The position numbers and the translations under genes were made by a program. A stretch of DNA of 64,000 nucleotides. Source: an uncultured Muribaculaceae bacterium (lineage in GTDB: Bacteria > Bacteroidota > Bacteroidia > Bacteroidales > Muribaculaceae). The notes beneath the pieces were generated by a model. That model was not told the DNA's origin. It did no database searches and was given only the letters and a program-made list of their open reading frames with translations. Where the stretch lies: the NCBI GenBank assembly GCA_947632485.1, contig CANRPJ010000003.1:99858-163857 (forward strand), read 5' to 3'. Within the stretch, counting starts at the first letter, position 1; the number at the start of each line of letters is the position of its first letter. Shown piece after piece: positions 1 through 64,000 of this stretch.

Positions 1-9
1 TTTCTGAGT

Positions 10-792
10 TCAGATAAATCTCTCGCCGAGCGCCTCGCGTATCGGCTCAAATGAGGTCAGGATTTCCGGATCCTCTCCTCTTACGACTATCGTGTGCTCG
101 TAATGGGCCGACCATTTGCGGTCTTTCGTTCGCGCCTGCCAGCCGTCACGCTCTATCACGATATTCTTGCTTCCCATGTTGATCATGGGTTCGATGCAGA
201 TACACATGCCGTCTTTCATCACCGGCCCGATTCCGCGGCGACCGAAGTTGGGCACCTCGGGATCCTCATGCATCGAGCGCCCGATGCCGTGGCCACACAT
301 CTCGCGAACTACCGTATATCCCAGCTTCTCGCAATAGGACTGCACGGCATTGGAGATATCGCCTATGCGATGGCCGGCCTTGGCCGCATCTATACCCTTA
401 TAGAGCGACTCCTTCACGTGGCGCAGGAAAGTATCCACTTCAGGGGCTACCTCTCCTACAGGGAAGGTGTAGCAGCTGTCGCCGCAATAGCCGTTGAGCT
501 CCACCACAAGATCTGTGCCTACGATATCGCCTTCGCGAAGCACATAGGCCGAAGGAAATCCGTGGACTACATACTCGTTGACTTCGATACATAGTGTGCC
601 CGGAAAGCCATGATATCCCAGACAGGCCGGACGCCCGCCGTGATCCAAGATGTATTCGCGGGCTATCGTATCGAGCTTCTGGGTCGTAACTCCCGGAGCC
701 ACCCACCGCGCCACCTCGCCGAGCGTCGCGCTTGTCAGCTCGGCGGCGGCGCGCATGAGTTGCAATTCCTCTTCGGTCTTGAGATATATCAT
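10..792 (-). CDS. map: methionine aminopeptidase type I
   Basis: Removes the N-terminal methionine from nascent proteins in the cytoplasm. The 260-aa product has the full pita-bread fold signature: His77, then metal ligands Asp94, Asp105, His168 (in GHGIGR), Glu201 (in EPMINMG) and Glu232 (in YEHT). Length is normal for the type I enzyme without an N-terminal extension. It lies 27 bp downstream of secY on the same strand, the usual secY-map order at the end of the spc cluster in Bacteroidetes, so it is probably co-transcribed with the ribosomal genes. Start is the ATG giving MIYLKTEEE. All ligands are present and nothing is unusual. Confidence 0.98.
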   Translation of the reverse strand: MIYLKTEEELQLMRAAAELTSATLGEVARWVAPGVTTQKLDTIAREYILDHGGRPACLGYHGFPGTLCIEVNEYVVHGFPSAYVLREGDIVGTDLVVELNGYCGDSCYTFPVGEVAPEVDTFLRHVKESLYKGIDAAKAGHRIGDISNAVQSYCEKLGYTVVREMCGHGIGRSMHEDPEVPNFGRRGIGPVMKDGMCICIEPMINMGSKNIVIERDGWQARTKDRKWSAHYEHTIVVRGEDPEILTSFEPIREALGERFI

Positions 793-819
793 CTCTCTTT
801 CTCCTCAGTCAAGTCTGGT

Positions 820-2157
820 TCAGAAGGCTCCGCTGCCGGTTGTGCGTCCCTTGATGCGGCCGTCTTTCATCAGGCCGTCGTAGTGGCGCATTAACAGGTG
901 ACCTTCTACTATGCGCAGCGTATCGAGCACTACGCCTACCATAATCAGCAGCGAGGTTCCGCCGAAGAACTGGGCAAAGCTTCGGTTGAGGCCGCATACA
1001 TGGGCTATAGCCGGAAGGATTGCCACGATTCCAAGGAAGATTGAACCCGGAAGCGTGATTCTCGACATGATCGAATCCAGATAATCCACAGTCGGCTTAC
1101 CGGGTTTCACGCCGGGGATAAAGCCGTTGTTGCGCTTCATGTCTTCCGCCATCTGTGCAGGACGCACCGTGATGGCCGTGTAGAAATACGTGAAGGCTAC
1201 GATCATCAGGAAGTAGACAATGTTGTATGTCCAGCCATACATGTCGGTCAGAGCCCCGAAGAAGCCGGTCTGATTCGTGCTGAAGCCTACCAGCGTGATG
1301 GGGATAAACATGATGGCCTGCGCAAAGATGATAGGCATCACACCGGCAGCGTTGACCTTGAGCGGTATGTACTGGCGGGCGCCGCCATACTGCTTATTGC
1401 CCACGATGCGCTTGGCATACTGCACAGGCACCTTGCGAGTGCCCTGCACGAGCAGTACCGCACCGGCAATCACGGCCAGCAGAATCACGATTTCCAGAAG
1501 GAAAATCACCAGACCGCCGCCTGCCGAGTTGAGAAGGCGTCCCGTAAACTCCTGAATGAAGGCTTCCGGCATGCGGGCCAGAATACCGATCAGAATTATG
1601 AATGAGATGCCGTTGCCGATACCTTTCTGGTCGATGCGTTCGCCAAGCCACATGATAAACATGGAGCCTGCCGCGAGCACGATTGTCATATAGGCCACTG
1701 TCCAGAAGCCCATCTCAACGTGGCCGCCTGCGGCTGCCACCTGATAGCGCAGATTCATCAGGTAAGCCGGACCCTGGAGCACCAGGATCAGCACCGTAAG
1801 ATAGCGCGTATACTGGTTGAGCTTCATGCGCCCGCTCTCACCCTCACGCTGCATCTTCTGAAGCGAGGGGAGAACCATGCCCAGCAGCTGCACGATAATC
1901 GAGGCTGTGATATAGGGCATGATACCCAGAGCGAAGATCGAAGCCTGCGAGAATGCACCGCCCGAGAACATGTCGAGCAGCTGCATCAGGCCATCGGAGG
2001 TGAAATTCTTCAGAGCCATGAGGTCCTGCGGGTTTATACCCGGAAGAACCACATAGCAGCCGAAGCGGTAAATCACCACCAACAGCAGCGTGATGCCTAT
2101 GCGCTTGCGCAGGTCTTCTACGCTCCAGATATTCTTTACTGTCTGTGTGAATCCCAT
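820..2157 (-). CDS. secY: preprotein translocase subunit SecY
   Basis: Channel subunit of the SecYEG translocon in the inner membrane. The 445-aa protein starts MGFTQTVKNIWSVEDLRKR and shows about ten hydrophobic segments, including the plug/TM2 region around FSGGAFSQASIFALGIMPY and the cytosolic loop RKVPVQYAKR, both classic SecY signatures. It follows rplO by 6 bp and precedes map, the conserved spc-operon position. Length matches the family. Confidence 0.99.
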   Translation of the reverse strand: MGFTQTVKNIWSVEDLRKRIGITLLLVVIYRFGCYVVLPGINPQDLMALKNFTSDGLMQLLDMFSGGAFSQASIFALGIMPYITASIIVQLLGMVLPSLQKMQREGESGRMKLNQYTRYLTVLILVLQGPAYLMNLRYQVAAAGGHVEMGFWTVAYMTIVLAAGSMFIMWLGERIDQKGIGNGISFIILIGILARMPEAFIQEFTGRLLNSAGGGLVIFLLEIVILLAVIAGAVLLVQGTRKVPVQYAKRIVGNKQYGGARQYIPLKVNAAGVMPIIFAQAIMFIPITLVGFSTNQTGFFGALTDMYGWTYNIVYFLMIVAFTYFYTAITVRPAQMAEDMKRNNGFIPGVKPGKPTVDYLDSIMSRITLPGSIFLGIVAILPAIAHVCGLNRSFAQFFGGTSLLIMVGVVLDTLRIVEGHLLMRHYDGLMKDGRIKGRTTGSGAF

Positions 2158-2163
2158 TCTGTG

Positions 2164-2616
2164 TTATTTTTTTGTGGCTGTGGCTTTGCCGCCGGCAGCC
2201 TGAATGGCCTCTGCGGCCTTGGCGGAGAAGGCGTCGGCCTCTACCTCAAGCGGGCGGGTCAGTGCGCCCTTGGCCAGAATCTTCACAAGACCCTTCTTCG
2301 GCACCAGGCCTGCCTGACGCAGGTCGGCTACCGTGATCTTGGCGAGATTGGCTGCGGTTGCCAGAGCCTCCAGGGCGTCAAGGTTGATCGCCTTGTATTC
2401 TACCCGGTTGATGTTCTTGAAGCCGAACTTCGGCAGACGGCGCTGCAGCGGCATCTGACCGCCTTCGAAGCCGATTTTGTACTTATAGCCAGAACGCGAC
2501 TTGGCACCCTTGTGGCCGCGAGTCGACGTACCGCCGTAGCCCGAACCCGGACCGCGGCCCACACGCTTGTTCTTCTTATTGCTGCCTACGGCAGGCGAAA
2601 GATTATTTAATTCCAT
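2164..2616 (-). CDS. rplO: 50S ribosomal protein L15
   Basis: Late-assembly protein of the large subunit. The 150-aa product has the basic glycine-rich N-terminus (GRGPGSGYGGTSTRGHKG) that threads into 23S rRNA and a globular C-terminal domain ending in TKK. It lies between rpmD and secY as in other spc operons. Start ATG gives MELNNLSPAVGSNKKNKR. Confidence 0.98.
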   Translation of the reverse strand: MELNNLSPAVGSNKKNKRVGRGPGSGYGGTSTRGHKGAKSRSGYKYKIGFEGGQMPLQRRLPKFGFKNINRVEYKAINLDALEALATAANLAKITVADLRQAGLVPKKGLVKILAKGALTRPLEVEADAFSAKAAEAIQAAGGKATATKK

Positions 2617-2637
2617 AGCTGTTGTCTCTCCTCATCT

Positions 2638-2817
2638 TTATGCCGGGGTCACCTCTACGAGATGACGCACGGCGTTGACCATTCCCTGGATTGCCGGGGT
2701 GTCTTCTTTCACCACCGAATGATGCATCTTGTGCAGCCCAAGGGCATCGAGCGTGAGCTTCTGCTTCTTGGGGGCGTTGATGCGGCTCTTGATCTGAGTT
2801 ATCTTTATCTTTGCCAT
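2638..2817 (-). CDS. rpmD: 50S ribosomal protein L30 (not in ORF track)
   Basis: Read directly from the minus strand because it is too short for the supplied ORF track. The ATG at 2817 and TAA at 2638-2640 give a 59-aa protein starting [20 protein letters not shown] and ending LVEVTPA. The sequence fits the compact bacterial L30 ferredoxin-like fold, with the motif [12 protein letters not shown] close to the family consensus. It sits 10 bp downstream of rpsE and 21 bp upstream of rplO, which is the invariant rpsE-rpmD-rplO order. Confidence 0.97.
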
Positions 2818-2827
2818 GATTCAGTGA

Positions 2828-3349
2828 TTATTTTCCGTTGAACACTTTTGCCACGCTCACACCGCGCGATTTAGCTACATCGAGCGGGCTGCGGAGCTCG
2901 CTGAGAGCCGCGATGGTGGCCTTTACCAGGTTGTGGGGGTTCGACGAGCCTTTCGACTTGGCAAGCACGTCGGTGATGCCCACGCTCTCGAGCACTGCGC
3001 GCATAGCGCCGCCGGCCTTCACACCGGTACCGGCCGATGCCGGACGCAGATAGATGCGAGAGCCGCCGAACTTGGCTGCCTGCTCATGAGGAATAGTGCC
3101 TTTGTAGACGGGCACCTTGATAAGGTTCTTCTTTGCTGCCTCCACGCCCTTGGCGATGGCTGCCTGAACCTCGTTGGCCTTTCCCAGACCCCAGCCGATG
3201 ATGCCGTCTTCATTGCCTACCACTACGATAGCGGCGAAGCTGAAGGCACGGCCGCCCTTGGTCACTTTGGTGACGCGGTTGATGGCCACAAGACGGTCCT
3301 TAAGGTCAAGGTCGTTGGTAGATTTTACTCTGTTATCTCTTTTTGCCAT
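2828..3349 (-). CDS. rpsE: 30S ribosomal protein S5
   Basis: Small-subunit protein involved in decoding fidelity and helicase activity at the mRNA entry site. The 173-aa product has the double-stranded-RNA-binding-like N-terminal domain ([21 protein letters not shown]) and the C-terminal fold with SGSNNPHN-like [14 protein letters not shown]. Length and position in the spc cluster are normal. Confidence 0.98.
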
Positions 3350-3361
3350 GACTTTCTTCTG

Positions 3362-3703
3362 TTAAAATTTAAGACCTGCCTTGCGGGCGCCATCGGCCAG
3401 CGATTTCACGCGACCATGGAAGAGGTAGCCGTTGCGGTCGAACACCACCTCGCTGATGCCCAGTTCAAGTACTTTCTTACCTACGGCCTCGCCTACCTGG
3501 GCTGCCTGCTCAGTCTTGGTGCCTCCCTCGAGGCCTTTCGACGAGGCGGCACACAGAGTGCGGCCGGCCAGATCATCGATCACCTGGGCATAGATGGCCT
3601 TGTTGGAGCGGAACACGCTCAGACGCGGGCGCTCGGCCGTGCCCGATACTTTGCCGCGGATGCGGGCTTTGATCTTGTTGCGTCTTTCTATCTTGGATAT
3701 CAT
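3362..3703 (-). CDS. rplR: 50S ribosomal protein L18
   Basis: Binds 5S rRNA in the central protuberance. The 113-aa protein begins [19 protein letters not shown], with the family motif [20 protein letters not shown] and the C-terminal [16 protein letters not shown]. It lies between rplF and rpsE with short spacers, as usual. Confidence 0.98.
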
Positions 3704-3719
3704 TTCGCTTCTCTCTTAA

Positions 3720-4274
3720 TTATTTAGCACTTGCCGACTTGCCCGACTTGCGACGGATCACCTCGCCGACGAACTTGATGCCCTTGCCCTTGTACGGCTC
3801 AGGCTTGCGCAGGCTGCGGATCTTGGCGCATACCTGGCCCAGAAGCTGCTTGTCAGAGCTTTCGAGGATGATGAGCGGGTTCTTGTTACGCTCCATCTTG
3901 GCCTCTACCTTTACCTCTTTGGGAAGCTTGATATAGATAGCGTGGCTATAGCCCAGAGCAAGCTCCAGCACCTGGCCGGTTGCCGTGGCGCGGTAGCCTA
4001 CACCTACGAGCTCCAGCTCCTTGCGGTAGCCCTCCGACACGCCTACAACCATATTATGGATAAGGGCGCGATAGAGGCCGTGCATGGCGCGGTGCTCGCG
4101 GTCGTCGCTCGGACGCGTAAGTTCTATTTTGCCGTCCTCCACCTTTACGGTGATGTCCGGATTGATCGCCTGTGAAAGCTCGCCCTTGGGGCCTTTCACG
4201 GTGGCTACATTATCTTTCACCTGGATGGTCACGCCGGCAGGCAGTTCAATCGGTGCTTTACCTATTCTTGACAT
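3720..4274 (-). CDS. rplF: 50S ribosomal protein L6
   Basis: Large-subunit protein near the factor-binding site. The 184-aa product has two repeated L6 domains and the C-terminal signature PEPYKGKGIKFVGEVIRRK, ending in a short lysine/alanine tail. Start MSRIGKAPIELPAGV is canonical. Confidence 0.98.
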   Translation of the reverse strand: MSRIGKAPIELPAGVTIQVKDNVATVKGPKGELSQAINPDITVKVEDGKIELTRPSDDREHRAMHGLYRALIHNMVVGVSEGYRKELELVGVGYRATATGQVLELALGYSHAIYIKLPKEVKVEAKMERNKNPLIILESSDKQLLGQVCAKIRSLRKPEPYKGKGIKFVGEVIRRKSGKSASAK

Positions 4275-4289
4275 ACTTACCTCCTTCGA

Positions 4290-4688
4290 TTAATAGACGT
4301 AACACAACACTTCGCCGCCAACCTTAAGCTCTTTAGCCTCTTTGTTGGTCATCACGCCCTGCGGGGTGGAAAGAATGGCGATGCCAAGACCGTTGAGCAC
4401 ACGCGGCATGTCCTTGTAGCCCGTGTACTGACGGAGACCCGGGCGCGACACGCGCTGCAGGCCCTGAATGGCGCTTACTTTATCGACCGGATCATACTTG
4501 AGGGCAATCCGGATTGTGCCCTGCGGCGTGCCGCCTTCCTCGAACTTGTAGTTCAGGATATAGCCTTGGTCAAAGAGGATCTTCGTGATCTCTCTCTTCA
4601 TTTTCGACGACGGTACCGTAACCACACGATGGCCTGCCATGATGGCGTTGCGGAGCCGCGTCAGATAGTCTGCTATAGGATCTGTCAT
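4290..4688 (-). CDS. rpsH: 30S ribosomal protein S8
   Basis: 16S rRNA-binding assembly protein; in E. coli it is the translational repressor of the spc operon. The 132-aa product starts MTDPIADYLTRLRNAI and ends in the conserved GVMTNKEAKELKVGGEVLCYVY. The upstream spacer to rpsN is longer (136 bp) than others in this operon and contains a strong hairpin, listed separately. Confidence 0.98.
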   Translation of the reverse strand: MTDPIADYLTRLRNAIMAGHRVVTVPSSKMKREITKILFDQGYILNYKFEEGGTPQGTIRIALKYDPVDKVSAIQGLQRVSRPGLRQYTGYKDMPRVLNGLGIAILSTPQGVMTNKEAKELKVGGEVLCYVY

Positions 4689-4764
4689 TGGTTTGGTTTG
4701 TTAAATTGATTCAGACATGCTGAACAATATCTAAAAACTCTCTTTTTCTTTCGGGTTGAAGGTT

Positions 4765-4812
4765 CCGGAGCCGCCGGGCGCCGCATCGGAGCGGAGCGCC
4801 CGGCATTTCCGG
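4765..4812. other. GC-rich inverted repeat between rpsN and rpsH
   Basis: Arms GCCGGGCGC (4773-4781) and GCGCCCGGC (4796-4804) are perfectly complementary around a 14-nt loop, and outer arms CCGGA/TCCGG (4765-4769, 4808-4812) extend the helix. It sits in the longest gap inside the S10-spc run, just upstream of rpsH. No U-tract follows in the direction of transcription, so it does not look like a normal terminator. It could be a processing site, mRNA stabiliser or ribosomal-protein binding site. The pairing is seen directly; any function is inference. Confidence 0.6.
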
Positions 4813-4824
4813 CTCTTTGCTTTC

Positions 4825-5127
4825 TTACCAGCTTGCCTTGCGCACTCCCGGGATCAGGCCTGCTGAGGCCATCTCGCGAAACTGGATGCGGCTGATGCCG
4901 AACTGGCGCATGTATCCCTTCGGGCGTCCCGTGATCTCGCAGCGGTTGTGAAGGCGCACCTTCGAAGCGTTGCGGGGAAGCTTCTGCAGCTTGGCCAGGG
5001 CCTCATAGTCGATGTTGCCGTCGGCGTCGGCGAGAGCGGCCTTCTTCAGGGCTGCTTTCTTCTCGGCGTAGCGGGCCACCATCTTCTGGCGCTTAACCTC
5101 GCGGGCTTTCATTGATTCTTTTGCCAT
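4825..5127 (-). CDS. rpsN: 30S ribosomal protein S14
   Basis: Small-subunit head protein. The 100-aa product has the C-terminal signature [18 protein letters not shown] followed by IRFREMA-like [14 protein letters not shown]. It has only one cysteine in this region, so it is the longer zinc-independent type rather than the short CxxC...CxxC zinc form. It lies 9 bp downstream of rplE. Confidence 0.98.
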
Positions 5128-5136
5128 ATCTCTTCT

Positions 5137-5685
5137 TTACTTTTCTTTCTTGAACGGAAGGCCGAATTCCTTGAGAAGGGCGAAGCCTTCCTCATCGTTG
5201 GGGGCTGAAGTCACGAAAGTGATGTTCATACCCTGAAGCTTCGGCACATTGTCAATGTTGATTTCGGGGAAGATGATCTGCTCGGTGATGCCCAGCGTAT
5301 AGTTGCCACGGCCATCGAGCTTGGCGTTGATGCCCTTGAAGTCGCGGATACGGGGCAGAGCCACGCGCACGAGGCGCTCCAGGAACTCATACATCTTCTC
5401 GCGGCGCAGGGTTACGCGCACGCCGATAGGCATCTTCTTGCGGAGCTTGAAGTTGGAGATATCCTTGCGCGAAAGCGTCGGCACTGCCTTCTGGCCCGTG
5501 ATGGCCGTCAGTTCGTTGACCGAGGTCTCAATCAGCTTCTTGTCCTGAGTAGCGGCGCCAAGACCCTGGTTGATCACGATCTTCTCCAGCTTGGGCACGC
5601 GCATCGGCGTCTCGTAGCCGAACTTCTTGGTGAGCTCAGGCACGATGCGCTCTTTATAATCTTTGCTAAGTGTGGTCGAGCTCAT
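5137..5685 (-). CDS. rplE: 50S ribosomal protein L5
   Basis: 5S rRNA-binding protein contacting the P-site tRNA. The 182-aa product contains [17 protein letters not shown] and [18 protein letters not shown], both family hallmarks. Its start codon is one base from the end of rplX (shared position 5685), which suggests translational coupling. Confidence 0.98.
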
Positions 5686-6005
5686 TATTTAATCTCCTCT
5701 CCTGATTTTTTGGAATAACGTACGAGTTTGCCCTCCTCGTTGCGGCGGCGGCCGATACGCACGCCTTTACCGCTCTTCGGATCTACAGGGTTGAGGTTCG
5801 AGATGTGGACCGGAGCCTCCATCTTGATGATTCCGCCCTGAGGATATTTGGCATTGGGTTTGGTGCTCTTCGACACCATATTCACCCCCTCCACGATGGC
5901 GCGGTTCTTCTTAACCTGCACCTCGAGCACGCGGCCCGTCTTGCCTTTGTCGTCGCCGGCATTGACGTAGACCGTGTCGCCCTTCTTAATATGCAATTTT
6001 GCCAT
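5685..6005 (-). CDS. rplX: 50S ribosomal protein L24
   Basis: Assembly-initiating 23S rRNA-binding protein. The 106-aa product has an N-terminal KOW motif ([20 protein letters not shown]) and the [19 protein letters not shown] segment. It overlaps the start of rplE by one base. Confidence 0.98.
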
Positions 6006-6026
6006 GACTGTTGTTACCTTTAGGGG

Positions 6027-6392
6027 TTAAAGCACTTCGGGAGCCAGCGAGACGATCTTCATGTTGGTGGCGCGCAGTTCGCGGGCCACGGGGCCGAAGA
6101 TACGGGTGCCGCGGATCTCACCAGCGTTGTTAAGGAGCACACAGGCGTTGTCGTCGAAGCGGATATAGCTGCCGTCGGGGCGGCGGATCTCCTTCTTCGT
6201 GCGTACTACAACGGCCTTCGATACAGTGCCTTTCTTGACTTCCGACGAGGGAATCGTGCTCTTGATGCTGACTACGATCACGTCGCCCACCGAAGCGTAG
6301 CGACGGCCCGTGCCGCCGAGCACATGGATGCAGAGCGCCTCTTTTGCGCCGCTGTTGTCTGCCACTACCAGGCGTGATTCTGTCTGTACCAT
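6027..6392 (-). CDS. rplN: 50S ribosomal protein L14
   Basis: Forms an intersubunit bridge with 16S rRNA. The 121-aa protein starts [18 protein letters not shown] and ends SLAPEVL, essentially the family consensus, with [13 protein letters not shown] near the C-terminus. The gap to rpsQ is 3 bp. Confidence 0.99.
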
Positions 6393-6395
6393 TGC

Positions 6396-6656
6396 TTACT
6401 TAACTTTTTCGATGATTTCCACCAGGCGCCAGCGCTTCGTCTTGCTCAGAGGGCGAGTCTCCATCAGGCGAACGGTATCGCCTACGGAGCACTCGTTGTT
6501 CTCATCGTGCGCGTGGTATTTTTTCGTCTTGTTGACAAACTTGCCGTAGATCGGGTGCTTCTCTTTCCACTTGATCTCAACCGTGATCGTCTTGTCGCAT
6601 TTATTGCTGGAGACTACCCCGATCCTTTCTTTTCTTAAATGTCTCTTCTGTTCCAT
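6396..6656 (-). CDS. rpsQ: 30S ribosomal protein S17
   Basis: Primary 16S rRNA-binding protein with an OB fold. The 86-aa product carries [27 protein letters not shown] and [20 protein letters not shown], matching the family signature. It is flanked by rpmC and rplN. Confidence 0.98.
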
Positions 6657-6680
6657 TTCTTTCTAAAATACTTGTCGGGA

Positions 6681-6884
6681 TCACTTGCCCTGAGCTTCGA
6701 GCTCTTTCTGGCGCAACACGGTCTTCAAGCGGGCAATCTCGCGGCGGTCTTTGGTGATCTTTGCGGGATTGTCTACGGGAGATATCGCGTGCGCTACTTT
6801 CAATTCGCGATAAGCCTTCTCGGCAGCCTCTACGCGAGCCTGCAGCTCATGAATGCTTAATTCCTTGATTTCTTCCTTTTTCAT
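6681..6884 (-). CDS. rpmC: 50S ribosomal protein L29
   Basis: Two-helix protein at the polypeptide exit-tunnel rim. The 67-aa product contains the consensus RREIARLKTVLRQKELE. Start MKKEEIKELSIHEL is typical of Bacteroidetes. Confidence 0.98.
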   Translation of the reverse strand: MKKEEIKELSIHELQARVEAAEKAYRELKVAHAISPVDNPAKITKDRREIARLKTVLRQKELEAQGK

Positions 6885-6921
6885 GTCAGATTATTGTCTG
6901 TTTTATCAGTCGTGATTGGTT

Positions 6922-7353
6922 TCAGACAGCCTGGGAGGGATCATAGTCGCGGCGAACGATGAATTTCGTAAGCACCGGAAGCTTCTGGGCTGCAAGGCGC
7001 AGAGCCTCCTTGGCTACCTCCATCGGCACGCCTTCTACCTCAATCAGGATGCGGCCCGGAGTAACGGGCGCCACGAATCCTTCGGGATTACCTTTACCTT
7101 TACCCATTCGCACCTCGGCAGGCTTCTTGGTAATCGGCTTGTCGGGGAAAATGCGGATCCAGATCTGTCCCTGACGCTGCATGTAGCGCGTCACCGCAAT
7201 ACGCGCAGCCTCTATCTGGCGCCCGGTGATCCATTTGGAATCGAGCGTCTTGATGCCGAACGAACCGAAGGCCAGCTGGTTGCCACGCTGTGCCTCACCT
7301 TTCATGCGGCCCTTCTGCGAACGGCGGAATTTAGTCTTTTTCGGCTGTAACAT
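6922..7353 (-). CDS. rplP: 50S ribosomal protein L16
   Basis: Large-subunit protein near the A-site tRNA. The 143-aa protein starts [19 protein letters not shown] and has the conserved [16 protein letters not shown] and [11 protein letters not shown] segments. Length and position are normal. Confidence 0.99.
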
Positions 7354-7367
7354 TTTATTATGTCAGT

Positions 7368-8105
7368 TTAGCGGTTGTTGTTCTTCTTGTTGCGGAATCC
7401 GTCGCGGCGGCGCTCATTGCGCGGGCGGCTTGATCCCGGCTCCTTCTGGCCGATTGCGTAGGCCGGAGTGAGCTCCTTCTTGCCATAGACCTCGCCACGG
7501 CAGATCCAGACCTTGATACCGATGATACCCACCTTCGTCAGAGCCTCTACCAGAGCGTAGTCGATGTCGGCGCGGAGAGTGTGGAGCGGCGTGCGGCCTT
7601 CCTTGAACATCTCGGAGCGAGCCATTTCGGCGCCGTTGAGGCGGCCGCTGACCTGAATCTTGATGCCCTCGGCACCCATGCGCATCGTGGAGGCTATCGC
7701 CATCTTCACGGCGCGACGGTAAGCCACCTTACCCTCGAGCTGACGGGCTATGTTGGCAGCCACGATCTCGGCGTCGAGTTCCGGACGCTTGATTTCATAG
7801 ATATTGATCTGCACTTCCTTGTCGGTGATCTTCTTGAGCGCTTCCTTGAGAGCATCTACGTCCTTGCCACCCTTGCCGATAAGCATGCCCGGGCGGGAGG
7901 TGCAGATGGTCACTGTCACCATCTTGAGCGTGCGCTCAATGATGATGCGGCTCACACTGGCCTTAGCCAGTTTATTACGCAAGTATTTGCGGATCTTCGA
8001 GTCCTCAAGAAGGGTCTCGCCATATTTCTTTCCGCCGTACCAGTTGGAGTCCCAACCGCGGATCACTCCCAGACGGTTGCTGATCGGATTTACTTTCTGT
8101 CCCAT
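7368..8105 (-). CDS. rpsC: 30S ribosomal protein S3
   Basis: Head protein at the mRNA entry tunnel. The 245-aa product has a type-2 KH domain ([18 protein letters not shown]) and the C-terminal S3 domain ([19 protein letters not shown]). The C-terminal tail is rich in Arg and Asn ([14 protein letters not shown]), as in many Bacteroidetes. Confidence 0.99.
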
Positions 8106-8125
8106 CTTTGTCGTCAGTCTTGAGA

Positions 8126-8527
8126 TTATTCTTTACCGGGGATCTGATCCACGAATACGGTCACATGGTTGGAGCGCTTGCGGATACGGTAGCCGCGGCC
8201 CCGCGGGGCCGGACGCAGGCGCTTCAGCATCGGAGCGCAGTCTACGAAGATACGGCTCACGTAGAGCTCACCGCTACCAGCGGTGCGCTCATTCTTTGCC
8301 TCCCAGTTGGCTATTGCGGAGCGAAGCAGCTTCTCCACCCGGCGGGCTGCCTCCTTGTTGGAGAATTTGAGGATGCCGAGAGCCTTGAATACCTCCTGCC
8401 CGCGTACCATATCGACCACCAGGCGCATCTTGCGCGGCGACGACGGCACATTGTGCAGCTTGGCGAAGTATTCACCCTTGCGGGCTTCCTTCAGCGCGTC
8501 GGCGTATTGTCTTTTTCTTACACCCAT
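8126..8527 (-). CDS. rplV: 50S ribosomal protein L22
   Basis: Lines the exit tunnel and contacts all 23S domains. The 133-aa product has [18 protein letters not shown] and the beta-hairpin region [20 protein letters not shown]. It lies between rpsS and rpsC. Confidence 0.98.
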
Positions 8528-8580
8528 TGTATTTCTTGTGCTTTATTATCTGTTTGTTTTTTCAGAACCGCAGGGTCGGC

Positions 8581-8850
8581 TTACTTTTTCTTATTGCCGG
8601 CGCGGCCGCGGAAGGTGCGCGTCGGAGCGAACTCACCGAGTTTGTGGCCTACCATGTTCTCCGTAACGTAGACGGGTATGAACTTATTGCCGTTGTGCAC
8701 GGCAAACGTGTGGCCGACGAACTCAGGGCTGATCATCGAGGCGCGGCTCCAGGTCTTGATCACGGCCTTCTTGCCGCTTTCTTCCATGGCGCTGACCTTC
8801 TTTTCGAGCTTTACGCTGATAAACGGTCCTTTTTTAAGCGAACGACTCAT
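8581..8850 (-). CDS. rpsS: 30S ribosomal protein S19
   Basis: Head protein near the A-site finger. The 89-aa product starts [19 protein letters not shown] and contains [19 protein letters not shown] and [17 protein letters not shown], a full-length canonical S19. Confidence 0.99.
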
Positions 8851-8876
8851 AGTTGTCTTCTTCTCGTGTTAGTCAA

Positions 8877-9758
8877 TTACTTCTTCCTTCTCTCGATGAT
8901 ATACTTCGAAGAGTGCTTCTTCGGCGAGCGGGTCTTCAGGCCCTTAGCGTAGAGACCTGTGCGCGAACGCGGGTGACCGCCGCTCTGGCGACCTTCACCA
9001 CCACCCATCGGGTGATCCACAGGGTTCATTACCACACCGCGGTTGTGAGGCCTGCGGCCCTGCCAGCGGCTGCGGCCTGCCTTGCCGCTCTGCTCGAGGG
9101 CATGGTCAGAGTTGCCGACTACGCCTACCGTGGCGCGGCATGCGAGAAGCACCTTCCTGGTTTCGCCGGAAGGCAGTTTGATAATTGCATAGTCGCCTTC
9201 GCGAGAAGTCAACTGAGCAAACGAACCTGCGCTGCGGGCCATGCATGCGCCCTGGCCGGGACGCAGTTCGATACAATGGATGAGGGTGCCGACAGGTATC
9301 TTAGCCAGGGGCAGGGTGTTGCCTACCTCGGGAGCTACGTCTTCGCCACTCATTACAATCTGTCCCACTTCAAGGCCGTTGGGCACGATCATGTAGGCCT
9401 TCGAGCCGTCCTTATAGTAAAGCAGGGCGATGCGCGCCGAGCGGTTAGGATCGTACTCGATGGTCTTCACTACTGCAGGCACCCCGTCGTTAGTGCGCTT
9501 GAAGTCGATGAGACGCAATTTCCTCTTATGGCCGCCTCCGCGATAGCGCACACTGAGCTGGCCCTGCGAATTGCGGCCGCCGGTGCTGCGTTTGCCGACT
9601 GTAAGAGACTTTTCCGGTGTAACTTTAGATACCTTCTTGGACTGGCCAGCGCCTTCGCCCGAGAAGGGATTCTTAGCAGTGGAGATCTCGTTCTTGAATA
9701 CACCGATAATCTTGTGTCTTTGCCCGGGTGTTGTGGGCTTGAATTTTCTTACTGCCAT
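8877..9758 (-). CDS. rplB: 50S ribosomal protein L2
   Basis: Core 23S protein needed for subunit association and the peptidyl-transferase centre. The 293-aa product starts [14 protein letters not shown]; the C-terminal [14 protein letters not shown] holds the conserved histidine close to the catalytic centre. It is slightly longer than the E. coli protein at the C-terminus ([13 protein letters not shown]), as usual for the phylum. Confidence 0.99.
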
Positions 9759-9764
9759 TTCTGA

Positions 9765-10055
9765 TTAGATGTTACTGTAGTAGTCGATTGTCTGCCCTTC
9801 GGCCACAGTCACGTAAGCCTTCTTGAACGCCGGGTTCTGGCCTTTGATTAGGCCGCCCTTTGTGTAGCGCTGCTTGCGCTTGCCGGCGTAGTTGGCGACA
9901 TTCACACGCTCCACACGCACATTGTAGAGCTTCTCTACCAGATCCTTGATCTGGAATTTGTTGGCGTCGGGCGACACTGCGAAGGTATAGGTGTTGAGCT
10001 TCTCGCTCTCCGCCGTCGCTTTCTCCGTCACCAGGGGTTTAATCTGGATATCCAT
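9765..10055 (-). CDS. rplW: 50S ribosomal protein L23
   Basis: Exit-tunnel protein that docks trigger factor and SRP. The 96-aa product has IKPLVTEKATAESEKLNTY and VEKLYNVRVERVNVANYAGK, the normal L23 layout. It lies between rplD and rplB with short spacers. Confidence 0.98.
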   Translation of the reverse strand: MDIQIKPLVTEKATAESEKLNTYTFAVSPDANKFQIKDLVEKLYNVRVERVNVANYAGKRKQRYTKGGLIKGQNPAFKKAYVTVAEGQTIDYYSNI

Positions 10056-10072
10056 TTCTGTGTCTCCTCGCT

Positions 10073-10705
10073 TTAAAATTCGTTGATCTGGTTGAGGCTA
10101 TCCTCAGTCATCACAATCGCGTCGTTGTTGAGCACGGTGTAGGCGTTGAGGTCCATAGCACGCACCATAAGGGCGTTGGGCACATTGCGCACCGACAGAA
10201 GCACGTTGCGGTCAGCTTCAGGCATGACGAGCAGCACCTTCTTGTCGTCGAGCTTCAGGCCTTTGGCGAGAGCCATGTAATCTTTCGTGCGGGGAGCGTC
10301 GAAAGTGAAGTTCTCCACTACGATAATCTGGCTGTCCTGAGCCTTGGAAGTGAGGGCGAGTTTGCGAGCCAGAGCCTTCACTTTCTTGTTGAGCTTGGTG
10401 CGATAGTCACGGGGTTTGGGACCGAACACGGTACCACCGCCACGGAGCAGCGGGCTGTTGATGTCGCCATGGCGAGCGCCGCCGCCGCACTTCTGGCGAC
10501 CGAGCTTGCGGGTTGAACCGCTCACTTCGCTGCGCTCTTTGCTCTTGTGGGTGCCCTGACGCTGGTTGCCCAGATACTGTTTTACGTCGAGATAGACGGT
10601 GTGCTCTGCATTGCCTTCGTTGAGGTCAAGTGCGAACACCTCATCGTTGAGCACGACCTTGCGGCCCGTGTCTTCACCTTTGATGTTATATACAGCTAAT
10701 TCCAT
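10073..10705 (-). CDS. rplD: 50S ribosomal protein L4
   Basis: Exit-tunnel constriction protein; in E. coli it also represses the S10 operon. The 210-aa product has the basic extended loop ([20 protein letters not shown], then [10 protein letters not shown]) and the globular C-terminal domain with [17 protein letters not shown]. The gap to rplC is 2 bp. Confidence 0.98.
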
Positions 10706-10707
10706 CT

Positions 10708-11325
10708 TTATTTCTCGACTAAAACGATTGAACCTTTGGCTCCGGGCACGGAACCCTTGATTACGAGCAGATTGTGCTCGGGGAGCACCTTGATTACCTG
10801 CAGATTCTGCACGGTCACACGCTCATTGCCCATCTGGCCGGCCATGCGGAGGCCTTTGAACACCTTTGCCGGGTAGGAGCAGGCACCGATAGAACCGGGT
10901 GCGCGCAGACGGTTGTGCTGGCCGTGGGTGCTCTGTCCCACACCGCCGAAACCGTGACGCTTCACTACGCCCTGGAAGCCTTTACCCTTGCTGGTGCCTA
11001 CCACGTCGACAAAACCGCCCTCATTGAAGAGGTCAACGGTCAGCGTGGAGCCCAGCTCCGGCTTTGTCTCAAACGACTTGAACTCGGCCAAGTGCCTCTG
11101 CGGGGTCACCCCTGCCTTCTCGAAATGTCCGGCCATGGCTTTGGTAGTGTGCTTCGCTTTCTTCTCTTCAAAGCCTACCTGTACCGCCTCATAGCCGTCT
11201 TTCTCAACGGTCTTGATCTGGGTGACAACGCAAGGACCTACTTCGATAACAGTGCACGGAACATTCTTTCCGTCGGCACTGAAAACGGATGTCATTCCGA
11301 TTTTCTTTCCAATTAATCCTGGCAT
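10708..11325 (-). CDS. rplC: 50S ribosomal protein L3
   Basis: Assembly-initiating protein whose loop reaches the peptidyl-transferase centre. The 205-aa product starts [15 protein letters not shown] and contains [15 protein letters not shown] and [18 protein letters not shown], family hallmarks. Confidence 0.99.
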
Positions 11326-11380
11326 TTCTTTATTCCTTGAATTCGTTGTTTCTTATTGGGTTAAGGTTAAGGTCAGCGCC

Positions 11381-11686
11381 TTACACCTTGATGCTCACGT
11401 CAACACCGCTGGGGAGCTCCAGCTTCATCAGGGCGTCGATGGTCTTCGTCGTAGAGCTATAGATATCGATCAGGCGCTGGAAACTGCTCAGCTGAAACTG
11501 CTCGCGGCTCTTTTTGTTGACGAAGGTCGAACGGTTCACCGTGAAGATGCGCTTGTGCGTCGGCAGGGGTATGGGGCCGCTCACCACAGCGCCGGTGCTT
11601 TTCACCGTCTTTACGATCTTCTCGGCCGACTTGTCGACGAGATTGTGATCGTAGCTTTTGAGTTTGATACGGATTTTCTGGCTCAT
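11381..11686 (-). CDS. rpsJ: 30S ribosomal protein S10
   Basis: Head protein, and in many bacteria also the NusE antitermination factor. The 101-aa product begins [20 protein letters not shown] and contains [17 protein letters not shown]. It lies only 22 bp downstream of fusA, so the str and S10 clusters appear fused into one transcription unit. Confidence 0.99.
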
Positions 11687-11708
11687 TATATGTGCTGTGT
11701 TATTTATC

Positions 11709-13832
<2,124 letters not shown>

Positions 13833-13844
13833 TTCAGCTTCGGA

Positions 13845-14321
13845 TTAGAATCTAAAGTGAGCGAATGCACGGTTGGCCTCAGCCATGCGGTGCATATCTT
13901 CCTTACGCTTGAAAGCGCCTCCCTGCTCGTTGTAGGCGTCGACGATCTCAGCGGCGAGCTTGTCGGCCATCGTCTTGCCTCCGCGCTTGCGGGCGAAGAT
14001 GATGAGGTTCTTCATCGACACTGATTCCTTGCGGTCAGCACGGATTTCGGTAGGCACCTGGAAGGTGGCGCCACCGATACGGCGCGACTTAACCTCTACG
14101 TGGGGAGTAACGTTTTCCAATGCCTTCTGCCAGATTTCGAGAGCGGTTTTCTCCTCGTTGGGCATTTTGGCCTTCACGGTTTCGAGTGCCGTATAGAATA
14201 TGGTATAGGCGGTGTTCTTCTTTCCGTCGAGCATCAGGTGGTTCACGAATTTCGTGACACGCTGGTCATGGAACACCGGATCCGGCAGGATCACCCTTTT
14301 CTTGGGCTTGGCTTTTCTCAT
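13845..14321 (-). CDS. rpsG: 30S ribosomal protein S7
   Basis: Head-nucleating 16S-binding protein. The 158-aa product starts [19 protein letters not shown] and has [16 protein letters not shown] and the C-terminal [17 protein letters not shown]. It is separated from rpsL by about 150 bp in which I see no other gene. Confidence 0.98.
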
Positions 14322-14470
14322 TTCTGTTTGTTTTGTTTAAGTTTTCAGTTGGCTGCTCTTTCGCGATCTTCAACGGGGCTCTCTTGTCCCGTTTACTCAA
14401 CCTGGGTGGTCATCCAACAATCAAACGTAGGTTCGTGATTCTGTTTTCTCTGTCTCTTTTAGTGAGCGGC

Positions 14471-14854
14471 TTATTTCTTAGCAGCCTTCGGACGCTTGGC
14501 ACCATATTTGGAGCGACGCTGAGTGCGGCCCTGCACGCCTGCGGTATCAAGAGTGCCACGCACGATATGGAAGCGCACACCGGGAAGGTCTTTCACACGA
14601 CCTCCGCGCACCATCACGATGCTGTGCTCCTGAAGATTGTGGCCCTCACCCGGTATGTAGGAGTTGACCTCCTTGCCATTGGTAAGGCGCACACGAGCCA
14701 CCTTACGCATAGCCGAGTTAGGCTTCCTCGGGGTGGTGGTGTAAACCCTGACACACACGCCGCGACGCTGCGGGCACGAGTCGAGGGCAGGCGATTTGCT
14801 CTTTTCTTTCAGAACAACGCGTCCTTTTCTCACTAACTGCTGAATTGTTGGCAT
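14471..14854 (-). CDS. rpsL: 30S ribosomal protein S12
   Basis: Decoding-centre protein. The ORF track extends the frame to 14950, but the canonical start [12 protein letters not shown] lies at 14854, giving 127 aa; the upstream 32 residues have no S12 counterpart. Hallmarks: [37 protein letters not shown] and [17 protein letters not shown]. It is the first gene of the super-operon and has a TAnnTTTG promoter about 160 bp upstream. Confidence 0.98.
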
Positions 14855-15014
14855 TTCAGTTTCGTTTGTTTTGTCAGTATGTTTCTTGTTCAGTTTTCTC
14901 TCGTTTGCGCGCTCTGGAAAGCGAGGCTTTCCATACACGCCACTGCGCACCCCAAGCGCCTGACTGGCAGGCGATTGAATGCAGCAACGCCTCCGGATTG
15001 CTCCGAAAGCGTTG

Positions 15015-15022
15015 CAAAGTTA
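15015..15022 (-). promoter_or_regulatory. -7 promoter element for rpsL super-operon
   Basis: On the minus strand this reads TAACTTTG, a perfect Bacteroidetes TAnnTTTG -7 box. A TTCG at 15041-15044, 18 nt further upstream, could be a weak -33 element. It is the only such box between rpsL and the next gene. Confidence 0.65.
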
Positions 15023-15081
15023 CGAAATTTCGCCGGATTACGAAAATTTTCCGTCAAATAAATTTCTGTAAAAAGATGTTT

Positions 15082-17397
15082 TCAGTTCTTGACGGCTGAA
15101 TCATCGTAGACGGAGTTGTTGAGGCTCCTCTGGGTCTTGCGGAAGGAGCGGCCGAACTGCAGATTCCAGGTGAAACTTACATAAGATTCCCAGGCAGCGC
15201 CCTTCATCTGGAACACACTCCAGCCCGGGCGAAGCGGATTGTGATCCTTCGAAGGATAGTAGCAGCCCTTCTTTGTCATGAACACCGTGCCAGCAGCGAC
15301 TGAGAACTGCCCCCAATTGTAAGAGGCATGCAGGCCGCTTTGATTCTCGCCGGTATTTTCATCGTAGCCATATAGGCTTTTCTTAGGCACATAATAATAG
15401 CCTGAGAAATAGAATCCACCGAAATGCAATAGCCCACTCATGCCCCACACGAACTGATTGAGCCGGTTGCTATAGTCTCCATTGGATACGTAATAGCTTG
15501 AAAAATCGAGATATCCCTCTAAGTCAAGATGCCCGAACAGATTAGAATATTTTAATTTAACAATCGCCGAAGTAGCATCGTAATTCTTGAAATTAGCATA
15601 CGATTGCACATATCTTCCCCCTCCTGCCCAATAGAGATCCTGAATAATCGCATCCCACGTATGGTAATTCTGCACATAAGCATTGATATCTAACGCGCCC
15701 TTATGAGTCCAGAAAGATAAATAAGACCTTAAGGGGTGAGCCGCCTTCAAATCAGGATTACCGGTAGCCGTAATGAAGCTGTTCTGCTCAGTCTCCACCG
15801 TAGAGAGCATCGAAAGGGAAGGAAGCTGAGGAGAATAGTTGGCATAAATCTGAAACTGCATATCCGGCCTTACCCTCCAAGATACACTCAGATTCGTTCG
15901 CTCCTGCCAGTAGCTGCTGACCAGAGAATTCTCATCTAAATAGAGATATTGAGCACCTCCACCCCACTGCAGGAAAACCCTGCCTATGCTCGAAGAGACG
16001 TTGGCATAAAGATAGAGGTTATCGCGATCCATCGTGCTCTTCTGGGAGCCGAGATAGAGATTTCGCGAATGAGAGAAATAGTTGTTAATTCCTCCCGAAA
16101 GGTTTACTTTTCCTAACGGCTGAGTATAGAACACATCGCTGCGCACTCCATAGAAACTACCGTCGACTTTGGAAGGATAATTAATCGGCTCATTGTCCAT
16201 ACCATCACGCCATTGCCTGAAACTTCTGGAATAGTCTGAAGATGAATAAGATGTCACCACGTTAGCTTCCAGCGAATTGCCCCGCGACCACTCCTTGCGG
16301 GTGAAGAGATTGAGGCTCGGTTCAAGTCTTCGGCTGCGGGTATCCTGACGCTGAAAGAAGGGCTTTTCACCGTTGACCGACAACCACCCTGAAGGGGTGC
16401 GGTGGTCGGTAAAAAAATGAGCACTCAATGTAGATACGAATACGAATCCAGCATTATCATTATAAGTGTAACCGGCGCTCACATTATTGGTTATATAACG
16501 CATCATGGAGGGCGTTCCCTTCAGGCTCTCCGTGCGCTTCCAACTCCCATCGGGACTACGGTATTCAGTAAAGGAATTGGTCAGATTGTCGCGGTAATCG
16601 CGCCAGTCATTATTGTAACTAACCACGAACTGAGAGCGCTTGTAATTGTAGGTTCCGTTCAGATTCGTATTAAGAAATCCCGTCTTATAAGGGCTTGACC
16701 TAAAGAAAGTATATAGCGTGCCGCCATCAAGCCTCTCTTTCAAGACTATGTTGATAATGCCACCTGTGGAATCATCATAACGCGATGAAGGAGTGTTCAC
16801 ATATTCAATGGATGCGATTTTTTCAGGCGGAAGCCCTTGCACGAAATTCAGATCGCGGGGCACGCCATTTACCTTGAAAACGACACCCTTTCCCATACTG
16901 CTGATTGTACGCAACTGAGGATTGACCGACAATCCGGGCAGATTTTCAAAATTCAGAAGATCCAGCACTGATTGAGAAGCCCTCACATTCTTTTCCTCAG
17001 GGTGAATAATCATTTTATCAGCCTTGTAGTATTTACGTTCAGCGAGAACCACTACCTCGCCTAATTCATTGGTCAATGGTTGGAGTCGCGTCTGGCCGTC
17101 GCCGGGAGCAGGAAAGATACATTCAATTACTGAAATCTCAAAACCATCTGCCTCAAGCCTAAGCAAATATTTTCCTTGAGGAGCATTAAGCACCATTATA
17201 CCGTCATCGCCAGTTGAGGCTATATCCACAAGCGTGGAATCCGGCATTTCAAGTCTACCGTATACTCCCCCAATAGGCATCTGGTCTATCGCATTCACCA
17301 CCTGCAGCCTCCACTCGAATGCGCCTGCATTCAGGCAGCCTACAGCGCAGATAATCACGAAGAGGGCACTTTTAAGCTTATTTGTCGATTTAGCCAT
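15082..17397 (-). CDS. TonB-receptor-like outer-membrane beta-barrel protein
   Basis: 771 aa. A signal peptide (about residues 1-27, MAKSTNKLKSALFVIICAVG...) is followed by a CarboxypepD_reg-like beta-sandwich (about 28-110), a plug-like domain (about 110-215, with VFKVNGVPRDL and STGGIINIVLKE), and a long beta-barrel of the OMP_b-brl_3 type rich in Tyr/Trp/Ser. No SusC-style extended N-terminus and no adjacent SusD gene are seen, so a polysaccharide-utilisation role is unsupported; the ligand is unknown. It probably sits in the outer membrane. Its upstream region is nearly identical to that of the LRR/transglutaminase-like gene at 18555-20480, which suggests shared regulation. Confidence 0.85.
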   Translation of the reverse strand: MAKSTNKLKSALFVIICAVGCLNAGAFEWRLQVVNAIDQMPIGGVYGRLEMPDSTLVDIASTGDDGIMVLNAPQGKYLLRLEADGFEISVIECIFPAPGDGQTRLQPLTNELGEVVVLAERKYYKADKMIIHPEEKNVRASQSVLDLLNFENLPGLSVNPQLRTISSMGKGVVFKVNGVPRDLNFVQGLPPEKIASIEYVNTPSSRYDDSTGGIINIVLKERLDGGTLYTFFRSSPYKTGFLNTNLNGTYNYKRSQFVVSYNNDWRDYRDNLTNSFTEYRSPDGSWKRTESLKGTPSMMRYITNNVSAGYTYNDNAGFVFVSTLSAHFFTDHRTPSGWLSVNGEKPFFQRQDTRSRRLEPSLNLFTRKEWSRGNSLEANVVTSYSSSDYSRSFRQWRDGMDNEPINYPSKVDGSFYGVRSDVFYTQPLGKVNLSGGINNYFSHSRNLYLGSQKSTMDRDNLYLYANVSSSIGRVFLQWGGGAQYLYLDENSLVSSYWQERTNLSVSWRVRPDMQFQIYANYSPQLPSLSMLSTVETEQNSFITATGNPDLKAAHPLRSYLSFWTHKGALDINAYVQNYHTWDAIIQDLYWAGGGRYVQSYANFKNYDATSAIVKLKYSNLFGHLDLEGYLDFSSYYVSNGDYSNRLNQFVWGMSGLLHFGGFYFSGYYYVPKKSLYGYDENTGENQSGLHASYNWGQFSVAAGTVFMTKKGCYYPSKDHNPLRPGWSVFQMKGAAWESYVSFTWNLQFGRSFRKTQRSLNNSVYDDSAVKN

Positions 17398-17424
17398 AAT
17401 AGAGAATCTCTTTTAGGGTTCTAC

Positions 17425-17558
17425 TATAATGACGGCAAAAATACTGATTTGTGACAACCTACCCCCCCCACTTTTGCAAAAAAAACTTAAAATTTCGATG
17501 CGTCCTCTTTTTGGGGACGCTTTTTTGCGCTTTCTGTCCTAAAAATTAGGACACCTCG
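17425..17558 (-). repeat. upstream module, copy 1 (promoter, C tract, hairpins)
   Basis: This stretch is nearly identical to 20502-20633. On the plus strand it contains the -7 box, a run of eight C (17462-17469), hairpin GCGTCC...GGACGC (17500-17520) followed by six T, and hairpin GTCCTAA...TTAGGAC (17536-17552). In copy 2 the first hairpin keeps pairing through a compensatory C-G to T-A change. It abuts REP-like cluster A, so it may be the promoter-proximal part of a larger repeat. Function beyond promoting the barrel gene is inference. Confidence 0.8.
17436..17443 (-). promoter_or_regulatory. -7 promoter element of the barrel gene
   Basis: Minus-strand TATTTTTG matches TAnnTTTG and lies 38 nt upstream of the ATG at 17397. 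The place where a -33 TTTG would be expected is occupied by the homopolymeric C tract (G tract on the coding strand). Confidence 0.6.
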
Positions 17559-17869
17559 TTTCAGTCACCCTCTCCGAGGGTTCATGGTGGAGGGAGGGAT
17601 TCCTCTTCCCCCGGGTTCGCACCCGGGGCTAACGTCAGTCACCCGCGCTGCGGGTGAAATCACCTTCAGCTCCGATTCCGATTACGCTGCGGGTGATACC
17701 CGACCTTCCGTTCCGATTCCGCCTACGGAGAGGGTGTAGACTACTACAATCCAGCTGTAGAACTCATGCCTGAGATCAGCACCCGCGGAGAGGGTGCTTG
17801 AAGGTAACCCCGGGTGCGAACCCGGGAATCGACACCCACCCCTATCTCAGAACCCGCAGCGCGGGTGAT
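17559..17869. repeat. REP-like palindrome cluster A
   Basis: A non-coding stretch made of short GC-rich palindromes: TCAGTCACCCTCTCCGAGGG, then CCCGGGTTCGCACCCGGG, then TCAGTCACCCGCGCTGCGGG. After these come degenerate CACCC...GGGTG pairs and an inverted copy CCCGGGTGCGAACCCGGG near 17809-17826. The order matches clusters B and C. It sits directly 3' of the Y1 transposase gene, the arrangement expected of REP sequences served by a RAYT. No coding potential is seen here. Confidence 0.8.
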
Positions 17870-18313
17870 TCATAGCCAATCGTTTATGTGATAAGAAAGG
17901 TCATACTTTGATGCCATCTTCTCCATCTCCTCTTCTAAACTTATGCCGCTATGATGATTCTCCTGATTATTGATGTAGTCTTCACATTGCTTTTTATGAC
18001 CCGGACTTATGCTACCGGCATAATATCCGTCAGCCCAACCTTCAAAATAATTTAGGAATCGTTCTCTTTTTAATAAGGCCACTGATGACGTTTTCATTTC
18101 TCTAACCAACGAGGCCAATGCAACTGATGGATGCAAGTCCAGTAGAATATGGATATGATCTTTATAACCTCCAATAGCACAGACATGACTCATATTATTC
18201 TCTATCACTCCTGACAAATAAGCATATAATCGATCTCTGCCTTCCGGCAGAATAGTGCCTCTACGGTATTTCGTAGCAAATACTAAATGAATATAGATGG
18301 CAGTTTTACTCAT
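17870..18313 (-). CDS. IS200/RAYT-type Y1 transposase (REP-associated)
   Basis: A 147-aa HUH single-strand transposase starting MSKTAIYIHLVFATKYRR at 18313; the longer ORF-track start runs into a REP palindrome and is unlikely. Features are the N-terminal HLVFATKYRR strand, the HUH motif DHIHILL, and the catalytic tyrosine in YINNQENHH, followed by a helical tail. Length matches the TnpA_IS200 family. No TnpB or IS200 left/right ends with a partner ORF are visible. Instead REP-like palindromes flank both sides and recur elsewhere, which favours a domesticated RAYT over an active insertion sequence. It acts on single-stranded DNA hairpins by family knowledge. Confidence 0.85.
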   Translation of the reverse strand: MSKTAIYIHLVFATKYRRGTILPEGRDRLYAYLSGVIENNMSHVCAIGGYKDHIHILLDLHPSVALASLVREMKTSSVALLKRERFLNYFEGWADGYYAGSISPGHKKQCEDYINNQENHHSGISLEEEMEKMASKYDLSYHINDWL

Positions 18314-18333
18314 ATCTGTATTAATTAAGCTTT

Positions 18334-18475
18334 TTTCAGTCACCCTCTCCGAGGGTTCAGGGTGGTGGAGGGATTCCTCTCCCCCGGGTTCGCACCCGGG
18401 GTTAACGTCAGTCACCCGCGCTGCGGGTGATACCCGACCATCAGCTCCGATTCCGCCTGCGGAGCGGGTGAACTC
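18334..18475. repeat. REP-like palindrome cluster B
   Basis: It lies just upstream of the transposase start. It repeats the order of cluster A (TCAGTCACCCTCTCCGAGGG, then CCCGGGTTCGCACCCGGG, then TCAGTCACCCGCGCTGCGGG) and ends with a degenerate CCGCCTGCGGAGCGGGTGA. Unlike A and C it is not joined to the promoter/C-tract module. Both TCACCC-type palindromes share the same 5' flank TCAGTCACCC. Confidence 0.8.
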
Positions 18476-18554
18476 CTATAATCCTTATGTGGAACCTATC
18501 CTGTTTCTGAATTGAGAAAGAAGGTGTCTAATATGAAGAATATCAGCTGTTTCT

Positions 18555-20480
18555 TCACTTCCCCTGAGGAGGAGCCCAGAAGCGTTCGGGATCGGAAGTG
18601 TAGATAAACCACTCCTCCCCCAAGCGGAAGCCTTCAGGCACGAGAGCCACGTAGCTACCGTTGCCCTGGGCCTCACGACCCTCTGGCTGACTGCAGTTTA
18701 CAACGCGTGCGGTGATGCAGTAGAGGTTCTTGGCCATATAGTTCTTCAGGTAGCCGTCGACCTCGGTCTTCTTCCTATGGTTCCAGTTGGCGTCTTCATT
18801 GAGCACCAGTGGAAGGTCGGCAATCAACCTCTCGCGCACCTCGCCGGGGTGGAGGGGCACGCCGTTTTCATCGGTCACGAATGAGGCGTGAGTCGGGTCG
18901 AGCCATACCCATTTGCTGAAATCCGAGCTCCATGCGGCTACAATCACGTGGCAGTCGCTGTCCCACATATAAGCCTCCGGCTCGCAGGTGAGATAGCGGG
19001 CGGGAATTCCTTCTGCCAGAAGAGCTTCGGTGAGCATTATGGCCAGAATCCGGCAGTTCACTCCGCGGTCTTCTTTCTGGCAGAGGTCGTAAATGTCACG
19101 TATATTATAAGCACAGGAGGGATTTAGGGAGCTACCATCGTGAGGAATGAGGTCGTGGATCCAATAATTGAGCCTCTTCATGCGCTCGAAATCGGAGCCT
19201 TCGCCGGCGATGCTGTCGAGGTTGAAACGCTCCCTCGAAAGAGCGAGCAGAGAATCGGAAGCGGGAGCGTAGCGGAAAACGGGAAGTGGCTCGCTCTGAG
19301 CTTTGTAAGGGGCTGATTTCTTAAGCACTTCCAGTTTCGGAGTGCCTTTGAAGAAATCATTATTGAGATAAGGGCGCGCCGCCTCGGCCACTGGCGCAGT
19401 ATCCACCCCGAGCGCAGCCACTTTTGAGGCGAGATCCTTATACTGCGCTAAAGCTACCTTTACCAGAAACTTCTGATCATTCTCGCCGGAAAGCCATCTC
19501 TTATAGGAATCAAAGATAGCTTCCGCTTCTGCCTTAACTTGTGGATTCTCTTCGTCAGCCTGAGGCACTTTTGCTTCCGGATTCGATATCATCGCGCCGT
19601 GACGAAGGGCATACCCTCTGAAATCCGGACTGCCGGTGGGCGCCTCAAGGCCAAAATCTGACACAAGCCCCTGGAATTCAACAGCCTCAAGCTTCGGACA
19701 ATTATTAAACATACCGGGTCCACCCATCGAGGCTACCGGCCCACGGAATTCTACTCTACGAAGTTCAGGGCAATCTCTGAACTGGTAGCCATCGATATGA
19801 CCTATCGAGCCAGTGAAAATCACTTCTTCAAGAGCAGGGAAGGAGTTAAAGCTACCAGACGGCACATAATCAGCAGTGCCGATAAAGATACTTTTCAACC
19901 GAGGGCACCCCTGGCCATCAGTCATGGCAAATTCTGGCAGACGCAGGCGCTCGAGCGATTCGCTCATACCGATAGCCATATTATGGACGTAAACACCTTC
20001 GGGAATCTCGATCTCACGAAGTCCGGTGCCCCATAGCGACCACATATTCACGGAATCAAGGCGCTCGGGAAGCATAAGACTATCGAGGGTGCACGCATAC
20101 AAGAATCCTATCGGAAGCGCATGGCGGCTGCGGATAGTCATAGTGGCATGGTTGGCAAGCGGCCTCGCAGAGGGATCCGGCGCAAACTCCGCTTTCCTCA
20201 GATCAAGCACTTTCACTACCGAAGGGTGCGGGACGAACACAGAATCACCACCGCACACGCTCCTCAACCACCTGACATCATCATTGTTGAGCGCTCCGGA
20301 AATCCGCAACACTCCCGCCGGGGAGTCGGTGCCGACCGTCTGGCGGAGCGTGCCAGGACGAGAGAGGGTTACGTCGTAGACTTTCAAATCATCGCCGGCA
20401 TAAGCCGCCAGGCATGAGACGGCGCACATAAGGTCGAAAAAGACCTTAATCGTTCTGGCAGAAAGAGCTGTCATTTTCAT
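18555..20480 (-). CDS. exported leucine-rich-repeat/transglutaminase-like protein
   Basis: 641 aa from the ATG at 20480 (MKMTALSARTIKVFF); the longer ORF-track start lies upstream of the promoter box and is excluded. A signal peptide (about 1-27) precedes a BspA/LRR_5-like region (about 130-290; e.g. FNNCPKLEAVEFQG). The C-terminal half has a transglutaminase-like core with Cys476 (GVNCRILA), His511 (DCHVIVAA) and Asp528 (WLDPTH), a complete papain-like triad. It is probably periplasmic or surface exposed, with peptidase or cross-linking activity; substrate unknown. It shares its 5' module with the barrel gene at 15082-17397, so the two may form a regulon. Confidence 0.8.
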   Translation of the reverse strand: MKMTALSARTIKVFFDLMCAVSCLAAYAGDDLKVYDVTLSRPGTLRQTVGTDSPAGVLRISGALNNDDVRWLRSVCGGDSVFVPHPSVVKVLDLRKAEFAPDPSARPLANHATMTIRSRHALPIGFLYACTLDSLMLPERLDSVNMWSLWGTGLREIEIPEGVYVHNMAIGMSESLERLRLPEFAMTDGQGCPRLKSIFIGTADYVPSGSFNSFPALEEVIFTGSIGHIDGYQFRDCPELRRVEFRGPVASMGGPGMFNNCPKLEAVEFQGLVSDFGLEAPTGSPDFRGYALRHGAMISNPEAKVPQADEENPQVKAEAEAIFDSYKRWLSGENDQKFLVKVALAQYKDLASKVAALGVDTAPVAEAARPYLNNDFFKGTPKLEVLKKSAPYKAQSEPLPVFRYAPASDSLLALSRERFNLDSIAGEGSDFERMKRLNYWIHDLIPHDGSSLNPSCAYNIRDIYDLCQKEDRGVNCRILAIMLTEALLAEGIPARYLTCEPEAYMWDSDCHVIVAAWSSDFSKWVWLDPTHASFVTDENGVPLHPGEVRERLIADLPLVLNEDANWNHRKKTEVDGYLKNYMAKNLYCITARVVNCSQPEGREAQGNGSYVALVPEGFRLGEEWFIYTSDPERFWAPPQGK

Positions 20481-20501
20481 GATAGTTTTAAGTTCTTCTG
20501 T

Positions 20502-20633
20502 TATAATGACGGCAAAAATACTGATTTGTGACAACCTACCCCCCTCACTTTTGCAAAAAACTAAAAAAATTTGATATGTCCTCTTTTTGGGGACACTTTT
20601 CGCACTTTCTGTCCTAAAAAATAGGACACCCCG
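20502..20633 (-). repeat. upstream module, copy 2
   Basis: A near-identical copy of 17425-17558. It has the same TATAATGACGGC start, a -7 box at the same offset, a shorter C tract (six C, then TC, versus eight C in copy 1), and hairpins TGTCC...GGACA (20577-20595) and GTCCTA...TAGGAC (20611-20627). The substitutions preserve pairing in the first hairpin. It joins REP-like cluster C directly. Confidence 0.8.
20513..20520 (-). promoter_or_regulatory. -7 promoter element of the LRR/transglutaminase gene
   Basis: Minus-strand TATTTTTG, 32 nt upstream of the chosen ATG at 20480 and at the same place in the module as the copy-1 box. It makes the ORF-track start at 20534 implausible because that codon lies upstream of the promoter. 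Confidence 0.6.
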
Positions 20634-20851
20634 TTTCAGTCACCCTCTCCGAGGGTTCATGGTGGTGGAGCGCTTCCTCTACCCCCGGGTTCACACCCGG
20701 GGTTAACATCAGTCACCCGCGCTGCGGGTGATATCGCCTCAGCTCAGATTCCGCCCGCGGAGCGGGTGATATAGCCTTCTGCTCAGATTTCGGCAGCGCT
20801 GCGGGTGATTCCCGACCTTCTGATTCAGCCCGCGCTACGGGAGAGGGGAGA
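20634..20851. repeat. REP-like palindrome cluster C
   Basis: Third copy of the array: TCAGTCACCCTCTCCGAGGG, CCCGGGTTCACACCCGGG (one change from A and B), TCAGTCACCCGCGCTGCGGG. Further degenerate units follow (CCGCCCGCGGAGCGGGTGAT, CAGCGCTGCGGGTGATTCCC) up to the stop codon of the nucleotidyltransferase-like gene. Non-coding. Confidence 0.78.
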
Positions 20852-22045
20852 TTATTTGTATTGGGAGGCGGCGTCGAAGATGTCCTGGAAGATGGCGTAG
20901 TCTTCTTTGGTGAGCTTCATGCCGCGACGCTCCATCACGCGGTCGGCTATGACGAAGAATTTATCGAGCGATACGTCGGTGAATCCCGCCGAGGGAGATC
21001 CCTCGCTAAAGGAGGGAATAAAGGTACGCGGGAAGCCGGAACCGTGGATATTCACGCCGACACCTACTACGCTGGCGGTGTTGAACATGGAATTGATGCC
21101 CACTTTCGAGTGGTCGCCCATTATGAGGCCGCAAAACTGCAGATCGGTGCGCATGAAGGTATGGCGCGGGTAATTCCATACGCGGATCTTGGCATAGTCG
21201 TTTTTCAGATTGGAGGCGTTGGCGCCGGCGCCGATGTTGCACCACTCTCCTATCACCGCATTGCCGAGGAAGCCGTCGTGCGCTTTATTGGAGTAGCCGA
21301 AAAGCACCGCGTTATTGAGCTCTCCGCCCACTTTGCAAACAGGGCCAATGGTTGTGCCTCCATAAATCTTCGCCCCCATATTGATCTTTGACCCCTCGCA
21401 GAGGGCGATCGGGCCTCGCAGACATGAGCCCTCCATCACCTCAGCTCCCTTACCGATATATATAGGACCGGCTTCTACGTTGAGAATAGCACCTTCTACC
21501 CTCGCCCCCTCTTCTATAAAGAGATTCGGCGAGCCTTCGCGGGAATTTGTAGGCCCGATCAAGGTATTGCTCAGAGAGAGTGGCTGCGAGCGGCGCCCGG
21601 CGGTGAGAGCCTCGAAATCGTCGGCTATGGCGCGGGAGTTGTTTAGAAAGATATCGAACACGAAACGCAGCATCACCGGCTTGACCGGACAGGAGATGCG
21701 ACGGAAGGCTTTGGCGTCGCGCGTGGCGCGGGTGCCCCGGAAGGCTATCCATTCATCGTCGGAATATAGGGCCTCGCCCACTTCAAGGCGCTTTATAGCC
21801 TCAACTACAGCCGGTTCTGGATATACGGCGGAGCGTACAAAAATATTGTCGCGACCCAGTTTGCTTTTATATTTGCGGCGCAGGAAGTCGGCCGTTAGAT
21901 AGGTATATGAGCCCGGGAGCATTCTCTCCCATTTCTCCCTGAGGGTAGTGATTCCGAGCCGGAACTCGCCGATGGGTCTGGTGTAAGACAGCGGAAGCAT
22001 GTCGGCATGAGACTCGGCAGTATCATAAAGCACAATGGTAGCCAT
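20852..22045 (-). CDS. GlmU-like sugar nucleotidyltransferase family protein
   Basis: 397 aa from ATG 22045 (MATIVLYDTAESHADML); the ORF-track start at 22057 is a TTG almost on the promoter. The N-terminal part (about 1-170) resembles the degenerate NTP_transf_4 nucleotidyltransferase fold found in Bacteroidetes GlmU-like proteins. The C-terminal half is a left-handed beta-helix of hexapeptide repeats (e.g. GKGAEVMEGSCLRGP, IYGGTTIGPVCKVGG). The family is often annotated as glucose-1-phosphate thymidylyltransferase, but the substrate cannot be set from sequence. It is a single gene with its own promoter and is conserved in the phylum. Confidence 0.8.
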   Translation of the reverse strand: MATIVLYDTAESHADMLPLSYTRPIGEFRLGITTLREKWERMLPGSYTYLTADFLRRKYKSKLGRDNIFVRSAVYPEPAVVEAIKRLEVGEALYSDDEWIAFRGTRATRDAKAFRRISCPVKPVMLRFVFDIFLNNSRAIADDFEALTAGRRSQPLSLSNTLIGPTNSREGSPNLFIEEGARVEGAILNVEAGPIYIGKGAEVMEGSCLRGPIALCEGSKINMGAKIYGGTTIGPVCKVGGELNNAVLFGYSNKAHDGFLGNAVIGEWCNIGAGANASNLKNDYAKIRVWNYPRHTFMRTDLQFCGLIMGDHSKVGINSMFNTASVVGVGVNIHGSGFPRTFIPSFSEGSPSAGFTDVSLDKFFVIADRVMERRGMKLTKEDYAIFQDIFDAASQYK

Positions 22046-22065
22046 ATCGCAAAACAATTTTGCGG

Positions 22066-22073
22066 CAAAGTTA
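22066..22073 (-). promoter_or_regulatory. -7 promoter element, nucleotidyltransferase-like gene
   Basis: Minus-strand TAACTTTG, 20 nt upstream of the ATG at 22045; implies a very short 5' leader. Confidence 0.6.
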
Positions 22074-22436
22074 TCAAATCCTTCGGTTATAGCGATACCA
22101 GCTGCCTTAAAACATACCGGAGCGCCATCTCACGAAGGCACTCCGATAGGTGATGGTTCAGATCAGACACCGGATTTTCACAAATACGATGCTTCCTACT
22201 TGACCACTAACTTACAAATTCTATTCTCTTAGTCACTATTACTTGAACTCTTGTCTCATCAGTTATGCAGTTATGCTTACGCCATCTCGAACCGCACGGC
22301 CCAAATCTGACGCATTGCAAAGTTAAATCTTATTTTTGTAAAATTTGCTCATGGGGGGGGGTAAAAAAAGTTAAATATTTAGCCCTGTCGTTAATTTATT
22401 TAACATTTACCGCTCTTTCCTCCTATTTTCAACAAT
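22074..22436. other. intergenic region with G9 tract and second -7-like box
   Basis: I see no gene here. It contains a second minus-strand TAACTTTG (22318-22325) and, 27 bp further upstream on that strand, a run of nine G (22353-22361) followed by a run of seven A. The layout recalls the C tracts near the promoters at 17.4 and 20.5 kb. A transcript from the second box would have a leader of about 270 nt before the nucleotidyltransferase-like gene. Confidence 0.4.
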
Positions 22437-22817
22437 TTACGATTTGGAGGGAAGGAACACGAAGACCACCGCCGCCACAAGGCAGAGGAATGCCGCCAGA
22501 TGATTCCACTGGAAGCGCTGCCCCTGAAAGAGGAACAGGGCCACAACGGAAAAAACCGTAAGACTCAGAACCTCCTGAATCACTTTCAGCTGAAAGAGCG
22601 TGAAAGGACCGCCGTTGTCGACAAATCCGATGCGATTGGCCGGAATCATCAGGAAATATTCGAACAGAGCCACGCCCCAGGAGGCGAGGATCACGGCATA
22701 GAGAGGCCAATTCTGAATCAGACCCATCTGCTGGAGGCGGAGATTGCCGTACCAGGCAAGGGTCATGAAGAAGTTGGATACTATCAGGAGTAAAACTGTA
22801 AGTAGAGCCGGACTCAT
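22437..22817 (-). CDS. DUF486 family (DMT-like) membrane protein
   Basis: 126 aa with four predicted membrane helices: about residues 3-23, 37-57, 79-98 and 103-122. Sequence hallmarks are FFMTLAWYGNLR and FEYFLMIPANRIG, typical of the DUF486 family within the drug/metabolite-transporter clan. The transported compound is unknown. It is single, transcribed divergently from the aminopeptidase P gene, and has a TAACTTTG box 26 nt upstream. Confidence 0.85.
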   Translation of the reverse strand: MSPALLTVLLLIVSNFFMTLAWYGNLRLQQMGLIQNWPLYAVILASWGVALFEYFLMIPANRIGFVDNGGPFTLFQLKVIQEVLSLTVFSVVALFLFQGQRFQWNHLAAFLCLVAAVVFVFLPSKS

Positions 22818-22842
22818 AAGCAGCGGTTTGATTTTCCGGGTG

Positions 22843-22850
22843 CAAAGTTA
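22843..22850 (-). promoter_or_regulatory. -7 promoter element, DUF486 gene
   Basis: Minus-strand TAACTTTG, 25 nt upstream of the ATG at 22817. Confidence 0.6.
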
Positions 22851-22881
22851 ACTCTTTTCTCGGGGCTGAAGCGCGCAAGGC

Positions 22882-22912
22882 TTGCCCATTAGCCAAAAAA
22901 TCGCTAACTTTA
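22882..22912 (+). promoter_or_regulatory. promoter of aminopeptidase P operon
   Basis: TTG (22882-22884), a 20-nt spacer and TAACTTTA (22905-22912, one mismatch to TAnnTTTG). The start codon is at 22960. Confidence 0.5.
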
Positions 22913-22959
22913 CAGCATAAAAGAAAAAGGAATCCCCAATCAGAACCTTTACGGAAACC

Positions 22960-24744
22960 ATGAAAAAGAACTACGAATATCTGACGCAGCTCCGGAAGCT
23001 GATGAAAGAACGCGGCCTTGACGCCGTGGTAATTTCCGGCACAGATCCCCACCAGAGCGAATATACGCCGGCTCACTGGCTCGGTCGCGAATGGCTCACC
23101 GGATTCAGTTCGAGCAACGCCAATGCCGTGGTGCTCCCTGAGGAGGCCCACGTATGGACCGACAACCGCTATTTCATAGCCGCTGAAGAAGCCCTGAAAG
23201 ACACGGGGTTCACCATGATGCCCTACGATGGGCCGAACCCCGTAGACATGAACGACTGGATAACCGAGCACCTCAACAAAGGGCAGAAGGTAGGCATCGA
23301 CGGCACTACATTCTCGATAGCCTGGACGCAGCAGCTCGAGCAGGAGCTCAACGACAACGGCATTGAGCTCGTGACCGATTTCCAGGGTCTCGACGAGATT
23401 TGGACCGACCGCGCCCCGCGCCCGTCGGAGCCTTTGTTCGTGCACGACGAGAAGCTCGTAGGCCGCACCATGGAGCAGAATGTAGAGGAGGTGATGAAGC
23501 TCGTGAAGGCGGAGATGGCCAACGCCGTGATTCTCTCGGCGCTCGATGATATCGCTTGGGTCACCAACCTGCGCTCCACCGGCGATGTGCTCTACTCCCC
23601 CATCTTCGTGAGCTATCTCTACCTGGGTCAGGACAAGCGGGTGCTCTTTATAGATGAAGACCGACTCACGCCCGACGTGAAGGCTCACCTCGCAAAATAT
23701 AATGTGGAGACTCAGCCCTACGACAATGTGCTTAAGTTTGTGGCCGAGCTTCCGAAAACCACCCGTCTACTCATCAACCCGGCAAAGACGGCACGTGCGC
23801 TCTACGACAATGTAGGCTGCACCCCGGTGTTCGGCGGCAAGGATATCGAGAAGCTCAAGGCTATCAAGAATCCTACGATGATCGAGAATTTCAACATCGC
23901 CATGGAGAAAGATGGCGTGGCTCTCGTGAAATTCTTCAAATGGGTTGAGGAGGAGTACCCGAAGCGTCAGCTCGACGAATGGGAGCTCTGCTGCAAGCTG
24001 CGCGAGCTTCGCCTGGCCGATCCGAGCTGCCTCGACGAGAGCTTCCAGTCGATAGTTGGCTGGAACGCCAACGGCGCGCTGCCCCACTATGAGCCTGACG
24101 CAAAGACGCATTCCCCGATCGTGGGCGACGGTCTGCTGGTGGTAGACAGCGGCGGCCAGTACGTGTACGGCACTACCGACATCACCCGCACCATCGGCCT
24201 GGGCAACATCTCGCCTGAGATGATCCACGACTATACGCTGGTGCTCAAAGGCCATATCGCTCTCGCTACCGTAGTATTCCCGCAAGGCACCCGCGGCGCT
24301 CAGCTCGATATCTGCGCTCGGCGTCCGCTCTGGGAGGAAGGGAAAGCGTATTACCACGGCACGGGCCACGGCGTAGGCTTCTTCGGCAATGTGCATGAAG
24401 GCCCCCATCAGATCCGCACGCAGGAGATTCCCGTGGTGCTCGAAGCAGGCATGACCTCAAGCAATGAGCCTGGCCTCTATCTGACAGGACGCTATGGAAT
24501 CCGCATCGAGAACATGATGGTGATCGTCAACGCCATGCTCACAGAGTTCGGACAGTTCCTGAAGTTCCAGAATCTCACATGGTTCCCCTACGCCACCGAC
24601 CTGATGGATATAACGATGCTCAGCGACAAGGAGATAGAATATGTCAACAAATACCATGCCGAGGTGCTCAACCATCTGCTGCCGCTGCTGAGCGGTGATG
24701 ACGCCGCCTGGCTGGAGAATAAGTGCAAACCCATCAAACGCTGA
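22960..24744 (+). CDS. pepP: Xaa-Pro aminopeptidase (aminopeptidase P, long form)
   Basis: 594-aa three-domain M24B metallopeptidase that releases N-terminal residues preceding proline. Two creatinase-N-like domains (about 1-300) are followed by the pita-bread catalytic domain (about 310-530) with Asp in VVDSGGQY, Asp in TTDITRT, His in GTGHGVGF, Glu in SNEPGLY and Glu in RIENMMV. A C-terminal extension is present, as in the ~600-aa eukaryote-like form common in Bacteroidetes. No signal peptide, so cytosolic. The carbonic-anhydrase-like gene follows after 6 bp, so they are likely co-transcribed. Confidence 0.93.
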   Translation: MKKNYEYLTQLRKLMKERGLDAVVISGTDPHQSEYTPAHWLGREWLTGFSSSNANAVVLPEEAHVWTDNRYFIAAEEALKDTGFTMMPYDGPNPVDMNDWITEHLNKGQKVGIDGTTFSIAWTQQLEQELNDNGIELVTDFQGLDEIWTDRAPRPSEPLFVHDEKLVGRTMEQNVEEVMKLVKAEMANAVILSALDDIAWVTNLRSTGDVLYSPIFVSYLYLGQDKRVLFIDEDRLTPDVKAHLAKYNVETQPYDNVLKFVAELPKTTRLLINPAKTARALYDNVGCTPVFGGKDIEKLKAIKNPTMIENFNIAMEKDGVALVKFFKWVEEEYPKRQLDEWELCCKLRELRLADPSCLDESFQSIVGWNANGALPHYEPDAKTHSPIVGDGLLVVDSGGQYVYGTTDITRTIGLGNISPEMIHDYTLVLKGHIALATVVFPQGTRGAQLDICARRPLWEEGKAYYHGTGHGVGFFGNVHEGPHQIRTQEIPVVLEAGMTSSNEPGLYLTGRYGIRIENMMVIVNAMLTEFGQFLKFQNLTWFPYATDLMDITMLSDKEIEYVNKYHAEVLNHLLPLLSGDDAAWLENKCKPIKR

Positions 24745-24750
24745 TCAGTC

Positions 24751-25293
24751 ATGGCAATAATCAAGAGTGTAAGAGGATTCACACCGAAGATTGGGAAAAA
24801 CTGCTTTCTGGCCGATAACGCCGTAGTAGTGGGCGATGTAGTGATAGGCGACGACTGCAGCGTATGGTACAGCACCGTGCTCCGCGGCGATGTGAACTCA
24901 ATCCGCATCGGCGACCGCGTGAATATCCAGGACGGCAGCGTGCTTCATACGCTTTATGAGAAATCGACCATCGAGCTTGGCAACGATGTGAGCATCGGCC
25001 ACAACGTGGTGCTTCACGGCTGCAAGGTGCGCGACTATGCACTGATCGGCATGGGCGCCATAGTGATGGACGACGCGATAGTAGGCGAAGGCGCGCTGGT
25101 GGCCGCCGGTTCCGTGGTGCTTAGCCGCACCTACATCGGCCCTCACGAGATGTGGGCTGGAGCTCCGGCGCGGTTTGTGAAGATGGTCGAACCTGAAAAG
25201 GCGAAGGAAATGAACGTGAAGATAGCTAAAAACTATCTGATGTATTCCAAATGGTATGACCAGGAGGAGGCCGAAAAGAAGGAAAATGACTGA
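24751..25293 (+). CDS. gamma-carbonic-anhydrase-like hexapeptide protein
   Basis: 180 aa with a left-handed beta-helix of hexapeptide repeats (VVVGDVVIGDDCSVWYSTVL, GNDVSIGHNVVLHGC) and a C-terminal helix. Histidines in SVLHTLYE, SIGHNVVLHG fit the metal-binding positions of the YrdA/CaiE/PaaY group. Enzymatic activity in this group is variable, so carbonic anhydrase function is not certain. It lies 6 bp downstream of pepP. Confidence 0.85.
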   Translation: MAIIKSVRGFTPKIGKNCFLADNAVVVGDVVIGDDCSVWYSTVLRGDVNSIRIGDRVNIQDGSVLHTLYEKSTIELGNDVSIGHNVVLHGCKVRDYALIGMGAIVMDDAIVGEGALVAAGSVVLSRTYIGPHEMWAGAPARFVKMVEPEKAKEMNVKIAKNYLMYSKWYDQEEAEKKEND

Positions 25294-25308
25294 AATTGGC
25301 CGGAAAAT

Positions 25309-25339
25309 TTTGCGAAACAACAGGGAATCCCTAATTTTG
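25309..25339 (+). promoter_or_regulatory. complete -33/-7 promoter of rpsU
   Basis: TTTG (25309-25312), a 19-nt spacer and TAATTTTG (25332-25339): the best match in the window to the full Bacteroidetes promoter. rpsU starts 33 nt downstream. Confidence 0.75.
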
Positions 25340-25371
25340 CACCGCTAAAACCAAAAACAAGCAAAAAGAAC

Positions 25372-25563
25372 ATGATAATCGTACCCGTAAAAGAAGGCGA
25401 GAACATCGAGAGAGCCCTCAAGAAATTCAAACGCAAGTTTGAGCGCACCGGCATCGTGAAAGAGCTTCGTCGCCGTCAGGCTTTTGAGAAGCCCTCCGTC
25501 ACGAACCGCAAGAAGATGGTAAAAGCCATCTACGTGCAGAAGCTGCGTCAGGCCGAGCAGTAA
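25372..25563 (+). CDS. rpsU: 30S ribosomal protein S21
   Basis: 63-aa basic protein near the anti-Shine-Dalgarno region of the small subunit. It starts MIIVPVKEGENIERALKKFK and has the typical RRRQAFEKPSVTNRKKM. It is followed by a hairpin terminator, then xerC and hpf, a common Bacteroidetes neighbourhood. Confidence 0.97.
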   Translation: MIIVPVKEGENIERALKKFKRKFERTGIVKELRRRQAFEKPSVTNRKKMVKAIYVQKLRQAEQ

Positions 25564-25604
25564 GGACCTACTCGCCGCTTTTATCGCGACACACATAGAA
25601 AGAA

Positions 25605-25630
25605 CGCTACGGGGCGCAAGCTCCGTAGCG
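25605..25630 (+). terminator. hairpin downstream of rpsU
   Basis: CGCTACGGGG and CTCCGTAGCG pair (one G-U) around a 6-nt loop, followed by GTTTGT. It is a plausible partial terminator between rpsU and xerC. Confidence 0.55.
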
Positions 25631-25658
25631 GTTTGTCGTATCAACCCATTTTCATCTG

Positions 25659-26594
25659 ATGAAAGAGAAGAGAACCACCCCCGAATGGCTCGTGGGCTTT
25701 GAGGAGCATCTGCGCGGAGAGCTCGGACGATCTCCCCTCACCGCAGAGGCATATCTGCGCGATCTTAAGGCCTTCGCCGCCTACATGGCCGCACCTGATG
25801 GGATTAGGCATGAGGAGGTAGGAGTCAACGACGTGCGCTCTTTTCTCGCCGACAGAAGCCGTCGCGGCGACAGCGCCCGCACTCTCCGCCGCAAGACCCA
25901 GAGCCTCCGGGCCTATTTCAGATACCTCCGCCGCAGAGGCGCGACGCAGCAGAATCCGGCGGCCGACGTGATGCTCGCCAAGCCCGACAAGCCTCTGCCT
26001 GAGTTCGTGACCGCTCAGCAGATGGAGGAAATTCTCTCGGAACAACCCTCCTCAGCAGGCTGCCACACCGACAGCGTGCGCGACTCGCTGATAATCGAAC
26101 TGCTCTACTCAACCGGAATCCGCCAGGCCGAGCTTCTGGCATTGCGCGAATGCGACCTCAACGCCTCGGCCAGGGAGCTGAGAATCACCGGAAAGCGCCG
26201 GAAGCAAAGGGTGATACCGATAGCCCAGGAGATAGCTGACAAGATGGCGGCCTATCGCGAAGACCTCAAGACGCGCGGAGAGGCTCCAGAGAGTTTTTTC
26301 GAAGGATCGCCCGGGAAACCACTGAGCAAGACTACACTTTACCGTATCGTGAACAGACGCCTGGCAGGAGCGAACTGCCCGCAGAAGAGTCCGCACACCT
26401 TGCGCCATACTTTCGCTACCGCGATGCTCAACAATGGAGCGGATCTCAACACGGTAAAGGAGTTTCTCGGGCACTCCCGGCTGGATACGACCCAGATCTA
26501 TACTCATGTATCGTTTGCGGAAATGAAACGGGCTTACTCAGGGGCTCACCCGCGCAGCCAAAAGGCTGAAAAAGACGCTGAAGCAAAAAAATAG
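25659..26594 (+). CDS. xerC: XerC/D-type tyrosine recombinase
   Basis: 311-aa site-specific recombinase, likely for chromosome-dimer resolution. The N-terminal SAM-like DNA-binding domain (about 10-105) precedes a catalytic domain with Arg155 (STGIRQAEL), Lys179, His246 and Arg249 (PHTLRHTFAT), His272 (LGHSRLDTTQ) and nucleophile Tyr281. All active-site residues are present. Length and the rpsU-xer-hpf context match the housekeeping Xer protein of Bacteroidetes rather than a mobile-element integrase. C versus D assignment is uncertain. Confidence 0.88.
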   Translation: MKEKRTTPEWLVGFEEHLRGELGRSPLTAEAYLRDLKAFAAYMAAPDGIRHEEVGVNDVRSFLADRSRRGDSARTLRRKTQSLRAYFRYLRRRGATQQNPAADVMLAKPDKPLPEFVTAQQMEEILSEQPSSAGCHTDSVRDSLIIELLYSTGIRQAELLALRECDLNASARELRITGKRRKQRVIPIAQEIADKMAAYREDLKTRGEAPESFFEGSPGKPLSKTTLYRIVNRRLAGANCPQKSPHTLRHTFATAMLNNGADLNTVKEFLGHSRLDTTQIYTHVSFAEMKRAYSGAHPRSQKAEKDAEAKK

Positions 26595-26628
26595 CAGCCC
26601 GGAGCCTGAAAAAACGCCGGAAATTTGT

Positions 26629-26636
26629 TATCTTTG
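26629..26636 (+). promoter_or_regulatory. -7 promoter element of hpf
   Basis: TATCTTTG, 32 nt upstream of the hpf start, so hpf can be transcribed independently of xerC. Confidence 0.6.
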
Positions 26637-26668
26637 TAGATAATAACCCAACAAAAAAATCGAAAGCC

Positions 26669-26962
26669 ATGGAAGTAAAGATCAAAGCGATTCATTTCGA
26701 CATCACCGACAAACTTACGGCCTTCATCAACAAGAAAGTAGATAAGCTGGCACGCCGCTACCCCGACCTTCAGGAGGTAGAGGCCACTCTGAAGGTGGTT
26801 AAGCCGGAGACGGCAATGAATAAGGAAGCCGGTGTGAAAATAAGTGTGCCCGGAGCTGAAGACCTCTTTGCCTCCAAAACAGCCGACAGCTTCGAGGAGG
26901 CTCTGGATCTCTGTCTGGAAGGGCTTGAGAAGCAGTTGGAGAAACTGAAAAGCCGCAGGTGA
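26669..26962 (+). CDS. hpf: ribosome hibernation promoting factor (short form)
   Basis: 97 aa with the RaiA/HPF beta-alpha-beta fold: MEVKIKAIHFDITDKLTAFI, an internal DKLARRYPDLQEVEATLKV, and C-terminal helix DSFEEALDLCLEGLEKQLEKLK. It binds the 30S decoding centre when growth slows, by family knowledge. The length is that of short HPF without the dimerisation domain. Confidence 0.93.
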   Translation: MEVKIKAIHFDITDKLTAFINKKVDKLARRYPDLQEVEATLKVVKPETAMNKEAGVKISVPGAEDLFASKTADSFEEALDLCLEGLEKQLEKLKSRR

Positions 26963-26973
26963 CCCCAGGCGCT

Positions 26974-27405
26974 ATGATGAAGCGCAACAGCGTAGCTGAC
27001 ACATACATTGTTGACTTCCCCGCGGTGACGGACCCGCGGGGAAGCCTCACCTTTGCTGAGAGCGGTAAGGAGTTGCCCTTCACGGTTAAACGAATGTTCT
27101 GCATCTACGATGTGAAGCCCGGAATGACCCGCGGCGGCCATGGGCACAGGGAATCGCAGATGCTGATAACCGCCGCTGCCGGGAGCTTTCGCGTAAAAGC
27201 CTACGACGGCGAGACAGAGGTGGAATTTCTGCTTGACTCCCCTGCGAAGGGTCTGTACGTGCCGACCGGAATTTGGACCATTTTGGAGAGCTTCTCGCCG
27301 GGTGCGGTGTGCGTGGTGCTGAGCGACACGGCCTACGATGCCTCCGAATATCTCCACTCGCGCGAAGAGTTTGAGACTTGGCGATCAGGAGGGAAAGCGG
27401 AGTAA
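26974..27405 (+). CDS. FdtA/QdtA-like sugar 3,4-ketoisomerase (cupin)
   Basis: 143 aa from ATG 26974 (MMKRNSVADTYIVDF); the ORF-track start is a GTG inside hpf. The cupin-fold sugar ketoisomerase signature is DPRGSLTFAE, KRMFCIYDVKPGMTRGGHGH and YVPTGIWTILESFSPGA. The GGHGH element supplies the active-site histidines that convert dTDP-4-keto-6-deoxyglucose to the 3-keto sugar. It is followed by an aminotransferase gene, so the pair probably makes a 3-amino-3,6-dideoxyhexose (Fuc3N or Qui3N type). Confidence 0.83.
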   Translation: MMKRNSVADTYIVDFPAVTDPRGSLTFAESGKELPFTVKRMFCIYDVKPGMTRGGHGHRESQMLITAAAGSFRVKAYDGETEVEFLLDSPAKGLYVPTGIWTILESFSPGAVCVVLSDTAYDASEYLHSREEFETWRSGGKAE

Positions 27406-27415
27406 ACCAACGGCA

Positions 27416-28513
27416 ATGCGAATACCGTTTCTCGATCTGGCCAAGGCCAATGCCCCTCTGATGCCTGAATTAGCTGAAGCCGCAGCCAGAGTGATCCGGT
27501 CTGGACGCTATCTGGGCGGAACTGAAACGGCGGCTCTGGAGAGCGAGATGGCCGCGCTCTGCGGAAAGCGGGGAGCGGTGGCGGTAAGCAATGGTCTCGA
27601 TGCGCTGCGGCTGATAGTGCGCTCATGGGTGGATTTCGGGAAGCTGCGTGAGGGCGATGAAGTGATAGTGCCCGCCAACACCTACATCGCCTCTGTGCTC
27701 CCGCTTACGGAGTTCGGGCTGCGTGCTGTGCCCGTAGATCCTTCGGAGAAGACACTGAACCTCGACGAGGAGGGAATCAGCAAGGCTCTTTCGGGCCGAA
27801 CCAGAGCCGTGATGCTCGTGCATCTCTACGGAACTCCGGCAACTACACCCGGTTTCGCAGCGAGACTGCGCGGAGAGGGACTGATGGTGATTGAAGATTG
27901 CGCGCAAGCTATTGGAGCCTCTATCGGCGGTAAGCCCGTAGGGGGTTGGGGCGATGCGGCTGCCTTCAGCTTCTATCCGACGAAGAATATCGGCGCGCTT
28001 GGCGATGCAGGAGCTGTAGTTTCTGATGATGAAGAGCTTCTCGCCTACGTGAGAGCACTTGCCAATTACGGTTCCGACAGAAGGTACCATAATATAGCGC
28101 AGGGGTATAACTGCCGTATGGACGAGATTCAGGCAGCCATGCTCCGCGTGAAGCTCCGCCATCTGGATCAGGAGACGAGGCGCCGACAACGAGTGGCTGA
28201 CGCCTATAGAAACATAATAAAGCATCCGGAGGTAACGCTCCCGATGCATGAGGAGAGCGCGGTTCAGGTGTGGCATCAATATCCGGTGCTCTGCCGCCGG
28301 CGTGATGAGCTGCGCCGCTATCTGGAGGGAAAGGGAGTAGGCACAGATGTGCACTATCCAGAGCCCTTCTACCAGCAACCGTGCTATCAGGGCTTATTTG
28401 AAGGCCAATGGCCGGTGACCGACAGGATATGTCGCGAGATTGTAAGCCTGCCTATCGGATCGGTCTCCCCCGCCGAGGCTGAAGAGATAGGCCTCCTCAT
28501 AAACCAATTCTAA
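27416..28513 (+). CDS. DegT/DnrJ/EryC1-family sugar aminotransferase (FdtB-like)
   Basis: 365 aa from ATG 27416 (MRIPFLDLAKANAPL); the ORF-track start reads through the end of the upstream gene. PLP-dependent fold type I with Lys190 (FSFYPTKNIGALGD) as Schiff-base lysine and Asp161 (VIEDCAQAIGA) contacting the pyridine nitrogen. Close in layout to FdtB/QdtB, which aminates dTDP-3-keto-6-deoxyhexose. It lies 10 bp after the FdtA-like gene. RmlA/RmlB and a glycosyltransferase are not nearby, so the precursor must come from elsewhere. Confidence 0.88.
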   Translation: MRIPFLDLAKANAPLMPELAEAAARVIRSGRYLGGTETAALESEMAALCGKRGAVAVSNGLDALRLIVRSWVDFGKLREGDEVIVPANTYIASVLPLTEFGLRAVPVDPSEKTLNLDEEGISKALSGRTRAVMLVHLYGTPATTPGFAARLRGEGLMVIEDCAQAIGASIGGKPVGGWGDAAAFSFYPTKNIGALGDAGAVVSDDEELLAYVRALANYGSDRRYHNIAQGYNCRMDEIQAAMLRVKLRHLDQETRRRQRVADAYRNIIKHPEVTLPMHEESAVQVWHQYPVLCRRRDELRRYLEGKGVGTDVHYPEPFYQQPCYQGLFEGQWPVTDRICREIVSLPIGSVSPAEAEEIGLLINQF

Positions 28514-28525
28514 AATATTAAGCAC

Positions 28526-29536
28526 ATGAAGAAAACCTGGGTAATAGCATGCGGCATAATAGTGATTCTTCTCATTGCGGGTTCATTGCTAATGGGTCCG
28601 CTATTCCTGACAGCTAAAACCGCCTCGCTGATCAAGATTCCGAAAAATGCCACCAAAGAGGTGATGAAGGAGCAGCTTACGAGCACTTTCGGCCCCTGGT
28701 ACGCATCGGGAATACTTCGTGCGGCCGATCTGATTGGCACTGACTTCTCTACGCGCCATGGTGCCTACATGATTGAAGAGGGCACAGCTGCCTGGCAAGC
28801 GGCCAGAACGCTGCTGAGGGGCGCACAGACACCCGTGAAGCTCACCTTGACCGGCTCCCGCACCCCGGAAGATCTGGCGCAACAGATAGCATCCAAGCTT
28901 GATTTCCCGGCTGAGGAGCTGCTGAAAGCGATGTCGGACACGACAACTCTCGACCGCTACGGCCTCACCGCAGCGCAGGCGCCGGCATTGTTTCTCAATG
29001 ACACCTACGAGGTGTGGTGGTCGTCTACGCCAGAAGAAGTGATCGCAAAGATGGGTGCGAACTATAACCGGGTGTGGAACGCCGAACGACTGGCGAAAGC
29101 TGAGGCACTGGGACTGACACCTGCCGAGGTGACTACGATAGCCTCGATTGTCGACGAGGAGACTAATGCCAAATCGGAGAAAGGCAAGGTTGGCCGCCTC
29201 TACATAAACCGACTGAAGAAGGGAATGCCCCTCCAGGCAGATCCTACGGTGAGATATGCCGTAGGCAACTTCTCACTGCGGCGTATCACCGGCGCCCACC
29301 TGAAAACCCAGTCGCCCTATAACACCTACCTGCACAACGGATTACCGCCGGGACCTATTCGTACCGTAGGAACCGATACGATCGATGCGGTGCTCGACAG
29401 CAAGCCCTCCGATGACCTTTTCATGTGCGCAAAGGAGGATTTCTCCGGCACTCACAATTTCGCCTCTACCTACGCCGAACACCGCCGCAACGCGGCACGC
29501 TATCAGGCAGCCCTCAATAGCCGCGGAATCCGATAG
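28526..29536 (+). CDS. mltG: endolytic peptidoglycan transglycosylase MltG
   Basis: 336 aa; one N-terminal membrane helix (about 5-27), a LysM-like segment, then the YceG catalytic domain with ASIVDEETN (about 206-213), VGRLYINRL, ADPTVRYAVG and SPYNTYLHNGLPPGPI. It cuts nascent glycan strands at the inner membrane. At the position of the catalytic glutamate in E. coli (SIVEKE, from memory) this protein has Asp-Glu-Glu. The neighbouring Glu may serve, but the substitution is worth noting. Confidence 0.9.
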   Translation: MKKTWVIACGIIVILLIAGSLLMGPLFLTAKTASLIKIPKNATKEVMKEQLTSTFGPWYASGILRAADLIGTDFSTRHGAYMIEEGTAAWQAARTLLRGAQTPVKLTLTGSRTPEDLAQQIASKLDFPAEELLKAMSDTTTLDRYGLTAAQAPALFLNDTYEVWWSSTPEEVIAKMGANYNRVWNAERLAKAEALGLTPAEVTTIASIVDEETNAKSEKGKVGRLYINRLKKGMPLQADPTVRYAVGNFSLRRITGAHLKTQSPYNTYLHNGLPPGPIRTVGTDTIDAVLDSKPSDDLFMCAKEDFSGTHNFASTYAEHRRNAARYQAALNSRGIR

Positions 29537-29559
29537 AACCCTCAGCCCGGGAAAGGCGT

Positions 29560-29567
29560 TATCTTTG
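29560..29567 (+). promoter_or_regulatory. -7 promoter element of the DUF2007 gene
   Basis: TATCTTTG, 16 nt upstream of the ATG at 29584. Confidence 0.55.
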
Positions 29568-29583
29568 AAAAGGAGATTCGATT

Positions 29584-29790
29584 ATGGATACTGTTTTATT
29601 TCGCCAATACTCATCGATGGCCGATGCCTGCATAGCTCAGGGGCGGCTGCGGGCCGCAGGCATACACTGCAGAATCCAGCAAAGCGCCATGAACAGTCTG
29701 CTTGGCGGAGGCATGGTTGACGGCGGGGTGCAGCTCTTCGTAAAGGCCGACCAGCTTGAAGAAGCCTCGAGAGTGCTGGGAAATCAGTAA
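29584..29790 (+). CDS. DUF2007 domain small protein
   Basis: 68 aa. The pattern YSSMADACIAQGRLRAAGIHC, then GGVQLFVKADQLEEASRVL, fits the DUF2007 'putative signal transducing' fold (ferredoxin-like, ~70 aa). No transmembrane segment. Function unknown. It has its own promoter element. Confidence 0.75.
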   Translation: MDTVLFRQYSSMADACIAQGRLRAAGIHCRIQQSAMNSLLGGGMVDGGVQLFVKADQLEEASRVLGNQ

Positions 29791-29831
29791 TGAAAGAGAT
29801 AAGCGACAACCGTAGGAAAGGGAATTTTTAC

Positions 29832-29839
29832 TAATTTTG
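29832..29839 (+). promoter_or_regulatory. -7 promoter element almost on a start codon
   Basis: TAATTTTG ends 7 nt before the ATG at 29847, so the transcript would be leaderless or nearly so. Confidence 0.5.
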
Positions 29840-29846
29840 CCACTCC

Positions 29847-31010
29847 ATGGCGAAAAGATTGTTCCTATGGCTTCTTATGCTCCTGTGGCTTCCTGCCACG
29901 GGTGCTTTTGCGTATTCTGCCGGAAGCATGGAGCCAAATCTGAACGTTGAGGCGAAGATGCCCGGAAAGCTGATTCCCGACAGTCTTGCCACCGATACGA
30001 CAAAGGCCGACATGAACTGGTGGCATCTTCTGAAAAAGGGGAAACTTAACCTTTATGATCCGGCGGTAGAATACCCTAAATTTCTTGGATTCTGTGTCGA
30101 CGTGTACCGCTGGGGTGACAAGGCCTTCAATTCCTACGATACCACCTATGTGAAGCCAACAGGACGACGCTGGAAAGCGATGCTGAGAAGCAGTAATTGG
30201 GTTGACAGTTATGCGATCAATCTCGACCAGAACCACGTGTTCATGCTCTCCAACATCGTGGCCAATTTAGGTTTCTACGTTTCATATATGGCGGTGAGTG
30301 TGGGCTATGAGCTCGATATGACCAATGTGATCGGCAATCAGCCGATGAATCATAAGAAGCTGGACTTCAGTTTCAATTGCGCCCGCTTCTCGATCGATGC
30401 CTATTTCCAGGAAAATACGGGAGGCACATACCTGCGGCGGTTCAATAATTACGACAATGGTCGCTTCTTCAAATATTATCTTGAAAATCTGCGACTTCAG
30501 GCTTACGGTATAGACCTCTACTACTACTTCAACAATCGCCACTACTCTCAGGCTGCCGCCTATAATTTCGGACGCTATCAGGTAAAGAGTTCCGGCTCAC
30601 TGATCACCGGCCTATCACTCTACAGCCAGAACCTCAGTTTCGATTTCAACTCGCTTCCGGAAGATATGAAGAGCCATTTCGGTCTCGATGATCTCGACTT
30701 CAGGTTTCACTACAATGATTATTGCCTCATCGTAGGCTACGGCTACAACTGGGTTTTCGCAAAAAATTGTCTCTTCAATATCTGTGCCCTACCCACCATC
30801 GGCTATAAGCATTGCTTTGAGGACTGCGTAGGAGGCAAACGCGATATATTCTCGGCCAATATCAAGGGAACGATGTCGGTAACCTACGCAAAGGGAGACT
30901 TTTTCGCCGGTCTCGTAGCGAAAATGGACGGTCACGCCTTCTTCGGCCACAACTACTCTCTATTCAATTCGATAGAGAGCGTCACAGCAAGCGTCGGCGT
31001 CCGCTTCTGA
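29847..31010 (+). CDS. DUF4421-like outer-membrane protein
   Basis: 387 aa with a signal peptide (MAKRLFLWLLMLLWLPATGAF, cleavage near residue 24). After a linker come DKAFNSYDTTYVKPTG and WKAMLRSSNWVDSYA, then alternating aromatic strands ending in ASVGVRF, a beta-barrel-type C-terminus. The layout resembles DUF4421 proteins of Bacteroidetes; that assignment is from memory. Likely located in the outer membrane; role unknown. Convergent with pnp. Confidence 0.6.
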   Translation: MAKRLFLWLLMLLWLPATGAFAYSAGSMEPNLNVEAKMPGKLIPDSLATDTTKADMNWWHLLKKGKLNLYDPAVEYPKFLGFCVDVYRWGDKAFNSYDTTYVKPTGRRWKAMLRSSNWVDSYAINLDQNHVFMLSNIVANLGFYVSYMAVSVGYELDMTNVIGNQPMNHKKLDFSFNCARFSIDAYFQENTGGTYLRRFNNYDNGRFFKYYLENLRLQAYGIDLYYYFNNRHYSQAAAYNFGRYQVKSSGSLITGLSLYSQNLSFDFNSLPEDMKSHFGLDDLDFRFHYNDYCLIVGYGYNWVFAKNCLFNICALPTIGYKHCFEDCVGGKRDIFSANIKGTMSVTYAKGDFFAGLVAKMDGHAFFGHNYSLFNSIESVTASVGVRF

Positions 31011-31076
31011 CAACGGCAAAAGTGACTCAAACTGCGGCCCACCCACCCCTTCTTCTACACAACTAATTAATTGATT

Positions 31077-31106
31077 GGCGGGGCGACGCATCCGCATCGC
31101 CCCGCC
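31077..31106. terminator. strong hairpin between convergent genes
   Basis: GGCGGGGCGA and TCGCCCCGCC are perfectly complementary around a 10-nt loop, between the ends of the DUF4421-like gene and pnp. There is no long U-tract on either side, so it may act as a transcript-end stabiliser as much as a terminator. Confidence 0.55.
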
Positions 31107-31136
31107 GGGAGTCTGTATCAGAATAAAGTGGAATTT

Positions 31137-33407
31137 TTACTCCTGATTTTCGCGTGAACGCGGCTTACGAGCCTCAAAGCGGCGTCCGGTGCCTTCGCGG
31201 CGGGGACGGTCACCGTCGCGACGCGGCGCACGGGGAGCACGCTCACGCTCCACATAGCCTTCCGGCTTGGGAAGCAACGCACGACGCGAAAGACGATACT
31301 TGCCCGTCTTCTTATCGACCTCAATCAGTTTCACGGTAATCTTGTCGCCCTCCTTAAGTCCGCTGGCTGCCATGTCGTCGAGGCGCTCCCAGGCGATCTC
31401 GCTGATGTGGAGCAGACCATCGCGTCCGGGCATAAACTCAACGAATGCACCGAAGTCGAGAATCGAGCGCACGGTGCCTTCGTAGGTCTCTCCCTCTTCG
31501 GGAATTGCCACGATAGCCTTGATCTTGGCCAGAGCAGCGTCGATACCGCTCTTATCTTTAGAAGCGATCTCTACGCGTCCTACTCCGGTCTCCTCGTCTT
31601 CATCGATCGAGATGGTTGTGCCGGTTTCTTCCTGAATACCCTGGATTACCTTGCCCTGAGGACCGATTACGGCGCCGATCATCTCCTTCGGAATCTCAAT
31701 CGTAGTGATACGCGGCACGTGTGGCTTATAGTCCTCACGAGCCTCAGGAATCGTCTGTTCGATGATATTGAGGATGTGGAGGCGTCCCTGACGGGCCTGC
31801 TCCAGTGCCTTCTCAAGAATCTCGTAGCTGAGGCCGTCACACTTAATGTCCATCTGAGTGGCTGTAATGCCCTCGCGAGTACCGGTCACCTTGAAGTCCA
31901 TATCGCCGAGATGATCCTCATCGCCGAGGATATCGGAGAGCACGGCATACTTCACATTACCGGTATCCGAGATAAGACCCATTGCCACACCGGCTACGGG
32001 GCGCTTCATCTTCACACCGGCATCGAGCAGCGAAAGAGTACCTCCGCATACGGTAGCCATCGAAGAGGAGCCGTTGCTCTCCAGAATATCGGATACGATA
32101 CGGCAGGTGTAGGGGAAATTATCAGGGAACATTCTCTTCAGAGCGCGGTGGGCAAGATTGCCATGGCCTACTTCACGACGGCCTACTCCGCGCTGAGGAC
32201 GAGCCTCGCCGGTGGAGAAGGGAGGGAAATTATAGTGGAGCAGGAAGCGCTCTTTGCTCTGGTTAAGCACATCGTCTACGATCTTCTCGTCAGCGGTGGT
32301 TCCGAGAGTGGTGGTCACCAGAGCCTGAGTCTCACCGCGGGTGAACACAGCTGCTCCGTGAGGACCCGGAAGATAGTCAACCTCACACCAGATCGGGCGG
32401 ATTTCGGTAGTCTTACGGCCATCGAGACGCACTCCTTCATCGAGCACACAGCGGCGCATAGCCTCCTTCTCAACATCATGGTAGTAGCGCTTAACCATCG
32501 CCACGCGCTGATCCTCAGTATATTTCTCAAGCTGCTCCTCGGTCATCGGCGGAAGCTGCTCGATATATTCATCGCATATAGCCTTGAAGCTTTCAGCACG
32601 CCAGTGCTTGTCGGCGTTGCCCTGACGAGCTATCGCATAAGCCTTGTCATAGCACTTAGCCTTCACGTCGGCACGAAGCTCATCGTCGTTGATCTCATGG
32701 TTATATTCGCGCTTGGTCTCCTTGCCGGCTTCCTTCATGAGCTCTATCTGAGCCAGACAGTGCTTCTTGATTTCAGCGTGAGCCACCTTCAGGGCCTCCA
32801 GAAGGTCAGCCTCGCTCACCTCGTTCATTTCGCCCTCCACCATCATGATGTTATCATAGGTGGCGCCTACCATCAGCTCGATGTCGGCACGGTCAATCTG
32901 ATCGAAAGTCGGGTTGATCACCCATTCGCCGTCGACGCGCGCAACGCGCACCTCGGAAATAGGACCGTTGAACGGCACGTCGCTACAAGCCAGAGCAGCT
33001 GAAGCCGCGATACCGGCCAGAGCATCAGGAGCATCGTTTTCGTCGGCGGAATAAAGGGTAACGTTTACGAAAGTCTCAGCGTGGTAGTTATCAGGGAAAA
33101 GCGGACGGAGCACGCGATCCACCAGACGCGAGGTCAGGATCTCATAGTCGCTTGCGCGTCCCTCTCTCTTGAGGAAGCCGCCGGGATAGCGGCCGATAGA
33201 TGCATATTTCTCTTTATACTCCACGGTGAGGGGCATGAAATCGACACCCTCGTTGGCATCTTTCGCGGAGCATACTGTGGCGAGGAGCATGGTATTGCCC
33301 ATACGCACCTCAACCGCACCATCGGCCTGCTTTGCGAGCTTGCCGGTCTCGATAGTAATCGTGCGGCCGTCGCCCAGCTCGATGGTTTTCTTCACTGGTT
33401 TCAACAT
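31137..33407 (-). CDS. pnp: polyribonucleotide nucleotidyltransferase
   Basis: 756-aa 3'-5' phosphorolytic exoribonuclease. Two RNase PH domains (about 5-230 and 330-550) flank a helical domain. They are followed by a KH domain ([15 protein letters not shown], about 580-610) and an S1 domain ([20 protein letters not shown], about 640-705). The tail of about 40 residues is rich in Arg and Pro, more than in E. coli PNPase. It is a single gene with its own -7 box; no rpsO neighbour is seen. Confidence 0.98.
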
Positions 33408-33447
33408 AAAACTTGCTTTCTAAATATCTTCTACTCGTAAAATCGTG

Positions 33448-33455
33448 CAAAGTTA
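33448..33455 (-). promoter_or_regulatory. -7 promoter element of pnp
   Basis: Minus-strand TAACTTTG, 40 nt upstream of the pnp ATG at 33407. Confidence 0.6.
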
Positions 33456-33511
33456 CGAATTTTGCCCCACATAAGCGCCTTAACAAACGCTAAAAATACC
33501 CCTCGAGCAAC

Positions 33512-33544
33512 AAAAAAAGACGGGTTGCTGGCCCGTCCTTTTTT
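33512..33544 (-). terminator. rho-independent terminator after BI-1 gene
   Basis: GACGGG/CCCGTC stem with a 7-nt loop, flanked by A7 on one side and T6 on the other, so it can work in both directions. It lies 20 bp downstream of the BI-1 family stop codon and upstream of the pnp promoter. Confidence 0.8.
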
Positions 33545-33564
33545 CTTTTGTCTGCTATCCGGAA

Positions 33565-34284
33565 TCAGTCTCTTCCGCCGCCGAATATGCGGAGAAGGAA
33601 GAGGAAGAGGTTGATGAAATCGAGATAGAGGTTGAGCGCTCCCATCGTAGCGAGCTTGTCGGCAAGCTGCGGTTCGAGATTAGCCGCGGCAAGACGCTTC
33701 ACCTGTTGGGTATCCCATGCGGTCAGACCGATGAAAATCAGCACGCCTACTATCGAGATCACCCATTCCAGAGCGCTGCTCTTCACGAAGAGATTCACCA
33801 GCACCACTATAATCAGGCCAAACAGAGCCATCATCAGATAGGTGCCCATCTTCGAGAGGTCTGACTTGGTGAAATAGCCGTAGACGCTCATGCAGCCGAA
33901 TACTCCGGCGGTAATGAAGAAGGTATATACGATCGTGCCGAGCTTATAGACTATGAAGATCGGGGCGAGCCACACACCCATCAGCGCTGAGAATACGCAG
34001 AAGAGAAGCAGGCACGCGGCGGTCGACATCTTCATCATGCGGGCCGGAAGAACCCAGGCCATTACGAACATGGCGATCAGGATACCCCAGAACACGATTG
34101 TATTGCCGAAGATAAACTGCAATGCAGCAGGTGAAGAAGCCACACCCAGCGCACAGAAAGCTGAGATCAGGAGACCTACGAACATTCGCACATACACGCG
34201 ACGGAGCACAGCATTGGTCTGCTCAATCACGGCGCTGCTGCCGTAGTAGGGCGGCGGAGTGGTACGAGGAGTGTTGTAATCCAT
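33565..34284 (-). CDS. Bax inhibitor-1/YccA family membrane protein
   Basis: 239 aa with seven hydrophobic helices (about 35-230), a Pro/Tyr-rich cytosolic N-terminus (NTPRTTPPPYYG), and the family motif around IGLTAWDTQQVKRLA near the sixth helix. The C-terminus ends ALNLYLDFINLFLFLLRIFG as in TMBIM/YccA proteins. Proposed roles include ion leak and protease modulation; not resolvable here. Confidence 0.92.
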   Translation of the reverse strand: MDYNTPRTTPPPYYGSSAVIEQTNAVLRRVYVRMFVGLLISAFCALGVASSPAALQFIFGNTIVFWGILIAMFVMAWVLPARMMKMSTAACLLLFCVFSALMGVWLAPIFIVYKLGTIVYTFFITAGVFGCMSVYGYFTKSDLSKMGTYLMMALFGLIIVVLVNLFVKSSALEWVISIVGVLIFIGLTAWDTQQVKRLAAANLEPQLADKLATMGALNLYLDFINLFLFLLRIFGGGRD

Positions 34285-34365
34285 AATTTTATTAGATTTT
34301 GATTTGTTTCTGAATTGCGTTCCGTTTCTTATATAGACAATGAAACTACCGCTTTGGTTTATTCT

Positions 34366-36150
34366 CTACATTCGCTCAGGCATCTCCATTCCGAGAAGCC
34401 CTGCGGCTGCCCGGAGTGTGCGAGCCGCCGTGGCCGAGATCAGGAGGCGCAGGTTGCGCACCTCCGGATTCTCTTCGCGCAGAATCGGATAGTCGTGGTA
34501 AAACTGATTATATTCCTTCGCCAGATCATAGCAATAGTTGGCTACCAGCGCCGGGGAATAAGATCTTCCGGCCTCGGCCACGATCTGCGGGAAATCGGCA
34601 ATCTTGCGGATCACTGCCGTCTCCTTTGCGTTGGGCACAGCGCGTCCCGCCGCTTCGCGATCTATCTCGCCGGCCTTGCGCATCACGCTGCGGATGCGGG
34701 CATACGTATACTGCAGGAAGGGTCCCGTATTACCATTGAAATCGATGCTCTCCTTCGGATTAAACATCATATTCTTTTTCGGATCCACCTTCAGCAGGAA
34801 ATACTTGAGCGCTCCGAGCCCTACCATGCGGGCTATCTCCCTGGCTTCCTCCGGCTCCATGTCGGGGAATCGCTCAGCGGCAGCCTCCGAAGCCTGAGCT
34901 ATCATCTCGTCCATCAGGTCGTCGGCATCTACCACCGTGCCCTCGCGGCTCTTCATCTTGCCCTCGGGCAGCTCTACCATACCGTAGGAGAAATGAACCA
35001 GTTCCTTGCCCCACTTGAAACCGAGGCGGTCAAGCAGAATCGACAGCACCTGGAAATGATAATTCTGCTCATTGCCCACTACATAGACCATCTTGTCGAT
35101 CGGATAGTCCTGATAGCGGAGCTTGGCGGTGCCTATATCCTGAGTCATATACACCGAGGTGCCGTCGCTGCGAAGCAACAGTTTATGATCGAGACCTTCC
35201 GGGGTGAGATCGGCCCACACCGAGCCATCTTCTTTCCTATACATCTTCCCCTCTTCCAGCCCTTTGAGCACCAGATCCTTACCCTCCAGATAAGTATTGC
35301 TCTCATAATAAATCTTATCGAAGCCTACTCCCATTCGGCGGTAAGTCTCATCAAAACCCGCATAAACCCAGTCGTTCATGCGCTTCCAGAGGGCGCGCAC
35401 CTCAGGATCGCCCGCCTCCCAGCGGCGCAGCATCTCGCGCGCCTCCGCCATAAGAGGTGACTTCGCCTCAGCCTCCTCCTTAGTCAGGCCTTCTTTCTCC
35501 ATAAGCTCCTTCACCTCAGCCCGGAAGTGCTTATCAAAAGCCACATAGAAATCGCCGATCAAATGATCGCCTTTCTTACCGGTGCTCTCCGGAGTGGCTC
35601 CCTCGCCCCATTTCTGCCAGGCAAGCATCGACTTGCAGATGTGGATACCACGGTCGTTCACGATATTGGTCTTCACAACCTTAAGACCATTGGCATCAAG
35701 AATGCGGCATAGCGACGACCCGAGAAGATTATTGCGCACGTGGCCAAGATGCAGAGGCTTGTTGGTGTTAGGCGAGCTATACTCCACCATCACCAACGGG
35801 CTCTCCTCAGTAGCCTTCCTGATGCCGAACGACTCATCGGCGTCGATAGCAAGCAACCTCTTGGTCCATACCGCCGGATCTATACTGAGATTCAAAAAGC
35901 CTTTCACCACATTGTAGGCGGCCACCTCATCAAGATTCTCCTTAAGCCAACTGCCAATCTCCTCAGCTGTAGCCTCCGGCGCCTTGCGGGAAGCCTTAAG
36001 GAAAGGAAACACCACTACCGTGAGGTCTCCTTCGAAATCCTTACGGGTAGCCTGCGGAGTCGTGGTCTGCGGAGCCGCGTCGAGTCCGTATAAGGCTTTT
36101 ACCGCCTCGGCCACCCCCTGCTGTATCGTATGTTCAATGCTCATGTGCAA
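34366..36150 (-). CDS. argS: arginyl-tRNA synthetase
   Basis: 594-aa class I synthetase. Arg-specific N-terminal domain (about 5-90), HIGH-type motif HLGH (134-137), and a KMSKS-like region within EGKMKSREG. The C-terminal DALR anticodon-binding domain has GPFLQYTYARIRSVMRK and ends LLGMEMPERM. Length is normal. Start may be the first ATG or MSIEHT two codons later. Confidence 0.98.
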   Translation of the reverse strand: MHMSIEHTIQQGVAEAVKALYGLDAAPQTTTPQATRKDFEGDLTVVVFPFLKASRKAPEATAEEIGSWLKENLDEVAAYNVVKGFLNLSIDPAVWTKRLLAIDADESFGIRKATEESPLVMVEYSSPNTNKPLHLGHVRNNLLGSSLCRILDANGLKVVKTNIVNDRGIHICKSMLAWQKWGEGATPESTGKKGDHLIGDFYVAFDKHFRAEVKELMEKEGLTKEEAEAKSPLMAEAREMLRRWEAGDPEVRALWKRMNDWVYAGFDETYRRMGVGFDKIYYESNTYLEGKDLVLKGLEEGKMYRKEDGSVWADLTPEGLDHKLLLRSDGTSVYMTQDIGTAKLRYQDYPIDKMVYVVGNEQNYHFQVLSILLDRLGFKWGKELVHFSYGMVELPEGKMKSREGTVVDADDLMDEMIAQASEAAAERFPDMEPEEAREIARMVGLGALKYFLLKVDPKKNMMFNPKESIDFNGNTGPFLQYTYARIRSVMRKAGEIDREAAGRAVPNAKETAVIRKIADFPQIVAEAGRSYSPALVANYCYDLAKEYNQFYHDYPILREENPEVRNLRLLISATAARTLRAAAGLLGMEMPERM

Positions 36151-36177
36151 AAGTTTGAAATCATGTGAAAAGAGCTA

Positions 36178-36185
36178 CAAAGTTA
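36178..36185 (-). promoter_or_regulatory. -7 promoter element of argS
   Basis: Minus-strand TAACTTTG, 27 nt upstream of the argS ATG at 36150. Confidence 0.6.
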
Positions 36186-36211
36186 CAATATTTCCATGGA
36201 TTCCCATATAG

Positions 36212-36382
36212 GTCGCAGCCAATCTCACCAATAGCATTACCGCACCGGAGCTTATCACTGCAATATCCCACGTTCTTTCGCTCAATCTCGCCCGGTTCAA
36301 CGTTGGCATCGGTCATGGTCAGAACCGCGAATGGGAAATCGGACGCAAAACCCAGTATGATGATCTTGACACCAGAATGTAA
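36212..36382 (+). pseudogene. possible C-terminal gene remnant
   Basis: A plus-strand frame opens after a TAG at 36209 and reads 56 residues, including SITAPELITAISHVLSLNLA and ending QYDDLDTRM, before a TAA at 36380. It has no start codon or promoter and its composition looks protein-like. I cannot name the parent gene. It lies at the argS-proximal edge of the RHS debris. Confidence 0.3.
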
Positions 36383-36440
36383 GGAAGCAAAATCTCAATG
36401 CGATAGTTTTATAGAATACTCTATACTACAGGGGTTGGAA

Positions 36441-36578
36441 TCAACTAAAGCAGTATCGACAATCTTTAACGAAGCTGTCGTCCACTGAAAACAGACGATT
36501 CTCCTCGTCCCAGATGAGCTTGCGCTCACCGACACTGTTGTCCTTATGCCCATCGTTCATCATACGGCTCGTGTTTAC
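36441..36578 (-). pseudogene. RHS-repeat fragment (second copy)
   Basis: Minus-strand frame reading VNTSRMMNDGHKDNSVGER, then KLIWDEENRLFSVDD, then a TGA after 45 codons. The first 35 codons belong to a 105-bp segment (36478-36582) that matches 37984-38088 at 101 of 105 positions. The motif is the RHS core of Bacteroidetes polymorphic toxins just before the variable tip. No upstream RHS body is present, so it is debris or a recombination donor. Confidence 0.7.
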
Positions 36579-36582
36579 ATAT
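36478..36582. repeat. 105-bp RHS direct repeat, copy 2
   Basis: Direct repeat partner of 37984-38088 with four mismatches, same orientation, 1.4 kb apart. Such repeats at the core/tip junction are the usual recombination points for swapping RHS tips. Confidence 0.85.
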
Positions 36583-37240
36583 TGTCTAGATATTTGAGGG
36601 TTCGCCAAAATGACTCCTTCGTCTCCTTTCTGAAATCCTCACATTTAACAATTTTTGAATAGGCATCTCTGAGAAGAGGATATTTAGGATTGTTTGACAA
36701 TCTTGCTGAAATTAAACCTATAAAACAATGAGTATCTAATCCAGAACAATTTGGATTATATTTTTGAATAGGCAAACTATTATATAGGTTATCTAAAGAT
36801 TCAATTGTAGATATTTTTGTGATATAGTTCATTGCTAATTCACATAAATTGCCCATTGTTTCTCGAAAGCGATTAATCCATTCTTCTCCATCTAATAGAA
36901 TAAATCTATCCTCAGAAGAAACTTGCATCTTCCATTTAAGATCCGGATTCCAACCATTGTTATTTATTGCTTTTAAAACAAATAAATTTATAAAAGCAGA
37001 ATGGTTTAGATTGAAACCACATAGAGAACAGATTTCATGTATTTCTTTAAAGTCTATGCTCACCCATGGGAAAAGATTAATTTCAAACCCCCATGTATTG
37101 TAAGTGAAATAAATTGAAGTTAAGGGGTTTCGCTCCTTAGACGAAAGAGCGAAACCACCTTTGCTGACTTTAAAGCCATACTCTTCTGCAAACGGTGTCA
37201 ATTCCGTTAAAACAGTTTGTTTGACTTCACGGATTTTCAT
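36575..37240 (-). CDS. hypothetical protein, possible immunity protein
   Basis: 221 aa, AT-rich compared with its neighbours. Starts MKIREVKQTVLTELTPFAEE; contains KVSKGGFALSSKERN and an aromatic FTYNTWGFEINLFPW. No signal peptide or membrane helix. Its stop codon (DNM*) lies in the first bases of an RHS copy, so the true C-terminus may have been replaced by recombination. Position in an RHS tip island suggests an immunity protein, but I recognise no family with certainty (DUF4304-like is only a guess). Confidence 0.6.
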   Translation of the reverse strand: MKIREVKQTVLTELTPFAEEYGFKVSKGGFALSSKERNPLTSIYFTYNTWGFEINLFPWVSIDFKEIHEICSLCGFNLNHSAFINLFVLKAINNNGWNPDLKWKMQVSSEDRFILLDGEEWINRFRETMGNLCELAMNYITKISTIESLDNLYNSLPIQKYNPNCSGLDTHCFIGLISARLSNNPKYPLLRDAYSKIVKCEDFRKETKESFWRTLKYLDNM

Positions 37241-37349
37241 TGAATTTTACTTTATTGTTACCTCTACTTTAGAGACTGTAGTATTACAATATGGTGGTCT
37301 CCACTTCTACATGCCTATAATATATTTTCTGAATGACTGATTCAATTAT

Positions 37350-37377
37350 GAAAAAAGGAGACTGCATTTACAGCCTC
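37350..37377 (-). terminator. terminator after the small membrane gene
   Basis: On the minus strand, GAGGCTG and CAGTCTC pair (one G-U) around a 6-nt loop, followed by a stretch of T. It lies just past the stop at 37385. Confidence 0.6.
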
Positions 37378-37384
37378 ACTTTTA

Positions 37385-37741
37385 TTAGATATATCCTCTT
37401 GTCATCAATTTGTAGATCATGGTTACAATAACCTCTACACCTATAATGACAAAATTCAGCGCCAATGATATCCAAATTCTTTTACATGTGATCATAACAT
37501 TCAATATAAATCTTTTAATGACAGCATATAACAACATCATTAAGGTCATTACAACAGATGTTACAAAAAACGAAAAACATCCTCTAATGAAAATGATTCG
37601 AGAAGGGTCGCTATGGTATATTTCAATGATATCGTCTTTACTTCCTAACGAAAAGTAGGACAGAAAAACAATTATCGGAAATTCGATCAAAGCAAATGCT
37701 ACAGTTGTTATCCAACTATTATTTTTTAGTGCCGTTTTCAT
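37385..37741 (-). CDS. three-helix membrane protein, probable RHS immunity protein
   Basis: 118 aa from ATG 37741 (MKTALKNNSWITTVAF). The ORF-track version starting at 38041 fuses this to an out-of-frame reading of the RHS tip and is rejected. Three transmembrane segments (about 9-30, 49-75, 88-112), with a charged loop between the first two. It overlaps the 3' end of the RHS tip ORF by 23 bp, the coupling typical of toxin-immunity pairs. Family not recognised. Inference: it protects the inner membrane against the tip encoded upstream. Confidence 0.6.
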   Translation of the reverse strand: MKTALKNNSWITTVAFALIEFPIIVFLSYFSLGSKDDIIEIYHSDPSRIIFIRGCFSFFVTSVVMTLMMLLYAVIKRFILNVMITCKRIWISLALNFVIIGVEVIVTMIYKLMTRGYI

Positions 37742-38111
37742 TAAATATCTGGATTCCGTTGATTTTATAGAAGTTAGTACCATTAGGAGTTGTTGAGAAT
37801 ATCTGGCTTTTCCAAGAAGCCTTGGCCTGTGCGGCCTCCAATGTGCCGTCGTTGCAGCAGAATCCCTCACCATCGGCATCATACCAGTAGTTGGACATGA
37901 CTTTTCGCGCAAGTGATAGCAGAGTGTCAAGTCCGCTTGACCTATGCCGAATGCAGCCGAAAACGGGCGTAGCCAAGCCGTTTTCGTCCACTGAAAACAG
38001 ACGGTTCTCCTCGTCCCAGATGAGCTTGCGCTCACCGACACTGTTGTCCTTATGTCCGTCGGTCATCATACGGCTCGTGTTTACATATACAAGGTTTCCA
38101 TTCTTGTTAAA
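37719..38111 (-). pseudogene. orphan RHS core end with variable tip
   Basis: The frame opens after a TAA at 38112 with FNKNGNLVYVNTSRMM, continues through DGHKDNSVGERKLIWDEENR, SVDENG and NYWYDADGE, and ends INGIQIFNENGTKK. The first two-thirds is the conserved RHS core and the last ~45 residues a variable tip. About 27 residues are inserted between SVDENG and NYWYDADGE compared with the usual order. Without the thousand-residue RHS shell it cannot be a normal toxin. A TAACTTTG box lies directly upstream, so the ORF 37719-38069 (MMTDGHKD...) might still be expressed. Confidence 0.65.
37984..38088. repeat. 105-bp RHS direct repeat, copy 1
   Basis: Partner of 36478-36582; see that entry. Homology ends exactly where the two tips diverge (after SVD). 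Confidence 0.85.
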
Positions 38112-38114
38112 TTA

Positions 38115-38122
38115 CAAAGTTA
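38115..38122 (-). promoter_or_regulatory. -7-like element at the RHS tip
   Basis: Minus-strand TAACTTTG immediately upstream of the opened RHS frame; the ATG at 38069 is 45 nt downstream. Confidence 0.45.
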
Positions 38123-38148
38123 TGAAAAAAAATTCTATCAGGTGGTGA

Positions 38149-38346
38149 GATAGTCTCACCCTCAACGACCTTAATTGGGTTACGCCCGAAACGATAAGAG
38201 ACACATACGCCTTTTTCAGCGCCGATTATGAAAAGGACTATGAGATGTATTCAAGAGTGTATAAGAATGTGGCGTTCTATCCGGCACAGAAAACGCTCTA
38301 CATAGGCGATTTAAGTGCGGTGATAAAGGCAATTATCAGAGAGTGA
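38149..38346 (+). pseudogene. truncated gene remnant (65 codons)
   Basis: Plus-strand frame after a TGA reads DSLTLNDLNWVTPETIRDTY, then FFSADYEKDYEMYSRVYKN, and ends AVIKAIIRE* at 38346. It has no start codon; the 5' part seems lost at the island edge. A perfect inverted repeat GGTGAGA-TAG-TCTCACC (38144-38160) marks the break. Parent family not recognised. Confidence 0.4.
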
Positions 38347-38414
38347 CGCATTGTTTATTGATTCCGGAGGCGTAATTGCCCGTATGCGCCATGGGATTTT
38401 TTCAGGAGTTTTGC

Positions 38415-38422
38415 TAATTTTG
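38415..38422 (+). promoter_or_regulatory. -7 promoter element of the AlkZ-related gene
   Basis: TAATTTTG lies 4 nt before the first in-frame ATG (38427) and 52 nt before the second (38475). A hairpin GGGAGCG-TCA-CGCTCCC (38445-38461) lies between them. Confidence 0.5.
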
Positions 38423-38474
38423 CAGCATGGCGAGACGACAACTCGGGAGCGTCACGCTCCCTCCGCTCCAGTCA

Positions 38475-39146
38475 ATGGAGCATCTTACTGAGCTGATCAA
38501 TGAGTATGGGTTCTTTCCATTCTTTATCAGCCCTATACCCGGTTTTTCCGTGATCGATGCCACGCCCGGAGTGTGGCAGCACGACGGCTCCGATGGACCC
38601 TGGCAGTGGAAAGGGCCCATGCTTCGCGACCGCAACCTTGCCTACGGCAAATTCTTCAACCGCAAGCATGGCTACATCAGCATGGAGTGGTTTCCTCACT
38701 TCTGGAACTACCGCTCCACCAAAAACTATGCCCCTGACCCCGACACCGCCGCCCTCGACGACATCGTGGCGCAGACAATCGCCGCCGAAGGACACCTCAA
38801 CACCAAGCAGATCCTTCCCGCTATGGGAATCCCGACAGGTCGACGCAAGCGACAGGCCGACGAACTCGTAGACCAATCCGGGCCGGCTGTAAAAATTTCG
38901 CTCGACCCCATTCTGGGGCGCCTGATGATGGAAGTGCGTATCGTGACCGAAGATTTTGACTACGACGTGGATAAGCACGGCCACCAATACGGCTGGGGAA
39001 TAGCGCGCTACACCACGCCCGAACTTATGTTTGGCAACATCAAGGCCTCCTGCTCGCCCGAAGAGAGCTACGAGCTGATGCTCGAGCACCTGCGGCGTAA
39101 ATTCCCCAACATCAGCGACACCCAGCTCAAACGCTTCCTCGGCTAA
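38475..39146 (+). CDS. AlkZ-related protein
   Basis: 223 aa from ATG 38475 (MEHLTELINEYGFFPFF). A longer form from 38427 adds 16 residues but would need a leaderless transcript and would translate a perfect hairpin. Motifs SPIPGFSVIDATP, PWQWKGPMLRDRNLAYGKFF and HGYISMEWFPHFWNYR resemble NCBI 'AlkZ-related protein' entries, which share a winged-helix part with the AlkZ/YcaQ DNA glycosylases. The QxQ/QxD glycosylase motif of true AlkZ is not seen. Function unknown; assignment is from memory of the family. Confidence 0.6.
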   Translation: MEHLTELINEYGFFPFFISPIPGFSVIDATPGVWQHDGSDGPWQWKGPMLRDRNLAYGKFFNRKHGYISMEWFPHFWNYRSTKNYAPDPDTAALDDIVAQTIAAEGHLNTKQILPAMGIPTGRRKRQADELVDQSGPAVKISLDPILGRLMMEVRIVTEDFDYDVDKHGHQYGWGIARYTTPELMFGNIKASCSPEESYELMLEHLRRKFPNISDTQLKRFLG

Positions 39147-39173
39147 AATAATACCTGTCTCAGAAAAATTTAT

Positions 39174-39181
39174 TATCTTTG
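39174..39181 (+). promoter_or_regulatory. -7 promoter element of gldE
   Basis: TATCTTTG, 28 nt upstream of the TTG start at 39210. Confidence 0.55.
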
Positions 39182-39209
39182 CAGGACAGAAACCAACATT
39201 CGCTTCATC

Positions 39210-40583
39210 TTGGACGCAGACCCTTTGCCAGGCCATTGGCCTCTATCACTGATATTACTCTCGCAACGTTCTATCGAATTCTGTGCGCCGCCGGATTGGG
39301 TGGCCTGGGCTTTCATTGTAGCAATAGCAGTAGTGTGCCTCGCTGCCTCGGCCTTCGTATCGGGCAGTGAAATAGCTTATTTCGGACTCACCCCCGCTGA
39401 GATCGATGACCTTCGCGACGACGAGCAAAACCGTGAAAGCCAGCGCGCATGGCGCCTCATTTCCCACAGCGAGCGCCTCCTCGCCACTATTCTGATCGCC
39501 AACAATCTGGTCAATATCACGATGGTGGTATTGCTTACCTTTGCTATCAACCAGACTGTGAAGGTAGCCAACCCGGTGCTCGACTTCGTGCTCCAGACAG
39601 TGGTGCTAACCTTCCTGCTTCTGCTTTTCGGCGAAATTTTCCCGAAGCTCGTAGCCAGGGGGAGAACAGTATGGTGGGCCCGATGGGCGTCTGCCGCTCT
39701 CGAAGGTATATACAAGCTGCTCGGGCCGCTTGCCCGATTCATGGTGAAATCGGGAGAACTTGTGAACCGCGTGGTGGCAAAGAAAGATGAGAAAATTTCA
39801 GCCGACGAACTCGGCACCGCGCTTGAGATTTCCGATATCAGCGAGGGCAAAGACAAGGAGATGCTCGAAGGCATTCTTTCGTTTGGAGAGAAGGAGGCGT
39901 GCGATATTATGACCTCGCGAGTCGACGTCACCCAGATCGAATATCATGCGAGCTGGCACGAAGTAGTTGAAACCGTGGTAGAAAGCGGTTATAGCCGCAT
40001 TCCGGTCTACGATACCAACCAGGACGCTATCCGGGGAGTGCTTTATAGTAAGGATCTCCTGCCCTACATCGGAAAGCGCGATGACGGCTTCCGGTGGCAA
40101 TCGCTGATCCGGGAGGCCTACTTTGTGCCCGAATCGCGAATGATCGACGATCTGCTTGAGGATTTCCGCAAACGCAAGATCCACATTGCTATCGTGATTG
40201 ATGAATACGGGGGCACTCAGGGAATCGTGACTCTCGAAGATATCATCGAGGAGATAGTAGGCGATATCGACGATGAATATGACGACGAAGAGAAGCTCTA
40301 CCGGCGCGTAGGCCCTGATACCTACATATTTGAGGCGAAGATTCCCGTGGGCGATTTCTTCCGCATCACTGATACCGAGGCCGAAGAGTTCGGAGAGGAA
40401 GGAGAGGCGGAGACCCTGGCAGGACTCCTGCTTGAGATAAAAGGCGATTTCCCGAAAGAGAAAGAGAGCTTCCAGGCGGGGCGCTGCCGCTTCACGGTGC
40501 TCGAGATGGAGCGCCACAGGATCATGAGCGTGAAAGTGAAGGTACTCCCCGCCGAAACCGAAGAAGAGAAAAATGGAAACTGA
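39210..40583 (+). CDS. gldE: GldE-type CNNM/CBS-domain membrane protein
   Basis: 457 aa. CNNM membrane domain (about 25-200; SGSEIAYFGLTPAEIDDL, NLVNITMVVLLTF), two CBS domains (about 220-340; YSRIPVYDTNQD, IVIDEYGGTQGIVTLED) and a CorC_HlyC domain (about 355-450). The family is linked to Mg2+ or Co2+ transport. The Bacteroidetes form is called GldE after gliding genetics, but non-gliding Bacteroidales keep it. The start is a TTG; no in-frame ATG precedes the first membrane helix. It overlaps the next gene by 11 bp. Confidence 0.85.
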   Translation: MDADPLPGHWPLSLILLSQRSIEFCAPPDWVAWAFIVAIAVVCLAASAFVSGSEIAYFGLTPAEIDDLRDDEQNRESQRAWRLISHSERLLATILIANNLVNITMVVLLTFAINQTVKVANPVLDFVLQTVVLTFLLLLFGEIFPKLVARGRTVWWARWASAALEGIYKLLGPLARFMVKSGELVNRVVAKKDEKISADELGTALEISDISEGKDKEMLEGILSFGEKEACDIMTSRVDVTQIEYHASWHEVVETVVESGYSRIPVYDTNQDAIRGVLYSKDLLPYIGKRDDGFRWQSLIREAYFVPESRMIDDLLEDFRKRKIHIAIVIDEYGGTQGIVTLEDIIEEIVGDIDDEYDDEEKLYRRVGPDTYIFEAKIPVGDFFRITDTEAEEFGEEGEAETLAGLLLEIKGDFPKEKESFQAGRCRFTVLEMERHRIMSVKVKVLPAETEEEKNGN

Positions 40584-41220
40584 ATTCATATATTGGCGTC
40601 ACCTCACTCCCGTCGGGATAAGGGTGGAAGAGGTAAGTGGCGGGGAAGACCGCCAGGGAGCCGTATGGCGCGCGCTCGCGAAACAGGTATATAGCGAAAA
40701 CGGCAGTCGCGGCTATCGCGAGATAGGCCATCGGGAGTCGGGAGCGCCATATATCGATGGTGGCGAGGAACGCATCTCCGTGACCCATACCTCCGGGCTT
40801 CTGGCTGTAGCCTCACTGCCCCGCACCCCCGAAGCCGATCTTGAGCAATTCAGCACCCGTACAGCTCTTGGCATAGATGCCGAGCGGTGGGACCGCAACA
40901 AAGTCTGCTCGCTCAGGGAGCGCTTCCTTTCAGAAGAGGAGCTGCCGCTTGTTCCCCAAGGCGATGTAAGAGCCGGAATCCTTGCCTGGACAGCAAAAGA
41001 AGCCCTCTACAAGGCTGCCCTCTGCCCAGGCCTCGATTTTCGCCGCGATATCAGAATACTGTGCCTCCCGGATCCTGAGACCGGAGCGCTGGGGAAGGCG
41101 TGGCTGAAAAGAGGAAAAGAGGGAGAAGAAGTAGAGATGGAGCTATATGCCTACTCATCTGAGGGTTGCTGCGTGACCCTGGCTTATTCTCCTAAATGCG
41201 CCAAATATAAGAAGAAATGA
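40573..41220 (+). CDS. 4'-phosphopantetheinyl transferase superfamily protein
   Basis: 215 aa. Transfers phosphopantetheine from CoA to carrier proteins. Motifs: ALGIDAERWDRNKV (GxDxE metal site) and GILAWTAKEALYKAA (WxxKEAxxK). Two-lobed Sfp-type length. The start overlaps gldE and the end overlaps the SUI1 start by 4 bp, so gldE-PPTase-SUI1 form a coupled operon. The carrier protein is not in the window. Confidence 0.88.
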   Translation: METEFIYWRHLTPVGIRVEEVSGGEDRQGAVWRALAKQVYSENGSRGYREIGHRESGAPYIDGGEERISVTHTSGLLAVASLPRTPEADLEQFSTRTALGIDAERWDRNKVCSLRERFLSEEELPLVPQGDVRAGILAWTAKEALYKAALCPGLDFRRDIRILCLPDPETGALGKAWLKRGKEGEEVEMELYAYSSEGCCVTLAYSPKCAKYKKK

Positions 41221-41552
41221 ACTCCAACGACTGGTTATCGGCTCTCGAAGCCCTTAAGGCCGGAGGCACTCTGCCTGAAGGCGAACCCGATGCTGTAGCT
41301 ACTCCTGAGGCGGAAAAGCCGAGGAAGCCTCAGCTCCATATTCTGCTCGATAAAAAGCAGCGCCGCGGCAAGACAGCCACCATTATCGAAGGCTTCGACT
41401 GCCCCGATGAAGAGCTTCTCGATATCGCCCGCCGCCTCAAGACCGCCATCGGCACCGGGGGAAGCGCCCGCGGAGGAGAGATTCTGCTTCAGGGCGACTG
41501 GAGGGAGCGTGCGGCTACCCTGCTGCGCAGCGAAGGTTACAAAGTGAAATAA
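41217..41552 (+). CDS. SUI1/YciH family translation factor homologue
   Basis: 111 aa: a variable N-terminal linker (about 1-40) and an eIF1/SUI1 domain with RRGKTATIIEGFDCPDEEL, IGTGGSARGGEILLQGD and LLRSEGYKVK. Bacterial YciH-type proteins bind the small subunit, but their role is not settled. ATGA-type overlap with the PPTase gene. Confidence 0.88.
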   Translation: MNSNDWLSALEALKAGGTLPEGEPDAVATPEAEKPRKPQLHILLDKKQRRGKTATIIEGFDCPDEELLDIARRLKTAIGTGGSARGGEILLQGDWRERAATLLRSEGYKVK

Positions 41553-41561
41553 ATCCTCCTC

Positions 41562-44500
41562 ATGCTCCAGATTCAGAGAGCCTCAGCCGGTTCGGGCAAG
41601 ACCTATACCCTCGCCCGCAAATATATCCTGCTTCTGATTTCAACGAAAGAATCTGGAAGCAGGCGCCGCAGACTTCGTAATGAGACCGAGATAACCGAGG
41701 CTGTAGGAAAAATACTGGCAATCACCTTTACCAACAAGGCTACCAATGAGATGCGTGAGCGCATAATCCTGCGTCTCGCCGATCTGGCTTCTGACAAGCC
41801 AGCTGCAAAAGTGGAGTATCTGGAATATTTCATGCAGGAGCTCGATGCCACCGAGGGGGAGGTGCGAAGTGCCTGCCGCGTAGCCTTAAGCGCCTTGCTG
41901 ACAAACTACAGCGACTTTCAGGTATCTACGATCGACAGTTTCTTCCAGAGCGTGCTCCGCACATTTGCCTACGAAAGCGATCTGAACGGCAACTATGAAG
42001 TGGAGCTCGACAGCGATTACCTCCATCAGGTAGGCATCGATGCCGTGCTTTCTCAGGTCAATACGTTCAGGCCCGACCCGGAGGTGCGCTTCTGGCTCGA
42101 GAAGCTCATGCACGAATGGAAATCCTCATCAGGCTGGAACGTCTTTCAGAAGCAAGGCGGAGCCGGAAGCCAGGATACCCTCTATGGCGTGCTTCTTAAC
42201 ATCGCCAAGACTCTCAACTCAGAGGCCTACAAAAGGATACGGCGCAAAATGAAGGCTTATTTCGCCGAATATCCGGATTTCGGAGCTACCTACCGCGCAT
42301 GGGAAGAGGCTATGACCAAAGCGCCGCGTGATGCCTTCGCTGCGGTGAAAACGGCTACTGAGAAATGGGAGAGCTATGTGAAATCTCACCCTGGATTGCC
42401 TTTCAAAAAGGGGGTAGCCGTAGAGAAGCACATAGCCTACTGCAAAGCAGCCACATGGAAAGGCTGGAAAGACAGCAAAAGCAAATTCAGCTTCGATACT
42501 GAGAAGAAGAGACAGTGTGTGGAGGGTGATCCCGAGTCCGAGGCAAATCGTACGGGCATGGCGATGTATCGGGCCGTAACCGAATGGAAAAATGCGCTCG
42601 ATGAGCCCGGCTACCGCCTCTGGAAGCTCTATAGCGCAAAGATGTCACTCCTGGGTCTGCTCAACGCTATCGAGCGCCGCGTAAGCGATTACCTTAAGAC
42701 CAACAACCTCGTGGAGCTCGGCGAAACCAATATGATGCTTCGCCGGGTGATCGGCAACGACCTGGCGCCCTTCATCTACGAGCGCCTCGGAAACTCACTT
42801 GATCATTTCCTGATCGACGAGTTTCAAGACACCTCGCGCCTCCAGTGGAAAAATCTTCGGCCTCTTCTCTACGAAAGCGAAGCCAGAGGATGCGACAACC
42901 TTATAATCGGAGATGCCAAGCAAAGCATCTACCGGTTCCGCAACGCCGATATCAACCTCATAACCCGCGATGTGCCGAATGAATTCGACGATCGCGAGGA
43001 GCTTGGAAGTGAGCCCCAGCACAACACCAACCACCGGAGCAGCTGGAAGATAGTGGAGTTCAACAATTCCATCTTCAAGACCCTTACCGAGATTATCGAC
43101 GAGGACCAGCAACTCGGGTCGATGCTCGAAGATCTGTATTTCAACACAGTTCAACCTCCCGGCAGCAGCGGAAAGATCGACCGGGGTGGCTACGTGGAGA
43201 TCCGCTTCGTAAGCGATGTCGACAAGCAAGAGGAGCCTCTTCACTTCTCTAAGATTCCCCCTCTGGTAGCCTCTCTCATCGACCGCGGCTATAAGCAGAG
43301 CGATATAGCCCTTCTTGTCACATCTAACGACGACGGCAAGCAGCTGATCCATGAGTTCATGGCCTACAACGCGGCCCTGCCCCCCGGCGCTACGCCCATA
43401 AATTTCATCAGCGAGCAGTCGCTCCTGATTTCTGAATCAGAGGCTGTGAAAAGCGTGATCGGCACTCTGGAGATGATCCGCGCCGGAATGAAGCCTCTGC
43501 CTGAGGAGACAGAGACCGAAACCGACCGGCCACGCCGTTCCGCCATTGAGACCGGAGCCGCCTATCGCCACTACTGCACGCTTCACCCTAACGAGGCGCC
43601 GGAAGAGCGTCTCCACACTTTTCTCCGTAAAGGCGCGGAGGGCAGCTCTCTGGCCGAGATGCTTAGCCAGATGCAATCAGTGACCCTTCCGGCGATTATC
43701 GACTCGATTCTCGCCACTAACGTGAACCCCTCCCTGCTGGCCTCCGACGTGCCCTTTATCTCCGCATTCATGGATCTCGTGCTCGACTATTGCGAGCGCT
43801 ACCCCGCCGATGTAGCCAGTTTTCTCGACTGGTGGGAGAAACGCGGGCAGAAACAGTCGATCAGCTCACCCGATGGCACAGAGGCCGTGCAGGTGATGAC
43901 GATTCATAAGTCGAAGGGCCTGGAGTTCAAGTGCGTAATCCTGCCCTATGTGAGTTCGTCGCTGCGAGTCACAAAGATTACCGGCAAGAACGAGGTGCTG
44001 TGGGTAGCGCCCGCTCTCGATGGCTTTGATGAGCTGCCGCCGCTGCCTCCGAGGGTGCCTGTCACGGTGGCAGATGCGGCCGGCGTAGGAGCCCACATGG
44101 AGAAGGCCGTCGAAGCCCAGTGCAGCAAGCTGATCGATAACCTGAATACCCTCTATGTCGGATTCACGCGCGCAATCCACGAGCTCTACGTGTTTGCAGC
44201 AGGCAACACGGCCCAGAGAATCCTTACGGCAGTACCCCTCATCAACTCTGGCCTGAAAGCGGACTTCACCCTACCGCCCAGGGCTATAGAGACACACGAA
44301 GAAAACGACGAAGTCTGGTTCAGCGTCGGCACGCCTTCACTCCCCCACCCGCCGGAAAGGAAGGAAGCGGATAAGGAGAATGGCGAAGGCAAGCAGGCGG
44401 AGATCTTGCCCTTGGAAGTATATTCCGTAAACTCCGGATCGCCATCGCTCGCATGCCGTGAGGCCGATCTTCCGGATCCCGACGAAGAGGATCCCGATCC

Positions 44501-44930
44501 CCGCTCGATAGGAAACCTCAAGCATCTCGTGCTCGAAAGCATAAGGACAGCCGGCGACCTCGACAGAAGCGTGAAACGCCTGGTGATCGCCGGACGCCTA
44601 TCGGAACCGCAAGCCCTCGAAATCCTTACTGATCTGAGGGAGGCACTGGCGCGCTCCGAAAGTAGCGAGTGGTTTGCCCCCGGACTCAGAGTGATCACCG
44701 AAAGACCCATTATCCGCAAGGGCGAGAAGCTGCAGCGCCCAGACCGCGTAGTGGTAGACGCGGCTAATAATGCTATCGTGATCGACTATAAGTTCGGATC
44801 AGAAGTGCGCCCGCGCTATAAAAGCCAGGTAAAGCGCTATGTAGACCTGCTGCGCCAGTCGGGTCTATACCACACCGTGACCGGAAAGATCTGGTACGTG
44901 AACCTCCACCATATCGAAAGCATTGACTAA
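41562..44930 (+). CDS. AddA-like UvrD helicase-nuclease
   Basis: 1122 aa SF1 helicase fused to a PD-(D/E)XK nuclease. Helicase motifs: Walker A ASAGSGKTYT (Lys13), Ia ITFTNKATNEMRER, II DHFLIDEFQDTSRLQW, III GDAKQSIYRFRNAD, V VMTIHKSKGLEFKC, VI LYVGFTRAIHEL. The C-terminal nuclease has RPDRVVVD, then IVIDYKFG and QVKRYVDLL, the AddA-type D-x-K...Q pattern. Probably resects double-strand breaks. An AddB partner is not adjacent, whereas addB and addA usually neighbour each other. Confidence 0.88.
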   Translation: MLQIQRASAGSGKTYTLARKYILLLISTKESGSRRRRLRNETEITEAVGKILAITFTNKATNEMRERIILRLADLASDKPAAKVEYLEYFMQELDATEGEVRSACRVALSALLTNYSDFQVSTIDSFFQSVLRTFAYESDLNGNYEVELDSDYLHQVGIDAVLSQVNTFRPDPEVRFWLEKLMHEWKSSSGWNVFQKQGGAGSQDTLYGVLLNIAKTLNSEAYKRIRRKMKAYFAEYPDFGATYRAWEEAMTKAPRDAFAAVKTATEKWESYVKSHPGLPFKKGVAVEKHIAYCKAATWKGWKDSKSKFSFDTEKKRQCVEGDPESEANRTGMAMYRAVTEWKNALDEPGYRLWKLYSAKMSLLGLLNAIERRVSDYLKTNNLVELGETNMMLRRVIGNDLAPFIYERLGNSLDHFLIDEFQDTSRLQWKNLRPLLYESEARGCDNLIIGDAKQSIYRFRNADINLITRDVPNEFDDREELGSEPQHNTNHRSSWKIVEFNNSIFKTLTEIIDEDQQLGSMLEDLYFNTVQPPGSSGKIDRGGYVEIRFVSDVDKQEEPLHFSKIPPLVASLIDRGYKQSDIALLVTSNDDGKQLIHEFMAYNAALPPGATPINFISEQSLLISESEAVKSVIGTLEMIRAGMKPLPEETETETDRPRRSAIETGAAYRHYCTLHPNEAPEERLHTFLRKGAEGSSLAEMLSQMQSVTLPAIIDSILATNVNPSLLASDVPFISAFMDLVLDYCERYPADVASFLDWWEKRGQKQSISSPDGTEAVQVMTIHKSKGLEFKCVILPYVSSSLRVTKITGKNEVLWVAPALDGFDELPPLPPRVPVTVADAAGVGAHMEKAVEAQCSKLIDNLNTLYVGFTRAIHELYVFAAGNTAQRILTAVPLINSGLKADFTLPPRAIETHEENDEVWFSVGTPSLPHPPERKEADKENGEGKQAEILPLEVYSVNSGSPSLACREADLPDPDEEDPDPRSIGNLKHLVLESIRTAGDLDRSVKRLVIAGRLSEPQALEILTDLREALARSESSEWFAPGLRVITERPIIRKGEKLQRPDRVVVDAANNAIVIDYKFGSEVRPRYKSQVKRYVDLLRQSGLYHTVTGKIWYVNLHHIESID

Positions 44931-44940
44931 TTCCGATAAA

Positions 44941-45402
44941 ATGGATAATAATCGATATTGCTACCGCTATCCGCGTCCGGCCGTAACGGCCGACTGCGTA
45001 GTGTTCCGCCTATCAGGCGGAGACCTTCAGGTGCTTCTTATAGAGCGCGGTGGCGAACCGTATAAAGGCTGCTGGGCCTTTCCGGGCGGCTTCATGAACA
45101 TGGACGAGACAATCGACCAATGCGCCACGCGCGAGCTTGAGGAGGAAACCGGCCTCACTCTGGTGGAGCTTGAGCAGCTCCACGCTTACAGCGCCCCTGA
45201 CCGCGATCCGCGCGAAAGGGTGATGACCATTGCTTTCATAGGAATGGTAGCTCCGGAGCACAGCGAAGCGACCGCAGGCGACGATGCCGCAAAGGCCCGA
45301 TGGTTTTCAGTCGATGCTCTCCCCCAGCTCGCCTTCGACCATGAGCAGATTCTCTCAGACGCCCTCAGGCATCTGGCAACCAAAAAGAATCATGCGGAAT
45401 AA
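44941..45402 (+). CDS. NUDIX hydrolase
   Basis: 153 aa from ATG 44941 (MDNNRYCYRYPRPAVT); the ORF-track start is a TTG inside the upstream gene. Nudix box at about 49-72: GGFMNMDETIDQ, then CATRELEEETGL, complete GX5EX7REUXEEXGU. The N-terminal YPRPAVTADCVVF resembles the ADP-ribose/NADH-pyrophosphatase-like NUDIX group that pairs with NrtR-type regulators. Substrate unknown. Its last 13 bp overlap the convergent gene that follows. Confidence 0.88.
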   Translation: MDNNRYCYRYPRPAVTADCVVFRLSGGDLQVLLIERGGEPYKGCWAFPGGFMNMDETIDQCATRELEEETGLTLVELEQLHAYSAPDRDPRERVMTIAFIGMVAPEHSEATAGDDAAKARWFSVDALPQLAFDHEQILSDALRHLATKKNHAE

Positions 45403-45644
45403 AGCCGCGTGAACCGGTCGGGATAAAGCATCAGCGGACGCTCATCGCTCCAGCCCTGCGAAATATTGCGCACATAGAAACGCGCCAGCCCCCGACACTG
45501 GTACGCAATATGCCGTATCTCCGATATCAGGTGCGAGAGATTGCCGATCGTCTCGCTCGTGATTTCTGCCACTACACGGCCTCCTATGCAGAGGCGCGCG
45601 TAGATTTTATCGCCAAAATGAAGGTTACGTGTAGTTGATTTCAT
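45390..45644 (-). CDS. conserved-looking hypothetical protein
   Basis: 84 aa, starting MKSTTRNLHFGDKIYARLCI. No signal peptide or membrane helix; predicted alpha/beta with IGNLSHLISEIRHIAYQCRG in the centre and an aromatic tail. A promoter box (TAATTTTG at 45676-45683) 31 nt upstream supports a real gene, transcribed divergently from ssrA. Its 3' end overlaps the NUDIX gene by 13 bp. Family not recognised. Confidence 0.65.
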   Translation of the reverse strand: MKSTTRNLHFGDKIYARLCIGGRVVAEITSETIGNLSHLISEIRHIAYQCRGLARFYVRNISQGWSDERPLMLYPDRFTRLYSA

Positions 45645-45675
45645 ATCTTTTCTGTGTTTGCTTTTGTTTACGATG

Positions 45676-45683
45676 CAAAATTA
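45676..45683 (-). promoter_or_regulatory. -7 promoter element of the 84-aa gene
   Basis: Minus-strand TAATTTTG, 31 nt upstream of the ATG at 45644. Confidence 0.55.
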
Positions 45684-45731
45684 CAATCCATAGCTGCCAA
45701 AACATTGCAGTCAATTCTTAAGGAAATTTAA

Positions 45732-45763
45732 TTTGCGTATTTGAAAAAGATGTAGTAATTTTG
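45732..45763 (+). promoter_or_regulatory. promoter of ssrA
   Basis: TTTG (45732-45735), 20-nt spacer, TAATTTTG (45756-45763). The mature tmRNA 5' end lies about 30 nt further on, so a short 5' precursor is expected. Confidence 0.7.
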
Positions 45764-45795
45764 CAGGAGTTTCCCAGAGGGGAAGCCTTACTACC

Positions 45796-46195
45796 GGGGA
45801 TGACTGGTTTTGACAGCGTGCAGAAGCGGTAGGTAAGCATGCAGAGCCATGGTGCTTGCGCTCTATAATCAACGGCATCGACCTATAATTGGCGAAAATA
45901 ACAACTACGCTCTCGCTGCGTGAGTCCGAAGTACAGTAAGACCGCTTAATCCGCTCCACAGTGGAGCGGACGAGACATCACCCCATTGCCCCGTCCCGAG
46001 ACGTTTGGATAAGGTGGTGCAGAGAAATTCGGGAATTGGAGCTCCGGCGTCCTGACGGAGTTCTGAAATAAAAGGACTAAGGGTCAGGTTGGCCGTCGCG
46101 GGCCTGCCTTATCACGAAAACCAATCCGCAGACTAAGCATGTAGAAAGCCTGTTGATTCCACGTTTGGACGAGGGTTCAAGTCCCTCCATCTCCA
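45796..46195 (+). ncRNA. ssrA: transfer-messenger RNA (tmRNA)
   Basis: Rescues stalled ribosomes with SmpB. The 5' end GGGGATGACTGG pairs with the 3' acceptor CATCTCC; the T-arm GGGTTCAAGTCCC is intact. The tag reading frame at 45891-45923 encodes GENNNYALAA followed by TGA, close to known Bacteroidetes tags. The 3' CCA is not encoded: after the discriminator A at 46195 the DNA reads CTT. The 3' end is the apparent integration site of the element that follows. Pseudoknot-rich central region not resolved by eye. Confidence 0.95.
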
Positions 46196-46242
46196 CTTGA
46201 CGGGTCGGACAGATTCCGGCCAACAAAAGTTTAAACAAGACT

Positions 46243-46278
46243 AAACCGCACAATATCAACTTATTGTGCGGTTTTTTT
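46243..46278 (+). terminator. rho-independent terminator after ssrA
   Basis: Perfect 12-bp stem AAACCGCACAAT/ATTGTGCGGTTT with an 8-nt loop and a T run. It lies about 50 bp past the tmRNA 3' end and so probably inside the inserted element. Confidence 0.88.
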
Positions 46279-46343
46279 AGTGCCTAAAAATGACGACTCA
46301 GGACCGTCATCGGACAGAAAAAAGACCGAACAAGACACCCATT

Positions 46344-46400
46344 GGTGGCAAATTAGTGGCAGAAAATTCTGCAATACCAAATTGCCACTCCATTGCCACC
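46344..46400. repeat. inverted TGGCA-type repeat, candidate integrase arm sites
   Basis: GGTGGCAAATTAGTGGCA (46344-46361) and TGCCACTCCATTGCCACC (46383-46400) form an imperfect inverted repeat in which each arm holds two copies of TGGCA. A small palindrome GCAGAA-AA-TTCTGC (46359-46372) overlaps the left arm. The position between the presumed att site and the integrase gene suits arm-type or excision-factor sites. The rest of the 512-bp gap (46196-46707) shows only the ssrA terminator. Confidence 0.45.
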
Positions 46401-46707
46401 AGAAGCCTCGTAACTGTGTTTAGTGCAACATGTTACAAAACACCAACTCGGAAATTATCGGTCAAAACCGGTCATTTTCGGACACAATAAATCCAACGGA
46501 TTTTATTGTTGCAGTGGCACTGACTTACTTTACATTTGACACCTGATTTTACCTTATCTTCAATACCTCTTACATGGGCTGAGGATGGATGTCCGACATT
46601 CGTCCTCTATTGGCCAAAATGTGTCTAAGCAAAATTTAGTTTAACTCGTTATGATTTTTGCAAGGGGTAAAACTCGGGCAATCATAACCACAAAATCCAA
46701 ATGTAAG

Positions 46708-47925
46708 ATGAAACAGAACACATTCAAAATTCTGTTCTTCCTCCGAAGCAACTATCTCAATAAAGATGGTACGGCTGCTATTATAGTCCGTATTTCAATC
46801 GACGGAGAAAGACAAGAATGGACCACCAAGCTGAGCTGTGAACCTGCTAAGTGGGATAAGAAATCAGGACGTGCTCTTGGCCGCTCTTCAAAGGTGTTTG
46901 AATTGAATAACCACATTCAAGACATACAGACACTCCTTACTAATCACTACTACGACATCCAGCGTCGTCATGGCTACGTCACCGCCGAAATGGTGCGCAA
47001 CGCCTATATGGGCATCACCCAGCGAGAGGAGTCGCTCCTCAAAGTCTATGAGCAGCACTTGGAGGATACCAAGAAACTCGTAGGTCTCAGCAAGGCTGAC
47101 CCAACCTATCGCAAGTATGAGCGTATGTACCGCCGCGTGGTAGAGTTCATGAAAAAGAAGTACAGCATCACCGACATCCCGCTCCGAGAGATAAAGTACC
47201 AGTTCATCGTGGACTTGGAGTTCTTCCTGCGCACGGAGTATAAGTATTCCCAGAATACGACCTACAAGTGCATGAAGTTCTTCAAGCAGGTAATCAACAA
47301 GGCCATCCGCGCCGGGCTTATCACCGTTGACCCTTTCAACGGCTACAAAATCTCAATCGAGCGTGTTGACCGTGGATACCTTACCGAAGACGAGCTGTGT
47401 AAGATGATGCAGAAAGAGTTCGCAAGCAAACGCTTGGAACAGGTGCGCGACATCTTCATCTTCGCCTGCTTCACAGGGCTGGCGTACATCGACCTCGCCC
47501 ACCTGCGTGTCGATAACATACAGAAGATGTTTGACGGGCGTCTTTGGATTGTCACCCACCGTCAGAAGACCAACACAAAGGTAATGGTGCCGTTGCTTCC
47601 CCCGGCTCTAAAAATCCTCAACAAATACGAGGGTTGCTACAACGACGGCCAGCTCATGCCGATAATCACGAATCAGAAGCTCAACTGCTATCTGAAAGAG
47701 ATTGCCGACATCTGCGGCATCGAAAAGAACCTGACCTTCCACCTCGCCCGTCACACCTTCGCGACAACCATGACACTGGGACGAGGTGTTCCCATCGAGT
47801 CGGTCAGCAAGATGCTCGGCCACACAAACATTCAGACAACGCAAATTTACGCGAGAATAACTGCCGATAAAATCGGAAAGGATATGGACATCCTGTCAAG
47901 AAACCTCGGCAATCTCGACTTTTAA
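46708..47925 (+). CDS. int: ICE tyrosine recombinase (IntDOT-like integrase)
   Basis: 405 aa from ATG 46708 (MKQNTFKILFFLRSNYLNKD). Arm-binding N-terminal domain (about 1-95), SAM-like core-binding domain (about 105-210) and catalytic domain with Lys287, His345-x-x-Arg348 (HLARHTF), His372 (LGHTNIQTTQ) and nucleophile Tyr381. The first catalytic arginine is absent: the position reads TGLAYIDL (Ala259). The same absence is known in the CTnDOT integrase and relatives, so it does not imply inactivity. It probably integrates the element at the ssrA 3' end. Confidence 0.92.
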   Translation: MKQNTFKILFFLRSNYLNKDGTAAIIVRISIDGERQEWTTKLSCEPAKWDKKSGRALGRSSKVFELNNHIQDIQTLLTNHYYDIQRRHGYVTAEMVRNAYMGITQREESLLKVYEQHLEDTKKLVGLSKADPTYRKYERMYRRVVEFMKKKYSITDIPLREIKYQFIVDLEFFLRTEYKYSQNTTYKCMKFFKQVINKAIRAGLITVDPFNGYKISIERVDRGYLTEDELCKMMQKEFASKRLEQVRDIFIFACFTGLAYIDLAHLRVDNIQKMFDGRLWIVTHRQKTNTKVMVPLLPPALKILNKYEGCYNDGQLMPIITNQKLNCYLKEIADICGIEKNLTFHLARHTFATTMTLGRGVPIESVSKMLGHTNIQTTQIYARITADKIGKDMDILSRNLGNLDF

Positions 47926-47948
47926 TCTGAACATTCCATAAGCCTCAT

Positions 47949-47984
47949 GCGAGTGCCGTTCGGGAATGCTCGGACGGCACTCGC
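47949..47984. other. 11-bp stem hairpin after the integrase gene
   Basis: GCGAGTGCCGT and ACGGCACTCGC are perfectly complementary around a 14-nt loop, 24 bp past the int stop codon. No T run follows, so it is either a weak terminator or a regulatory or protein-binding site. The rest of 47926-48213 is AT-rich with no gene seen. Confidence 0.5.
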
Positions 47985-48174
47985 TGTGTCCTGACCGCAG
48001 ATTTTCAAATTTTTTCCACAAATTTCGACTTTAACATTCATTAAGAACATCTACATAAGTCGCTGTTATTCAACGATGATTTATTGTGGATTTTAGAAAA
48101 TAAAGCGTTTTTTATCCTACACTTATCCCAACTCTATCCCGGAGTTATCATAGATGCACATCCTTTTCCCGAAG

Positions 48175-48182
48175 TAACTTTG
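48175..48182 (+). promoter_or_regulatory. -7 promoter element of the small HTH operon
   Basis: TAACTTTG, 31 nt upstream of the ATG at 48214. Confidence 0.6.
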
Positions 48183-48213
48183 CATCACAAACAAACCGCT
48201 AAACCCACCTGAT

Positions 48214-48597
48214 ATGGACAATTACGTTATGTTTCCCCCTCATCCCGATCTGGCACAAGAGGTACAGAGAATGCAATGCACTCTCAGCCGTCTTGAAAAG
48301 TTTCTCGCTGCTCAGGATGAGAAAATTCAGAAAGCCGAGGAATATGGATTTATCCATGAGCGGCTTCCCAACCAGCCGATGGTGAGCAAGGATGAGGCCG
48401 CCGCTATCCTCTGCGTATCACCCCGACACCTTCAGCGCATCCGCAAGCGGCTGGTGCTGAAATGGAAGAAGGTCGGAAGAGAAACCCACTACTTCCTGAA
48501 GGAACTGGTGGAGGCTATCGAAAAATCACAATGCCCTTGGAATCCGGTGGCATACGAGAAAGCAATGAAACGTGTAACCCGATTACCCCGATATTGA
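48214..48597 (+). CDS. helix-turn-helix excisionase-like protein
   Basis: 127 aa. An N-terminal coiled-coil-like segment (about 15-45) is followed by a MerR/excisionase-type winged helix: VSKDEAAAILCVSPRHLQRI, then KWKKVGRETHYFLKELVEAI. Small proteins of this type in Bacteroidales ICEs act as recombination directionality or regulatory factors. The next gene starts 1 bp after its stop, so they are co-transcribed. Confidence 0.75.
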   Translation: MDNYVMFPPHPDLAQEVQRMQCTLSRLEKFLAAQDEKIQKAEEYGFIHERLPNQPMVSKDEAAAILCVSPRHLQRIRKRLVLKWKKVGRETHYFLKELVEAIEKSQCPWNPVAYEKAMKRVTRLPRY

Positions 48598-48598
48598 T

Positions 48599-48931
48599 AT
48601 GACAGTATTAGAGAAAAGAGCAATCCTCTCTGATTTCAGAGCCATAATTGATGATCTTCGAGCCGAAATCAAATGTGAAATCAGACGCGAAATTAAGGAA
48701 GCCAGCAAAGAGATCAATGCAGTCCTGACAAATCAGGGTATCATCGAGCCGGAAGAAAGAGTGCTGACCAAGGCACAGCTCATGGAAATGTATAATGTCG
48801 GCAAAACCAAAATAGAATCCATGATGGCTGACGGCACACTGCCATTCATCAAATCCGGAGACAGCCGCCAGTCCCGAGTGACCTTCCGCTGGGCAGATGC
48901 CAGAATAGCATTTGAAACCACAAGAAGATAA
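48599..48931 (+). CDS. DUF3853-like helix-turn-helix protein
   Basis: 110 aa: a charged coiled-coil N-terminus (RAEIKCEIRREIKEASKEI) and an HTH (LTKAQLMEMYNVGKTKIESM) followed by a wing (FIKSGDSRQSRVTFRWADAR). Together with the preceding gene it makes a pair of small DNA-binding proteins next to the integrase, as in other Bacteroidales elements where such pairs control excision. The DUF3853 name is from memory. Confidence 0.65.
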   Translation: MTVLEKRAILSDFRAIIDDLRAEIKCEIRREIKEASKEINAVLTNQGIIEPEERVLTKAQLMEMYNVGKTKIESMMADGTLPFIKSGDSRQSRVTFRWADARIAFETTRR

Positions 48932-49012
48932 AAACCATACCACACCATACACCAATAATTAACGTGCCTCTTTTCAGGCACAAGTTTCCAACCCCAAAAA
49001 CTTCTAATTTAT

Positions 49013-50533
49013 ATGGCACAAGAGCTGAATCAAGAAGAAGTCCTTATCGCCCGCAACAACGACACCGGGCAGGTAGGCGCAGTGACCGGACTCAACGAGG
49101 ACGGCACACCCAAAATGACCGATGTAAAGTCGGCAAAACTCTCTGACCTCGTGAAATTCCAGAAAGGTCAGAACCCCATCGAGGCATTCCTGTCGAATTT
49201 TGTCCGTCAATGCCAGAACCCCACGACATTCGGATTCTTCCGTGTCCCAGCTGACCGCTACGACACAGTAGGCACCGTAATCGGCGACTTCGCAAAAGAC
49301 CCGGAAACCAACGCCGAGATGCTCAAAAACAATAAGGTCGAGCTACCGACGGCAGAACAAAAAGTCGAACAGCCTCAACAAGCCGCGCCCCCCACAGAGC
49401 AGCCTGCACAGGCGGCAGCCACTGACAATGCTCAGGCTCCCGTAAAGGAGGTGAAGCACTCTGCAATCGACCAGTCGAAAATCGACTGGGATACGCTCAA
49501 AGAGAAATGGGGCGTCGACAAAGATGCACTCGAAGCCTCCGGCGACCTGAGGGAGATGCTCTACAACCGGAAGTCCAGGCTGGTGAATGTCACTCCGACC
49601 TTCGGAGGCGAGAAATTCAACATCGAGGCACGACTCTCTTTCCGCACTGATCCAGATGGCAGCGTCAAGCTTGTCCCTCACTTCATCCAGAGCGAACAGA
49701 AGCTCGACCAGTTCATGGGATACAAATTCGACAAAATCGATCAGGCAAATCTCAAAGAGAACGGCAACCTCGGTCGTATTGTAGAACTGACCGACCCTGC
49801 CACCGGAGAGAAAGTTCCATCGCTCATCAGCCGGGACCGCTACACCAACGAGCTACTGGCAATTCCTGCAAAGGATGTCAGAATCCGTGACACTTTCGGC
49901 CAGACTAAGCTGACCATGCCGGAGATTATGACCCTGAAGAAAGGTCTTCCCCTGCCCCCCAAAGAGGTCGTATGCCGCGACGGAAAGACCCGCACGGGAA
50001 TACTCCAGTACAATGTCGACCGCAAGGCTGTCGAATTTGTACCCAACGGCATACACTGGTATGAGAAGGTGGAGCAGGCAAAGCGTGCCGCCGAAGCCAA
50101 GAAAGAAGGCAAAGGCGAATCCGTTTCGACCGAGGCTTCGGAAAAGAAGGCTGAGAGGAAACCCAACTGGACACTCAAAGACGGCAGCATCAAGCCTCTC
50201 GGACAATGGAACAAGATTCCTCTCACCGAACAGCAGAAGGATGACTACGCCAACGGACGTGTCGCCAAGCTCGACAACATGGTCGATGAGAAAGGCCAGC
50301 CCTGCACCGTCTATCTGTACTTCGACAAGGAGAAGCAGCGTCCGGTGACATCGCTCAATGACCCGCGCGTCAAGGTCGCCGACGAATCCCGCACCCAGAA
50401 GGCTGTGAACAACGACGGACTCACCAACGAGGCGACGAAGAACATCACCGACCCTCTGACCAAGGGACAGACCCAGCCAAAGGACGATGCCCAGCAGAAA
50501 CAACAGCGCAAGCCGAAGGGCCCGCGACTCTGA
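49013..50533 (+). CDS. DUF4099/DUF3945 domain protein of conjugative elements
   Basis: 506 aa. The N-terminal segment (about 1-110) ends in a Gln/Pro/Ala-rich linker. A DUF4099-like domain (about 145-230; WDTLKEKWGVDKDALEASGD) and DUF3945-like repeats (about 235-350; FDKIDQANLKENGNLGRIVE, and again near 395-450) follow. The tail is basic (KQQRKPKGPRL). Such proteins are found only in Bacteroidetes mobile elements; the molecular role is unknown. No membrane helices or signal peptide. Confidence 0.8.
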   Translation: MAQELNQEEVLIARNNDTGQVGAVTGLNEDGTPKMTDVKSAKLSDLVKFQKGQNPIEAFLSNFVRQCQNPTTFGFFRVPADRYDTVGTVIGDFAKDPETNAEMLKNNKVELPTAEQKVEQPQQAAPPTEQPAQAAATDNAQAPVKEVKHSAIDQSKIDWDTLKEKWGVDKDALEASGDLREMLYNRKSRLVNVTPTFGGEKFNIEARLSFRTDPDGSVKLVPHFIQSEQKLDQFMGYKFDKIDQANLKENGNLGRIVELTDPATGEKVPSLISRDRYTNELLAIPAKDVRIRDTFGQTKLTMPEIMTLKKGLPLPPKEVVCRDGKTRTGILQYNVDRKAVEFVPNGIHWYEKVEQAKRAAEAKKEGKGESVSTEASEKKAERKPNWTLKDGSIKPLGQWNKIPLTEQQKDDYANGRVAKLDNMVDEKGQPCTVYLYFDKEKQRPVTSLNDPRVKVADESRTQKAVNNDGLTNEATKNITDPLTKGQTQPKDDAQQKQQRKPKGPRL

Positions 50534-50657
50534 TTCCCATAGCAGAGTATAATACAAAACCACTGAACCCACGCAGATGAAACGCCGAGGGAGGGTCCGG
50601 AACCTCCCGAAGCTTTCGTCTCAAAATTCCCAACACTCAAATAAAAACATTTCAAGT

Positions 50658-51737
50658 ATGACAGATAAAACACTCGTGACAGTCGTTACCGCCAACCGTT
50701 TCATGGCTGAGACCATCGCCCGGGCTATCGGCGCCACCTCCGAACACGAAGGCTACTATCACGGCAACGGCTATGCCGTGACATGGACCAACGGCGAAAT
50801 CATCGAAGCCGAATACAAGCATGGCGAAAAGTTCGTCATGAACTCCGGTCAGGATATGCGCATGATGTATGCCCACCACTTCAACTTCAGAATGCGCAAT
50901 TATGATGCGCTCCTCGGCTGGGAGAAGTCGAAGGCAGACGAAGCCCAGCTATCCGTCATCAAGGCTCTGTGGGCAAAAAGCAGTGTCATCGTCAACGCTA
51001 TGGAACCCACTTTCGATGGAGAACTGGCATTCCTCAACCTCTACTGGTATCTCCGTATGCCGGTGACTGTTCGCCGCGCATGGCTTTCACGTCTGCGCAA
51101 GCCCATCATCATCCGAGGTGTCGAGAACGGCGTGTATTCTCCCGACAAACATGAGAAATGGCTCGCAGGGGAACTCGTGAATTTTTTTCTCAAAGCCGAT
51201 GCTATGGCCGCAGAAAACGCCCTCGACATCGAATCGGCAGAGAACAACCCGGCTGACGATGGAAGTGATGTAGAACTGAATATCGTAAAGGCTCAGACTC
51301 TTCACAACATGGTCACCCTGTGGATGGATGCCACTATGGAACTCGGCTACGACTTCGAGCCGACATTCCTCATCGCTCACAAGCTCTACGCCAAGGGGCT
51401 GATCTCATACCCCTATCTATACCAGAACGGAATCCCCGGCAACGTGTATAACACCATGCGCCGAGACTTCCGCGTGCTGGAACACAACTCCCGATACGGA
51501 GAGATGGCCAAAGAAGTCGGATGGCTCAGCACCCGCAACACCTTCCACAATGGCGAAACGCCCTATAACGGTCATGGCATAGTCACGACCGGGCTGCATC
51601 CCACCGACCTCAGCCGTGACGAGGAAAAACTCTACAACCTCATCGTGAAGCGAGTCATCGAGGCCTTCACCCCCGACGAGAATGATTTTCAGAAGAAAGC
51701 CCGCAAGAAGCGTAAATCCCACAAGAAAGCGGGTTAA
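50658..51737 (+). CDS. degenerate topoisomerase-III-like protein
   Basis: 359 aa from ATG 50658 (MTDKTLVTVVTANRFMAETI). The N-terminal TOPRIM-like domain aligns with type IA topoisomerases, but the acidic motif reads NAMEPTFDGEL where topo III has ATDADREGE. A central LYAKGLISYPYLYQN corresponds to the active-site segment LITYPRTDS: the Tyr is kept, the following Arg and Ser are not. The C-terminal GLHPTDLSRDEEKLYNLIVK is topo-like, and the end is a Lys/Arg tail. About half the normal length. Normal DNA relaxation looks unlikely; it may be a structural or regulatory homologue. Confidence 0.7.
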   Translation: MTDKTLVTVVTANRFMAETIARAIGATSEHEGYYHGNGYAVTWTNGEIIEAEYKHGEKFVMNSGQDMRMMYAHHFNFRMRNYDALLGWEKSKADEAQLSVIKALWAKSSVIVNAMEPTFDGELAFLNLYWYLRMPVTVRRAWLSRLRKPIIIRGVENGVYSPDKHEKWLAGELVNFFLKADAMAAENALDIESAENNPADDGSDVELNIVKAQTLHNMVTLWMDATMELGYDFEPTFLIAHKLYAKGLISYPYLYQNGIPGNVYNTMRRDFRVLEHNSRYGEMAKEVGWLSTRNTFHNGETPYNGHGIVTTGLHPTDLSRDEEKLYNLIVKRVIEAFTPDENDFQKKARKKRKSHKKAG

Positions 51738-51795
51738 GAGGCTTGAAAATCAGCTAAAATATCAATAATTCCTCCCTGATGTCCCAAAGATTTTG

Positions 51796-51891
51796 TATCT
51801 TTGCACTTGATTCAACGTCATATAATGTTTTTGTTTCATTTTTGACGTGGATTTAGTGGTTGGACATCGGGCGGGAACCCGATGTCCTTTT
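51796..51891 (+). ncRNA. candidate small RNA or attenuator leader
   Basis: A TATCTTTG -7 box (51796-51803) is followed about 58 nt later by a perfect 10-bp stem GGACATCGGG/CCCGATGTCC (51862-51887) and TTTT, a textbook terminator. Between them ACGTCA...TGACGT can also pair. A transcript of about 80 nt is implied. Read-through would reach the DUF1896 gene at 51972, so the hairpin could be an attenuator instead. No ORF of note inside. Confidence 0.5.
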
Positions 51892-51971
51892 GCTTAGCTA
51901 TCAGCCATACACCAATTTACACCACTTTAAGCAAATCAGGATTTCGGCAAACCACTAAATTCCCCACCATA

Positions 51972-52427
51972 ATGAAACAATCTCATGAAAAGGAGATGGA
52001 CTATTTCGCAGCCTATCTCTACGGTCACCTACGTGACCACCGCTTTCCCGAAGTAACAGACCCAGAGTTTATCAATACCCGCGCCGGCGAAGCATATAAG
52101 ACCATGACCCGTCTTGTTCTCGAAGGGCGCAGTCAGTCCGTAGCCGAGGAACTCGCCATGCGTGTACTTATTGAAGGTCACTATGTTTCTCGTTGGGATG
52201 TGATATTCAACCTCCTTGAAGAACTGTTCCACAACGACCTGCCGACTGAAGAAGCAAAAATTGAGTGGGCAGAATTACTGCTCGGACTCCGTTACGTCAA
52301 CGCCATACTTGACAAGTATGAAGTCAACGGGGACTTCCTCAGCAGAGAAGATTACCCGAGGCTACAGAACGAGTTAGCGGGTACCATTGCGGACATTTTA
52401 GAACAATACCGCAATGAGTTACAATAG
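51972..52427 (+). CDS. DUF1896 family protein
   Basis: 151 aa from ATG 51972 ([20 protein letters not shown]); the ORF-track start lies inside the upstream terminator hairpin. All-helical, with [20 protein letters not shown] and [20 protein letters not shown] typical of DUF1896, a family confined to Bacteroidetes ICEs. Function unknown. The end overlaps the next gene by 14 bp, indicating translational coupling with the giant protein. Confidence 0.85.
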
Positions 52428-55400
52428 ACTACAAACAATGCGCGACAACATCGAGGCGATACGGATGGCGTTTAGTCTCGGTGTCAAGGGGCGCGGGGCG
52501 CAGTCTACCGAGGAACGGGAGGTGTTGCGCAAGTATGCCGGATTCGGCGGTCTGAAATGTATTCTCAACGATGCCAACGAGTTGGCGGATGCCGCCAAGT
52601 GGAGCAAGTCGGATATTGAATTGTTCGCCCCAACGGTTGAACTGCGTCGTTTGATTCACGATTATTCTCGTGATGATAAGGAGTTTAACCGCTATATGGA
52701 GTTGTTGAAGGCGTCAACGCTGACAGCATTCTATACCGATAACCGTATTGTTGATGCTATTTCCGATGCGCTTAAATATCAGGGTGTAGAGATAAAAAGT
52801 TTTCTTGAACCGTCTGCCGGACAGGGGGCGTTCATTGATTCTTTTCTGCGTAATGACATGTATCCCGGTGCCGAAGTCCTTGCATACGAAAAGGATTTGT
52901 TGACAGGTAAAATTCTGTCAGCCCTGCACCCGTCTATTCTTACCCGAATAGAGGGCTTCGAGAAGATAGAGAGCGATTTCAACGGATATTTCGATGTGGC
53001 CGCGTCAAATGTTCCTTTCGGAGATTTTGCAGTTGCAGACCCGGCTTATGCCGTTAGCAAGGAGATAGGCTACCGTCAGGCGGCTAAGTCGTTGCATAAC
53101 TACTTCTTTCTTAAAGGTCTTGACCAAGTGAGAGAGGGTGGTCTGATTGCCTTTATCACATCGCAGGGTGTGATGAATGCCGCTTCGCCTTTCGTGCGTA
53201 TGGAACTTGTGAAAAAGGCTGACCTTGTGGCTGCACTGCGCCTTCCAAACAATACTTTCTCGGATAATGCCGGAACCGATGTTGGCTCAGACCTTATCAT
53301 CTTGCAGAAGCACACCGAAAAGAAGTCTTTGTCGGCTGATGAAGAGTTCTTTATCCAGTCGGTAGTTGACCGGGGTACAAAAGTGCCGGGCAACAAGTTT
53401 TTTCAGGCTTTTCCGCAGAATGTAATATGCACTGATGCCAAGGTTGGCACTGACCAGTATGGCAAACCTGCCATCGTGTACTACCATGACGGAGGTGTCG
53501 ATGGCATTGCACAAGACTTGCGTAAGGCACTCGACGAGTCGTTGCACCTGCGCCTGAATCTGGAATTGTATAATTCCAACGGTATCAAACCGATTACGCC
53601 TGACCCTGTTACGCCAACTCATACACCCAAGCAGGTTGCGAAGGTGGAAGCTCCAAGGGCGGAAAAGAAGTCGAGCCTTACCAATACACCGCTGATGCAG
53701 CAGTATCAGAACATGAAAAAGAAACACCCTGATGCTGTATTGCTTTTCAGAGTTGGCGATTTCTATGAAATTTTCGGTAAAGATGCGGTTACTGCCTCGG
53801 AGATTTTAGGTATTACATTGACCCGCAGAGCCAACGGCAGGGACAATTATATTGAATTGGCTGGCTTTCCGCATCATGCTCTTGACACATATCTGCCCAA
53901 ACTTGTGCGGGCCGGCAAACGTGTGGCAATCTGCGAACAGTTGGAAGACCCGAAGCTGAAAAAGACACCTAAGCAGAAGGTGGTTGAAACGGTTACACCC
54001 AATCAGCCTCCAAAAGCGGAGCCTGAGCCGGAACCAAAGCCTGCTCCCGCTCCTGTTGATTCATCAAAAATGGAACCAGCCAAGGAGATAGAGACCGACG
54101 GCAGTCCTGATTACACCGATAATCCCGACCCTCGCCTGTTTGCCTACAATCTCTTCGGCGAATTGGAGCCTATCGGCAAACCCCGCCGTCAGCCGAAACA
54201 GGCTGAGGATGCCCCCAAGCCGCAACCGAGTGTCGAAGTCAAGGACATACCCGTAAAGAAATTCCGTCCGCTCAATGAAAAGGAGCTGGAGTTTTATGGC
54301 TCTCTTAACTGGGAGGACAATCCGCCCATCAATGGATTCTACGAAACCATGATGTCTATTGCCCACCGCCAGCTTGAAGAAATGCGTCTGGAACGTGAGG
54401 CGGAAGAAGCCGCCAAACAAGCCGCTGCAAATGGCGAGACTATCAACGAAAGCGGCACCGTCATTGAAAGAACCGAAGGCGACTTCATACCCGGCAGACA
54501 GCCAAGAGTGGTTCCACAAAAGCCGGAGCCTGTCGAAAGGGATATGTCTCCCCGTCCTTTCTCGGAGGATATTCAGTTCTTCCACCATAACGGCAGTATG
54601 GTGGTGCAGGACGGTATGGTAGGTTTCCTCTCGGAAGTCCGCAAGAACAGCGCGACATTCAATCCGTTGGAGTTGAAGCCGGAACAGGCGAAACGCGCCA
54701 TGCTCTATGTCACCCTGTCGGAGACATACCAGCAACTCTACAACTACGAGGCTGAAACGCACGAGGTAAGTGCCGAGCTGCGCGAACACCTCAATCAGTA
54801 TTATGATGAGTTTGTGGAGAAGTACGGTAATCTCAACGAGAAACAGAATGTGAGATTTATTCTCATGGACGCCAATGGGCGTGACGCACTGGCATTGGAG
54901 CGCGGCGAGAACGGTAGGTTTGTCAAGGCTGACATCTTCGATCATCCTGTTTCATTCGCTGTGGATGAACTGACAAGTGTCGATACTCCTATGGAGGCGT
55001 TATCTGCATCGCTCAACAAGTTCGGTGCCGTCAATCTGGACTATATGACCGGATTAGTGGATATGTCCGAGGAAAATCTGATTCAGAGTCTGGAGGGACA
55101 CATATATTATAACCCTCTGGTGGAGAATTATGAAATCAAGGACAGGTTTATCGCCGGAAACGTGGTGCAGAAAGCCGAGGATGTCAAGGCATGGATTGAC
55201 CGCGAAGAAGAACGTATCAAAAACTTCCCCGGATATGACGGCATCGAGCCATATATCGCTATGGCGCAGGATTCTCTCAAAGCACTTGAAGAAGCCACCC
55301 CGCGAAAAATCACTTTCGCCGAACTTGACTTCAATTTCGGCGAGAGGTGGATACCCACCGGCATATACTCCGCTTACATGAGCAACCTGTATGGCACCGA

Positions 55401-58400
55401 CATAAAGATTGCCTATTCATCCTCTATGGACGAGTATTCATGCGAGGCACAGCGGAAGAATATGAAGATATGGGAGGAATTCTGCGTCAGAGGCTATTAC
55501 CGCACATACGACGGCATAAGCCTTCTGAAACACGCCCTGCACAACACCGTCCCCGACATCAAGAAGTCTGCCGGAAAGGATGAGAACGGCCACGATATCA
55601 AGGTGCCTGACAGCGAGGCGATTCAGCTTGCCAATACCAAAATCGACGAAATCCGCAACGGTTTTGCCGACTGGCTCGAAGCGCAGTCGCCTGAGTTCAA
55701 GGAGAAACTCTCTGACCTCTACAACCGCAAGTTCAACTGCTTTGTGCGTCCGCAGTATGACGGCAGCCACCAGACGTTCCCCGACCTCAATATGAAGATG
55801 CTCGGAGACCGCTACGGCATACACTCCGTGTATCAGTCTCAGAAGGATTGTGTGTGGATGCTGTTGCAGAACGGCGGCGGCATCTGTGACCATCAAGTCG
55901 GGACCGGCAAGACACTGATAATGTGTATGGCGGCACATGAGATGAAACGTCTCGGACTTGCCCACAAGCCGATGATTATCGGAATGAAGGCGAATGTGGC
56001 AGAAATTGCCATGACATACCATAGTGCCTATCCCAACGCGAGGATTCTCTATGCCGATGAAAAGAGTTTCAAGGCGGACAACCGTGTGGCGTTCTTCAAT
56101 AAAATGAAGAACAACGACTATGACTGCATTATAATGTCGCACGACCAGTTCGGCAAGATACCGCAGTCGCCGGAAATCCAGCAGGAGATTCTTCAGGCGG
56201 AACTTGACAGCGTGGAGGAAAACCTTGAAGTTGTCAGGCAGCAGGGGCATGACGTGTCACGCGCCATGCTGAAAGGTCTTATCAAGCGCAAGGAGAATCT
56301 TACCGCCAAGATTGCCACCATCCAGTATCAGATGGAGCAGAACCGCGGCAACGTGGTGGACTTCAAACAGATGGGTATCGACCACATATTCGTTGACGAA
56401 TCTCAGAACTATAAAAATTTGATGTTCAACACCCGTCACACCCGTGTCGCCGGTCTCGGCAACGCCGACGGAAGCCAACGCTCCCTCAATCTTCTCTATG
56501 CTATACGCACCATTCAGGAACGTACAGGCAAAGACCTTGGAGCGACATTCCTCAGCGGTACAACTATCTCCAATTCATTGACGGAGCTGTATTTGCTTTT
56601 CAAGTATCTACGTCCCAATGAACTGGAGCGGCAGGAAATCCGCAGTTTCGACGCTTGGGCGGCTATCTTCGCCAAGAAGACAACCGACTTCGAGTTTTCC
56701 GTCACCAACAACCTGATTCAGAAGGAAAGATTCCGTTACTTCATCAAGGTGCCGGAACTGGCGGCGTTCTACAATGAGATCACCGACTACCGCACGGCGG
56801 AGGATGTGGGGGTTGACAGACCGGAGAAACGTGAGATACTTCACAACATCCCCCCGACACCGGCGCAGGAGGCGTTCATCGAGAAACTGATGAAGTTTGC
56901 CGAGAGTGGCGACGCCACAATACTCGGCAGAGCGCCATTGTCCGACACCGAGGAAAAGGCGAAGATGCTAATTGCCACGGACTATGCCCGCAAGATGGCT
57001 CTTGACCTCCGGCTTGTTGACACTTCATACGGCGACGATCCGAACAACAAGGCCAGTCACTGCGCCAAGATGATTGCTGAATACTATCGCAGATACGATG
57101 CCCAGAAAGGCACGCAGTTTGTTTTCAGTGACTTGGGGACATATAAGCCCGGCGAATGGAATGTCTATTCCGAAATCAAGCGCAAGCTGATTGAGGATTA
57201 TGGTATTCCGGCGCATGAGATACGTTTCATTCAGGAGTGTAAGACGGAGCGTAGCCGAAAGGCTGTCATCGAGGCTATGAACAGCGGTGATGTCAGAGTT
57301 TTGTTCGGTTCGACAACCATGCTCGGCACAGGCGTGAACGCCCAGCGCAGAGCGGTTGCGGTCCATGAACTCGAATGCCCCTGGCGACCGAGTGACCTTG
57401 AACAACGTGAGGGCCGTGCGATACGAGCCGGCAACGAGATTGCCAAGTTGTATGCTGATAACAAGGTGGATGTAATCATCTATGCTGTCGAGAAGTCGCT
57501 GGACTCCTACAAGTTCAATCTTCTTCACTGCAAGGCTACTTTCATTGCCCAGTTGAAATCCGGTGCTATGGGAGCCAGAACCATTGACGAGGGTTCGATG
57601 GATGAGAAGAACGGCATGAACTTCTCGGAATACATGGCTATTCTCAGCGGCAACACAGACCTTCTCGAAAAGGCTAAACTTGAAAAGCGTATTGCCGCTT
57701 TGGAGAGTGAGCGCAAATCCTTCAACAAGGGTATCGGAGATTCAAGGTTCAGACTCCAGACCATCAGCCACGACATTGCCAACAATGAGGCTGCTATCGC
57801 AAGAATGAAGGAGGACTATGACAAGTTTAGTGCAGTGGTTCAAAGAAATAATAGCGGTAACCCCGTCAACAATCTCACCCTTGACGACTGCAAATACAAG
57901 GACGAGCAGAACATGGGTGTTTATCTCCAAGGACTGGCGCAGCGCATTGACACTCACGGGCAATACAAGCGCATCGGAGAAATCTATGGCTTCCCAATCA
58001 GTATCATCTCGGAGCGTGTCTTGGCTGACGGCAAGGAGACCGTTCAGAACCGATTTGTGGTCGAAGGCAACTACAAATACAAGTTCAACAACGGCTTCAT
58101 CGCCATGTCCGACACCCATGCCGCCTGCATGAATTTCGTCAACGCTCTTGAGAAGATACCCGGCATAGTGGCACAATATGAGGAGCGCACAGCCAAAATG
58201 AAGGCAGATGTTCCGATACTTGAAGGCATCGTCGCCAAAGTCTGGGGCAAGGAAAGCGAATTGAAGCAACTCAAATCCGACCTTGCCGCCCTCGACCGCA
58301 AGATCACCGCCCAACTCGCCCCAAAAAAGGAGGAGCAGGACGGTGAAGAAGTCAAGCAGCAGTCCGACACCCAAAGGATTGAAGTAAGAGATAACCCGTC

Positions 58401-58548
58401 TCAGACAACCGGTCCGAAGGAAACAATGGTTGCCGAACCTGCGGCTCCGGGTTATCATCAGCGAGAGCCGTTAAGTTCCCGCATAGTAATCGGAGGCTGC
58501 GGAGCCACTCCACCCGGAGGGTTTCGCGCCGCCGGTCCCAAACTATAA
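52414..58548 (+). CDS. giant N6-methylase / MutS-I / helicase polyvalent protein
   Basis: 2044 aa. In order: an N-terminal helical start; an N6-adenine methylase-like domain with motif [12 protein letters not shown] (about 130-140) and motif [11 protein letters not shown] (about 197-205; NPPF changed to NVPF); and a MutS domain-I-like module (about 427-520; [32 protein letters not shown]). A Pro/Glu-rich linker and several mobile-element domains follow. Last is an SF2 helicase with Walker [10 protein letters not shown] (about 1160), DE-box IFVDESQNY (about 1326) and motif [14 protein letters not shown] (about 1664). The tail is coiled coil. Probably delivered or expressed early in transfer to modify or protect the element; inference. 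Confidence 0.85.
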
Positions 58549-58554
58549 TTTTAA

Positions 58555-58596
58555 GACAGCCGACTGCAATATATCAATATATTGTGGCCGGCTGTC
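58555..58596. terminator. bidirectional terminator between convergent genes
   Basis: GACAGCCG... and ...CGGCTGTC pair, continued by GCAATATAT/ATATATTG with a few mismatches. It sits exactly between the giant gene and the RteB-like gene, which end towards each other. Confidence 0.8.
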
Positions 58597-58602
58597 TATT
58601 TA

Positions 58603-59961
58603 TTATTGACTATTTTGTATCGTGTTTTTTTTGCGCTCTCTTTCCTCACGCTGTTTTTTCTTGACAGGCGGCAACCCGAAACCCTTGGGAATCTCCAGAG
58701 CCGCCATAAGGTTGTAAAGATGGCTTCGGGAAATATCAAGTTCTCCCGCCGCTTTTGTAACTACTCCTTTGTGTTTCAATAAAGCCGCCTTGATGCTGTG
58801 GCTCTGGTCAATAAGAGTGTCATTCCTGTCAAGATGAGGCGACAGATTCAAATGTATCGGCTTTATATAGGTAGAGTCTGCCATCATATAACTTTGTTTA
58901 AGCACTTGGAACAATCCCCTGAGGTTCTCATCCCATACATGAGAATGTATTGTTTCCAGTGCATCTTTGGTCAGCTTCCGCTCAGGAATCCTTTCGGTAA
59001 GACAATAAGCTCTCAGAAGATTTTCTGCAAGCATCGGCAATTCATTCTTGAACTGGCTGAGCGAAGGGACATTGATCACATTATCGCTTATGAGCGAGAA
59101 CAATTCTGCCGAGAAGTTTCCTTTGCCGACATCCTGTTCAAGATATTTATTTGTGGCACAGATTATAAGTCGAGGGTTTCTCTCTGACGCAGGAGCTTCT
59201 ACCACTTTCTTTATTTCCTCATACATAATCTTTTGCGCCACCATGTCGAGTTTGTCGATGTCATGAATATATACCGAACCTTTGTCCGACTGGTCAAACA
59301 TATGCCGTATGCTTTTGCGTAAGCGGTTCTCACACTCGGCAGTCCATATATTATCGTTCAACCCTCCTATTTCCGAAGAACTGCAATTAGCGAATACGAA
59401 CAGTCCCTCACATCGCTGGCTGCTGAAATGGGCAATCTGTGCAAGAACCGCCTTGCCCGTTCCTCCGGCACCCATTATCATCACGACATTATTTTTCCGA
59501 TGATTAAGCCGTTCCCTTACTTGCAGACATTCGCACTTGGCGTGGCTCAGCCACTTCAAAGGCGTTTCCTCCGAATATAATACGCTCAAAGGCTCGGTCA
59601 ACGGGTCTATTCCGGTCATGGAATGAGTGAAGACTTTTCCGTCGGATAATTTCCAAATATCTATCTCGCCGCTGGGATGACCATTCATACCGAGATAGCA
59701 AGTCTCAATATCCTGGTGGTTGACATGAACCCATGTCATAATTCTTCTTGCCACCGGATCCTGTTTGGTGACGTCAGACATAACATGGGTATAGTTGCCA
59801 TGATTCAGCTCCTCAACCGCCTTTTTGAAGTCATAGATTATCCTAACCCGAGACTGCAAAGCCGGGATTGAGTTCAGAAGGAGCGCAATAGGCGCATCCT
59901 TTGAGGCAAAAATAAGCACCTTCCATTCGGATAGAGGCAGCGAATTAGGTCGTATTTTCAT
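58603..59961 (-). CDS. RteB-like regulator with degenerate receiver and AAA+ domain
   Basis: 452 aa. A receiver-like N-terminal domain (about 12-115) has lost the N-terminal acidic pair (VLIFASKDAP) but keeps an Asp at 63. The AAA+ domain has Walker A GAGGTGKA (Lys170), but Walker B reads VYIHDIDKLD and the GAFTGA sigma-54 contact loop is missing. A Fis-type helix-turn-helix (about 400-427; AAGELDISRSHLYNLM) precedes a Lys/Arg tail. It resembles RteB of CTnDOT, an NtrC-type activator, but the missing loop argues against sigma-54 activation. No RteA kinase adjoins it. Divergent from the RteC-like gene. Confidence 0.8.
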   Translation of the reverse strand: MKIRPNSLPLSEWKVLIFASKDAPIALLLNSIPALQSRVRIIYDFKKAVEELNHGNYTHVMSDVTKQDPVARRIMTWVHVNHQDIETCYLGMNGHPSGEIDIWKLSDGKVFTHSMTGIDPLTEPLSVLYSEETPLKWLSHAKCECLQVRERLNHRKNNVVMIMGAGGTGKAVLAQIAHFSSQRCEGLFVFANCSSSEIGGLNDNIWTAECENRLRKSIRHMFDQSDKGSVYIHDIDKLDMVAQKIMYEEIKKVVEAPASERNPRLIICATNKYLEQDVGKGNFSAELFSLISDNVINVPSLSQFKNELPMLAENLLRAYCLTERIPERKLTKDALETIHSHVWDENLRGLFQVLKQSYMMADSTYIKPIHLNLSPHLDRNDTLIDQSHSIKAALLKHKGVVTKAAGELDISRSHLYNLMAALEIPKGFGLPPVKKKQREERERKKNTIQNSQ

Positions 59962-60254
59962 TATTTCTTCTGTTTAGCCGTATTTTGTGGAGAAAATGTA
60001 GGCTCCGCTTTTCGACTACAAAATAAGGAACACACTATCAGCGAATAAAGTTTTTTACTCCGAATACAGATTATACATAGTTTTGTATATAAAATACATT
60101 CTTAAATACAAGTCAACTACACTTAACGACATAAAAGTCAATAACGCAATACGTTGGAATATAGAACATAAAGAACAAAAATAGCATTCCCACTTGTTAT
60201 GATACCGCACTCTCGGTTGAGTGCCTCGTAACCCGTTAAAAAAACAATTTGTTT
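59962..60254. promoter_or_regulatory. divergent regulatory region, RteB-like / RteC-like
   Basis: AT-rich 293-bp gap without a gene. A plus-strand TAGTTTTG at 60078-60085 is a possible -7 box for the RteC-like gene, leaving a leader of about 165 nt. An inverted pair ATTTTGTG / CTACAAAAT lies near the RteB-like start (about 59980-60025). No terminator is seen. Confidence 0.45.
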
Positions 60255-60881
60255 ATGGAATCAAGACGAATGGATCTTTTCCACCTGACAAATCTTGACG
60301 TGTTCAAGAATCTCCGTCAGGGCCTTTTCTCAGAGAGCCTCACAGCACAGCTTACAGATCTCATCATTACAATCCACGGTGTGACCGCCACCGATTCGCC
60401 CATGCGACACTACGCGCTGGAACTTCTCTCCATCGCCGACATCCAGTTCTCGGAAATAAAGAGCCGCATGATGCTCGATCAAGTCAATGAGGCATTGGCT
60501 TCAGCGTTCAACACCGCCCACAACTATGTGGCCAGAAAACTTCAGGCACTTTCATCTGTCCCCGGATTCACACCCAATACCGGCGAACCCGAAATCAAGA
60601 GCACTCTCCGCTGGCGTAAGCCCAAGTCCCACTTCGCCCATCTCTGCCATGCAATCAAAGTTGGAGGCTGCATCATGGATGATGATTCCTTCTCCGAACT
60701 CGTCCGCAACATGGCGTCCGCACTCAACCTCGACGTAACAGTGCATTACGTCAACAACATCATCTCCTCGCTCAAGTCGAAGCAGTCCTGCAAGAGTGTC
60801 ACGGAATTCCTTGATAGCCTCAGAAAAGGCGTTGAGGAAGACATTCAGCGCAGACTTGACAATGAAGACGGCAGAGCCTGA
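60255..60881 (+). CDS. RteC-like protein
   Basis: 208 aa from ATG 60255 (MESRRMDLFHLTNLDVFKNL). The N-terminal half is helical; the C-terminal half matches the RteC domain: LRWRKPKSHFAHLCHAIKVG, DDDSFSELVRNMASALNLD and SVTEFLDSLRKGVEEDIQRR. In CTnDOT, RteC activates excision genes downstream of RteB. Co-occurrence with an RteB-like gene supports a similar regulatory job. The next gene follows after 30 bp. Confidence 0.75.
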   Translation: MESRRMDLFHLTNLDVFKNLRQGLFSESLTAQLTDLIITIHGVTATDSPMRHYALELLSIADIQFSEIKSRMMLDQVNEALASAFNTAHNYVARKLQALSSVPGFTPNTGEPEIKSTLRWRKPKSHFAHLCHAIKVGGCIMDDDSFSELVRNMASALNLDVTVHYVNNIISSLKSKQSCKSVTEFLDSLRKGVEEDIQRRLDNEDGRA

Positions 60882-60911
60882 TGTCCACCCACTAAATCCC
60901 GAAATCCCAAT

Positions 60912-61214
60912 ATGAAAGAATCCATACGCTTTAACAGAGCGCAGTTTGCCGAACTGTTTCACGCTCTTAAAGAAGACGGATGCTTCAATGAAGACATTCC
61001 GCAGGAAGAACTCGTAAGAATCTTCGCAGACGCTGTCACCACAGACACCCCCGAAGATGAAGTGTTCAAATCAATCACCTCCACCGGTCACTACGAGGGT
61101 TTCGACTCAGATGACGAGGAGGACGACATCGAGTATATCGAAGATGACTTCGATGAATATGACGACTTCGATGAATACGACGAATATGAAGAATACGAAA
61201 GACTGAGCGCATAA
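60912..61214 (+). CDS. small RteC-like protein with very acidic tail
   Basis: 100 aa. Residues 1-45 (FNRAQFAELFHALKEDGCF, then EELVRIFADAV) align by eye with the C-terminal RteC domain of the preceding gene (KSHFAHLCHAIKVGGCI, SELVRNMASAL). From about residue 66 the sequence is almost only Asp, Glu and Tyr, ending YERLSA. The combination of a partial DNA-binding-like module and a polyanionic tail suggests a competitor or DNA-mimic antagonist of the RteC-like protein. Function is inference. It ends at a bidirectional terminator. Confidence 0.65.
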   Translation: MKESIRFNRAQFAELFHALKEDGCFNEDIPQEELVRIFADAVTTDTPEDEVFKSITSTGHYEGFDSDDEEDDIEYIEDDFDEYDDFDEYDEYEEYERLSA

Positions 61215-61241
61215 ATCTCGATGTGAAAGCGCAATGAAATG

Positions 61242-61282
61242 AAAATCCCGGCCCATTCAGTAACTGGATGAGTCGGGATTTT
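61242..61282. terminator. bidirectional terminator
   Basis: AAAATCCCG...CATTCAG and CTGGATG...CGGGATTTT form a long stem (with G-U pairs) between the convergent acidic-protein gene and the coupling-protein gene. Confidence 0.8.
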
Positions 61283-61285
61283 CGT

Positions 61286-63286
61286 TTATATGCCCTTGGG
61301 GAGTAATCTACATAGAACCGGGTCTTCCTTGATTCGTTCTATTTCTCGTTCTACAAGGTCGCGGACATCTTTCTTGACCTGTTCGTAATTCTTCTGAATC
61401 ACATATTTCATTTTTGATTTGTCCTCGGTATCATCCTTGAAGTCTGTAAGAATCGGAATAGGTCGGTATCTTGCTTCATCGGATTTGACCTTTTCTGAAT
61501 CCACCACTATCTCGGCATGAAATATTTTCTGGTCAATACGCTGGTCGATGTTGTCGGAAACGGAGCCGACAAACATTCCCTGTGTCAGAGTGGAAATTTT
61601 ACTCTGAGGGATTAGGCTGTCCATCTGGGTATTGAAAGAATGACTCACATCATTGCGGTTGATACTCATGGACTGACGCTGCTGAAGCACCTTTCCGAAA
61701 CGCTCGGAGAGTGTCTTGGCAGTCTCTCCGACAACTTGACCGGAAAATATATTGCCGACGGTGTTCATTACCACTGCGGCCTCCTTGTCGCCATAGTCGC
61801 GCTTCAACTGCGAGAAGTCCTGAAAACCGAGACAGACGGCAACTTTGTTGCTTCGTGCCGTGGCGATAAGGTTGTCGAGACCTTTGAAGTAAATCGTTGG
61901 TAGCTCGTCAATTATAACTCCAGACTTCAACATACCTTTCTTATTTATGAGTTTTACAATTCTTGAATTGTAAAGACCGAGAGCTGCGCCATAGATATTC
62001 TGACGGTCGGGATTGTTGCCGACACAGAGTATCTTCGGCTCCTTGGGATTGTTGATGTCAAGAGTAAAGTCACTGCCTGTCATAATCCAATACAACTGAG
62101 GCGAAATCATGCGCGTAAGAGGAATTTTGGCAGATGCTATCTGTCCCTGAAGCTGCTCCTGTGCGTTGCCCTGCCATGCGTCGATGAAGGGCGACAAGTA
62201 GTTTTCCAACTCCGGATACGAAGTCAGAATTGGAAAGATCTTCTCATAAGGGCGGCACAGGAACTCAATGGCATGGGGAAATGTGCAATACTTGCCATTC
62301 TCAAAGCGCTTCAAATACCAAATGATAGCCGCAAACAACACGATTGGAGACTCCACAAAGAAGTCGCCCTGCTTTTGCAACCAAGTACGGTTCAAGTTCA
62401 TCATTATGGTATATGCAGATTCATAAGCATCGGCTATATCCGTCATGAAGTCCGGGTGTATGGGGTTACAGCGATGTGAATGTTCCGGATCATCGAAATT
62501 GATAAAACAGAACCGAGGTGGATATTTGCCGTATTTATCCATGTTCATCAACATATGATTGTATGCAATCATCGTCAGATCAGGACTTTTGTAATCATAG
62601 ACGTATAAGCTGAAGCCCTTCTCTATCTGCTGTTTGATGAAGTTGTTGACTACTGCGTATGACTTGCCGGAGCCGGGTGTCCCAAGCACGATTGTTGCCC
62701 TAAAGGGATTCACGACATTTATCCAGCCTTTATTCCACTTCTTCTTATAGAAAAACTTTGTCGGCAGATTTATGGAATACTCATTGGTCTTTTTCTCGGT
62801 TTCCTGCATGAAGGATTCATTCTCCTCATTGAAGCGGTCATCCATCATATTGTTCTTCAAAAGACGGCTTATCCATACGCCTCCCAATAGCAGACAGACA
62901 AAACCTGCAATGGTGGTCACGATGTATGGAATATTCCAGTTGAGATAAACCATCCACCAGTTGAAGAAGAACAATGTTGCCCCGACACCGATGAAAATCC
63001 ATATCTGCTTCCATTTGATTCTCTCATTCTTGACACCTTTGGTGCCGAAACATGACAAGGCAAGCAATAGCAATGCCCACCATTTGGCGTTCCACGGATT
63101 GTTGAACAATCCTCCCGCATCGTTGAGATTGCCGAGCACCTTCATGGTCTCGGCGTGGAACCGCCAGCCGCCTATAAGCGACTGGCAGAACCAATAGATA
63201 TTTGCGACCACCAGAATGATGCTTACACCACGGAGCATATCCATGATTTTTGCCAATGATCTGAGGTCATCTTCTTGTTGACTCAT
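61286..63286 (-). CDS. mobC: type IV coupling protein (MobC/TraG-VirD4 family)
   Basis: 666-aa inner-membrane ATPase that hands the relaxase-DNA complex to the conjugation channel. Four N-terminal helices (about 22-40, 68-80, 96-115, 120-140); Walker A LGTPGSGKSY (202-210); Walker B in SGVIIDELPTIYFKG; and the T4CP motif ATARSNKVAVCLGFQDFSQL. The C-terminal region has VGETAKTLSERFGKVLQQRQ as in Bacteroides MobC. It follows the mobilization gene by 20 bp on the same strand. Full length. Confidence 0.9.
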   Translation of the reverse strand: MSQQEDDLRSLAKIMDMLRGVSIILVVANIYWFCQSLIGGWRFHAETMKVLGNLNDAGGLFNNPWNAKWWALLLLALSCFGTKGVKNERIKWKQIWIFIGVGATLFFFNWWMVYLNWNIPYIVTTIAGFVCLLLGGVWISRLLKNNMMDDRFNEENESFMQETEKKTNEYSINLPTKFFYKKKWNKGWINVVNPFRATIVLGTPGSGKSYAVVNNFIKQQIEKGFSLYVYDYKSPDLTMIAYNHMLMNMDKYGKYPPRFCFINFDDPEHSHRCNPIHPDFMTDIADAYESAYTIMMNLNRTWLQKQGDFFVESPIVLFAAIIWYLKRFENGKYCTFPHAIEFLCRPYEKIFPILTSYPELENYLSPFIDAWQGNAQEQLQGQIASAKIPLTRMISPQLYWIMTGSDFTLDINNPKEPKILCVGNNPDRQNIYGAALGLYNSRIVKLINKKGMLKSGVIIDELPTIYFKGLDNLIATARSNKVAVCLGFQDFSQLKRDYGDKEAAVVMNTVGNIFSGQVVGETAKTLSERFGKVLQQRQSMSINRNDVSHSFNTQMDSLIPQSKISTLTQGMFVGSVSDNIDQRIDQKIFHAEIVVDSEKVKSDEARYRPIPILTDFKDDTEDKSKMKYVIQKNYEQVKKDVRDLVEREIERIKEDPVLCRLLPKGI

Positions 63287-63306
63287 AATATATTTCGGTT
63301 TAGTTA

Positions 63307-64000
63307 TTATAATTTCGGGCCGCGACGTTTCTTCTTTTTACGCCGCTGCATCTCGCGGTAGAAAGCCTCCTCCTGCGGGTCGAATGCCGGACCCACGCTG
63401 AACAGACCACCAAGACAGAAGTCCGGTGTATAATCATAGTCGTTAGACTGACTGTGATTTGGAAAACCATGTGTCTGAGAATTACCATGAGTATTTCCGG
63501 AATCTCCCGATGCCTGACCTTGGGTGTTGCCCCGGGTGGTATCTTCGGGTTGCTGTACCGGCCGCATTGGTATCGGACGTTCTTCCGGATTACTGAACCA
63601 CTTGTCAATGGCATTGGCAGAGAACTCCTTGCCAAGGCGAGAGCCGTTGAGTACCGTCTTAGTGTTATGGTCGATATATGTCGCTCCATATATACGTCCA
63701 TCATCTGTGTAGCGCAGTATGAGGTCTATGTTCTTGGCTTTGAGATTTGACATGAAATCATCCTTGCCAATAGATTGTGACATTACACTCCTTAAGGTTC
63801 TCAAAGTGGGCTTGACATCAATCTTCTCTTTGGCATTCTGATAACGCCGGTCAATAGCCTCACGTCCGGCGAACTTACCAAGTCGGGAAGCCTTGAACGG
63901 AGTTGAGATGGTCTTGCCGTCATCGTCCATGGCGAAGTAGACCAGTCCATGATACTCACGACCGTTATAGCGTCCGTCGGCCTTCTCGCACCTTATATTA
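63307..64000 (-). CDS. C-terminal part of a mobilization protein, probably relaxase (cut by window edge)
   Basis: Minus-strand frame open to position 64000; the ATG at 63930 is internal and not a real start. About 230 residues are visible. They include YNGREYHGLVYFAMDDDGKT, a repeated TISTPFKASRLGKFAGREAI / TVLNGSRLGKEFSANAI element, and a Gln/Pro/Gly/His-rich linker. A basic end (RRKKKKRRGPKL) follows. Position just upstream of the coupling-protein gene fits MobB-type relaxases of Bacteroidales. The catalytic HUH/Tyr region would be beyond the window, so the relaxase call rests on context. Confidence 0.65.
   Translation of the reverse strand, partial: NIRCEKADGRYNGREYHGLVYFAMDDDGKTISTPFKASRLGKFAGREAIDRRYQNAKEKIDVKPTLRTLRSVMSQSIGKDDFMSNLKAKNIDLILRYTDDGRIYGATYIDHNTKTVLNGSRLGKEFSANAIDKWFSNPEERPIPMRPVQQPEDTTRGNTQGQASGDSGNTHGNSQTHGFPNHSQSNDYDYTPDFCLGGLFSVGPAFDPQEEAFYREMQRRKKKKRRGPKL

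Follow-up and report, generated by a model that had tools for sequence, protein, structure and literature searches.

A probable REPtron-like locus in a branch of Y1 transposases without a known REPtron

The most familiar example of a bacterial transposase that its host retains along with a population of tiny palindromes is the REP/RAYT system. To our knowledge, work on such pairs has dealt almost exclusively with class 2 enzymes. Insertion sequences of the IS608 type have ends with hairpins on one strand. In the classification of Quentin et al. 2018 (PMC6006769), the Y1 transposases are split into subclass 1.1 (IS200), subclass 1.2, class 2 (the RAYTs, with a Y...NP motif) and class 3; subclass 1.2, characterized by Y---Q--HH and a length of about 148 aa, is tabulated there without REPs. 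Measurements exist for TnpAREP, which cuts REP in single-stranded form next to the hairpin with a guide-like tag (PMC8266576). Two further descriptions are relevant: i) the TIRtrons, in which genes of tyrosine transposases (TIRYTs) lie between inverted repeats, with Acidobacteria among the hosts named in the part of the account considered here (Di Nocera et al. 2013, PMC3733652), and ii) Acido-Lenti-1 (RF01687), a candidate RNA of Acidobacteria and Lentisphaerae (Weinberg et al. 2010, PMC2864571), calls of which are taken as regulatory RNAs by annotators, e.g. beside Tannerella protease genes (PMC13298647).

The locus described here resembles the REPtrons and REPINs of REP/RAYT systems (class 2, Proteobacteria) in having a Y1 HUH enzyme without TnpB, inverted palindrome arrays that flank the gene, are dispersed intergenically and are gene-specific, tags 5' of the stems, and inverted dimers. 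It differs from them in the protein, which is of another branch (Y---Q--HH, IS200 side), and in the repeat, which is a three-hairpin unit of ~95 nt without GT[AG]G instead of a single REP hairpin of 20-40 nt. With subclass 1.2 (PMC6006769) it shares Y---Q--HH, a length of 147-153 aa, a C-terminal extension, low copy number and occurrence in Bacteroidota, but REPs are recorded there as absent, whereas conserved units flank the genes here. Unlike IS200/IS605 elements (IS608, ISDra2), it has inverted units and single-copy genes, and neither tnpB nor single-strand left and right ends of the IS type. As in TIRtrons, inverted repeats flank a tyrosine transposase gene and some form dispersed families; compared by description only, the bracketing units here are internally folded, whereas in the considered part of that account (PMC3733652) many TIRs are mutually unrelated and no conserved three-hairpin fold is described. 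We conclude that this is probably a REPtron-like locus, belonging to a transposase branch for which the open-access literature has no known REPtron.

The transposase and its bracketing units

The window, i.e. the whole analysed stretch of 64 kb, contains the following features, where R1 is a covariance model built from the window's own genome only and z refers to folding as single-stranded DNA:

17870..18313, minus strand: gene of a subclass 1.2 TnpAY1 (Y1 HUH transposase), 147 aa, intact
18335..18432, plus strand: unit upstream of tnpA; R1 98 bits, fold z -4.3; H1 at 18342-18356, H2 at 18382-18401, linker TTAACGTCAG at 18402-18411, H3 at 18412-18430
17777..17873, minus strand: inverted unit abutting the tnpA stop codon; R1 90 bits, fold z -2.4
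17560..17659, plus strand: third unit, downstream of tnpA; R1 96 bits, fold z -3.8
20635..20733, plus strand: fourth unit, between two other genes; R1 95 bits, fold z -4.8
17660..17740, plus strand: extra partial repeats of the GCTCCGATTCCG...CGGAGC type (repeat families D2 and D3), trailing a unit
18433-18475 and 20734-20850: further partial repeats of the same type (families D2 and D3)
17419..17558, minus strand: promoter-like tract that lies between the neighbouring gene and the units and is repeated at 20496-20633 (88%)

A first, sequence-only reading of this DNA had proposed a Y1 HUH transposase without an IS200 partner gene, and this is borne out: the protein matches PF01797 (E 9e-22) and NF033573, and no tnpB-like gene adjoining tnpA was seen in the ORF and Pfam results. 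The HUH fold and its motifs are intact, with every conserved residue in place, including histidines 53 and 55 of the HUH motif DHIH and tyrosine 113, Q117 and H120-H121 of YINNQENHH; the latter is the Y---Q--HH signature, which is also present in all four paralogues of the same genome. The AlphaFold model (AF2, pLDDT 87.7) best matches the TnpA proteins of IS608 and ISDra2 (E about 1e-8), and the E. coli RAYT 4ER8 is a weaker structural match (E 7e-6); IS200/IS605 TnpA (IS608, ISDra2) are the closest solved structures and also the closest sequences. A tree against RAYTs and IS200 TnpA, as the first reading had suggested, places 75 subclass 1.2 rows on one side of a branch with SH-aLRT 99, beside IS200 TnpA and far from four RAYTs, the E. 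coli one among them (a quick method with few columns, and nine IS200 proteins and these four RAYTs as reference set). Because the subclass 1.2 clade is apart from the RAYTs, the window protein is not a RAYT by descent, and its assignment to the RAYT groups had to be abandoned. Class 2 (RAYT/TnpAREP) is rejected on the same separation and on the tyrosine motif, which is YINNQENHH and not Y...NP, whereas the features of subclass 1.2 are all found: Y---Q--HH, HUH motif DH[IV]H, about 148 aa, and a single clade of close kin of IS200 TnpA. Among 101 genomes of the genus only one close orthologue was found (43% identity) and no empty site, and the matches in plasmid and phage collections are nearly all of IS200 type.

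The three palindromes that had been read as separate REPs are parts of one unit of ~95-97 nt that consists of H1, a spacer, H2, a linker and H3; their presence on both sides of the gene and at 20.6 kb was confirmed. Four copies occur in the window, the fourth being 2.2 kb away from the upstream one. Direct and inverted repeats are found on both flanks of tnpA and again at 20634-20733, and the inverted repeats I1-I3 back the inverted unit at 17777-17873. The bracketing of the gene was thus rightly recognized, but the orientation of this copy had been missed: since it is inverted, and H1 is the hairpin closest to tnpA in the 18335 unit, the gene stands between two facing units in the layout H3-H2-H1-tnpA-H1-H2-H3.

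All four units fold better than shuffled sequences as single-stranded DNA, and the window has 6 occurrences of CAGTCACCC, compared with an expectation of 0.37. The spacer between H1 and H2 has about 26 nt, the H2 stem has 8 bp with a TCGC loop in most units, and the usual form of the linker, counting the last two stem bases, is GGTTA[AC]CNTCAG. The suggestion of a short tag 5' of the stems is upheld: 19 of 23 units have TCAG directly before H3, and most have TGAG or TCAG before H1. No GT[AG]G tag was found at the hairpin foot, and bases other than TCAG take the tag position across phyla. The three-hairpin fold is backed by compensatory base changes: in 12 units of the own genome, both partners are changed in 7 of 22 pairs (34 such cells), the covariation score is 0.346 compared with 0.126 for shuffled alignments, and compensated changes occur in all three stems. 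A search of the window region against Rfam gave no match.

Dispersal in the genome and across lineages

R1 identifies 26 units on at least 16 contigs of the 2.6-Mb genome; BLAST alone detects about eight outside the locus. Those outside the window are all intergenic, overlapping only short ORFs or mechanically extended 5' ends of long ORFs. The REP/RAYT layout proposed in the sequence-only reading therefore stands as a REPtron-like one, with palindromes that flank the gene and are also dispersed between genes, as for RAYTs, and not confined to its vicinity. The genome-wide count envisaged there holds for the unit but not for the exact tag TCAGTCACCC, which has 8 sites, 6 of them in the window (control 2), because tag and stems differ between subtypes. 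The window type (TCAGTCACCC) is confined to this locus, and the copies dispersed in the genome belong to a sister subtype (CACCCACGCTGTGGGT...) with different H1 and H3; the tie of these copies to the window protein therefore runs via the common H2, linker and tag.

Most units of this genome are single, but inverted pairs occur at contigs C25 and C1 (gaps of 39-43 nt), and another genome of the genus (G060) has three with gaps of 22-24 nt. Such close, dispersed inverted pairs (gaps of 22-43 nt overall) correspond to REPINs or BIMEs; tail-to-tail pairs are also seen elsewhere. Of 18 unit pairs with any flank homology, 2 are homologous beyond the unit on either side, whereas in 16 the homology ends at the unit; such breaks could also arise when repeats undergo ordinary recombination or gene conversion. 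Units of the window type are found clustered with those of the C6 type in common intergenic regions (C35, C11, C12, C4, C19 and C2), which looks as though units land within or next to existing ones.

The five tnpA genes of the genome are single-copy except for a pair on contig C6, and the paralogues are 31-42% identical to the window protein; the window gene itself has no closer paralogue than 42%, so that the several identical IS200-type copies envisaged as a counter-indication are not found for it. The C6 family has 14 repeat copies, 10 of them away from the tnpA genes, the family of the C14 paralogue has repeats at its own gene only, and a tnpA family in genome G116 also has dispersed repeats (20 copies). 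The two C6 tnpA copies lie 3.3 kb apart, embedded in diverged repeat arrays, and have in common a perfectly identical tract:

C6:103139-103674 and C6:106455-106990: identical 536-bp tnpA tracts, bounded by inverted 31-bp H1 copies

One H1 (AAACAGAGCTGCGGAGCTGCGATGTTGTGAC) and its inverted partner delimit each tract, which ends at their outer edges; immediately past these edges the spacers differ, and the H2-linker-H3 parts are similar, not identical. This fits recent copying of a moved H1-tnpA-H1 segment, with gene conversion as an alternative source of the identity.

The sequence-only reading had envisaged a Bacteroidales version; related units, however, flank relatives of the gene in other phyla, and subclass 1.2 relatives occur well beyond Cyanobacteria and Bacteroidetes. 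We took 80 relatives from named genomes, most of them metagenome-assembled, so that taxon names are approximate; isolates among them are Pontiella sulfatireligans, Labilibaculum euxinus and Carboxylicivirga. A model-free test could be applied to 76 loci, own paralogues among them: common sequence was found left and right of the gene in 58 of these, and on both sides in 0 of 55 far controls. With E down to 1.5e-6, R1 matches lie beside genes of subclass 1.2 in Kiritimatiellota, Verrucomicrobiota, Calditrichota, Bacteroidota and other groups. The model R2, built in one iteration from R1 matches and applied at E up to 5e-5, is partly circular through training on some of the tested loci, from which R1 and the non-training loci are free. 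It finds units at 53 of 92 loci, with 139 units no farther than 600 nt from tnpA (1.34/kb) and 11 beyond that distance (0.027/kb) in a zone with four times as much DNA, i.e. a 50-fold higher density near the gene.

In most loci the units start 0-60 nt from the gene. The nearest upstream unit is inverted in a ratio of 37:5 and the nearest downstream unit forward in a ratio of 43:2 (R2), so that 80 of 87 cases have the orientation of an inverted bracket; among the 69 loci outside the R2 training, units are present in 30, with orientation 44:3. The layout in these lineages is therefore H3-H2-H1-[tnpA]-H1-H2-H3, as in the window. In an alignment of 150 units, both partners vary in 21 of 22 pairs, and covariation is 0.533 compared with 0.155 for shuffled and at most 0.106 for slid alignments, a value that leans toward structure because the alignment was fitted to it. 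The consensus is roughly TTC-AACCCC-TTC-GGGGTT ... CCNNGGGT-TNC-ACCCNNGG-CTATTCATGTT-AACCCC-TTC-GGGGTT.

Since units flank subclass 1.2 genes in many bacteria, a branch thought to be REP-less appears to own repeats, and the absence of REPs reported in 2018, a trait that does not define the subclass, is not upheld by the common flanks and modelled units. A branch of subclass 1.2 with proteins of about 153 aa (MANTYTQ start) is mostly without units. In locus L193, a gene of this branch lies between two repeated segments resembling hsdS 3' ends, with hsdM nearby, and in L188 and L184 such genes lie between paralogous small membrane-protein genes (MLRFFRQIRQKL...).

Among 148 Bacteroidota genomes, the subclass 1.2 gene is present in 67 and units (E up to 0.001) in 35; the gene occurs in 26 of the 35 unit-bearing genomes and in 41 of the 113 others (Fisher p 9e-5, relatedness ignored). 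The remaining 9 unit-bearing genomes are without a detected gene, several of them in genus g35, where G110, G140, G156, G183 and G229 all have units and no detected subclass 1.2 gene; they resemble REP populations that have outlived their RAYT. A single linker pattern, GGCTATTCANGTT, was also tried as a general marker in the 148 genomes and rejected, being enriched in few only, such as G116 (17, control 3).

Origin of the units and their likely relation to Acido-Lenti-1

In the consensus of Acido-Lenti-1, a CUAauuUAUgcC linker joins a hairpin of 8 bp to a short one with a triloop, an arrangement that corresponds to H2-linker-H3; the family is described as a 46-nt candidate sRNA with neither H1 nor a transposase link. 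RF01687 scores above the Rfam gathering threshold inside a unit in locus L026 and above threshold twice in L047, by its array at 0.6-0.8 kb from the subclass 1.2 gene; in the window region it has no match at E 0.1. Given the correspondence with H2-linker-H3, the Acido-Lenti-1 family is likely to be DNA of the three-hairpin-unit kind, in which case its calls in annotation would be read differently. We lean slightly toward the full proposition that subclass 1.2 TnpA and its units form a separate REP/RAYT-like lineage of IS200-side origin in many phyla and that Acido-Lenti-1 is its H2-H3 half.

By analogy with TnpAREP, the subclass 1.2 enzyme probably works on the folded unit and spreads it. TnpAY1 would bind its cognate unit when single-stranded, e.g. 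on the lagging-strand template, and read the hairpins plus the adjoining short tags and linker; its tyrosine would cut and rejoin beside the hairpins, and units would be copied or moved, singly or as inverted pairs, into intergenic spaces, the gene occasionally moving together with its bracketing hairpins. The scheme is putative throughout, from the action of the window protein on these units and its cleavage sites to the lagging-strand setting and the direction of copying.

An ordinary insertion sequence of IS200/IS605 type with elaborate ends, the dispersed units being non-autonomous derivatives and solo ends, could explain why the window protein is nearer to IS200 TnpA than to RAYTs and why an H1-bounded tnpA segment was recently copied in C6. 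We regard this as unlikely, since the units face each other inverted, unlike the one-strand hairpins of IS608-type ends, and outnumber the genes 26 to 1, and since the genes are diverged single copies without tnpB; instead of several near-identical full copies with IS ends, there is one identical pair, that of C6. A reading of the units as RNA elements or transcription terminators, beside which the transposase merely inserts, is rather improbable: the match of H2-linker-H3 to a candidate sRNA in Rfam, the intergenic positions and a T-run after H3 in some units speak for it, but the bracket is symmetric, inverted and abuts the gene, mostly at 0-60 nt, the unit sequence is particular to each gene, units occur on both strands relative to it, and a terminator scan of the window units showed no excess over shuffles.

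That local duplication and gene conversion account for the common flanks, with no functional link between gene and repeat, seems very improbable. Some dispersed units do have long common flanks, and the copy at 20.6 kb, which takes in the promoter tract next to it, is thus a local duplication, but many lineages have the same inverted arrangement at diverged genes, with stem sequences that are unrelated. The preferred reading of a REPtron-like locus would provide a second, independent pairing of an enzyme with a conserved, recognisable DNA unit, and so a comparative test of co-evolution, and would account for one class of palindromes, GC-rich and intergenic, that was observed here in Bacteroidota and the PVC group.

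Neighbouring genes and the promoter-like tract

The promoter-like tract, possibly of ECF sigma type, is probably a feature separate from the units. The gene at 15082-17397 encodes an outer-membrane receptor-like protein without a Pfam match, and that at 18555-20534 a BspA-type LRR plus transglutaminase-like protein. The tract (TGTCACAAATC...CGTCAT) is also found at C35:4.7k, C4:108.8k, C25:36.8k and C6:96.3k, and such tracts lie upstream of genes whose products appear to be secreted or to belong to the outer membrane, often immediately next to a unit.
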